Assembly (NCBI GenBank): GCA_030524745.1
Contig: JAUNGC010000032.1
Span: 1 to 38,154 of the forward strand
Origin: Eubacteriales bacterium
GTDB taxonomy: Bacteria > Bacillota > Clostridia > Lachnospirales > Lachnospiraceae
Reading direction: 5' to 3'
Length of the DNA stretch: 38,154 nucleotides
A model generated the notes under the pieces. The model had not been told where the DNA came from. It worked only from the letters and a program-made list of their open reading frames with translations, and did no database searches. The position numbers and the translations under genes are program-made. Each line of letters starts with the position of its first letter. The first letter of the stretch is position 1. Shown here one piece after another: positions 1-38,154 of the stretch.

Positions 1-59
1 ACAAATGGCTAAAATAAAGGCCTTTTTGTGCAAAATAATTAAGAAAGTATAGAGAAAAT

Positions 60-1334
60 ATGAAGCAAATAGTGGAAATCATTGCAAAGCAGGCGCTGCT
101 GCTTATAACCGGGATTTTGGCTGGTACGTTAGCCATGATAATAGTATACGCTTTGCCTGTAGGGCGGATGGATACAAATGTACGCAGTTCCATGGAAGTT
201 TTTTATACAGAAGGAGTATATCCGCAGCAGGTTCCCGGCTATAAATCGACTCAGTTGGATAATGAAACGGACGCCATCATGTTATTAGGAGCCATTTATG
301 ATGGCGGAGGCTATCCGGCATGGCAACAGGCGATGCGGGCGGCGAGAATTGATTTTGCAGATCAGGACGCCTGCTGTAATGAGTTGATCTGGTATGCATG
401 GGAAAACAGAATACCGGATGGCGAAACGGAGTATAGCCGTTATTGGCATGGATATATGTTGTGGCTGAAACCTCTCTTACTTGTTTTTGATTATGCAGAT
501 ATTCGCATATTAAACATGATGTTTCAGACGGTTTTGCTGTTTTTATTAATAAAGAAGCTGACAGAAAAGGGAAAAACCCGTTATCTGCTTCCGTTAGCTA
601 TGGCGCTGATTGTTTTAAATCCTGTGGCTGCGGCGATGTCATTGCAGTTTTCCAGTATTTATGACATTGTGCTGATTAGTATGCTGTTGATTTTACGCAA
701 TCATGAAAAATGGAGAGCGGGAAACAGATATCTTTATTTATTCTTTGGGTTGGGAATGATAACTGCCTTTTTTGATTTTCTGACATATCCCATGGCGGCG
801 CTGTGTATGCCTTTGACATTATATCTCATATTGGAGCAGAAAAACTGGAAGGCGGGAGTCTGGAAGGTGATTTTGTTCTCGTTATGTTTTGGGGCAGGCT
901 ATGCAGGCATGTGGGCTGGTAAATGGCTGATGGGAAGTCTGCTCCTTCAGGAGAATGTGCTTGAAATGGTGCTGACGCAGTTCGCTGTACATACGGGAAA
1001 TGCAACAATAAATGGGGCAAAGCTGTCAAAGCTGGATGTCATTTTGCGGAATTTGAAAGTATTGATGAAATGGCCCTATCTGCTGTGCTTTGCATCAGGC
1101 ATGATCGTCTGCGTTAAGGGAATTTCTTTAAAAATGGTGAAAGAACATCTGAGTATGACGGCGCCGTTTCTGATCGTCGGGGTGATTCCGTTTGTATGGA
1201 TTTATTTGACTTCTTCCCATGCGGCGTGGTGTTATTGGTATACCTACAGAGGGTTTATGGCATCGGCTTTTGCATTTTTCTGCGCGCTGGCGTTGTTGCC
1301 CCGCAAAGCACGGCTTTGCAAAAAGCCTGGATGA
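60..1334 (+). CDS. Polytopic membrane protein of unknown function, surface-glycan locus
   Basis: This 424-residue protein is largely hydrophobic. A membrane segment at about residues 12-33 is followed by a roughly 110-residue polar stretch with many acidic and aromatic residues, then repeated hydrophobic segments to the C terminus. That layout, with an extracytoplasmic loop after the first helix, resembles GT-C-type glycosyltransferases and other lipid-linked-sugar membrane enzymes, but I see no diagnostic catalytic motif and do not name a family. It leads a run of co-directional membrane and glycosyltransferase genes. The ATG has only a weak purine-rich stretch before it (AGAGAAAA), and I see no promoter in the 59 bases upstream, so it may continue an operon that starts outside the window. 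The end lies 48 bases before the next gene. The reading frame is convincing; the function is not established. Confidence 0.75.
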   Translation: MKQIVEIIAKQALLLITGILAGTLAMIIVYALPVGRMDTNVRSSMEVFYTEGVYPQQVPGYKSTQLDNETDAIMLLGAIYDGGGYPAWQQAMRAARIDFADQDACCNELIWYAWENRIPDGETEYSRYWHGYMLWLKPLLLVFDYADIRILNMMFQTVLLFLLIKKLTEKGKTRYLLPLAMALIVLNPVAAAMSLQFSSIYDIVLISMLLILRNHEKWRAGNRYLYLFFGLGMITAFFDFLTYPMAALCMPLTLYLILEQKNWKAGVWKVILFSLCFGAGYAGMWAGKWLMGSLLLQENVLEMVLTQFAVHTGNATINGAKLSKLDVILRNLKVLMKWPYLLCFASGMIVCVKGISLKMVKEHLSMTAPFLIVGVIPFVWIYLTSSHAAWCYWYTYRGFMASAFAFFCALALLPRKARLCKKPG

Positions 1335-1382
1335 GAGTCGTGTACGGATGAATATTGAAATGGCCGGGAGGAGATAGAAATA

Positions 1383-3041
1383 GTGATGTGGAAGAAAATA
1401 AAGGAAACAGATAGAAATCACCGGTTCGAGATCGCTTATATATTAATCGCACTATTCGCAGTTTCTCTCCCTTATTTGAGGCAGGATCTGGTGGTTGGTT
1501 CAGATGCGCCCTTTCATCTCGCAAGAATTGAAAGTCTGAAGGAAGGATTGCGGGGAGGCATGTTCCCGGTCAAGGTTCATTCGGTTCTGTGCTATCAATA
1601 CGGTTATGGGGTGGGATTGTTTTATCCGAATTTTTTCCTGTATATTCCGGCCTTTTTCAGAATTATGGGACTTTCCCTGGAAGTGTCGTACAAATTATTT
1701 GCGGGCCTTTTGTTTTTAGGAATGTTTGCGTCTATGTACTACAGCGTTTACAGGGGAATCGGGGACAGAATGCTTGCCTTGGCGGCAGGCGCGCTGTATC
1801 TGTTTTCAACGCCGGTTTTGGATGGCGTTTACCATGGGTTTACGCTGGCGCAGAACCAGGCCCTTGTTTTTATGCCGCTTGCGATAATGGGAATGCTTAT
1901 CTTTGCGGCAAGGGATAAAAAACCATGGATGTTAGCGGCAGGGTTTACCGGATTAATTTATTCACATGTACTTTCTACCGTTATGGCGGTAGCCGTTTGC
2001 TTTATCATTCTGGTTTGTTATATTTTTCGATGGAAGAATTTTAAAAAGAAGTGTATGGAACTGGCAGGCGCTATTTTAGGTGTGTGCGGAATAACATTTG
2101 CCTATTGGGGACCTATGCTGGAGCAGTTCGCGGCTCAAACCTACAGGGTGTCTCAGCCGTGGACCCATGTTTCTGACAATGTGGCGGGAATGTATAATAT
2201 GCTTACGGAAGAAGGCTTCGGCGTTGTTTTAACCGTTGCATGGCTGGTTTGCGTACTGTATGTATTATATGAATGGAAGCGTATAGACAGGGAAGCGAAG
2301 ATTTGTATGGTTTTGGGAACCGGATTAATGCTGCTCCTGACATGTCAGCCATTTTGGAATGTAACGGAAAAGCTTTTCGATTCTCTGCAGTTTACCAGCA
2401 GATTGACGAGGCCCGCTGTTATTTTGGTGATTTTTGCAATCATGTGGTGCCTGAAATATTATGGCGTTTCTTCCAGGCTGAAACCTGTGCTGACGATGTT
2501 TACATTGGGAATATGTGTATATGCCGGATTGTGTCAGGTTTCAGGAGACAGAAAGAACCTGGAAGATTTTGGGGATCGCGTGCTTTACGAGGAGATCGCA
2601 GGCCTGGGGGCAGGGGAAGAATGGCTTCCTGTGGAGACTACGAGAGAAGTAATGGTTACGCCGCTGACCGCTTTTTCGGAAACGGGAGATGCTTTTGCCG
2701 GCAGCCGTGAGGGGAACAATTTCTATTTTGTGGTAAGCGGGGAATCGGATGTTTATCGGATGCCGTTGGTATGGTATAAGGGATATAAAGCAGAAACAGA
2801 AAATGGAATTCAGTTGTCGGTGGAAAAAAATGGAGACGATGGTCTGGTATTAGTTTCCGGCGTACGCAATGCAAAGGAGACTACAAAGATACACGTATGG
2901 TATGACGGAACGGCGGCGCAGAGAATCAGCTATTTGACCAGTTTCCTGACAGCGATCGGAGTGGCTGGAATTGCGATTGGAAAAAAGCTGAACAGGAAAT
3001 CGGGTATTGCGTCCGGCATTAAGCTTTTTAAGAAGGGATGA
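1383..3041 (+). CDS. Polytopic membrane protein, PTPS-related (YfhO/GT-C-like) family, paralogue 1
   Basis: This 552-residue multi-pass protein looks like the bacterial membrane family annotated as 6-pyruvoyl-tetrahydropterin synthase-related, which despite its name is thought to be a GT-C-like sugar-transfer family. A first helix at about residues 17-33 is followed by the motif SDAPFHLARIESLKEG, then YGYGVGLFYPNFFLYIP, many further hydrophobic segments, and a C-terminal extracytoplasmic domain of about 130 residues before a last helix. The acidic HxxR-containing loop after helix 1 is where GT-C enzymes carry catalytic acidic residues. The start is GTG at 1383 or ATG at 1386; GGGAGGAG at 1366-1373 fits both. 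The next gene, 6 bases downstream, encodes a close paralogue. Function as a transferase using a polyprenyl-linked donor is inferred. Confidence 0.8.
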   Translation: MMWKKIKETDRNHRFEIAYILIALFAVSLPYLRQDLVVGSDAPFHLARIESLKEGLRGGMFPVKVHSVLCYQYGYGVGLFYPNFFLYIPAFFRIMGLSLEVSYKLFAGLLFLGMFASMYYSVYRGIGDRMLALAAGALYLFSTPVLDGVYHGFTLAQNQALVFMPLAIMGMLIFAARDKKPWMLAAGFTGLIYSHVLSTVMAVAVCFIILVCYIFRWKNFKKKCMELAGAILGVCGITFAYWGPMLEQFAAQTYRVSQPWTHVSDNVAGMYNMLTEEGFGVVLTVAWLVCVLYVLYEWKRIDREAKICMVLGTGLMLLLTCQPFWNVTEKLFDSLQFTSRLTRPAVILVIFAIMWCLKYYGVSSRLKPVLTMFTLGICVYAGLCQVSGDRKNLEDFGDRVLYEEIAGLGAGEEWLPVETTREVMVTPLTAFSETGDAFAGSREGNNFYFVVSGESDVYRMPLVWYKGYKAETENGIQLSVEKNGDDGLVLVSGVRNAKETTKIHVWYDGTAAQRISYLTSFLTAIGVAGIAIGKKLNRKSGIASGIKLFKKG

Positions 3042-3047
3042 TATGTC

Positions 3048-4670
3048 ATGTGGAAAAAGGTTATGCGGATTGGAAAAAAGTACCGTTTCGACATTTTGTT
3101 TGTAATGATAGCGTTGATTGCGGTATTTTCGCCGTATTTGCGCCAGGATTTGATTATTGGTTCGGATTCGCCTTTTCATCTGGCCAGAATTGACAGCCTG
3201 AAGGAGGGGATTTTGGCCGGTGGTTTTCCAGTCAAGGTCCATAGTGTATTATGCTATCAATATGGCTATGGTGTCGGCCTTTTTTATCCGAATTTTTTCC
3301 TTTATATTCCTGCGTTTTTACGGATCGCCGGAGTATCATTGGAAGTAGCGTATAAACTGTATGCCGGCTTACTGTTTCTGGCTATTTTTTGCTCTATGTA
3401 TTATTGTGTTTATAAGGGGACGCAAGACAGGGTATTAGCATTGCTGGCCGGGGCGCTGTATTTGTTTTCTAATCCTGTTATGATTGGGTTTTATACGGAT
3501 TTTGCGCTGGCGCAGAACCAGGCCATGATTTTCTTGCCGCTGGCGATTATGGGAATGTTTGAGTTCGCATCTGCGGATAAAAGTCCGTGGATGCTTGCAG
3601 TGGGATTTACCGGATTGATTTATTCTCATGTTCTTTCCACCGTGCTGGCGTTCGGAGTCTGCCTGGTGATTTTGGCATGTTGTGTATTACGGTGGAGAAA
3701 CTGGAGAGAAAGGCTGATAAAGCTTTGTATCGCAGTCATTGGAGTCTGTGGTGTGACATTTGCTTATTGGGGGCCTATGCTGGAACAGTTTGCCGCTCAA
3801 ACCTATAGAGTATCACAGCCGTGGACCCATGTTTATGATAATGTACTGAAATTGTATCTTCTTTTTACGAATAGGGGAGTAGGACTTGTCCTGCTGTTTG
3901 TTATGATGGCGACAGCTTTTTATCTGCTTGGAAATTGGGGCGGTCTGGGAAAGGAGATTAAGATCTCGTTTTTGTTAGGGAGTGTGCTGGTATCTTTGAT
4001 GTTTTTCCAGAGATTTTGGAATATAACGGGAAGTCTATTTGATTTTCTTCAGTTTCCTGCACGCTTGAAATGTCCTGCTGTTGTTTTGTTGATTTTTGCT
4101 GCCATGTGGTGCATCAAAAGTGCGGAGTTGTCACAAAATGCGGTATACGTTATTGCGGTGGTTATGCTGGGGATTTGTATTTATACAGGCCTGGACAGCG
4201 TCAGTGATAAAATGGAAAATACGGAAGATTTTGGAAACCGTGTAATTTATGAGGAAATTGCAGGACTTGGTTCGGGAGAAGAATGGCTACCGGTGGAGAC
4301 AACCAGAGAGGTATTGGTTACACCGCTGGTGGCATTTTCGGAAGAGGGGGAAGTTTTTAACGGAAAACGGGATGGAAATGATTATTATTTTACAGTGAAC
4401 GGTGAAGGCAATACTTATAAAATGCCGCTGATTTGGTATAAAGGATACCGCGCTGAAACAGAAGAGGGAAATCCATTGACTGTGATGAAAAATGCAGGAG
4501 ATGGATTGATTCTGGTTTCGGGCGTAACTTCAGCGGAAGGTGATGTGAACATACATGTATGGTATGACGGGACTGCCTTGCAAAAGGTTAGCTATATTGT
4601 TTCCCTGATATCTGCAATAATCGTTGGTATTTGGATGGTATGGAAACGGAAGGGACGGACAGGAATATGA
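3048..4670 (+). CDS. Polytopic membrane protein, PTPS-related (YfhO/GT-C-like) family, paralogue 2
   Basis: This 540-residue protein is clearly homologous along its whole length to the gene just upstream. It shares SDSPFHLARIDSLKEG, YGYGVGLFYPNFFLYIPAF, a TFAYWGPMLEQFAAQTYR block and the C-terminal HVWYDGTA block before the final helix. The two genes are tandem, 6 bases apart, so this is a local duplication. The conserved parts are the loop after helix 1 and the C-terminal extracytoplasmic domain; most divergence lies in the central helices (residues about 270-390), which may carry acceptor or donor specificity. ATG at 3048 follows AGAAGGGATG. The stop overlaps the next gene's start as ATGA, so translation is probably coupled. 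A GT-C-like sugar-transfer role is inferred from family and neighbours. Confidence 0.8.
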   Translation: MWKKVMRIGKKYRFDILFVMIALIAVFSPYLRQDLIIGSDSPFHLARIDSLKEGILAGGFPVKVHSVLCYQYGYGVGLFYPNFFLYIPAFLRIAGVSLEVAYKLYAGLLFLAIFCSMYYCVYKGTQDRVLALLAGALYLFSNPVMIGFYTDFALAQNQAMIFLPLAIMGMFEFASADKSPWMLAVGFTGLIYSHVLSTVLAFGVCLVILACCVLRWRNWRERLIKLCIAVIGVCGVTFAYWGPMLEQFAAQTYRVSQPWTHVYDNVLKLYLLFTNRGVGLVLLFVMMATAFYLLGNWGGLGKEIKISFLLGSVLVSLMFFQRFWNITGSLFDFLQFPARLKCPAVVLLIFAAMWCIKSAELSQNAVYVIAVVMLGICIYTGLDSVSDKMENTEDFGNRVIYEEIAGLGSGEEWLPVETTREVLVTPLVAFSEEGEVFNGKRDGNDYYFTVNGEGNTYKMPLIWYKGYRAETEEGNPLTVMKNAGDGLILVSGVTSAEGDVNIHVWYDGTALQKVSYIVSLISAIIVGIWMVWKRKGRTGI

Positions 4671-6145
4671 AGTGGAACAATAAAGGGAATTTCTGGAAAA
4701 ACGGTATGATATTCTGGATATTTTTGTATTTATTCAGCCTGATACCAGTGCTGATTCTGGAAACCTGTAATTTTCCCTGTGCGGACGACCTTGGATTCAG
4801 TATTTATACACGGAATGCATGGGTGGATACTCATAGTCTGGCCGCAGTAATAGAGGCGGCGTGGCGCAAGGTTGCGGAGATTTATCAGACCTGGCAGGGA
4901 ACCTGGGCTTCCATCTTCTTAATGGCGCTACAGCCGGGAATTTGGGGAGAACAATATTATTTTGTAACAACCTGGCTGATGCTTGGAGTGACGAGTGTTT
5001 CTGGTTTATATCTTTTTCACGTTATTTTCCGTCGTTGCCTGGGCAGTGATCGTGGGATTGCAGTTACGGTTTCCTGCATTTATCTGATCGTTGCGGTTCA
5101 GTGTATGGTGGATAAGACACAGGGATTTTTCTGGTATAATGGCGCTGTGCATTATATGTTTCCGCAGGCAGCATTGTTTGGACTGACCGGAATTGTTTTG
5201 ACGATGCTTGGAAATACCGGACATAAGCGGAAGTATTTGGTGATCGGTATTTTGCTGACGGCATATATCGGCGGGGGAAATCTGGTTACAGGCCTGGAAT
5301 GCGGTATATGGCTCATTACGGCGATTGTATTGTTTTGCGCAGGGAAGAAAAAGAATGTGGCTAAAAGAGTCTGTATCCTGCTGGGAATCTGGGTTGTGTC
5401 TTTTGGAAGCAATGTTTTGGCGCCGGGCAACGGGAACAGGCAGGAAGAATTTAGCTATCGGCCGGGCGTAGTGCGTTCGATTCTGCAGTCTTTTTATTAT
5501 TGTCTTGATTTTGTGTTCGACCAATGGATGAATTGGGCGGTGATTGCGCTTGTATTGTTGGTATTGCCGTTTGTGGTCAGGGCGGTTCAGAATTATGAGG
5601 GAAACTTCAGGTTCCGATATCCGCTGCTGGTAGCAGCTTACAGTTACTGCATTTTAGCCTCCATGTTCACACCCAGCGTTTATGCGAGCGGAGATCCGGG
5701 ATCAGGCAGAATCTATAATATCATTTTTCTGACGCATCTTTTGCTCATAGTGGTTAATCTGGTATACTTTTACGGCTGGTATTGGAAAAAATATCAAGCC
5801 GCAAAGCGAATGGAGGAAAAAGATTTGCGGATATATCATATTTCTTCCGCTTTGGGCGTTGCGTTTTGCTTTATAATTGCAGCCGGTGTGAATCAGGATG
5901 CTTTTACGACAACCTCAGCTCTGTCGTCGCTTTTGAAGGGAGAGGCCGCTTCGTATAAGCAGCAGCAGGAGGAAAGGCTGGAACTTTTGCTGGATGAAAC
6001 TGTGAAAGATGCAGAATTGAAAGAATTTGTAAATAAACCTTATTTGTTGTATTATGAGGATATTGAAGCGGATGCTGACAACTGGAAAAATGTTCGGATG
6101 AGTGGTTATTACAGGAAAGACACTGTAAAACTGGCCGGGGAGTAA
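4667..6145 (+). CDS. Polytopic membrane protein, DUF6056-like
   Basis: I chose ATG at 4667, which overlaps the previous stop as ATGA with AGGA just upstream. The open frame extends to an ATG at 4631, but that would sit deep inside the previous gene without a better ribosome site. The product is about 492 residues. Helix 1 (about residues 14-33 of the chosen protein) is followed by CADDLGFSIYTRNAW and a YQTWQGTWAS motif, then many membrane segments and a charged C-terminal tail. This pattern, an acidic pair after helix 1 plus a W-Q-G-x-x-x-S segment, is what I associate with DUF6056-type proteins. The assignment is from memory of the family's appearance, without a search. It probably acts at the membrane on lipid-linked sugars, together with the two preceding paralogues. 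Confidence 0.75.
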   Translation: MKWNNKGNFWKNGMIFWIFLYLFSLIPVLILETCNFPCADDLGFSIYTRNAWVDTHSLAAVIEAAWRKVAEIYQTWQGTWASIFLMALQPGIWGEQYYFVTTWLMLGVTSVSGLYLFHVIFRRCLGSDRGIAVTVSCIYLIVAVQCMVDKTQGFFWYNGAVHYMFPQAALFGLTGIVLTMLGNTGHKRKYLVIGILLTAYIGGGNLVTGLECGIWLITAIVLFCAGKKKNVAKRVCILLGIWVVSFGSNVLAPGNGNRQEEFSYRPGVVRSILQSFYYCLDFVFDQWMNWAVIALVLLVLPFVVRAVQNYEGNFRFRYPLLVAAYSYCILASMFTPSVYASGDPGSGRIYNIIFLTHLLLIVVNLVYFYGWYWKKYQAAKRMEEKDLRIYHISSALGVAFCFIIAAGVNQDAFTTTSALSSLLKGEAASYKQQQEERLELLLDETVKDAELKEFVNKPYLLYYEDIEADADNWKNVRMSGYYRKDTVKLAGE

Positions 6146-6150
6146 GGATT

Positions 6151-7659
6151 ATGCTGTTTAATTCCATTGATTTTTTGGTGTTTTTCCCGATTGTATTATT
6201 GATTTATTTCATTTTGCCGAAAAAAGTGCGTTATATTTGGCTGCTAATAGCCAGTTACTATTTTTATATGTGCTGGAATCCGGCTTATATCGTATTGCTT
6301 GTCATATCTACAGCGATCACTTATTGCTGCGGACTTGTGACAGAAAAGCTGAAAGGGAATGCGCAAATTTCACCCTCGAAACGCCGGCTGGGGATGAAAC
6401 TTTCTATAGCAGTTTGCTTTTTAAGCAATATTGGAATTCTGATTTATTTCAAATATACCAATTTTCTGATCGATACCGTTAATGTGCTTTTTGACGCTGC
6501 TCATATTCGGGCGGTTCCGGCTGTTGATATATTGCTTCCGGTGGGAATTTCCTTCTATACGTTTCAGGCTTTAGGGTATACGATCGATGTATACCGGGGC
6601 GATATTGAGGCGGAAAGAAATCCGCTGAAATATGCGCTGTTTGTGTCTTTTTTTCCGCAGCTTGTTGCAGGACCGATTGAGCGTTCTTCCAATTTACTGA
6701 ATCAGATTCATGAGGAGGCGGATCATAAGCTTTGGGATTATAAACGAGTGACCTCAGGGCTGATTATGATGTTGTGGGGCTTTTTCATCAAAGTTGTCAT
6801 TGCGGACAGAGCGGCTGTGGTGGCTGATACGATATTTGATGCTTACGAGCAATATCAGATGGTTGGCTTGATGGTGGGAGCCTTTGCATTTGCGATACAG
6901 ATTTACTGCGATTTTCAGGGATATTCCACGATTGCCATAGGAGCGGCAAGGGTGTTGGGATTTGACCTGATGGAAAACTTCAATACCCCCTATTTTGCGT
7001 CAAGCGTAACGGATTTTTGGAGGAGATGGCATGTTTCTTTGAGCACCTGGTTCAGAGATTATTTGTATATACCGCTTGGCGGAAACCGGTGCAGCACATG
7101 GAAGCATTATCGGAATATTCTTATAACTTTCGGAGTCAGCGGGCTATGGCATGGGGCTGACTGGACTTATGTGATATGGGGGATCCTGCACGGATTTTAC
7201 CAGATTGCAGAGAAAATGCTGGCGCCGCTGATGAAGAAGATTCATGCGAGATGTCATACAAGGACGGCGTCTTTTGGCTATCGTTTTTTTAAGGTGGTTG
7301 TGACCTTTGTTTTTGTGGATATTGCCTGGATCTTTTTCAGAGCGGATTCTTTATATCAGGCGTTTCATTATATCAGGAGAATGGTTACTTGCCGTGACTG
7401 GTGGTCCTTATTTGACCAGAGCATTTATAAAATGGGACTGGACGTAAGAGAATGGAATGTTCTTTGGATTGCATTGCTATTGCTCCTGGCAGTGGATTTG
7501 CTTCGCTATATAAAGGCGGAATCGCTCTGCGAATTCTTAAGCCGGCAGTGGATTGTGTTCCGATGGGGAATACTGGTGCTGTTATTATTCTTTGTTGTAG
7601 TATTCGGCTATTACGGCCCTGGATTTGCGTCTGCACAGTTTATTTATTTTCAGTTTTAA
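6151..7659 (+). CDS. MBOAT family O-acyltransferase (AlgI/DltB-like), copy 1
   Basis: This 502-residue polytopic enzyme belongs to the membrane-bound O-acyltransferase family, which moves an acyl group from a cytoplasmic donor to an extracytoplasmic glycan or teichoic acid. Diagnostic features are LLPVGISFYTFQALGY (about residues 128-143), FVSFFPQLVAGPIER (164-178), YCDFQGYSTIAIG (252-264), FWRRWHVSLSTWFRDY (289-304, with conserved His294), YIPLGGNR (306-313) and GVSGLWHGADW (328-338), with His334 as the expected catalytic residue. Length is normal for AlgI-like proteins. ATG at 6151 starts 6 bases after the previous stop. The next gene encodes an SGNH-type partner, the usual MBOAT-SGNH arrangement. 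The acceptor is unknown; exported polysaccharide is the likely target by context. Confidence 0.95.
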   Translation: MLFNSIDFLVFFPIVLLIYFILPKKVRYIWLLIASYYFYMCWNPAYIVLLVISTAITYCCGLVTEKLKGNAQISPSKRRLGMKLSIAVCFLSNIGILIYFKYTNFLIDTVNVLFDAAHIRAVPAVDILLPVGISFYTFQALGYTIDVYRGDIEAERNPLKYALFVSFFPQLVAGPIERSSNLLNQIHEEADHKLWDYKRVTSGLIMMLWGFFIKVVIADRAAVVADTIFDAYEQYQMVGLMVGAFAFAIQIYCDFQGYSTIAIGAARVLGFDLMENFNTPYFASSVTDFWRRWHVSLSTWFRDYLYIPLGGNRCSTWKHYRNILITFGVSGLWHGADWTYVIWGILHGFYQIAEKMLAPLMKKIHARCHTRTASFGYRFFKVVVTFVFVDIAWIFFRADSLYQAFHYIRRMVTCRDWWSLFDQSIYKMGLDVREWNVLWIALLLLLAVDLLRYIKAESLCEFLSRQWIVFRWGILVLLLFFVVVFGYYGPGFASAQFIYFQF

Positions 7660-7690
7660 TCGGTAGCAGATATTTGAGGAAGAAGGAAAA

Positions 7691-9160
7691 ATGAATCGAA
7701 ACAACATAATAAAGATAATTGTGTTTATCCTGCTTGTGAGTTGTATCGGTAGCAGCGTATTTCGGGCACTGAATTATAAAAGTACGGGCGGAGGCGGCGG
7801 CTGGCAGCGCTTTTATGCGCAAAAGGAAGACAGCATTGACGTCATGTTCTTCGGAAGCAGCCATGCGCATTGTACGGTTGATTTGGGATACCTGTGGGAT
7901 AATTACGGTATGGCGGGATATACGCTCTCGGCGGGCTCGCAGATGATAGACGGCACTTATTATTTTGTGAAGGAAGCGCTGAAAACGCAGAATCCCAAGG
8001 TGATTGTTGTGGAGATGATGGGAACTACAGGAAACGAACTGGCCGATAATGCTGCAGTGGTATACAGAAATACGATGGGCATGAAGTGGTCGGCGGATCT
8101 GCGGGAGTTTGTTCATTATCTGGCTGGAAACCTCAATAAGGATGAAACCTGGGAACAGGAGATTTTTGCCAAAATTCCAATCATTCATTCCCGGTACGCG
8201 GAATTGGAACAGGCGGATTTTGAAGATCCCATTCCTTTTATGAAAGGCTACAGGGGCAGCTTTGAATGTATTTCTTTTGATTATCCTGCCGGGGCGGATA
8301 CGCAGGAGGTATTGGAACTCAACCAGGAAAAACTGGAATGGCTGCAAAAGATTATCGCGCTTGCAAAGGAGAAAGACGTGCAGCTTGTGTTGTTTGCGTC
8401 TCCCTACAGCGTGCCGGAAGAGAGACAAATGCAGTTTAATCGTATTGCGGAAATTGCCGCGCAGAATAATGTGCCATTTATTAATTTTAACCATCTATAT
8501 GATGAAATCGGTATTGATTTTGCAGCGGATATGCGAGACTCGGATCATGTGAATAATGCCGGCGCCGTGAAGGTAACGGAATATCTGGCGCAGTACCTGA
8601 AAGATAATTATGAGATTCCGGACAGGCGCAGTGAAAAGGGATATGAGCAATGGGAACAGAATGCGCTTTATCTTCGCAACAAAGCTTTGCGTTATGAATT
8701 GGAGAACGCGGCAGATATTAACGAATACCTGCAGAAATTAACAGATCTGAAAGATGAGCAGTTGGTGATTCTGGCGTTAACGGGCAACTATAATGCTCTG
8801 GGAGAGGTCTATCTGGAAAAATTGTCCCTGCTGGGGATCACTGCCGGGGAATACTATGAAGGCGGCGTCTGGATATTGAGAGACGGAAAAACTGCGGTCA
8901 GGCTGTCCGGCGAGAATTACAGTCAATATTACCAGGTTCAGAATGGAGAAATTTATCTGGGGTCCAGGCTGTCAGTGAATGAAGACGGAGACAGTTATGA
9001 AGAGGTGAGACTGGTAATCAATGGAAAGGACTATCGATTGGTCGAGAATGGTGTTAATATTGTAGTGTATAATGAAGCGATTGACCAGGTGATTGACGCT
9101 GCTGGAGATGATATTTATCTCGGGCTTGAGTTGATTCATAATGAGAAGAGCGATGAATAG
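7691..9160 (+). CDS. SGNH-type (AlgX/DltD-like) membrane-anchored acyl-transfer partner, copy 1
   Basis: This 489-residue protein has one N-terminal hydrophobic segment (about residues 7-25) that would anchor it on the outer face, followed by a soluble domain. The SGNH block I is FFGSSHAH (about residues 53-60, Ser56/Ser57), and the distal Asp-His pair is in RDSDHVNNAG (about 282-291, Asp283/His286). These are the catalytic elements expected in the AlgJ/AlgX/DltD type of protein that partners an MBOAT and passes or places the acyl group on the glycan. The C-terminal ~150 residues form a beta-rich extension I do not recognise, possibly a glycan-binding or accessory domain. It begins 31 bases after the MBOAT gene and ends 34 bases before the glycosyltransferase gene. 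Family call is firm; substrate is inferred. Confidence 0.88.
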   Translation: MNRNNIIKIIVFILLVSCIGSSVFRALNYKSTGGGGGWQRFYAQKEDSIDVMFFGSSHAHCTVDLGYLWDNYGMAGYTLSAGSQMIDGTYYFVKEALKTQNPKVIVVEMMGTTGNELADNAAVVYRNTMGMKWSADLREFVHYLAGNLNKDETWEQEIFAKIPIIHSRYAELEQADFEDPIPFMKGYRGSFECISFDYPAGADTQEVLELNQEKLEWLQKIIALAKEKDVQLVLFASPYSVPEERQMQFNRIAEIAAQNNVPFINFNHLYDEIGIDFAADMRDSDHVNNAGAVKVTEYLAQYLKDNYEIPDRRSEKGYEQWEQNALYLRNKALRYELENAADINEYLQKLTDLKDEQLVILALTGNYNALGEVYLEKLSLLGITAGEYYEGGVWILRDGKTAVRLSGENYSQYYQVQNGEIYLGSRLSVNEDGDSYEEVRLVINGKDYRLVENGVNIVVYNEAIDQVIDAAGDDIYLGLELIHNEKSDE

Positions 9161-9194
9161 CGGAACTTGTAATATGAGCAGGAGATGAAAGCAA

Positions 9195-10184
9195 ATGAAA
9201 ACAGATCGTACTATTTTATACCTTGTGGTGCCCTGTTATAATGAAGAAGAGGTTCTGGAAAAAACGGCAGCAGTGCTGAGCGAAAAAATGCAGCGTCTGA
9301 TTGGCAGCGGAAGAATTTCTTCTATGAGCAAGGTGTTGTTTGTCAATGATGGAAGTAAGGATAGAACGTGGAAGCTGATCTATGAACTGACACAGAAGAA
9401 CCGGATGTTTGCGGGATTGAGTTTTTCACGCAATTATGGCCATCAGAGCGCAATTCTGGCCGGAATGATGACTGCGAGAACAAGGGCAGATGCGGTAGTG
9501 ACAATTGATGCGGATTTGCAGCAGGATATCGAAGCGCTTGATTTGTTCCTGGATTGTTATGAGGGCGGCTGCGATATCGTTTATGGAGTGCGCAACGACC
9601 GTAATACGGATGGATTTTTAAAAAAAGCGACAGCGGGAATTTTTTATAAACTCATGCATGTTCTGGGCTGTCAGACCATTACCAATCATGCAGATTATCG
9701 GTTGATGTCCAAAAAGGCGCTGGATGCGCTTTCCCAATTTCAGGAAACGAATCTGTTTTTACGGGGATTGATTCCGACGATGGGCTTTCAGTCAGATGTC
9801 GTGTATTTTGATGTGAAGGAAAGAGAAGCGGGAAAATCCAAGTATACTTTTAAGAAGATGCTGGTGCTTGCGGTCGATGGGATTACCTCCATGAGTACCC
9901 GGCCTTTACAGATGATAGTGTTGCTGGGATTTCTTACATTTTTGGTCAGTATCGGTATTTTCATTTCCTGTATTTGGGATTGGGCGCATGGTCAGGTGGT
10001 GGCCGGCTGGACTACTACGGTGGCATCTGTCTGTCTGATAGGGGGAATGACTCTGCTCTCACAGGGGATTATCGGCGAATACATTGGAAAGATATATATG
10101 GAGAGCAAAGGAAGACCTCGATATATTGTGGAATCCATGATTTTGCGTGAGGATGAAGGAAAGGAAAATAATGAGCAGGATTGA
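9195..10184 (+). CDS. GT2 polyprenyl-phosphate glycosyltransferase (ArnC/GtrB-like)
   Basis: This 329-residue enzyme has a GT-A fold of family GT2: VVPCYNEEEV (residues 11-20), FVNDGSKDRT (49-58), a TIDADLQQD metal/nucleotide motif (103-111) and SFSRNYGHQSAI (76-87). Two C-terminal membrane helices at about 230-255 and 265-290 are followed by GEYIGKIYMESKGRPRYIVE, a hallmark of GtrB/ArnC/DPM1-type proteins. Such enzymes transfer a sugar from a nucleotide donor to undecaprenyl phosphate on the cytoplasmic face. The stop lies 14 bases inside the next gene, a ChbG/YdjC-type deacetylase, so the two are probably made together, which suggests that the lipid-linked sugar is N-acetylated and then deacetylated. 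That coupling is inference. Confidence 0.93.
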   Translation: MKTDRTILYLVVPCYNEEEVLEKTAAVLSEKMQRLIGSGRISSMSKVLFVNDGSKDRTWKLIYELTQKNRMFAGLSFSRNYGHQSAILAGMMTARTRADAVVTIDADLQQDIEALDLFLDCYEGGCDIVYGVRNDRNTDGFLKKATAGIFYKLMHVLGCQTITNHADYRLMSKKALDALSQFQETNLFLRGLIPTMGFQSDVVYFDVKEREAGKSKYTFKKMLVLAVDGITSMSTRPLQMIVLLGFLTFLVSIGIFISCIWDWAHGQVVAGWTTTVASVCLIGGMTLLSQGIIGEYIGKIYMESKGRPRYIVESMILREDEGKENNEQD

Positions 10185-11076
10185 GATACATGCGGATGAT
10201 TTTGGAGAGTCCATACATGCGAGCGAAGATATTCTGACATGTATAAAGGCTGGCGCATTGGATAGCATCAGCATTCTTTCCAACATGAGTTGCTTTGAAA
10301 AATGTGTGGAGATGTATCGGGAAGCGGAGACTGATTTCCCGATCAGTCCAAAGCTTTCCGTGCATTTGAATTTTATGGAAGGAAAATGTCTGTCGGAGCC
10401 GAAACAACTTCCGGATCTTGTGGATTGCGAAGGGCATTTTTGTATTTCCTGGATGAGACTTTTTGCGCGTTCTTATTTACCGGGGAAAAATGACTTAAAA
10501 CGGCAGTTGAAGGCGGAGATGGAGTTACAAATCGGTGCGGTGCGCCGCGCTTTTCCCGGAATGAAAAAGCTGCGCATTGACAGTCATCAGCATACACATA
10601 TGATTCCGGTAGTTGCGGAGGCGCTGTTTGAGGCGATTGAAGAAAATGAATGGAAGGTGGAATATATCCGCAATTCCAGGGAACCTATCGGTCCTTTCTT
10701 GAGAGCGGTTTCTCTTTATGGCACGTTTCAGCCGGTTAATTTTGTGAAGAATCTGATATTGAATTATTGTGCATTGCTCATGGAAACCAGAATGAAGCGT
10801 CTTGGATGTAAGCCGATGTTTTTATGGGGACTGATTATGAGCGGGCATATGGATGAAGCGAGAGTCAGGAAGCTGCTGCCGGCTATGAAAAAGGCCGCAG
10901 AACGTAAAGAAAGGGAACTTGAAATTCTCTTCCATCCCGGACAGGTGAAGAAATCGGAAATTTCACCGGAGTTCAGCCAGCCGGAAGCGATAGCATTTCA
11001 TATTTCCGATAACAGAAGGGTGGAAAAAGAAGCGGTCATGAGTCTGGGAAGGCAATACGATCCGGATATCGTATGA
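10171..11076 (+). CDS. ChbG/YdjC (HpnK-like) family carbohydrate deacetylase
   Basis: I chose ATG at 10171 rather than GTG at 10147 because AAGGAAAGGA lies just before it and the family signature then starts near residue 4. The 301-residue product shows EIHADDFGES (residues 5-14, metal-binding Asp-Asp), SVHLNF (His65) and IDSHQHTHMIP (about 136-146), the Asp/His metal site of the YdjC/ChbG family, plus a late ILFHPGQ motif. Known members remove N-acetyl groups from amino sugars, as ChbG does on chitooligosaccharides, or act on glycosylated lipids, as HpnK does. The gene overlaps the preceding polyprenyl-phosphate glycosyltransferase by 14 bases, so its substrate may be that lipid-linked sugar. 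No signal peptide is seen, so action is expected in the cytoplasm. Confidence 0.9.
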   Translation: MSRIEIHADDFGESIHASEDILTCIKAGALDSISILSNMSCFEKCVEMYREAETDFPISPKLSVHLNFMEGKCLSEPKQLPDLVDCEGHFCISWMRLFARSYLPGKNDLKRQLKAEMELQIGAVRRAFPGMKKLRIDSHQHTHMIPVVAEALFEAIEENEWKVEYIRNSREPIGPFLRAVSLYGTFQPVNFVKNLILNYCALLMETRMKRLGCKPMFLWGLIMSGHMDEARVRKLLPAMKKAAERKERELEILFHPGQVKKSEISPEFSQPEAIAFHISDNRRVEKEAVMSLGRQYDPDIV

Positions 11077-11107
11077 AAGAAGATCAGAAAAGCGGAGGAG
11101 ATAAAGG

Positions 11108-12034
11108 ATGGATAAAATTGCGGTTTTGATTCCCTGTTATAACGAAGAAAAAACGATTGAGAAGGTAGTAAAAGACGCGAAAGCCGCGCTGCCTGAAGCG
11201 GTGATTTACGTTTATAACAATAATTCCACTGACCGCACGGCGGAGATTGCAAAGCAGGCAGGCGCGGTGGTGCGCAATGAGTATAAGCAGGGAAAAGGAA
11301 ACGTAATCCGGAGGATGTTTCAGGAAATCGATGCGCAGTGTTATATCATGGTGGACGGGGATGACACCTATCCGATGGAAAACGCGCAGGAAATGGCGGA
11401 TCTGGTATTGACCCGCAATGCGGATATGGTGGTGGGGGACAGACTCTCTTCCACATATTTTGAAGAGAATAAGCGTCCTTTTCACAATGTGGGAAACAGC
11501 ATGGTGCGCGCTTCGATCAATGCTCTTTTTAAATCGGACATCCGGGACATCATGACGGGGTACCGGGCGTTTTCCTATCGCTTTGTAAAGACCTTTCCCG
11601 TATTGTCCAAGGGATTTGAAATTGAAACGGAAATGACCATTCATTCCGTCTATAACAATATGCAGGTGGAGAATGTGGTCATCACCTACCGGGACAGGCC
11701 GGAAGGGAGCGAATCCAAGCTGAATACTTATTCGGACGGATTTAAGGTACTGCGGACCATTTTCAGAATGTTTCGGCAATACAGGCCGTTTGCGTTTTTT
11801 GGTATGCTTGCGCTGATATTGATGCTGATAGCGGTTGCATTTTTCATCCCGGTCGGAATTGAATTTGTGGAAACGGGGCTGGTGCCCAAGATTCCGACAT
11901 TGATCGTGTGCGGGTTTGCCGCGCTGGCGGCGATTCAGTCGTTTTTTGCCGGTTTGATTCTGCACAATCTGGGGATGAAGGACCGGAGAGACTTTGAATT
12001 CCGGCTGCAATTGACGGAGAGGGCGAAAAAATAG
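11108..12034 (+). CDS. GT2 dolichol/polyprenyl-phosphate sugar synthase-like glycosyltransferase
   Basis: This 308-residue family 2 glycosyltransferase carries LIPCYNEEKTIEKVV (residues 7-21), YVYNNNSTDRT (34-44), a GKGNVIRRMF segment (62-71) and the MVDGDDTYP metal/nucleotide motif (81-89). An MTGYRAFSYR block precedes a FEIETEMTIHS motif, and two membrane helices lie at about residues 232-255 and 265-292. Such proteins make a polyprenyl-phosphate sugar at the inner leaflet, or add a sugar to a lipid carrier. It starts 31 bases after the deacetylase gene with AGCGGAGGAG upstream. It differs in sequence from the other GT2 of this operon, so two lipid-linked sugars may be made for the membrane transferases encoded upstream; that is inference. 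Confidence 0.93.
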   Translation: MDKIAVLIPCYNEEKTIEKVVKDAKAALPEAVIYVYNNNSTDRTAEIAKQAGAVVRNEYKQGKGNVIRRMFQEIDAQCYIMVDGDDTYPMENAQEMADLVLTRNADMVVGDRLSSTYFEENKRPFHNVGNSMVRASINALFKSDIRDIMTGYRAFSYRFVKTFPVLSKGFEIETEMTIHSVYNNMQVENVVITYRDRPEGSESKLNTYSDGFKVLRTIFRMFRQYRPFAFFGMLALILMLIAVAFFIPVGIEFVETGLVPKIPTLIVCGFAALAAIQSFFAGLILHNLGMKDRRDFEFRLQLTERAKK

Positions 12035-12055
12035 CGGCTAAAGGAGAGGAAAATA

Positions 12056-13084
12056 GTGGGCAATTATTTTATTACAACCTTTGACGGAGAATGGAAAGGC
12101 CCGGCGGAAAGTCTGAAAGAGCATCTGGGGTTTGAGATTATAGAATTGCACGGGAAGGAATTCGGAAATTTCCCTACGAAATTTCTGCTGCTTAAGAAGG
12201 AACTGCACAATGCGGGGAATTTGCTGAAAAATTTCAGATCGTATAACCATGCGAATATGATTATCTGCTCGAATTATGCGGCTCTTATTTTATTATTGCT
12301 GAGAAAGCTTCACATTTTAAAGTGCAATAAAATATTGTGGTTCGGCGTCTATATCCACAGACCGAAAATGCTGAAAATCGTGCGGAAATGTTTAAAGCTG
12401 TTAATGCCCGATAAATTTCCTTTTAAGATTGTCGTTTTTTCCAAACCGGAAATTGAACTGTACGAAAAGGAATTCGGGCTTGCAGCAGAGCATTTTGTGT
12501 ATGTTCCGTATGGAGAATGGAATAAGGACAAGAAGTTTCTTTCGACCTGTGACGAGGGATATTTTTTCTCCGGCGGATATGCGAACCGGGATTTTGTCAC
12601 CCTGGCAAAGCTGTTTCAGGATAAGCCCTGGAAGCTGGTAATTGCGGCGTCGAGACAGAATACGGATTTTGTCAGGTATGTCAATGAGACGGCGGTATCG
12701 GACAATATAAAAATATATTGGGATATTCCGGCGGAGCAGTTTAATGAATTTCTCCGGAATGCGCATGCCGTTATTATGATTATGAAATATAATACGGGCG
12801 CCAGCGGACAAATCGTGATATTAACGGCATTGGAGTATCACAAGTTGGTGATAGCTTCTTATACGGATGTTATTGACGAGTATATCAGAGATGGCGAGAC
12901 GGGAATTATTTTGAAGGATAAAAGCATAGATTCGCTTACGGAGATTATGGAAGCGCTTTCCGATCCTCAGAGGGAAGAGTTCTATAAAGATCTGGCGGAA
13001 AAAGGTCATCTGCATTATCAAAATACATTTTCTTATCAGGCAATTTCCTCTTACCTGATTGATCAGATAAGCCGGGAATTGTGA
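12056..13084 (+). CDS. GT-B fold glycosyltransferase (GT1/GT4-like)
   Basis: This 342-residue soluble protein has the two-domain look of a GT-B glycosyltransferase. The N-terminal half has alternating short strands and helices with a hydrophobic LLLLRKLHIL stretch. The C-terminal half begins near YFFSGGYANRDF and contains WKLVIAAS, a DNIKIYWDIP strand-loop, AHAVIMIMK, then LTALEYHKLVIASYTD and EYIRDGETGIIL, the segment where GT4 enzymes bind the nucleotide sugar. It starts with GTG at 12056, supported by AAAGGAGAGG 10-15 bases upstream. It is the last gene before a rho-independent terminator, so it closes the first operon. Donor and acceptor cannot be told from sequence. The N-terminal half is divergent and I recognise no named subfamily. 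Confidence 0.85.
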   Translation: MGNYFITTFDGEWKGPAESLKEHLGFEIIELHGKEFGNFPTKFLLLKKELHNAGNLLKNFRSYNHANMIICSNYAALILLLLRKLHILKCNKILWFGVYIHRPKMLKIVRKCLKLLMPDKFPFKIVVFSKPEIELYEKEFGLAAEHFVYVPYGEWNKDKKFLSTCDEGYFFSGGYANRDFVTLAKLFQDKPWKLVIAASRQNTDFVRYVNETAVSDNIKIYWDIPAEQFNEFLRNAHAVIMIMKYNTGASGQIVILTALEYHKLVIASYTDVIDEYIRDGETGIILKDKSIDSLTEIMEALSDPQREEFYKDLAEKGHLHYQNTFSYQAISSYLIDQISREL

Positions 13085-13134
13085 GCAAAAAGAGGACCTT
13101 ACAATGTTTTTAAATGAAAATTGCGTAAATAATG

Positions 13135-13170
13135 AAGAGACGAAAGGGATCATTCTTATCGTCTCTTTTT
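13135..13170 (+). terminator. Rho-independent terminator of the first glycan operon
   Basis: A perfect 9-bp stem, AAGAGACGA at 13135-13143 pairing with TCGTCTCTT at 13159-13167, encloses a 15-base loop and runs into a T tract to 13170. It lies about 50 bases after the last gene of the run and before the opposite-strand regulator operon. Confidence 0.85.
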
Positions 13171-13253
13171 CGCGGAAAAATATTGCGTCACAACGGCGTA
13201 CTGGTCATAGCGTGTGCGGCAACATCGGAAAACCATTAAGGGTGGGTATAAAA

Positions 13254-13478
13254 TTAACTCCCGGGTTTGGACGCGTTCCGGCACATTTCCGCAAGTTCTG
13301 CCTCGGTTATTCCAAGCGTGCATGTCAGCGCGGAGAGAGAAGAAAGCGCGCCGGCTTGGCCGGAATGGGATGAAAAAAGATAATTACGAAGATGAGAGAG
13401 GTCTTCTGCTGAAACGACGGCATCGGTGCCGTCAGAAGCCGGTGTATCCGCAATAATGTCGCCAATAACGTTATTCAT
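13254..13478 (-). CDS. Small protein of unknown function, co-transcribed with an XRE regulator
   Basis: This 74-residue frame is not recognised, but three things support it as real. Its ATG (complement of 13476-13478) overlaps the stop of the upstream XRE gene as ATGA. A strong AAAGGAGG site sits about 8 bases before it. It is the only frame that continues the little operon. The protein is acidic at the N terminus (NNVIGDIIADTPASDGTDAV) with a central SHLRNYLFSSHSGQ segment and a hydrophobic, Ser/Leu-rich C-terminal half that includes an ITEAELAEMC helix-like stretch. It may be a partner or ligand-sensing accessory of the regulator. Function is unknown. Confidence 0.6.
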   Translation of the reverse strand: MNNVIGDIIADTPASDGTDAVVSAEDLSHLRNYLFSSHSGQAGALSSLSALTCTLGITEAELAEMCRNASKPGS

Positions 13479-13807
13479 GACAGGTCCTCCTTTGTATTCG
13501 GGATAAGCATTCTGTCCAGCAATTGTTCCAGAAGAGTCCTGTCTTCCGGCGGCAAAAGCGCCAATTTCTTCCGGATGCGGCGCTGCTGTTCTGTTTCATC
13601 ATCAGGTGAGAAAAATTCTGCCGGAGTCAGATTGAAGTATTCGCATAAATCGAAGAATGCGTCAAAAGACGGCAATGACTTGCCGGAAGTGATTGCCTGT
13701 ATATAAGTTTTGCATCTTCCCAGTTCTGTGGAAAGATGATATTCGGAAATGTTCTTTTCAAGTCTCAGAGAGGTGATCTTTTCTCTTAAGTATTGTTCGT
13801 AATCCAT
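13475..13807 (-). CDS. XRE-family helix-turn-helix transcriptional regulator
   Basis: This 110-residue protein has a Cro/CI-type helix-turn-helix over about residues 7-62: LREKITSLRLEKNISEYHLS, then TELGRCKTYIQAITSGKSLP and FDAFFDLCEYFNLTPAEFF. The tail (residues 68-110) is charged and probably helical, with RRIRKKLALLPPEDRTLLEQ suggesting dimerisation. ATG at 13807 is preceded by an excellent AGGAGG. A good -10 (TATAAT, complement of 13830-13835) lies about 23 bases upstream, flanked by a TATGAG/CTCATC inverted repeat that could be its own operator. Placed opposite to and between two glycan operons, it may control one or both; that is inference from position. Confidence 0.9.
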   Translation of the reverse strand: MDYEQYLREKITSLRLEKNISEYHLSTELGRCKTYIQAITSGKSLPSFDAFFDLCEYFNLTPAEFFSPDDETEQQRRIRKKLALLPPEDRTLLEQLLDRMLIPNTKEDLS

Positions 13808-13820
13808 GACGACATCCTCC

Positions 13821-13847
13821 TATGAGAAAATTATAGTCGATCTCATC
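13821..13847 (-). promoter_or_regulatory. Probable -10 and candidate operator of the XRE operon
   Basis: On the minus strand TATAAT is found at 13835-13830. It is bracketed by TATGAG (13821-13826) and CTCATC (13842-13847), inverted repeats matching at five of six positions. The -35 at the proper distance is poor, so an activator or a different start is possible. Autoregulation is inferred. Confidence 0.5.
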
Positions 13848-13955
13848 ATAGTGGATTCTGCATATAAATCGTTATAAAACGCAAAAAATAACAAAAATGA
13901 CGAATAAAATTATTTACGAAAATACGGTATGGTATCCTGTGCACTTTCCACGCTC

Positions 13956-13984
13956 TTGCCAAGAAACGGGAAGATTGTTATACT
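13956..13984 (+). promoter_or_regulatory. Sigma-A promoter of the FkbH-MBOAT-SGNH operon
   Basis: TTGCCA (13956-13961) and TATACT (13979-13984) are separated by exactly 17 bases, with an extended -10 TGT immediately before TATACT. The first gene starts 60 bases downstream. No other promoter is visible up to 20337, so the five genes are probably one transcript. Confidence 0.85.
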
Positions 13985-14043
13985 GAATTATTATAGCGTT
14001 GCAGGGAATGCTATCATTTTAGGGTACAGGAAAGGATTGGAAA

Positions 14044-15828
14044 ATGTTGCAGGAATTGGAATATCCGTTTGACAGCGAATATATTTTGAAAAAATCGAAG
14101 AGCATAAAGCGCCGCCTGCTGGCGGACGGCAGCGTGCGGTTGCAGAAGAAAATCGCGGTGCTGGGCGGCTCCACGACCCATGATATCGTGCGGATTCTGG
14201 AACTTTTTTTGCTGAATCAGGGAATTGAGGCGCAGTTTTATGAATCGGAGTACGGTATGTACTGGGAAGACGCCATGTTCGGCAACGAGGAATTGAACGT
14301 ATTCGCGCCGGACCTGATCTTCATACACACCAGTCTGCGCAATCTTCGCTCTTTCCCGGAAATCGGTTCTTCGCCGGAAGAAGTGGAACAGATGCTGGAC
14401 GCAGAATATAGCAAATTTGCGGCGATGTGGGAAAAGCTGGAAGCGGACTGGCACTGCCCCGTCATCCAGAACAATTTTGAGTATCCCTATTTCAGACTGA
14501 TAGGAAATCAGGACGGCGTCGACGTACATGGGAGAACATACTATGTCAGCCGGATGAATCAGAAATTCGGCGATTACGCCAGAAGTCATGCGAACTTTTT
14601 TATCAACGATATCAATTACCAGTCGGCAGTTTACGGACTGGACGAGTGGTCCGCGCCGCTTTACTGGCATATGTACAAGTATGCGCTGTGTCTGAAAGCG
14701 ATTCCCTGGATGGCGCACAATGTGGCGAACATCGTGAAGTCCATATACGGAAAAAATAAGAAATCTCTGGTGCTGGATCTGGACAATACGCTCTGGGGCG
14801 GCATCGTGGGGGACGACGGCGTGGAAAATCTGGAAATCGGACAGGAGACGAATCTGGGCCAGGTTTACGCGGAATTTCAGTCCTACGTGAAGCTTTTGAA
14901 GGATTACGGCGTGATGCTGAACGTGGCGTCCAAAAACGAAGAAGAAAACGCGCTGGCGGGCTTAAAGCATCCGGCGGGCGTCCTGCGGCCGGAAGACTTC
15001 ATTTTAATCAAGGCAAATTGGGAGCCCAAGAGCAAAAATATTCTGGAAATCGCGTCTCAGATGAATATTTTGCCGGACAGCCTGGTGTTTGCGGACGATA
15101 ACCCGGCGGAACGGGAGATCGTGCGGCAGCAGGCCCAGGGCGTGACCGCGCCCGAAATCGGCAGGCCCGAGGATTATATCCGGGTTTTGGACCGGGGAGG
15201 CTATTTTGAGGTGACTTCTCTTTCTGAGGATGATAAAAAGCGCAACGAGATGTATAAGGCGAATATCGAGCGGGCGCAGCAGCAGGCGGCCTTTGCCGAT
15301 TACAATGAATATCTGTTGTCTCTTAAAATGAAGGGAACGATCCGCCCCTTTGAACCCCTTTATATGGCGCGGATCGCCCAGTTGACCAACAAGAGCAATC
15401 AGTTCAATCTGACCACGAAGCGCTACACGCTGGGAGAGATCGAACAGACCGCGGCGGATGAAAACCATATCACGCTGTACGGCAGCCTTATGGACAAGTT
15501 CGGCGATAACGGCGTGGTGTCGGTGGTCATCGGGAGAAAAGAGGAAAGAGAACTTCATGTTGAACTCTGGCTGATGAGCTGCCGCGTTTTGAAGCGGGAC
15601 ATGGAATTTGCCATGATGGATGCGCTGGTACAACAATGCGTGACGGCGGGCATCCGCACGATCTACGGCTATTATTATCCCACGGCGAAAAACGGCATGG
15701 TGAAGGATTTTTACGGGCTGCAGGGCTTTACCAGGATATCTGAGGACGATGAAAAAAATGCGGTATGGAAATTTGAAATACCGGATCCTTATGAAAAGAA
15801 AAATCATGTGATAGATGTGGAGAATTAA
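14044..15828 (+). CDS. FkbH-like HAD-IIIC phosphatase/acyltransferase
   Basis: This 594-residue protein has the three-part FkbH layout. An SGNH-like N-terminal region (residues about 35-220, with IAVLGGSTTHDIVR) is followed by a HAD domain with SLVLDLDNTLWGGIVGDDG (Asp245, Asp247, Thr249), NVASKNEE and VFADDNPAERE, then a GNAT-like C-terminal domain from about residue 420 with LTNKSNQFNLTTKRY, DKFGDNGVVSV and LMSCRVLKRDMEFAM. In polyketide pathways FkbH proteins take 1,3-bisphosphoglycerate, dephosphorylate it and load a glyceryl unit on a carrier protein. Here the next two genes encode an MBOAT and an SGNH protein, so it may charge the acyl donor for a glycan decoration. No carrier-protein gene is seen in the window. 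ATG at 14044 follows AGGAAAGG. Confidence 0.92.
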   Translation: MLQELEYPFDSEYILKKSKSIKRRLLADGSVRLQKKIAVLGGSTTHDIVRILELFLLNQGIEAQFYESEYGMYWEDAMFGNEELNVFAPDLIFIHTSLRNLRSFPEIGSSPEEVEQMLDAEYSKFAAMWEKLEADWHCPVIQNNFEYPYFRLIGNQDGVDVHGRTYYVSRMNQKFGDYARSHANFFINDINYQSAVYGLDEWSAPLYWHMYKYALCLKAIPWMAHNVANIVKSIYGKNKKSLVLDLDNTLWGGIVGDDGVENLEIGQETNLGQVYAEFQSYVKLLKDYGVMLNVASKNEEENALAGLKHPAGVLRPEDFILIKANWEPKSKNILEIASQMNILPDSLVFADDNPAEREIVRQQAQGVTAPEIGRPEDYIRVLDRGGYFEVTSLSEDDKKRNEMYKANIERAQQQAAFADYNEYLLSLKMKGTIRPFEPLYMARIAQLTNKSNQFNLTTKRYTLGEIEQTAADENHITLYGSLMDKFGDNGVVSVVIGRKEERELHVELWLMSCRVLKRDMEFAMMDALVQQCVTAGIRTIYGYYYPTAKNGMVKDFYGLQGFTRISEDDEKNAVWKFEIPDPYEKKNHVIDVEN

Positions 15829-15830
15829 AG

Positions 15831-17294
15831 ATGCTCTTTAACTCTTATATTTTTATCTTTCTCTTTTTCCCGCTCTGTCTGGCCGGATTTTACCTGCTGG
15901 AGCGCAGAGGAAAGGCGAAGGCGGCAAAAGTCTGGCTGACCGGATTTTCCCTCTGGTTCTACGGATATTTCAATCTGTATTATCTGGGAATCATGGCGGG
16001 CAGCATTTTGTTCAACTTCCTGATTTTTAAACTGCTTTTGCGCAGGAAGAGAAGAGGCGTGCTGGCCGTTGGCGTTGGCGTCAATCTGGCGGTGCTGTTC
16101 TATTTTAAATATTTCGACTTTTTTGTGGAAAACATCAACGCGCTTTTTTCTGCGGGTTTTCTGACCCGCAACATCCTGCTTCCCCTCGGCATCAGTTTTT
16201 TTACCTTTCAGCAGATCGGCTTTCTGGTGGATGCGTACCGGGGGGAGACGGAGGAATGCAGTCTGGTGGAGTATGCGCTGTTCGTTTCCTTTTTCCCGCA
16301 ATTGATTGCGGGGCCGATTGTGAATTTTCAGGAGATGATGCCCCAGTTTCGCAGCATCGGTCAAAGAAAGTTTTCCCGGGAAAGATTTGCGAAGGGCCTG
16401 TATCTGTTTACGCTGGGCATGGCAAAAAAGGTGCTGTTGGCGGACACCTTCGGCATAGCGGTGGATTACGGATACGGAAATATCGCGGTCTTAAACGGCG
16501 TGGAAGCCGTTCTTGTCATGCTGTTTTATACGCTGCAGCTTTATTTTGATTTTTCCGGCTACTGCGATATGGCGAGAGGTCTGGGACGCATGCTGGGCAT
16601 CGAAATTCCCGTCAATTTCAACTCTCCTTATCAGTCGGCCAATATCATTGACTTCTGGAAGCGGTGGCATATCACCTTAAACCGCTTTCTGATGCGCTAC
16701 GTCTACATTCCGCTGGGCGGCAACCGCAAAGGGAAAAACAGGATGCTTTTGAATCTGATGCTGGTGTTTTTCATCAGCGGCGTCTGGCATGGGGCGGGCT
16801 GGAATTTTGTGGTCTGGGGCGTCATGCACGGTGCGGTTTATGTGCTGACGAGGATCTGGCAGATGCAAAAAAAAGAGCGCCCGGCTGCGGTTTGGAGCCG
16901 CGTTTTGGCAGTTCTGGCAACGTTTCTGTTTGTGAATATCGCCTGGGTATTTTTCAGGGCGCCCGATTTTTCACAGGCGCTGGCGCTGTTTGGACAGATG
17001 GGAAAAGGCGGCTTTGGCTGGCCGTCCGCAGGCATTTATGAAGCGTTCAATCTGGAGGAATTCTGGTATGTGCTCAAAGTTCTGCGCCTGACTGACCTGC
17101 CTTACAGCGAAATGTACCTGTGCGCCGCGTTTGTGCCGGCGTCATTGGGGATCGTCTTTTTCCATAAAAACGCGGGAGAAATGGCGGAACGCTTTTGCCC
17201 TAAGTTTTTCAACGCAGCGGCGACGGCTGTCCTGTTTTTGTGGTGCGTGCTGTCGCTGTCGGGTGTGAGCACCTTTTTATATTTCAATTTTTAG
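15831..17294 (+). CDS. MBOAT family O-acyltransferase (AlgI/DltB-like), copy 2
   Basis: This 487-residue multi-pass protein shows the same MBOAT blocks as the copy at 6151: ILLPLGISFFTFQQIGF (about 115-131), FVSFFPQLIAGPIVNF (151-166), YFDFSGYCDMARGLG (238-252), FWKRWHITLNRFLMRY (275-290, His280), YIPLGGNRKGK (292-302) and FISGVWHGAGWNF (314-326, catalytic His320). The differences are spread along the protein, so the two copies are old paralogues rather than a recent duplication. It starts 2 bases after the FkbH stop and is followed 21 bases later by an SGNH gene, so the three are one functional unit. It would take an acyl group, possibly from the FkbH-charged donor, across the membrane. The acceptor is unknown. 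Confidence 0.95.
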   Translation: MLFNSYIFIFLFFPLCLAGFYLLERRGKAKAAKVWLTGFSLWFYGYFNLYYLGIMAGSILFNFLIFKLLLRRKRRGVLAVGVGVNLAVLFYFKYFDFFVENINALFSAGFLTRNILLPLGISFFTFQQIGFLVDAYRGETEECSLVEYALFVSFFPQLIAGPIVNFQEMMPQFRSIGQRKFSRERFAKGLYLFTLGMAKKVLLADTFGIAVDYGYGNIAVLNGVEAVLVMLFYTLQLYFDFSGYCDMARGLGRMLGIEIPVNFNSPYQSANIIDFWKRWHITLNRFLMRYVYIPLGGNRKGKNRMLLNLMLVFFISGVWHGAGWNFVVWGVMHGAVYVLTRIWQMQKKERPAAVWSRVLAVLATFLFVNIAWVFFRAPDFSQALALFGQMGKGGFGWPSAGIYEAFNLEEFWYVLKVLRLTDLPYSEMYLCAAFVPASLGIVFFHKNAGEMAERFCPKFFNAAATAVLFLWCVLSLSGVSTFLYFNF

Positions 17295-17315
17295 AGGACG
17301 TTTTAGAGGACGAAA

Positions 17316-18479
17316 ATGAAAAAAAATCGAATTTCCGTTTTCCGCCGCAGACAGAACCTGTCGGATTCTGAGGGCGCGGGCGACGTGGAAAAAAAGTATA
17401 AAAAATGGCTCATAGGTTTTGGCGGGGTGATTCTGGCCGGATTTGCGGCGGTGGCGGCGCTGGTGATTTATGTGGACCCTTTTTTCCAATATCATAAGCC
17501 GCTGCCCTGGTTTCCTTATCTGGTGGACAATCAGGTGAACCAGAATCCCGGATTGGCGAAGCATATGGATTATGAGGGCGTTCTGCTGGGCTCTTCCATG
17601 ACGGCCAGCTTTAACACGGACTGGTTTGAAGAAGTGATGGGGATCAAAACCCAGAAGCTTTCCTATAACGGCTCTTATCCGAAGGATCTTGCCAATATCA
17701 TGGACCTGGTCTTTGCGGCAAAGGGGGACAATGTGAAAGCGGTGTTCATTGCGGTGGATCAGGGGACTTTTTCCGGCGGCGTGGATGAAACCAAATTTCC
17801 TGTTACAGACTATTTGTACGATGACAATAAATTCAACGACGTGCAGTATATTTTCAATAAAGACGTGGTTTTAAACTATATCCTGCGCCCGCTGGCGGAC
17901 CCGAAGGATAAATCCGACTGGGCCGAACTGTACAAGCCCTGGTGGACGGACGAATACTATAATAAAACGAATGTGCTGATGTATTATGTGCCGGCCGAAC
18001 CCGGTGAGGAAGAACTTCCGGAAGATTATTTTGTGGAGGCGGTGGAAAAAAATCTGAAACAGAACATCTGCCCTTATATAGAGGCGCATCCGGAGACGGA
18101 ATTTTATCTGTTTTACCCGCCCTACAGCATCTTGTTCTGGAACGATGTGACGCGGGAAAAGGAACTGGATGCGGTGATCGGGCGGCTGTCCTATATGACG
18201 GAACGCTTTCTGGCTTATGAAAATGTGCATGTGTTCAATTTTATGGGGGTGGAGCAGATTGTGTGCAATCTGAACAACTATGCGGATTATATCCATTACC
18301 ATAAAAATATCTGCCGTTATATTACGGACTGCTTCGCGGACGGGACGAACGAACTGACTTTGGAAAATTACAGAGAATCTCTGAAACAGGTGAAGAAACT
18401 GGCGGCGGAATATGATTACGACTCCATCTGGGAGGACTGGCAGGAGGCCGCGCCGCGGTTTTATGAAGGAGAATGGTAA
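17316..18479 (+). CDS. SGNH-type membrane-anchored acyl-transfer partner (DltD/AlgX-like), copy 2
   Basis: This 387-residue protein has a basic cytoplasmic N-terminal tail of about 33 residues, one membrane anchor (about residues 35-55) and an external domain. The SGNH nucleophile block is VLLGSSMTASF (about 89-99, Ser93/Ser94), and the Asp-His dyad is in NNYADYIHYH near residue 325. It is unlike the copy at 7691 apart from these motifs, and its region 150-260 is rich in acidic and aromatic residues. This organisation is expected for the extracytoplasmic partner of an MBOAT O-acyltransferase, here encoded 21 bases upstream. ATG at 17316 follows TTTTAGAGGACG, a moderate ribosome site. The next gene begins 3 bases after the stop. 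Confidence 0.85.
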   Translation: MKKNRISVFRRRQNLSDSEGAGDVEKKYKKWLIGFGGVILAGFAAVAALVIYVDPFFQYHKPLPWFPYLVDNQVNQNPGLAKHMDYEGVLLGSSMTASFNTDWFEEVMGIKTQKLSYNGSYPKDLANIMDLVFAAKGDNVKAVFIAVDQGTFSGGVDETKFPVTDYLYDDNKFNDVQYIFNKDVVLNYILRPLADPKDKSDWAELYKPWWTDEYYNKTNVLMYYVPAEPGEEELPEDYFVEAVEKNLKQNICPYIEAHPETEFYLFYPPYSILFWNDVTREKELDAVIGRLSYMTERFLAYENVHVFNFMGVEQIVCNLNNYADYIHYHKNICRYITDCFADGTNELTLENYRESLKQVKKLAAEYDYDSIWEDWQEAAPRFYEGEW

Positions 18480-18482
18480 AGT

Positions 18483-19556
18483 ATGTTGCAAAAAGCATTT
18501 GGGTTTTTATTTGTATTTGTTTTTGCGCCCGTCTGCTGCGGACTTCTCTGGTCCGAAAGCATGGGGCGGGAAAAATACAGGGCGGGCAATATTTATCTGG
18601 CCGGATTTCTGACCCAGTTTGGGATCTTCCAGATCATTGCGGTGCCCGTTATGATCTGGGACATTTATGGGATGCAGCGCCTGGTCAATCTGACCACCGG
18701 AGCGCTGACGGCGCTCTGTGTTGGGGGAATCGGAATGACAGTATGGCGTCTGCGCAGGGAAAAATGGGCGGCAGTTTTTGTGAAACGGCCGGCGGCGGCG
18801 CTTTCCTTTGAATGTAAATTGTTCTGGATTCTCGCATTGTCTGCAATCGTTTTTCAGATGTACATGTCTTATGCCTATGCTCCTTTTGACGGGGATGATT
18901 CCTATTATGTGGTGCAGTCGGTGCTGGCGGATCAGACCGGAGTTTTAAACAGAATCCGCCCCTATACGGGACTTTCCACGGATCTGGATATCCGGCATGC
19001 GCTGGCGACCCTGCCGCTGTGGGAAGCTTATGTCGCGCGGATGACGGGGATTCATGCCACGATCGTGGCGCATTCGCTTCTGCCTCTGGTTCTGATACCG
19101 CTGACCTATCTTTGCTACTATAAGATCGGCAGGAAGCTTTTGGACGCCTCCGACATAAAGCTGCCGGTTTTCATGACGCTTGTCAGCGTTATGCAAATCT
19201 GGGGAAATATTTCCATTTATACGAATGCCACCTTCTTTTTGATGCGCACCTGGCAGGGAAAATCGATCCTGGCAAATCTCATTCTTCTGGTGCAGATCTG
19301 GCTGCTGCTGGAAATTTTTGATTCTTCTGACGAAACGGGGAATGGTTCGAAGCGGGGATATTGGGGATTATTGATTGTAAACAATATTGCGGCGGCCATG
19401 ATGACCAGCATGGGAGCCTTCCTGGCGGCAATGTTTCTGGGAATTGCAGGACTGGTCGGAGCAATACAGCGCAGAAGGCTTTCCATTCTGCTCAAAGCCG
19501 CGCTTTGCTGTGTGCCGAATGTAGTTTATCTGTTGCTGCTTGTGGCGATGGGATAG
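18483..19556 (+). CDS. Polytopic membrane protein, N-terminal part of a DUF6077-like protein
   Basis: This 357-residue frame is almost entirely membrane-spanning. It contains YAPFDGDDSYYVVQS (about residues 136-150), RPYTGLSTDLDIRHAL, GIHATIVAHSLLPLVLIPLT and a MRTWQGKSILANL motif near residue 255, which I associate with DUF6077-type surface-glycan proteins. Those are usually about 600 residues long, so this copy looks short: it stops at TAG 19554 just after a hydrophobic VVYLLLLVAMG helix. The next frame, 10 bases on, carries what looks like the missing C-terminal half. The gene is either naturally split or frameshifted. It begins 3 bases after the SGNH gene, in the same operon. The acidic DGDD loop is compatible with a GT-C-like function, which is inferred. 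Confidence 0.75.
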   Translation: MLQKAFGFLFVFVFAPVCCGLLWSESMGREKYRAGNIYLAGFLTQFGIFQIIAVPVMIWDIYGMQRLVNLTTGALTALCVGGIGMTVWRLRREKWAAVFVKRPAAALSFECKLFWILALSAIVFQMYMSYAYAPFDGDDSYYVVQSVLADQTGVLNRIRPYTGLSTDLDIRHALATLPLWEAYVARMTGIHATIVAHSLLPLVLIPLTYLCYYKIGRKLLDASDIKLPVFMTLVSVMQIWGNISIYTNATFFLMRTWQGKSILANLILLVQIWLLLEIFDSSDETGNGSKRGYWGLLIVNNIAAAMMTSMGAFLAAMFLGIAGLVGAIQRRRLSILLKAALCCVPNVVYLLLLVAMG

Positions 19557-19566
19557 GAGGTGTCAG

Positions 19567-20337
19567 ATGCGGGAAATTTTATCGGTTTTTCAAAAATACT
19601 GCGGCAGTGGTTTTTACCCGATTCTGTTTCTGGCGGCGCTTATCTGGCTGCTGGTGACGGAAAAGGATAAAAAAATCCGTATCGTTCTGGTGTATACCTC
19701 TCTCGTCATTACGGTTTTGTTTTTCCTGCCCCCGTTTAAAAAACTCATGGATTTTCTGGATGAAGGAACCTATTACCGGATTCTGTGGCTTTTGCCCATG
19801 ACAGCGGTGATCGCCTATGCGGGAGTCAGGCTGATCGGCAGACATCACCGGATCGGATTCGCAGCGCTTGCGGTCGTTTTGATTTTAACGGGAAAATGCG
19901 TCTATCAGAGCGAATATATTTCAAAAGCCCAGAACCGTTATCATATTCCGAATGCGGTCATTGCGATCTGCAACGAAATTATGCCCGCTGAGGATGAAGA
20001 GCGGGCATGGGCGGTGTTTCCGGAAGAACTGATTTATTTTGTACGCCAGTATACTTCCGAAATTCAGATGCCTTATGGCAGGGAAATGCTGGAAGCGCAA
20101 TGGGAATGGAACTGGGACACCCATCCGATTTATAAGGTGATGCGGGAGTCCACAATCGATATCGATGCGCTCGCCCCGCTTTTGACGGAGTATAATGTGC
20201 AGTATCTGATTTTAAACCGGAACGTGCCGACTACAGGCGATCCGGAAAGCAACGGGCTGACAAAGATTACGACGATAGAGGCCTATGATGTGTACCGTAA
20301 CACAGCGGTAGAAATCATCAAAAAAGCAGCGGGGTGA
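19567..20337 (+). CDS. Membrane protein, C-terminal part of the DUF6077-like protein
   Basis: I chose ATG at 19567, preceded by GGAGG at 19556-19560; an ATG at 19540 lies inside the previous gene. The 256-residue product has hydrophobic segments over about residues 17-75 and 80-120, a LDEGTYYRILWLLPMTAVIAY segment of the kind seen late in DUF6077-like proteins, then an extracytoplasmic C-terminal domain with YNVQYLILNRN near the end. The frame is shifted by +1 relative to 18483-19556, and the two pieces together give about 613 residues. The ribosome site at the junction suggests it can be translated as its own chain, and two chains could assemble; a frameshift mutation is the alternative. It ends just before a long palindromic repeat. 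Confidence 0.72.
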   Translation: MREILSVFQKYCGSGFYPILFLAALIWLLVTEKDKKIRIVLVYTSLVITVLFFLPPFKKLMDFLDEGTYYRILWLLPMTAVIAYAGVRLIGRHHRIGFAALAVVLILTGKCVYQSEYISKAQNRYHIPNAVIAICNEIMPAEDEERAWAVFPEELIYFVRQYTSEIQMPYGREMLEAQWEWNWDTHPIYKVMRESTIDIDALAPLLTEYNVQYLILNRNVPTTGDPESNGLTKITTIEAYDVYRNTAVEIIKKAAG

Positions 20338-20710
20338 GCGGCGGCACTCCTGCCTTGCGGCCCCTCCCTTCGGCCTGCGGCTTCCGGCGGCTCTGCTTCT
20401 GCCCTGCGCAGGCATTTTTGCCATTCCGATATCCAAAACGGGAAATTCCAGCCGAAGCGCCGGGCTGTTCCAAACTGTTATCCAATGCGCAAACTCGCAT
20501 CAAATAAACGACCTCGCAGTTCGCTGCGAGGTCATTCATTTGACGCTCAGACAATACGCATTGTCTAACAGAAACAGCCCGGCGTTTCGGGGAATTTCCA
20601 CGTCTTGGATATGAGTCATGGCTGCAAATGCCTGCGCAGGGCAGAAGCAGAACCGCCGAAAGCCGCAGGCCGAAGAGAAGGGCCGCAAGGCAGAAGCGCC
20701 ACCGCCCGGA
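20335..20710. repeat. Long imperfect palindrome, copy A of a two-copy element
   Basis: About 375 bases read almost the same on both strands. The left arm starts just after the stop of the membrane gene and the right arm ends near 20710, with its centre near 20521. The arms include a 25-base near-perfect stretch (20393-20417 against its mirror near 20627-20651). The inner part (about 20410-20640) is also found in the element at 37578-37978, in the same orientation, whereas the outer arms are not. It occupies the gap between two convergent genes, so it could block read-through from both sides. Several apparent open frames inside it are translations of the repeat and are not genes. I recognise no named repeat family. 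Confidence 0.9.
20510..20533. repeat. Perfect apical hairpin with TTCG loop at the centre of copy A
   Basis: GACCTCGCAG (20510-20519) and CTGCGAGGTC (20524-20533) form a perfect 10-bp stem around TTCG, a loop of the stable UUCG type (here closed by G-C). It is the exact centre of the palindrome. Copy B has a different centre, GCAAAGCTTTGC. Confidence 0.9.
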
Positions 20711-20777
20711 AAGCCTGCCGATGGCGACAGCCGGAAGGGGGCAGAAAGAATCGGCCACAGGCAAATGCCGGAATCGC

Positions 20778-21743
20778 TCAGTCGGAAGGTGCGAAAACGT
20801 CCATGAAACGATCCGCCACCCGCTGGCGGCCTTCCTGATTTAAGTGAAAGCCGTCCGTCAGACAGTCAGGATGGTCCATGGAAACAGCGCCGTAATAATT
20901 ATCGATAAAGGTAATGCCATTGCTCCTGCAGGCTTCCAATTCCCAGTTGATATAGTCCACCAGCGTGCCGTTTCCCAGATCGTCCCGGTCGCAGTCGTAG
21001 GTTGTGCCGTCGCCTTCGGTGAAAGTGCCGTAAGTGGGAGAAAGCATATAAATGCGGATATACGGATATTCCTCCTGGAATAACTGAATCGTGGCGTTCA
21101 ACGCTCCGTATACGGTATTTAAATTCCGATGATTATTCTCGTCATAAACGATTCTCCGGCCCATGTAGTCCTGCAGGTCGTACATGATGACGAGAGCGTC
21201 CACTTTCGTAAGGTCCACGCTTTTGATGGTTTTAAGCGCCTCGTTTGCAGATTCGCTGTTTAAGTCCCGTACAACGGCTTCCATCAGATCGAAATTCTGA
21301 TTGCATAGGGCTGCGGCGCTCCAGTAAAGGCTCAGGCCGTCGAGCGGATAATTGCTGTTGTATTCCGCATTTTTCATGGCGATAGTGCTGCCGGGAAATG
21401 CACAGTTGTAAATAACCGCGCCGGATTCCTTTTCAATCAGGGCCGCCAGGCCGTTTTCCGTGCGGTCGTCTGCCAAAGGATCGTTGCCCAGGGCGAGAAT
21501 GGTGGTGACGCCGTCGTCTTCCCGGCCTTTTAAGACGGCGGGATCCAAAGGCTGCACATAATCTAACAATTCCACATCAAATTCCGTCGTATTTTCATTG
21601 GGATCATAGTCGGTGCGCTGCCCCCTGTTCCAGATCGCCAGGCGGATTACCATGATGATTAAAAGAATGGCGAATACAAGGAAGAAGATAACATGTCCGT
21701 TTATTTTACCTCTATTTTCCTTTTCGTTGTTTGGCATTTTCAT
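20778..21743 (-). CDS. Membrane-anchored SGNH/GDSL-like protein with an altered nucleophile block
   Basis: This 321-residue protein starts at ATG 21743, with GGAGG 6 bases before it. A cytoplasmic tail of about 16 residues is followed by one membrane helix (about 17-35) and an external SGNH-type domain. Block V is intact as LTDGFHLNQEG near residues 302-312, giving Asp and His. Block II is likely NCAFPGSTIA. Block I reads LALGNDPLADD, where the usual Ser of GDS/GNS is Asp, so the nucleophile may be lost or shifted. The protein could be a carbohydrate-binding or pseudo-enzyme partner, or use another Ser. It is transcribed opposite to the neighbouring operons, facing the palindrome. Domain call good, activity uncertain. 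Confidence 0.82.
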   Translation of the reverse strand: MKMPNNEKENRGKINGHVIFFLVFAILLIIMVIRLAIWNRGQRTDYDPNENTTEFDVELLDYVQPLDPAVLKGREDDGVTTILALGNDPLADDRTENGLAALIEKESGAVIYNCAFPGSTIAMKNAEYNSNYPLDGLSLYWSAAALCNQNFDLMEAVVRDLNSESANEALKTIKSVDLTKVDALVIMYDLQDYMGRRIVYDENNHRNLNTVYGALNATIQLFQEEYPYIRIYMLSPTYGTFTEGDGTTYDCDRDDLGNGTLVDYINWELEACRSNGITFIDNYYGAVSMDHPDCLTDGFHLNQEGRQRVADRFMDVFAPSD

Positions 21744-21892
21744 ATTTTACCTCCGGTTTTGTCATAAGAGGGATGACAGATATACCTGTTCATCTTATCA
21801 TTCGCGGCCGAAGCTGTCCATAAAGGTCACAGAGATTTCACATAAATTAAGAAAATCTACAGAATTTTCCGGTTCCTATGAGTTATGAAAGA

Positions 21893-21901
21893 TGTTATAC
21901 T
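21893..21901 (+). promoter_or_regulatory. Extended -10 promoter of the small transporter pair
   Basis: TGT-TATACT at 21893-21901 is identical in form to the promoter at 13979. The -35 (TTCCTA at the 17-base spacing) is weak, as is common with an extended -10. It overlaps the upstream alternative ATG at 21885, which argues for the start at 21921. Confidence 0.6.
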
Positions 21902-21920
21902 AATAAACAGCGAGGTTTGT

Positions 21921-22280
21921 ATGAAAAGGAAAATTACATTAAAGGACATTCTGATTTTGCAGGCCGTAGTGATGGTTTATAGTTTCGCCGGCGTGATTGG
22001 GAAAATTGCAGCCGGACAGGCGACGGTCGGATTCCTGCTTTTGTATGGTGTTGAGATTGTTGTTCTGGGCATCTATGCGCTTTTATGGCAGCAGATGATC
22101 AGGAAGTTTGAACTTTCAGTGGCCTATGCGAACCGGGCAGTGGCTTTGGTTTGGGCGCTTCTTTGGGCGGCGCTCTTTTTTCAGGAGCAGTTGACGCCGA
22201 AGAAAATTGCCGGAGTCGCTTTTGTTGTTGCAGGAGCGGCTATCGTCAATGGCGGAAAGGAGAAAGAAAATGACGATTGA
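21921..22280 (+). CDS. SMR/EamA-type small membrane transporter subunit (ArnE/ArnF-like)
   Basis: I chose ATG at 21921 because the promoter -10 overlaps the frame's earlier ATG at 21885 and GAGG lies 5 bases before 21921. The product is 119 residues with four hydrophobic segments (about residues 8-26, 36-56, 67-85, 93-111). The late segment LFFQEQLTPKKIAGVAFVVAG is typical of the small multidrug-resistance/EamA half-unit family, which includes the ArnE/ArnF flippase subunits for lipid-linked aminoarabinose. It overlaps the next gene, a second four-helix SMR-like protein, by 11 bases. Such adjacent pairs commonly form heterodimers, so a heterodimeric transporter or lipid-sugar flippase is likely. 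Substrate is unknown. Confidence 0.82.
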   Translation: MKRKITLKDILILQAVVMVYSFAGVIGKIAAGQATVGFLLLYGVEIVVLGIYALLWQQMIRKFELSVAYANRAVALVWALLWAALFFQEQLTPKKIAGVAFVVAGAAIVNGGKEKENDD

Positions 22281-22611
22281 GTTTCATTATCTTTTTCTGA
22301 TCGCATCTGTGACATTGGCTTCCGTTTCCCAGATTCTGTTGAAAAAAGGCGCGATGAGGAAATATCCGACTTTTTTGCGGCAATATTTGAATCCCTGGGT
22401 GATCGGCGGCTATTTTCTGCTGTTTTTTTCCGTTTTTCTGACGAATTGCGGTCTGCGGGCGTTAAGCTATTTAAACGCTCCGGTGGTAGAGTCTTTAGGG
22501 TATGTGCTTGTCCCGGTTTTAAGCGCATTTTTTTTACATGAAAAAATGACGCTGCGCAAGTCAGTGGGAATAGGCTGCATAGTTGCCGGAATGATAATTT
22601 TCTATATTTGA
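22270..22611 (+). CDS. SMR-type small membrane transporter subunit (ArnE/ArnF-like), partner
   Basis: I chose ATG at 22270, with AAAGGAGAAAG upstream, over an ATG at 22207 that lies inside the previous gene. The product is 113 residues with four membrane segments. SVSQILLKKGAMRK near the N terminus matches the SMR/ArnF pattern of a short helix with a Lys-Lys-Gly turn, and LNAPVVESLGYVLVPVLSA followed by HEKMTLRKSVGIGCIVAGM matches the last two helices. The 11-base overlap with the preceding SMR gene implies coupled translation of a heterodimer. The window also encodes ArnC/GtrB-like glycosyltransferases, so flipping of a polyprenyl-phosphate sugar is a reasonable guess; drug export is the alternative. 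Confidence 0.82.
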   Translation: MTIEFHYLFLIASVTLASVSQILLKKGAMRKYPTFLRQYLNPWVIGGYFLLFFSVFLTNCGLRALSYLNAPVVESLGYVLVPVLSAFFLHEKMTLRKSVGIGCIVAGMIIFYI

Positions 22612-22866
22612 GGCGGATATTTGCAACCATTTGGCGTATTCCCGCGTCTTTTTAGGAGAGACTGTGAGCGCCGCCAGTTCAGCGGGATCCGCGCAACGGG
22701 TGCGAAGCTGTATGCGTTCCGGCTTGTCCAGATTGACATATTTGAGATAAGAGATTTTTAATTCGGTCAGATGACCGCAGCATCGCGGGCAGTAATTTTT
22801 ATGTCCGTTTAAGATGTGAATGTGTTGACAGTGCTTACAGTAGTGTATGTACATCATAATATACAT
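22561..22866 (-). CDS. Small zinc-ribbon protein
   Basis: This protein of up to 101 residues has two Cys pairs near the N terminus, YCKHCQ and CPRCCG, spaced by about 15 residues and with nearby His, as expected of a zinc ribbon. After it comes ELKISYLKYVNLDKPER, then a helical tail with REYAKWLQ. I have the impression of a conserved small protein in Lachnospiraceae but cannot confirm it. The start is uncertain between ATG 22866 and ATG 22857 or 22854; AAAGGAAA sits very close to the first and at a better distance from the second. The 3' end overlaps the end of the SMR gene by 51 bases on the opposite strand, which is unusual but tolerable for convergent genes. Function unknown. Confidence 0.7.
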   Translation of the reverse strand: MYIMMYIHYCKHCQHIHILNGHKNYCPRCCGHLTELKISYLKYVNLDKPERIQLRTRCADPAELAALTVSPKKTREYAKWLQISASNIENYHSGNYAAYSH

Positions 22867-23042
22867 TTCCTTTCTTTTTGGCAGGCGCCGACTAAAATTT
22901 CAGGGAGTTGGTGCTGTCCTGTGTATTTTGTGAGATTATTGTGTCATCAAACGGGGAATCATGCAAGGAAAAGCGTTCGACAAAAAGCGGGTTTTGGACG
23001 GATGCACGTTTGAGAGAACTGCTTTCTTGAAGGAGGAAAAGC

Positions 23043-26000
23043 GTGAAAAAGGATCAGGGGAGAACATTGAAATCCAGAACGGCCGGGGGAAGCGGCAGGA
23101 AGAAACCGGCGGCGAAGAAAAGCGCAAAAATGCGGATGACAGAAAATACGGAGGTTCTGGATCTGGATCTGATAGAGGAAGAAGCGGAAGGACTCGCAGA
23201 GGAGGAAGCTGTGCCTCAGGAGAGAAAAGGCGCGAATTCCCGGCGGGAAAGCGCGGATAAAAAAGAGTCGAAAAGCGCGATGAAACCATATGGGGAAATG
23301 ATGCCCGAGAAGCCGGTTTCTATAGGCGATGAGACGCTGGAACTTCTGGAACTGGATGAAATTTTGTTACAGGAAGAAGAAACGCAGCAACGAAAAGCCA
23401 AAAGTCCGGACTTGGCACGGGAAAAAAGCAAAACTGCCAAAGCCAATCCGCATAAGAAAGAGGACGCCGGAAAAAAGGCGGCGTCAGGAAAGCGCGAGAT
23501 ATCCGGGGACGGCGCAGGAAGAAGCGTTCGATCCCGAAAGCGGAAAGCGCCGAAATCGGATTTGGGGGCAATGGACGTGGTGATCGCCCTGACCGGCATT
23601 CTGGTTCTGTTCGTTGCGGTTGTGACCTTTGGCGTTTACCATAATGCTTCACAAATGAAAAAGCAGGTGGCGGCGATGGCAGAGGTCGGCGAGAAAATGG
23701 AAACCATCGGCATCGCCGGGGAAGATATTTTTGTCGCGGTTGCTGACGCGAGGCAGGCCGGGAGCGATGAGTTAATAGGAGAACTGCTGGGGGATGCTTC
23801 GGAATATGAGGAAAAAGATCTCGTATCTTCCATAAGCGTGAGATTGAAACTCACTTCCGTTCAGAAAGATTTAAAGATAAAGTTTACAAACAAAGAAACC
23901 GGAAAACTCATCGGAAATCAGGCCTTTGAAGTGAAAATCGAAGGGCCGGAGAAGCTTACAAAAACGGATGATGATAAGGACGGAATTATTTACATAAGCA
24001 GTATTACGCCGGGAGAGTATACGGTAACGATTACCGCGCCGCAGGAAATTGACGGCAGCACGGTGGCAGGAATAAAAGAACTTGTTACGGTGAAGGAAAA
24101 CATCGAATATAAAAAGATTGACGTTGCGGATGAAGTGAAGAAGGAATCCGAGATCAATGCCGCAAAAGAGGATACGGCTGTGGCGACGCAGGTGGAGTCT
24201 GTCCTGACTGATACGGTAGAGTGGGTGGAATCCACAAAGACAGCCGTCGGCGGAGGGAATGTTTCTTATGAAGAAGTGAAAAAGAGCGATATTCCCGATC
24301 CTTCCGCTTCCGCAATGCTGGATATGATCTGGACTGCAGACGGGAAGAACGGAGCCTATCTTACCGTGGATGCGGTGAAATTGTCAGAGAATGCGGCGCC
24401 GTTTACCGTCAATGCGGTAAAAGTTTTGCAAAAAGGGGTTTATTTCAGCGCGACGGCGCAACCGGAAACAAGTACGGAAGACCCGGAAAAACCGGGAGAA
24501 ACGGAACCGACGGATCCCGGGAAAGGCGACGGGACGGGACCGACGCCTCCTGAGACAGAAGAACCGCCAAAACAGGCGACTGTCAGCGGGATATCCGTAA
24601 CTGCGGACGCCTCCCGCGTGGAGACGGGCGGATCCACCACATTGCACGCGGTTGTCAATATGAGCGACGGAAGCGCTTATACCGGGGACATTGCATGGTC
24701 AACAACCGGCGGTACGATATCCGGCAGCGGGACAAGCGTTACGCTGACGAGCAGCACAGACGGGAATGTTAGGGTGACGGCGAAAGCCGGATCTGAATCG
24801 GGAAACGCGGATGTGAAATTCTATACTGCGGATAAAAAAGTGACAAAAATCACAATTCCCGACAGCGCGGCGGTGCTGGTTGGAGGAACAGCCGCTCTTT
24901 CCCTGACGGTGGAACCGGCCGACGCAAATAACAGAAGCGTGGACTGGAAAGTGGAAGAGGGCAGCGATGTTATTTCTATCGATGCAAACGGCACGGTGAA
25001 GGGACAAAAAGCCGGTACTGCAAAGGTAAAAGCTTATGCGAAAGATGGAAGCGGCGTAGGGAGCAATACCTGTACGGTGACGGTGTCCGCGGACGTGGGC
25101 GTGAGCATGGAAGCGCCCGGTACGATGACCGTAGGAGAGAAAAAAGTTCTGAAATGTACGACGAGCGGTGATATCAGCGCCATTGAATGGACCGTTTCGG
25201 ATAGCAAAATAGCGGTGATAGAAATGGATACGGGCAAGGTGAAAGCGGTAGCGCCCGGCAAGGTAACCGTCACGGTCAAGGTAAAGGGTAAAAACGGTAA
25301 GAAAGTTACTGCAACCGGAGAACTGACTGTAAAGTCTGCCGCTGTGGGGGAATTCAAGCTTGATCCCGCCAAAGTTACCGTAAAAGTGAATGAGAAAGCG
25401 ACGGTTCAGGCCAAAATTACGACAAGCGGTAATCAGGCGGTGACATGGAAGATCAGCGATACGTCCATTGCCAAAATCAGCGAGTCTACTGACAGCAAAT
25501 GTGTGATTCAGGGACTGAAACCGGGAAAAACTTCGATTGTTGCAACCAGCAAGGAAGACGGAACAAAGACTGCGACAGCAGAGATTACGGTGGAATTAAA
25601 GGATGGCAGCGCTCTTTTGAAGGATAAGAACGGCAACCAACTCTATTATAAGAGCGGGAGCGAATATAAAGAAGCTACGGTAGCGGATTACTATAAATAT
25701 GACGTTTTTTACCGGAAGAAGGAGAGCGGCAATTATCGCTATACCGGCTGGCAGACGCTGGATGGCAAACGTTATTACTTTGATAAAAACGGGAACCCTG
25801 TAACGGGGACGCAGGTCATTCAGGGGATGCAGTATACTTTTAACAGCGACGGCAGTCTGGTGACGGGCAGCGTCATGGGAATTGACGTCTCCAAACATAA
25901 CGGTAATATCGACTGGAACGCGGTGAAAAATTCCGGCGTGGACTTTGTCATCATCCGTTGCGGATATCGCGGCTCCGCCACAGGCGTTCTGGTAGAAGAT

Positions 26001-26462
26001 CCGAAATTCAAAAGCAATATTCAGGGGGCAACGGCTGCGGGCCTGAAGGTCGGTATTTACTTTTTCAGCCAGGCTGTGAATGAAGTGGAAGCGGTGGAAG
26101 AAGCCTCCATGACTGTGTCGCTGATTCGTAATTATAAGATCACTTATCCGGTCTTTTTGGATGTGGAAGCGGCGAATGGCCGGGCGGACGGTTTGAATAG
26201 CGCCGCGCGGACACAGGTAATCAAGGCATATTGCGAGACGATCCGCAACAGCGGCTATACGGCGGGCGTGTATGCGAATAAAACCTGGCTGAACAGCAAA
26301 ATGAATGTCGGTTCTCTGGGAAGCTACAGGATCTGGCTGGCGCAGTATGCGTCCGCGCCTACCTATAACGGCAGATATGAAATGTGGCAATATTCTTCCA
26401 CGGGAAGAATTTCGGGAATTTCCGGAAATGTGGATTTGAATATCAGTTATCTGAGTTATTAA
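23043..26462 (+). CDS. Membrane-anchored GH25 lysozyme with Big_2-type and glucan/choline-binding-like repeats
   Basis: This 1139-residue protein starts at GTG 23043, supported by AAGGAGGAAAAGC. A charged cytoplasmic region (1-170, alternating basic and acidic) precedes one membrane helix (about 176-199), so the rest is outside. A region of about 270 residues with a Cna/SpaA-like beta part (residues 280-350) is followed by a Pro/Glu/Thr-rich linker (about 474-515) and four Big_2-type domains (about 515-855). Next come YYKSGSEYK and a GWQTLDGKRYYFDKNGNPV cell-wall-binding-like repeat. The GH25 domain runs from 945 to the end, with MGIDVSKHNG, VGIYFFSQ, FLDVEA and YASAPTYNG. GH25 enzymes cleave the glycan strand of peptidoglycan. 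A terminator follows, so it is monocistronic. The role is likely wall remodelling linked to surface-glycan display. Confidence 0.93.
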   Translation: MKKDQGRTLKSRTAGGSGRKKPAAKKSAKMRMTENTEVLDLDLIEEEAEGLAEEEAVPQERKGANSRRESADKKESKSAMKPYGEMMPEKPVSIGDETLELLELDEILLQEEETQQRKAKSPDLAREKSKTAKANPHKKEDAGKKAASGKREISGDGAGRSVRSRKRKAPKSDLGAMDVVIALTGILVLFVAVVTFGVYHNASQMKKQVAAMAEVGEKMETIGIAGEDIFVAVADARQAGSDELIGELLGDASEYEEKDLVSSISVRLKLTSVQKDLKIKFTNKETGKLIGNQAFEVKIEGPEKLTKTDDDKDGIIYISSITPGEYTVTITAPQEIDGSTVAGIKELVTVKENIEYKKIDVADEVKKESEINAAKEDTAVATQVESVLTDTVEWVESTKTAVGGGNVSYEEVKKSDIPDPSASAMLDMIWTADGKNGAYLTVDAVKLSENAAPFTVNAVKVLQKGVYFSATAQPETSTEDPEKPGETEPTDPGKGDGTGPTPPETEEPPKQATVSGISVTADASRVETGGSTTLHAVVNMSDGSAYTGDIAWSTTGGTISGSGTSVTLTSSTDGNVRVTAKAGSESGNADVKFYTADKKVTKITIPDSAAVLVGGTAALSLTVEPADANNRSVDWKVEEGSDVISIDANGTVKGQKAGTAKVKAYAKDGSGVGSNTCTVTVSADVGVSMEAPGTMTVGEKKVLKCTTSGDISAIEWTVSDSKIAVIEMDTGKVKAVAPGKVTVTVKVKGKNGKKVTATGELTVKSAAVGEFKLDPAKVTVKVNEKATVQAKITTSGNQAVTWKISDTSIAKISESTDSKCVIQGLKPGKTSIVATSKEDGTKTATAEITVELKDGSALLKDKNGNQLYYKSGSEYKEATVADYYKYDVFYRKKESGNYRYTGWQTLDGKRYYFDKNGNPVTGTQVIQGMQYTFNSDGSLVTGSVMGIDVSKHNGNIDWNAVKNSGVDFVIIRCGYRGSATGVLVEDPKFKSNIQGATAAGLKVGIYFFSQAVNEVEAVEEASMTVSLIRNYKITYPVFLDVEAANGRADGLNSAARTQVIKAYCETIRNSGYTAGVYANKTWLNSKMNVGSLGSYRIWLAQYASAPTYNGRYEMWQYSSTGRISGISGNVDLNISYLSY

Positions 26463-26484
26463 CGGAGTAATTTAACTGTGAAAC

Positions 26485-26541
26485 AAAAAAGAAATGCTGT
26501 ACGGAATGAGAAGATACGGTTTCCGAAGCATTTCTTTTTTT
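26485..26541 (+). terminator. Rho-independent terminator after the GH25 gene
   Basis: AAAAAAGAAATGCT (26485-26498) pairs with AGCATTTCTTTTTT (26527-26540), and an inner CGGAA (26502-26506) pairs with TTCCG (26521-26525). The T tract extends to 26541. Confidence 0.92.
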
Positions 26542-26582
26542 GAGAGAATTGTCAGAGAACTTCAGGAAGCCCGGATTTTATG

Positions 26583-26611
26583 TTGGAAAAAAGCCAATTA
26601 TGTGGTATACT
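26583..26611 (+). promoter_or_regulatory. Sigma-A promoter of the rfb/ABC-export operon
   Basis: TTGGAA (26583-26588) and TATACT (26606-26611) are 17 bases apart, with an extended -10 TGG directly before the hexamer. A leader of about 95 bases separates it from rfbB. I saw no other promoter or terminator down to 35874, so seven genes may share the transcript. Confidence 0.85.
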
Positions 26612-26712
26612 ACTAAAAATTGGGTGATTGTGCTCAAATTGCGATTGATAATAATAAAAATCGGAGAAGTGCAATTGCCGTCGTACATCGGAAAAACAGG
26701 AGGAATTAAGGA

Positions 26713-27792
26713 ATGAGAACTTATCTTGTGACAGGAGGCGCCGGTTTTATCGGTTCCAACTATATTCACTACATGTTCAAAAAATATGGGGACGAAATCC
26801 GCATCATCAATGTGGACGTATTGACTTATGCGGGAAATCTGGAAAATCTGAAAGATGTGGAAGACCGTCCGAATTATACGTTTGTGAAGGCGGATATTTG
26901 CGATAAAGAAGCGATTGCAAAGGTTTTTGCGGAAAATGATATTGACAGAGTTGTACATTTTGCGGCGGAGAGCCATGTGGACAGAAGTATCCGGAATCCG
27001 GAGGTGTTTGTGCAGACGAATGTTCTGGGGACTGCCGTGATGCTCAATTGCGCCAAGGCGGCGTGGGAACTTCCGGACGGAACCTTTAAGCCGGATAAGA
27101 AGTTTCTGCATGTATCCACGGATGAAGTGTATGGTTCCCTGGATGAAGACGGCGGCTATTTTTATGAGACTACGCCTTATGCGCCTCACAGCCCGTATTC
27201 TGCCAGCAAGGCGGGTTCGGACATGCTGGTGAAGGCATATATGGATACCTACCATTTCCCGGCAAACATTACAAACTGTTCCAATAACTACGGCCCTTAC
27301 CAGTTTCCGGAGAAGCTGATCCCGCTGATCATCAACAATGCGCTGCAGGGAAAGAAGCTGCCTGTTTACGGGGACGGGAAGAACGTCCGCGACTGGCTGT
27401 ACGTGGAAGATCATGCCAAGGCGATCGACATGGTGCAGGAGCAGGGCAGGCTGTTTGAGACTTATAATGTGGGTGGTCACAATGAAAAACAGAACATTGA
27501 AATCATCAACATCATTATCGAGACGCTGCAGGAGATGCTGCCGGAAGGCGATCCCAGAAAAGCGCTGGTGAGCAAGGATCTGATCACCTATGTGGAGGAC
27601 CGCAAGGGGCATGACAGAAGATATGCAATTGCGCCGGACAAGATCAAAGAAGAGATCGGCTGGTATCCGGAAACGATGTTCAAAGAAGGAATTAAGAAGA
27701 CGATCGCATGGTTTTTTGAGCATGAAGAGTGGATGAAGAACGTGACCAGCGGCGATTACCAGAAATATTATGAAGAGATGTACAAGGCCTGA
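26713..27792 (+). CDS. rfbB: dTDP-glucose 4,6-dehydratase
   Basis: This 359-residue short-chain dehydrogenase converts dTDP-glucose to dTDP-4-keto-6-deoxyglucose, the second step of dTDP-L-rhamnose synthesis. It has the NAD-binding TGGAGFIGSNYIHY (residues 7-20), VDVLTYAGNLENL, FAAESHVDRSI, the catalytic HVSTDEVYGSL (Thr-Asp-Glu near 134-136), SPYSASKAGSD with the Tyr-x3-Lys pair near 160-164, and NNYGPYQFPEKLIPL. Length and motifs are those of RmlB. ATG at 26713 is preceded by AGGAGG, with an additional AAGGA closer to the start. It leads the operon and is followed 58 bases later by rfbA. Confidence 0.97.
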   Translation: MRTYLVTGGAGFIGSNYIHYMFKKYGDEIRIINVDVLTYAGNLENLKDVEDRPNYTFVKADICDKEAIAKVFAENDIDRVVHFAAESHVDRSIRNPEVFVQTNVLGTAVMLNCAKAAWELPDGTFKPDKKFLHVSTDEVYGSLDEDGGYFYETTPYAPHSPYSASKAGSDMLVKAYMDTYHFPANITNCSNNYGPYQFPEKLIPLIINNALQGKKLPVYGDGKNVRDWLYVEDHAKAIDMVQEQGRLFETYNVGGHNEKQNIEIINIIIETLQEMLPEGDPRKALVSKDLITYVEDRKGHDRRYAIAPDKIKEEIGWYPETMFKEGIKKTIAWFFEHEEWMKNVTSGDYQKYYEEMYKA

Positions 27793-27850
27793 AAAACAGG
27801 GGAAGCTTTGGCATATAAATGTGTGAAAGCTTTGAAAGGAGAGCAGTTTT

Positions 27851-28720
27851 ATGAAAGGTATCATTCTCGCAGGCGGGTCGGGAACCCGTCTTTATCCGCT
27901 GACGAAAGCGATTTCCAAACAGATTATGCCAGTATACGACAAGCCGATGATTTATTATCCGCTTTCCACGCTGATGCTGGCGGGGATCCGGGAAATATTG
28001 ATTATATCCACGCCCAGAGACCTTCCGGTATTTGAAGAATTATTCGGGACAGGAGAGCAGCTTGGTTTGGCCATGTCCTATGCGGTGCAGGAGTCGCCGA
28101 GGGGGCTGGCGGATGCGTTTATCATTGGCGCGGATTTCATCGGAAATGACAGTGTGGCGCTGGTATTGGGAGACAATATTTTCTATGGGCAGAGTTTTTC
28201 AAAAGTGCTGCGTCAGGCGGCACAGCGGGAGCAGGGGGCTACGATTTTCGGCTACTTTGTAAGAGATCCCAGAGAGTACGGTGTGGTGGAGTTTGATGAA
28301 AACGGCAAGGCGCTTTCCATCGAAGAAAAGCCGGAGCATCCCAAGAGCAATTACGCCGTGCCGGGGCTGTATTTCTATGACAATGACGTGGTGGAGATCG
28401 CGCGGAATGTAAAGCCTTCCGCTCGCGGAGAAATTGAGATTACCTCCATCAACAACGAATATTTAAGGCGCGGCACACTGATGGTGGAGACGCTGGGGCG
28501 CGGCTTTGCCTGGCTGGATACGGGAAACCATGACGCGCTTTTGGATGCGTCGGATTTTGTGGCTGCGGTACAGAAACGCCAGGGAATGTACATTTCCTGC
28601 ATTGAGGAGATCGCATTCCGCAGAGGGTTCATAGACAAAGAGCAGCTTCTGAAGCTGGCGGAGCCTCTGATGAAAACCAATTACGGCAAATATCTGGTAG
28701 ATGTTGCAAACGGCCTTTGA
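27851..28720 (+). CDS. rfbA: Glucose-1-phosphate thymidylyltransferase
   Basis: This 289-residue nucleotidyltransferase makes dTDP-glucose from dTTP and glucose-1-phosphate, the first step of dTDP-rhamnose synthesis. The signature [19 protein letters not shown] (residues 6-24) is followed by [20 protein letters not shown], a VLGDNIFYG motif (about 108-116, metal and sugar binding), [20 protein letters not shown], and [20 protein letters not shown]. The length is typical of RmlA. ATG at 27851 follows AAAGGAGAG. It lies between rfbB and rfbC in the order B-A-C. No rfbD is seen. Confidence 0.97.
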
Positions 28721-28804
28721 TCATGAAAAAAGCTGCCATGGCGGAAACCCCGCCGCTTTCGGAAGAGAACAGGATTTATGGGGGATAACGAAAAGGAGCA
28801 TGAA

Positions 28805-29365
28805 ATGGGCAAGATTACGGTAGAGACATGTCATATCGAAGGACTGAAAGTGATTACTCCCACTGTTTTTGGAGATAACAGGGGATATTTTATGGAAACC
28901 TATAATTATAATGAGTATAAGGAAGTCGGGATTGACCAGATCTTCGTGCAGGACAATCAGTCCGCATCCAAAAGGGGCGTACTGAGAGGTCTGCATTTTC
29001 AGATCAATTATCCCCAGGACAAATTGGTGCGCGCGGTGCGGGGAGAGGTTTTTGACGTGGCGGTGGATTTGCGGAAAGGTTCCCCCACTTTCGGACAGTG
29101 GTACGGCGTGCATCTTTCCGAAGAAAATAAGAAGCAGTTTTTTATTCCGAAAAACTTTGCGCATGGTTTTTTAGTGCTCTCTGATTATGCGGAATTTGCA
29201 TATAAATGTACGGATTTCTATCATCCTAACGATGAAGGAGGGCTTTTGTGGAACGATCCTGATATCGGCGTGGAGTGGCCGATTCCGGAAGGAATGGAAC
29301 TGATTTTCTCTGAGAAGGATAAAAACTGGGCCGGCATCAGGGAATACACAGGAAAACAGAGATGA
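28805..29365 (+). CDS. rfbC: dTDP-4-dehydrorhamnose 3,5-epimerase
   Basis: I chose ATG at 28805, which has AAAAGGAG 4 bases before it; an ATG at 28778 has no good ribosome site and adds an atypical leader. The product is 186 residues, normal for RmlC. It shows a double-stranded beta-helix fold pattern with FGDNRGYFMETYN, FVQDNQSASKRGVLRGLHFQ (catalytic His in RGLH), FAHGFLVLSDYAEFAYKCTD and FYHPNDEGG with the active Tyr. It epimerises dTDP-4-keto-6-deoxyglucose at C3 and C5. The stop overlaps the permease start as ATGA, tying sugar supply to export. Confidence 0.96.
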   Translation: MGKITVETCHIEGLKVITPTVFGDNRGYFMETYNYNEYKEVGIDQIFVQDNQSASKRGVLRGLHFQINYPQDKLVRAVRGEVFDVAVDLRKGSPTFGQWYGVHLSEENKKQFFIPKNFAHGFLVLSDYAEFAYKCTDFYHPNDEGGLLWNDPDIGVEWPIPEGMELIFSEKDKNWAGIREYTGKQR

Positions 29366-30345
29366 AAAAGATAAGTAAAAAAACAGGGATCACCATCTTC
29401 ACTTTGCTGATGGTGATCCTTGGCGTAATTATAATCCTTTATCATAATCCGCTGGCGGATCAGCAGGACGAGTTGGTCAAGAAAGTGATCGCCTGCGTCC
29501 TGATCGTCTGGGCGATCGTCGCCTTTGTCGTGCTGTACGATAAGATCACGGTGCTGCCAAAGGAACTGTATCAGAACCGCCGCCTGATCTGGAAGCTGGC
29601 CAAAAGCGATTTTAAAAAGCGGTATGCAGGCTCTTATATGGGGGCTTTTTGGGCGATGGTTCAGCCGGTCATCACCATCGGCATGTATTATGTGGTGTTT
29701 GACGTGCTCATGCCGAACCGGCAGACGCTGGTGCCGGGAGAGGTGCCCTTTGTGCTTTTCCTGACCGCTGGTCTGGTGCCCTGGTTTTATTTTTCGGAAG
29801 CGCTGACCAGCGCCATGATGGCTTTGATCGAGTACAATTATCTGGTCAAAAAGGTGGTATTTAAAATCAGCGTATTGCCGATCATCAAAATTATTGCGGC
29901 GACTTTTATTCATTGCTTTTTCGTGATTGTGGCGCTGATTATCGCCTGCATTTACGGCTACTATCCCAGCCTCTATACGTTGCAGGTAGTCTATTACAGC
30001 ATCTGCATGTTCGTTTTCGTGTTGGCGATCAGCTACACGACCTGCTCCGTGGTGATTTTTTTTCGGGATTTACAGTCCATCGTCAACATCTTTCTGCAGG
30101 TGGGCATGTGGGCGACGCCGATTCTGTGGGACATCAACGGTTTTGGAGAAAAGACGCAGATGTTTTTGAAAATCAATCCGCTTGTATACATTGTGGAAGG
30201 TTACCGTAGCGCTATTTACGGGCGGCAGTGGTTCTGGGAGGATTTTTATTCCACCGTATACTTCTGGGTGATTACCGTCGTACTTTTCATCATCGGAGCG
30301 GTTATTTTCAAGAAACTGAAGGTGCATTTCGCGGATATTCTGTAA
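29362..30345 (+). CDS. ABC-2 type polysaccharide export permease (Wzm/TagG-like) with N-terminal extension
   Basis: This 327-residue membrane protein contains the standard six-helix ABC-2 permease region from about residue 73, starting with NRRLIWKLAKSDFKKRYAGS and GAFWAMVQPVITIGMYYVVF, and ending with ITVVLFIIGAVIFKKLKVHF. Conserved FVLFLTAGLVPWFYFSEAL and FFRDLQSIVNIFLQVGMWATP segments match the Wzm/TagG family. The N-terminal about 70 residues add an extra helical hairpin (about 9-27 and 40-62) not present in the usual ~260-residue permease. It works with the ATPase gene downstream to export a lipid-linked glycan. It overlaps rfbC by 4 bases, and a GC-rich hairpin-forming sequence lies between it and the ATPase gene. 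Confidence 0.94.
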   Translation: MKKISKKTGITIFTLLMVILGVIIILYHNPLADQQDELVKKVIACVLIVWAIVAFVVLYDKITVLPKELYQNRRLIWKLAKSDFKKRYAGSYMGAFWAMVQPVITIGMYYVVFDVLMPNRQTLVPGEVPFVLFLTAGLVPWFYFSEALTSAMMALIEYNYLVKKVVFKISVLPIIKIIAATFIHCFFVIVALIIACIYGYYPSLYTLQVVYYSICMFVFVLAISYTTCSVVIFFRDLQSIVNIFLQVGMWATPILWDINGFGEKTQMFLKINPLVYIVEGYRSAIYGRQWFWEDFYSTVYFWVITVVLFIIGAVIFKKLKVHFADIL

Positions 30346-30426
30346 TATCCAGGCTTCACCCGGTATAAAGGGAGTGCGCCGGCGGCGCATTTGATATTTG
30401 ACGATCGTAACGAAAAGGAACCAGTC

Positions 30427-31719
30427 ATGGAAGAAAGAGAACTCGCCATTCGTGTGGATGGCTTAAGCAAAGTTTATAAATTGTACAGCCGCAACCGCGA
30501 CCGCCTGATCGAATCGCTGGGCTTGTCCAGAAAGCCCCGTTCCACCCAGCATTATGCGCTCAAAGATGTGAGTCTGGATATTTACAAGGGCGAAACGGTG
30601 GGAATTATCGGCACCAACGGCTCCGGTAAATCCACAATTTTAAAGATCATCACCGGCGTTTTGCATGAAACGGAAGGCACGGTGCAGGTGAACGGCCGCA
30701 TCAGCGCTCTTCTGGAACTGGGCGCGGGCTTCAATATGGAATATAACGGCATTGAGAACATTTACTTAAACGGCACGATGATCGGCTTTTCGGAAAAGGA
30801 AATTGATGAGAAACTGCAGGATATTCTGGATTTCGCGGATATCGGAGATTATGTGTACCAGCCGGTGAAAACCTATTCCAGCGGCATGTTTGTCCGTCTG
30901 GCGTTTGCAGTGGCGATCAACATCGATCCCGAGATCCTCATTGTGGACGAAGCGCTTTCCGTGGGGGACGTCTTTTTTCAGGCGAAATGTTACCGGAAGT
31001 TCGAGGAGTTTAAGGAAAAAGGAAAGACGATTCTGTTTGTCAGTCATGATTTGAGCGCAATCAGCAAATACTGTGACCGGGCGATTCTGTTGAATCAGGG
31101 GACGAAGCTGGGCGAGGGCACGCCGAAGGAAATGATCGACGCCTACAAGCAGGTGCTGGTAGGGCAGTATGAAGTGCCGAAAAAGGCGGAAGAAGTGCCG
31201 GACCTGACGGCGGACGAAGACGTTCGGGCGGCGCTGGAGCGCAGGAAGAAGGAACAGGCGGGGGTAAATCCCGACACGCTGGAATACGGCACCAAAGAAG
31301 CGGAAATTGTGGAATATTATATTACCGATAAAAAAGGCATACGCTCAACCGCCATCTTAAAGGGCGATGAATTTACCATGCACATGAAGGTGGCGGTGCA
31401 TCAGGATCTGGAAGCGCCGATCTTCGCCCTTTCGATCAAAAACATCAAGGGCGTGGAGATCACCGGCACCAACACGATGGTGGAAAAGACTTTTTTAGAC
31501 GGCGCGAAGGCCGGGCAGACCAAGGAAATCACCTTTACCCAGAAAATGCGGCTGCAGGGCGGCGATTATCTGATTTCTCTGGGCGTGACCGGTTATGAGA
31601 AAGATAATTTCGTGGTTTATCACAGACTGTACGATGTCATGAATATTACGGTCGTTTCCGATAAGGATACGGTGGGATATTTTGATATGGAATCCAGAGT
31701 GGAAGTGAAGGACGTTTGA
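30427..31719 (+). CDS. ABC transporter ATPase with C-terminal carbohydrate-binding domain (Wzt-like)
   Basis: I chose ATG at 30427 (AAAGGAA upstream); the open frame goes back to a TTG at 30391 without a convincing site. The product is 430 residues. The ATPase half has Walker A GTNGSGKST (residues 62-70), a YSSGMFVRL signature (about 150-158) and Walker B EILIVDEALS (about 169-178). After a linker, residues about 275-430 make a beta-sandwich domain like the Wzt C-terminal domain, which in Gram-negative systems recognises the modified non-reducing end of the polymer. TagH-type exporters lack this. The next gene encodes a methyltransferase-kinase-like protein that could make the recognised cap; this pairing is the key inference. 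Confidence 0.95.
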   Translation: MEERELAIRVDGLSKVYKLYSRNRDRLIESLGLSRKPRSTQHYALKDVSLDIYKGETVGIIGTNGSGKSTILKIITGVLHETEGTVQVNGRISALLELGAGFNMEYNGIENIYLNGTMIGFSEKEIDEKLQDILDFADIGDYVYQPVKTYSSGMFVRLAFAVAINIDPEILIVDEALSVGDVFFQAKCYRKFEEFKEKGKTILFVSHDLSAISKYCDRAILLNQGTKLGEGTPKEMIDAYKQVLVGQYEVPKKAEEVPDLTADEDVRAALERRKKEQAGVNPDTLEYGTKEAEIVEYYITDKKGIRSTAILKGDEFTMHMKVAVHQDLEAPIFALSIKNIKGVEITGTNTMVEKTFLDGAKAGQTKEITFTQKMRLQGGDYLISLGVTGYEKDNFVVYHRLYDVMNITVVSDKDTVGYFDMESRVEVKDV

Positions 31720-31723
31720 GCTT

Positions 31724-33889
31724 ATGGAAAAGGATAAAACGGAACAGATCGGCAAGGTAGTGCTGGATTATACCCGCTATCCGGGCGAGGATTTTTACTG
31801 CGACGGCGTGACGGAGGACATACTCCTTGAAATTGTGAAAAGCGAGCCGGAAGAGCGTTATCCCGCCGTCATCCGGGAAAAATGCAACTGGGAAGTGCTC
31901 TATCATCTCTCGGATCTGCGGGAAAATATTGTGGAATGGCTTCCCATGGATAAGAACATGAAAGTCCTGGAAGTAGGAGCGGGCTGCGGAGCCATTACGG
32001 GAAGCTTTGCGAGGAAAGCGGGCAGCGTGACCTGTGTGGATCTTTCCAGAAAGCGGAGTCTGATCAATGCATGGCGTCATAAAGACTGCGATAACATCAC
32101 GATCCATGTGGGCAACTTTCAGGATATCGAGCCAGACTTGCCCGAGGATTACGACTATGTCTGTCTGATCGGCGTTTTTGAATACGGACAGAGTTATATC
32201 AGCACCGATACGCCGTTTACGGACTTTTATAAAATTGTGAAAAAACATGTGAAGCCGGGCGGGCGCATTGTCATTGCCATTGAAAACAAGATGGGCTTAA
32301 AGTATTGGGCCGGCTGCCGGGAAGATCATCTGGGAACCTTCTTTTCGGGGCTGGAGGACTATCCGGAGGGCGGCGCGGTGCGCACTTTTTCCAGAAACGG
32401 GCTGGAAGAAATTCTGAAAACCTGCGGGGAGACGGACTATCATTTTTATTATCCCTATCCGGATTACAAATTCATGACGATGGTTTATTCTGACCGTTAT
32501 CTGCCGAAGGTCGGGGAACTTTCCAATAATCTCCGCAATTTTGACCGGGACCGGATGCTTTTGTTCGATGAGAAAAAGGTGTTCGACATGTTGATTCGGG
32601 AAAAGCTTTTCCCGCTGTTTTCCAATTCCTATCTGGTGGTCACCGGACCCCGGCCGCAGACGGCTTACAGCCGGTTTTCCAACGACCGGGCGCGGCATCT
32701 GTGCATCCGCACGGATATCGGAGAAAAGGAAGAGGGGAAAAAATATGTGCGGAAATATCCGGCAAATGAGCAGGCCAAAGCGCATATACATGCATTAGCG
32801 GACAACTGCCGGATTTTTACGGCCCGTTTTGCCGGCAGCACGCTGCAGGTGAATCGTCTGGAAGAAAAATACTCGCAGGACGGTCGGCTTTTCGTGGAAC
32901 TGGAATTTCTGGAAAATGCGGTGGCGCTGGAAGAATTGCTGGACGACTGCCTGCAGAACAACGATGAGGCGGGATTTATGAAACTGTTTGAGCGTTACCG
33001 GAAAATCCTTTCCTGGAATGCGGATGGACAGCTACAGGATTTTGACCTGATTTTCCCCAATATCTGCGTGCAGGGCGACACCTGGACGATGATTGATTAC
33101 GAATGGACGACTTCGGACTGGAAGCCGGATGAGATCGCACAGCGGGCCGTTTATTGTTATATTCTGGAAAATAAAAAGCGCAAAGATCATCCGATCCTGC
33201 AAAAAGTGATGGAAAGCATGCGCATGGATGAAAAGGCGATCGCGCGTCTTGGCAGGAAGGAATATGAGTTCCAGCAGTCTGTCATGCGGGAAAAGGACGG
33301 GCGGCTGCGCACCGCCGTGACGGATATGCGGCATTTAATCGGCCATAAGGCGGTGCCCGCGAAGGAATTCTTTGCGGTGGCCGGTCTGAAAAAAATGCAG
33401 GTGTTTGAGGACTTCGGAAACGGATACAGCCCGGAGCATTCCTATTATGTGCAGGACGATAACCTGGAGGGGGATGTGAGCCGGATTGCGCTTTTCTGCA
33501 AGACCGGGACGAAGGCGATACGGCTGGACCCCGCGGAAGAACCCTGTATCGTATCCATCAGGGAAGTGACCTACCGCGGACAGAAACTGACTGGGCAGCA
33601 GTTGAAGCGCGCGATTGTCACAAACGGCGAAACGATAGGGGCCGGCAGCAGGCAGGCGGACGGTAACGAAAATGCCGGGATGCCGAGCATTCTGTTCGAT
33701 CACAACGATCCGAACATCAATGTTCGTCTGGATGTACTGGAAAATCCGGAAGGCGGCCGCAGAGAGCAGACGGCGCAGACGGACGGGCAACTCTTCATAG
33801 AGTTGCAGGTTGCCCGGCTTTCGCCCCGGATGCTGGAAGATGTGAGAGCGCAGGCAGCAAGGAGGAAACGTTTTTGGTTTCAAAAGTAA
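31724..33889 (+). CDS. Methyltransferase fused to a kinase-like domain (WbdD-like chain-terminator candidate)
   Basis: This is a 721-residue multi-domain protein. Residues about 40-250 form a class I SAM-dependent methyltransferase with MKVLEVGAGCGAITGSF (79-95) and VTCVDLSRKRS. Residues about 320-480 look like a kinase-like fold: EGKKYVRKYPANEQAKAHI (candidate ATP-binding Lys344), VELEFLENAVALEELL (hinge-like), LQDFDLIFPNICVQ (Asp and Asn like a catalytic loop) and TMIDYEWTT (Asp458 in a DFG-like place). The C-terminal ~190 residues have no assignment. E. coli WbdD has the same domain order and caps O9a polymer so that Wzt can export it. The kinase call rests on motif spacing and has not been tested by structure. 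It starts 4 bases after the ATPase stop. Confidence 0.85.
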   Translation: MEKDKTEQIGKVVLDYTRYPGEDFYCDGVTEDILLEIVKSEPEERYPAVIREKCNWEVLYHLSDLRENIVEWLPMDKNMKVLEVGAGCGAITGSFARKAGSVTCVDLSRKRSLINAWRHKDCDNITIHVGNFQDIEPDLPEDYDYVCLIGVFEYGQSYISTDTPFTDFYKIVKKHVKPGGRIVIAIENKMGLKYWAGCREDHLGTFFSGLEDYPEGGAVRTFSRNGLEEILKTCGETDYHFYYPYPDYKFMTMVYSDRYLPKVGELSNNLRNFDRDRMLLFDEKKVFDMLIREKLFPLFSNSYLVVTGPRPQTAYSRFSNDRARHLCIRTDIGEKEEGKKYVRKYPANEQAKAHIHALADNCRIFTARFAGSTLQVNRLEEKYSQDGRLFVELEFLENAVALEELLDDCLQNNDEAGFMKLFERYRKILSWNADGQLQDFDLIFPNICVQGDTWTMIDYEWTTSDWKPDEIAQRAVYCYILENKKRKDHPILQKVMESMRMDEKAIARLGRKEYEFQQSVMREKDGRLRTAVTDMRHLIGHKAVPAKEFFAVAGLKKMQVFEDFGNGYSPEHSYYVQDDNLEGDVSRIALFCKTGTKAIRLDPAEEPCIVSIREVTYRGQKLTGQQLKRAIVTNGETIGAGSRQADGNENAGMPSILFDHNDPNINVRLDVLENPEGGRREQTAQTDGQLFIELQVARLSPRMLEDVRAQAARRKRFWFQK

Positions 33890-35874
33890 AGGATAAGTTA
33901 CAGCAAAGCCTGGTAAAAAAAAGGCATAAATGGTATGAAGAGCAGGTGGCGCTGCAGAATATTTCCTATGACGACTGGATTTCGGAAAAGGAAAGGAAAG
34001 AACGGGAAGGGCTGTCGTTAAAGGGAAAAGATCTGAAGCTGGAAGTCATCTCCTATCAGGAGTGTAATGAACAGTTTTCTTTTGCGCATTATAAAAATGC
34101 GGATATTCTGGTTTTTCATGCGCAGGACGGAACGCCTGATATGCGGGAACTTGCGCTGGTGGCCGACTATTTTGCCAGACATCCGGAAACGGTCATTCTA
34201 TATGCGGATGAGGATGAGGCCGACGAGAAAGGAGTGCGCACAAACCCCTGGTTAAAGCCGGACTGGTCACCCGATACGCTTCTTTCCTATTTTTACTTCG
34301 GCGGTTTTTTTGCGGTGCGAAAGGAAGAGGCGAGCCATGTGGAATGGCTGGGAGAACGGGATTTTCACCGCAATCTTTATGATTTTGTTTTAAAGGCGGT
34401 GGAAATTACCGGGCATGCCGATCATGTTGACAGCGTGCTGTTTCACCGCAGAAAAATTGAGGTATGGGGACAACAGGAAGGATATGACGACTTAAGAAGG
34501 GCGGCATATATCCGGCGCGGCTGGCCCCTGACGCCGTCGGGAAAAGTGTCGGTCGTCATTCCCAGCAAGGACAATCCGGGCGTGCTTTCCAACTGCATCC
34601 ATTCCGTGATGGAATCCGGGGTATACCGGGATTTTGAGATTATTGTGGTGGACAACGGCAGCAGCGCGCATAACAGAGCGCGGATCGAGCGCATGAATGA
34701 AATGCTCGCGCCCGAATATCGTTTCATCTATCATTATGAGCCGATGGAGTTCAACTTTTCCAGAATGTGCAACATCGGCGTTTCTCTGGCGAGCGGCGAG
34801 TATATTCTGCTTTTAAACGACGACATCGAAATCACCCAGGAGGACTGGCTGGAGAGGATGATGGAAAAGGCCGTATTGCCCCATGTGGGCGCGGTGGGCG
34901 CAAAACTCATCTATCCGCAGTCCAGGATTATCCAGCATGCCGGCATTACCAATATCCATTTAGGGCCTGCTCATAAGCTACAGTTTCGGTCGGATGTCCA
35001 CGATTATTATTTTTTGAAAAACAGACTTGCGGTGAATGTGCTGGGCGTAACGGGCGCCTGCCTGCTGGTGAAGCGGAGCATTTACGAGGAAGCCGGGGGC
35101 TTTTCGGAAAAGCTGCGGGTGGCCTTTAACGATGTGGAATTCTGCTTCCATCTGCACGATCTGGGGTATCGGAATGTGGTGTGCAACAACGTTTCCTTAA
35201 AGCATCACGAATCCTTAAGCCGGGGCGCGGACGACAGCACGGAAAAACTGCGCCGCCTGCATCAGGAACTGAATCTCCTTTATGAAATGCATCCCTCTTT
35301 ATATGGCAGAGATCCTTATTATCACCGTTATCTGGTCTCCGATGTGCTGGATGCGGAATACGTGACTGCCTGCCGTTATGACTTTGACAAGCGGGTGGAA
35401 AAGGTACAGCCTCAAAAGGCGGTGAACGCCCTTCTGCCCCAGTGGCATAATCAGGTGCTGCGCATCGGCATTGAATTTGCCGGAGATATGGACAAATGGC
35501 AGGTCGGAAAAGCCGGAAACGGCGATTGGATGATCCAGGGCTGGAGTTGGGCGGTGATGGTGGACAACAGCCGTTATGATTTCACGGTTTTGCTAAAGCC
35601 GGTGGAAAAAGGCTATCTGGCAGACGGATTCAGCGAAGCTGCCGCGCCGGAAGATGCGGGCGAAATCTGGAAGCTGTCCTGTAAGCGCCAGTACCGACCC
35701 GATATTGATGAGAATTTAAACGGAATCGCCTATACGAAGCTGCCCGGCGTGTGTATCACCTTCGAGCGCGGCAGCCTGCCGGAAGGGGAATACCTGATCG
35801 GATTTTTGTGGGAGGATACCTGCTCACGGCAGAAATTGTACCGTTTCTCCGCGGAAACGCTGACGGTTGGATAA
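33874..35874 (+). CDS. GT2 family glycosyltransferase, two-domain (O-antigen/rhamnan type)
   Basis: This 666-residue protein uses TTG at 33874, with GGAGG 8 bases upstream, inside the end of the previous gene (16-base overlap). The N-terminal part (residues about 75-195) looks like a reduced first GT-A domain, with YADEDEADEKG, WLKPDWSPDTLLS and HVDSVLFHRR, motifs found at the back of tandem rhamnosyltransferase-type GT2 proteins. The second domain (about 224-465) is complete: VSVVIPSKDNPGVL, IIVVDNGSS, LLLNDDIEI, VTGACLLVKRSIY and FNDVEFCFHL. The last ~150 residues are beta-rich. With rfb genes in the operon, transfer of a rhamnose-like sugar is likely but not proved. It is the last intact gene of the cluster. 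Confidence 0.9.
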   Translation: MVSKVKDKLQQSLVKKRHKWYEEQVALQNISYDDWISEKERKEREGLSLKGKDLKLEVISYQECNEQFSFAHYKNADILVFHAQDGTPDMRELALVADYFARHPETVILYADEDEADEKGVRTNPWLKPDWSPDTLLSYFYFGGFFAVRKEEASHVEWLGERDFHRNLYDFVLKAVEITGHADHVDSVLFHRRKIEVWGQQEGYDDLRRAAYIRRGWPLTPSGKVSVVIPSKDNPGVLSNCIHSVMESGVYRDFEIIVVDNGSSAHNRARIERMNEMLAPEYRFIYHYEPMEFNFSRMCNIGVSLASGEYILLLNDDIEITQEDWLERMMEKAVLPHVGAVGAKLIYPQSRIIQHAGITNIHLGPAHKLQFRSDVHDYYFLKNRLAVNVLGVTGACLLVKRSIYEEAGGFSEKLRVAFNDVEFCFHLHDLGYRNVVCNNVSLKHHESLSRGADDSTEKLRRLHQELNLLYEMHPSLYGRDPYYHRYLVSDVLDAEYVTACRYDFDKRVEKVQPQKAVNALLPQWHNQVLRIGIEFAGDMDKWQVGKAGNGDWMIQGWSWAVMVDNSRYDFTVLLKPVEKGYLADGFSEAAAPEDAGEIWKLSCKRQYRPDIDENLNGIAYTKLPGVCITFERGSLPEGEYLIGFLWEDTCSRQKLYRFSAETLTVG

Positions 35875-35890
35875 AGCAGGCAGCGCTGCC

Positions 35891-36427
35891 GGCCGCCTGC
35901 CGATCGCAGAGACGGTTTGCTTTCCGGGAATGCCTGCCGCCACCGCCTGTCATGGTTCGCCCCGTCGTGTAAATGAAAAAATGCTTTCCGATGATGAGAA
36001 AACCCTGGCAATCATGGGAACGGCGGACACATCGCTGATTCTGTGCGGACATACCCACGTCCAGACCAAAATCATTCATGGCAAAAAAGCAGTTTTGAAT
36101 CCGGGCTCTGTGGGAGCGCCCCTGCACAGTCAGGGGCAAGCCCAGTTTCTGATTCTTCATGGCGCAGAAGGGATCTGGCAGGAGGAATGGATCAGCCTTA
36201 CTTATGATGTGGAAAAAGCGATAGGGGAATTGCAGGAAGCCGGACTGGATGTGTGCGCGCCCTACTGGTGCAGGGTAACAGAAAGCCTGCTGCGCAACGG
36301 GGAAATTTCCCATGGGACAGTGCTTGCAAAGGCGATGGAACTGTGCAGGGAAGAAACGGGAAGCTGTAACTGGCCGGAAATTCCGGAGAAATATTGGAAA
36401 CGAGCCGTTGAGTGCTTCTATTGCTGA
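35891..36427 (+). pseudogene. 5'-truncated metallophosphoesterase (calcineurin-like) remnant
   Basis: The frame carries only the C-terminal half of a calcineurin-like phosphoesterase: ATACHGSPRRVNE, LILCGHTHVQTKI and AVLNPGSVGAPLHS are the late metal-binding and conserved blocks of the family. The first metal-binding motifs (the usual DxH, GD and GNH blocks, roughly the first 90-100 residues) are absent. Homology begins near 35894, only about 20 bases after the stop of the glycosyltransferase gene, and the frame can be opened only by a TTG inside that gene with no ribosome site. So the head of the gene seems to have been removed where the glycan cluster joins. A terminator follows the intact 3' end. 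Confidence 0.75.
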
Positions 36428-36450
36428 CGGATCAAGAAAGATTTGCAAAC

Positions 36451-36511
36451 AAACTGCGTCATAGCTTTGTATCAGGTAATGGACGGATAGCAGGCTATGA
36501 CGCAGTTTTTT
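36451..36511 (+). terminator. Strong rho-independent terminator between convergent genes
   Basis: AAACTGCGTCATAGC (36451-36465) and GCTATGACGCAGTTT (36494-36508) form a perfect 15-bp stem followed by T residues to 36511. The A-rich flank makes it partly usable from the minus strand for the nuclease gene as well. Confidence 0.9.
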
Positions 36512-37415
36512 ATGATTGATAGTTTGATTTTTCTTCCTGTAGCTTAAATTCCTGCAACAGTTTATCAAGCATAGCCTTGTCGGAAAGGGCGGAAAGCAGT
36601 TCGTTTTGCCTGCCGAGCGCAGTAAGCTTTTCGTTCAGGGCAGTGATAAGCTGTATCCCTTGTTCCTTCCCATAATTGATTGCGCTGATTCTGTCGCGTT
36701 CATATTTTTCCCAACGCCGGCATTGCTGGCGGATCTTCTCGTCTTCCGAAAGTTCGGCAAGAGTCACAACCGTTTCCTGAAGCACCTTGTCGTTCTGCGT
36801 CAATGCTTTCATCTCCTCCCAGGTCGTAGCCTTAAAAATCTTAGCCCATTTATAGAGACCGCTGACGCGGTCATCCTCCGAGGCGTTTTCAAGTTGAGAT
36901 AAGCATAACACATTGAGAGCGATTTTGTCACTGTAAATTCGGTGTGTTTTCCGGTTCATAAGTGCGTATTGCTGATAAAATTCCTTATTCCCGTCGGGAA
37001 AGTTAAAGTCTAGAATGCCGATCTGAAAAATCCGCTTTAATGAACGGTAATCTTTTCCGGACTCAAGATCGCACAGCTTCTGCGCAAGATAGTAGATGCT
37101 GCGGTCATCCCAGTTCCCTTCGTTTCTCACCTGCATTTCCAGATTGATATAGGTATTGTCGTTTAAAAGTATGAGCAGATCGAGAACACAGTCCTTTTTA
37201 TCCAGGGCCTGCCCCAGAACGATGAGATTGAGAATTTCAACGGAAATAATTTCTTCCCGCCGGATATGCAGCAGTACGGCGATCAGTTGGCAAAGCGCTT
37301 CATGATTTTTTTGCAGTACGGCGACAAACAGGTAAGCATTCGTAAAAGGAAAACGCAGCGGACCAGACAGCTTTTGCAGAATAGAATTTGGGGACATAGA
37401 TGTGATTTGAGACAT
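36510..37415 (-). CDS. Rpn-like PD-(D/E)XK family nuclease / putative transposase-related protein
   Basis: This 301-residue protein starts at ATG 37415 with AAAGGAGG 8 bases before it. It matches the Rpn / PD-(D/E)XK nuclease family often annotated as transposase: an N-terminal FTNAYLFVAVLQKNHEAL block, then KKDCVLDLLILLND (candidate Asp79) and YINLEMQV (Glu93-x-Gln95), the nuclease core, followed by RSIYYLAQKLCDLESG and a long charged helical C-terminal part ending in a leucine-rich stretch. Known Rpn proteins promote RecA-independent recombination and cleave DNA. The tail (about 245-300) differs most among relatives. It sits beside a long palindromic element, so a role in that element's movement is tempting but unsupported. 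Confidence 0.88.
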   Translation of the reverse strand: MSQITSMSPNSILQKLSGPLRFPFTNAYLFVAVLQKNHEALCQLIAVLLHIRREEIISVEILNLIVLGQALDKKDCVLDLLILLNDNTYINLEMQVRNEGNWDDRSIYYLAQKLCDLESGKDYRSLKRIFQIGILDFNFPDGNKEFYQQYALMNRKTHRIYSDKIALNVLCLSQLENASEDDRVSGLYKWAKIFKATTWEEMKALTQNDKVLQETVVTLAELSEDEKIRQQCRRWEKYERDRISAINYGKEQGIQLITALNEKLTALGRQNELLSALSDKAMLDKLLQEFKLQEEKSNYQS

Positions 37416-37499
37416 GTCAGTACCTCCTTTGTAGATGTGGTGTGATTGATGAGAAATGGATTTTTTGAAGAACTCATAAGGAATAATAAAGTGAAAAGA

Positions 37500-37515
37500 T
37501 GCCGGAATTCCGGCA
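37500..37515. repeat. 16-bp perfect palindrome
   Basis: TGCCGGAATTCCGGCA is its own reverse complement. It lies 85 bases upstream of the nuclease start on the minus strand, and could be a protein-binding site or a chance palindrome. Confidence 0.6.
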
Positions 37516-37577
37516 GGACTTCAGAAAAAGTAACATTACCATAGCACAATTTGGACAGAACGGCAACATTCTTTTTC

Positions 37578-37978
37578 GTCAGGATAAGCACATCAATCTG
37601 CCGCCGGACATCGTGTCGTGTGCCTGTCGGTTCTGACCGGGGCCTGCTGCCCTATCCTGCCCGGCGTTTGGGGGCGCACAGGTATTTTTGCCATTCCGAT
37701 ATTCAAACCGGGAAATTCCAGCCAAAGCGTCATCCCGTTCCAAACTGCGATTCAATGCGTAAACTCGCGTCAAAGCAAAGCTTTGCCGCTCAGACAGTAC
37801 GCATTGAATCACAGGAACGTCCTGACGTTTTGGGGAATTTCACCGTTTTGAATATAAGTCATGGCTGCAAATATCTGTGCGCCCTCCAAACGCCGGGCAG
37901 AATAGGGCAGCAGGCCCCGGTCAGAACCAACAGGCACACGATGCAATGACGACGACAGATCGATGCGTTTATCCTGAC
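37578..37978. mobile_element. MITE-like long palindrome, copy B, with inverted ends and flanking direct repeat
   Basis: The element is about 401 bases and reads almost identically on both strands. It begins GTCAGGATAA (37578-37587) and ends TTATCCTGAC (37969-37978). The same hexamer TTTTTC flanks both ends (37572-37577 and 37979-37984), as expected for a target-site duplication, though the sequence is simple. The centre is GCAAAGCTTTGC (37775-37786). The inner ~200 bases match copy A at about 20410-20640, in the same orientation. Reading frames inside are repeat translations, not genes. No transposase is encoded, so if mobile it would need one in trans. I recognise no named family. Confidence 0.82.
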
Positions 37979-37994
37979 TTTTTCACACACAACA

Positions 37995-38023
37995 TTGAAG
38001 AACCCAGATAAATTGTGTATAAT
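37995..38023 (+). promoter_or_regulatory. Sigma-A promoter in front of the 67-bp tandem repeat
   Basis: TTGAAG (37995-38000) and TATAAT (38018-38023) are 17 bases apart. Transcription would start near 38030, inside the first inverted repeat of the tandem array. It drives whatever lies beyond the window edge, or an RNA made from the repeats. Confidence 0.75.
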
Positions 38024-38026
38024 GAA

Positions 38027-38058
38027 GCATGACAGCGAACGGGAGTGAGCTGTCATGC
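38027..38058 (+). repeat. Perfect 10-bp inverted repeat at the predicted transcript start
   Basis: GCATGACAGC (38027-38036) is the exact reverse complement of GCTGTCATGC (38049-38058), with a 12-base loop GAACGGGAGTGA. The loop holds a GGGAG ribosome-site-like string and the right arm holds an ATG (38055), so the hairpin could hide a start. Confidence 0.75.
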
Positions 38059-38154
38059 GCAACTTCGCAAAAAGCGAAGCGTTTGCGAAGGGACCCGATC
38101 AGCGAACGGGAGTGAGCTGTCATGCGCAACTTCGCAAAAAGCGAAGCGTTTGCG
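38033..38154 (+). repeat. 67-bp tandem repeat running off the window
   Basis: The unit CAGCGAACGGGAGTGAGCTG... starts at 38033 and again at 38100, giving a period of 67 bases. The second copy is cut by the window end after 55 bases and matches the first exactly as far as visible. Each unit holds CTTCGC-AAAAA-GCGAAG, a 6-bp stem with A5 loop. The period is not a multiple of three, so it is not a repeated peptide. Copy number is unknown. Confidence 0.9.

Follow-up and report, generated by a model that had tools for sequence, protein, structure and literature searches.

At positions 37578 to 37978 of the window, which is the whole stretch of 38,154 nucleotides that was analysed, 401 bases fold back on themselves from end to end. 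This raised the question of what the palindrome is, how it came to stand there and what keeps its two arms alike. The initial annotation had taken it for a non-autonomous, MITE-like mobile element that is palindromic throughout, with exact inverted ends and a flanking hexamer as a candidate target-site duplication.

The palindrome and a second copy in the window

The fold over the whole length was borne out. For the palindrome, called copy B here (locus L001), the RNA fold gave −280 kcal/mol, compared with a shuffle mean of −124 kcal/mol (sd 5.5), and none of 100 shuffles was equally good. The opposite strand gave the same z-score with DNA parameters. The inner arms (37609-37674 and 37883-37948) were 91% complementary, and the 10-base inverted ends and the TTTTTC on both sides were found as described (Table 1). 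Among ORFs of at least 80 aa, one of 132 aa with a TTG start ran across copy B (37551-37949) and one on the minus strand overlapped its left edge (37283-37591); both were taken as by-products. With small changes allowed, the terminus CAGGATAA was present at six ends of four loci in the source genome (G000). L001 and L002 carry it at both ends, and it recurs in the remnants L036 and L037; beyond it the four are no longer similar. Since the terminus is common to the subfamily and similarity stops there, the boundary of copy B was considered real.

Table 1. Positions of the features of copies A and B in the window
Feature	Position	Strand	Remark
Copy A, the other palindrome of the window, flanked by two convergent genes	20338..20705	none	same design as copy B
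Core of copy A	20401..20641	+	model R1, 197.5 bits
Apical motif in copy A: AAACTCGC and GCTCAGACA around a long tip stem-loop	20491..20553	+	
Left TTTTTC, candidate duplication, unsupported	37572..37577	+	
Copy B, full-length palindromic element, 401 bp	37578..37978	none	fold z −28; inverted arms
Left terminus of copy B, GTCAGGATAA	37578..37587	+	read directly; part CAGGATAA common to L002, L036 and L037 with small changes
Conserved core in copy B, common to the G000 copies	37671..37884	+	model R1, 235.8 bits, copy B itself being among the sequences that built the model
Apical motif of copy B: AAACTCGC-(tip stem-loop)-GCTCAGACAG	37761..37797	+	recurs across phyla
Right terminus of copy B, TTATCCTGAC	37969..37978	+	read directly
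Right TTTTTC	37979..37984	+	may be a T-run belonging to a terminator-like base

Rfam gave no match above the gathering threshold in the window, and three sub-threshold matches at copy B were of unrelated kinds. No record similar to copy B was found in INPHARED or PLSDB. A gene for a PD-(D/E)XK nuclease family transposase-like protein (PF12784, 131 bits; 36510-37415, minus strand) adjoins copy B, and no homologue of it was found among the ORFs at other copies.

The gap between the convergent neighbours of copy A measures 440 bp. The stop codons of the same flanking genes overlapped or abutted in three congeners (G010, G009 and G006), and the overlap was larger in G008. Other congeners had short spacers, with about 250 bp and three small hairpins in G005 and 2 kb in G001; no match to the site was found in G012. 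A long palindrome already present at the insertion site was considered and set aside, as none was seen at the copy A site, though G003 had a small one. Most simply, copy A is a gain where the congeners have none. The nucleotide identity between the locus and its congeners was only about 66-75%, so the exact junctions were not visible and the gain is suggested by the comparison. An empty site, which the initial annotation expected of a mobile element, was looked for at copy A and found there.

Three other repeats were observed in the window. At 38033-38154 an exact 55-base block occurs twice, 67 bases apart. It contains an inverted repeat of its own, GCATGACAGC/GCTGTCATGC, and the contig ends inside it; a 28-base word of the block was found at just those examined loci that cover this place. 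The adjacent ORFs of 552 and 540 aa at 1383-4670 look like diverged tandem duplicates with a repeat spacing of 1662. A 26-base inverted repeat with a terminal T-run between convergent genes (36448-36511) has the look of an ordinary terminator.

Copies across genomes and the apical motif

The assembly of the window was searched, and 44 matches were obtained, many of them one site on both strands. A covariance model of the core (R1) located at least 30 loci in G000, with 150 of 1125 candidates scored; 29 reached 173 bits or more and one reached 118. The alignment and the model contained 28 of the 30. Besides C45:104985 and C21:202476, two half copies (the 3' half L029 and one on C44) and the arm-only remnants L036 and L037 were not included. 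The aligned copies had in common a core of about 214 nt with one internal orientation and conserved unpaired stretches, and 57 of its 83 consensus pairs were changed on both sides with pairing kept in at least one sequence. Beyond the core, the arms were complementary (80-100%) in 27 of the 28 copies; none were found for L013. These outer arms were copy-specific. Above 45 bits, likeness along the whole arm was found only between L001 and L002 (76-79%), and shorter or weaker likeness among L001, L002, L006 and L007. In the 28 copies, A made up 7.4% of the outer 5' arms and 27% of the 5' flanks. CTGCC was found 44 times in the outer arms, where 8.5 occurrences were expected.

Such arms could be false inverted duplications from assembly or amplification, and some matches do lie at contig ends of draft genomes. 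However, the single-contig genomes G310, G219 and G074 carry elements, the outer arms in G000 differ from each other by about 10%, and 41 copies in the Deltaproteobacterium G367 have their own flanks. We regard an artefact as having almost no probability.

The conserved part beyond G000 was an asymmetric loop close to the hairpin apex, with the sequence AAACTCGC-(tip)-GCTCARACA. R1 matched in 6 of 13 genomes of the genus (G000 included), in long hairpins with very different stems. The exact loop AAACTCRC-(tip)-GCTCARACAG was present at 17 of 24 congener loci, two of the 24 being one site on both strands; it was absent from L053, L059, L061, L066, L071/L076 and L077, some of which had near variants. 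With one genome per genus, 28 of 299 genomes of the family carried the AAACTCGC pattern in 1 to 36 copies each, and the reversed-pattern control gave one match altogether. The motif was rare in the viral contigs of IMG/VR (58 stretches).

At least 119 stretches with the motif were found in GTDB contigs (80 among the matches listed). The 50 genomes behind these matches were picked for having the motif; the motif was repeated in 39 of them and occurred at least ten times in 18, and the controls gave 0 except in G361. This genome was discounted because its 11 matches compared with 8 in the control, so that 17 genomes with at least ten copies (up to 148) were counted, from Bacteroidota, Bacillota, Deltaproteobacteria and others. 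Copy numbers were 148 and 109 in two Deltaproteobacteria MAGs, 45 in Flammeovirga, 40 and 31 in Lachnospiraceae MAGs, 38 in Peptococcaceae, 35 in a Bacillota MAG, 26 in Cellulophaga, 24 in Rufibacter and 12 in a Thermodesulfovibrionales MAG. A single match was found in 11 of the 50, and five of these (L124, L125, L136, L137 and L159), which show no hairpin, are likely chance matches.

Among 74 motif sites whose flanks were long enough, 41 had palindromic arms with a score of at least 20, as did 7 of 1817 random sites. Because the other 33 sites scored below 20 and included multi-copy Bacteroidota (L122, L154, L170, L173 and L190), long matched arms are not universal. The case for relatedness across phyla is mainly the tip motif plus the hairpin form.

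A common neighbour gene was rejected on the widest clusters among the 813 ORFs beside the elements. These clusters, with members at 18 and 10 loci, were ABC transporters and histidine kinases, of which five members were checked by Pfam, and they were taken as background. Some single loci had features of their own. In the phage-like contig of L274 (7362-8879), a pair of small ORFs lies between two apical motifs of opposite orientation. A T-rich small hairpin was seen by eye 5' of the tip hairpin in L148, L154, L189 and L274, and its loop CTTGAT (CCGCC in L274) is complementary to the word just downstream, ATCAAG (GGCGG), which could form a pseudoknot. L366 in G043, a genome with SbcD, consists of two neighbouring near-perfect hairpins with arms well over 100 bp (−317 and −332 kcal/mol).

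Ends, mobility and turnover of the arms

The clearest terminal structure was that of G367. It had 161 pattern matches, and both ends were found in 41 of the 56 examined. The element was about 225 bp long (range 219-257 bp), started with GTAACTGTTCAGCG and ended with CGCTGAATAGATAC (up to three substitutions allowed). It was flanked by an 8-bp direct repeat, perfect in 24 of the 41 and matching at seven or more of the eight positions in 36, with a sequence that varied by site. In G364, a second Deltaproteobacterium, L363 (two copies) and L139 had the same ends and the duplication by eye, and L139 was also confirmed by script. These terminal repeats and 8-bp duplications indicated that the members in G367 were inserted by a transposase in trans. 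No record similar to the G367 element was found in INPHARED or PLSDB. The initial annotation's idea of a dispersed, non-coding, palindromic repeat of MITE-like kind gained support from these relatives with real terminal repeats and target duplications.

Judged by its ends, the mover of the G367 members is most likely, and probably, an enzyme of the IS66/ISBst12 type. For ISDge4 (IS66 family, ISBst12 group) the ends are GTGACTACTCAGCA / GTAACTGCTCAGCA, with an 8-bp repeat (PMC12898284), and table rows for two Paracoccus IS66 elements can be read as 8-bp repeats (PMC3281130). The pair GTAACTGTTCAGCG / GTATCTATTCAGCG of G367 and G364 resembles the ISDge4 pair GTAACTGCTCAGCA / GTGACTACTCAGCA, and the repeat has the same length (PMC12898284). 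Such ends were seen in G364 and G367 alone, and no transposase gene bearing them was encountered. In contrast to MITEs of this group, the hairpin family is palindromic throughout with a conserved apical loop, and the G000 copies are without such ends or an 8-bp repeat. Copy B itself was rejected as an IS66/ISBst12-derived MITE. Its ends GTCAGGATAA with the 6-base TTTTTC are not the GTAAC-type ends with an 8-bp duplication.

The TTTTTC was not upheld as a target-site duplication. The direct match flanking the fold ends had a mean of 3.76 over 25 G000 copies, compared with 3.49 (sd 0.20) in permutations, which was taken as no excess, and the flanks of the other copies of the subfamily were unrepeated by eye. 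This permutation test is insensitive, since the known duplications of G367 also went unrecovered. When exact 8-bp repeats with matched ends were sought at 26 G000 loci, one candidate was obtained besides self-complementary words, ATTTCATG at L031, which could be chance. No target duplication was supported in G000 or G310, where the centre was conserved and not the ends. The expected common boundary held in part. Shared terminal inverted repeats were seen in the copy B subfamily, with CAGGATAA at its six ends, and not in the other G000 copies, most of which share no boundary. A different arrangement was observed in G389. There, paired hairpins lie in a conserved unit of about 720-890 bp with its own matched ends, TYGTATGTGCACC, and no clear duplication was seen at this unit. 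The hairpins of L352-L359 were about 340 bp apart (510 in L359) and in + then − orientation in the eight pairs examined.

The family could also be taken for REP/BIME-type repeats moved by a RAYT (Y1 transposase), as it is dispersed, intergenic, palindromic and genome-specific, although nothing in this points to RAYT in particular. However, no Y1_Tnp was found in G310 (26 copies), G126, G088, G158, G239, G284 or G315, and many motif-free genomes had several Y1_Tnp matches (66 genomes, one family). The elements are 200-540 nt long, compared with 20-40, and their tag is at the tip and not at a GTAG/CGTC end as in REPs (PMC3733652). A link to RAYT/IS200 was therefore rejected by the Y1_Tnp distribution for these 66 genomes of one bacterial family, and this origin was judged very improbable.

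Arm turnover was compared at orthologous copies. Between L247 and L249, one copy in two species of the genus of G310, the flanks were 88-91%, the tip 98% and the arms 76-78% alike. Among 67 pairs, 42 were unchanged, 10 changed on both sides, 1 changed on one side and 14 were broken. The L245/L246 pair showed nearly no change. At the L246 locus the element points the same way in G334 and G335, and in G328 a core 83% alike points the other way between the same flanking genes, which are 90-93% alike. L246 was the one locus at which such an inversion was seen. The matching of the arms and the reversed core would both follow from template switching or recombination inside the palindrome; the reversal may also be an independent insertion in the other direction.

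Insertion into, or growth from, intrinsic terminators was considered at the same locus. According to this explanation the outer arms are host terminator stems, and the element continues to terminate through its fold. By eye, the site in four element-less relatives (G310, G338, G340 and G341) contained a GC-rich hairpin followed by a T-run or a T-rich tail, the element-bearing species had a GC-rich outer stem with TTTT, and TTTTTC directly follows the base of copy B. Judging by these four relatives, some insertions do sit in terminators. However, TTTT after or AAAA before the fold base was found in 6 of 25 G000 copies and in 8 of 22 copies of G310, which is AT-rich. Three congeners had no spacer at all between the genes at the copy A site, and 9 of 24 G000 copies lay between divergent ORFs by rough calls. 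As a general account, terminators are improbable, more so than the RNA family considered below.

The arm mismatches of 116 copies in four groups comprised 200 G.T and 300 A.C. The A.C excess had p 1.7e-5 in G000, where the outer arms alone gave 87 A.C and 55 G.T (p 0.009), and p 0.003 in the contig set; G310 was even (68 and 65). This pattern is unlike the expectation for a purely RNA-level constraint, yet it is not symmetric, and the A.C excess would be compatible with an RNA made from the opposite strand. A multi-copy family of structured non-coding RNA (3'-UTR or small RNA), with the stem selected as RNA and the loops as its working parts, would fit the strong covariation of the core and the conserved loop nucleotides. 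The bias amounts to wobble pairs in the strand 5'-CTGTYTGAGC...GCGAGTTT-3', which could also form tandem G.A pairs at its tip. However, the bias was absent from G310, where orientation to the neighbouring genes was mixed (11 −−, 7 ++, 5 +− and 3 −+; rough counts, owing to ORF calls in GC-rich palindromes), the element was inverted at one orthologous site, no element matched Rfam at the gathering threshold, and G367 has true transposon ends. A single-strand RNA signature was set aside as weak, and we consider an RNA family unlikely. Rfam was also run on 12 further loci, with no element matched at the gathering threshold and just a T-box beside the L247 element. No replication-strand bias was seen by hand count among 26 G310 copies (+/− 6/7 and 7/6 in the two contig halves, the contig start taken as origin).

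Where SbcCD is present, a genome is expected to lose its long palindromes. Tens of elements are nevertheless kept in genomes with an SbcD match (at least 30 in G000, 36 in G043, 26 in G310 and 40 in G389), so that SbcCD loss was rejected as the reason for palindrome survival; it is not required. SbcD exceeded the cut-off in 20 of the 35 genomes with the motif and in 26 of the 30 without it, two groups which differ in phylum. The 15 motif-bearing genomes with no SbcD match, several of them drafts, included the two richest in copies (G364 and G367). An association of the motif with SbcD absence may exist.

A proposed mechanism and comparison with known systems

Taken together, we consider it probable that copy B represents a single insertion of a palindrome that is mobile but non-autonomous, from a family defined by the apical loop AAACTCGC / GCTCARACA. 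A transposase would insert the element in trans, as in G367, where the ends make the IS66/ISBst12 type most likely. After insertion the arms would not decay independently. Template switching or recombination between them may copy one arm onto the other, which would keep the hairpin while its sequence turns over and would occasionally invert the centre. We read the arms as being kept matched by correction within the palindrome or by selection. The constancy of the tip may reflect its recognition as a folded strand, more likely as single-stranded DNA or a cruciform than as RNA.

A further suggestion is more tentative and, on balance, doubtful. The apical loop may be the recognition site of a new hairpin-reading enzyme or pathway that spans phyla, with the giant hairpins as its working parts and not relics of transposons. 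The arms would be continually replaced and matched anew around an unchanging tip. This tip module would be carried by different mobile backbones, which would be IS66-like in Deltaproteobacteria and of other kinds in Lachnospiraceae and Bacteroidota.

The family of giant hairpin elements is well marked, MITE-like in kind and apparently undescribed. In a search of the open-licence literature for the motif letters and for such palindromic repeats, none of the titles listed concerned such a repeat beyond REP, ERIC, MITEs and similar repeats. Two features are unusual: the tip is conserved across phyla, and the arms stay matched as they change. A conserved tip on a free stem points to a recognised structure. 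The family offers many natural cases for measuring how a palindrome is kept and rewritten, and its very specific 18-base handle (AAACTCGC...GCTCARACAG) can be used for finding the enzyme involved.

REP, BIME and REPIN sequences with RAYT are likewise dispersed, intergenic and palindromic and form genome-specific sets. However, the hairpin family is about ten times longer, has its tag at the tip instead of one end and does not co-occur with Y1 transposases. We know of no such apical motif in ERIC. ERIC, a single long stem-loop according to PMC2267715, resembles the present family in being one long intergenic hairpin. Unlike ERIC, the family has copy-specific arms and a range that spans phyla. 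The copies of an ordinary MITE share their ends, whereas most G000 copies are the opposite and share their centre. In the foldback elements of eukaryotes, inverted arms make up most of the element. They dominate in the same way in the hairpin family, and the hosts differ.
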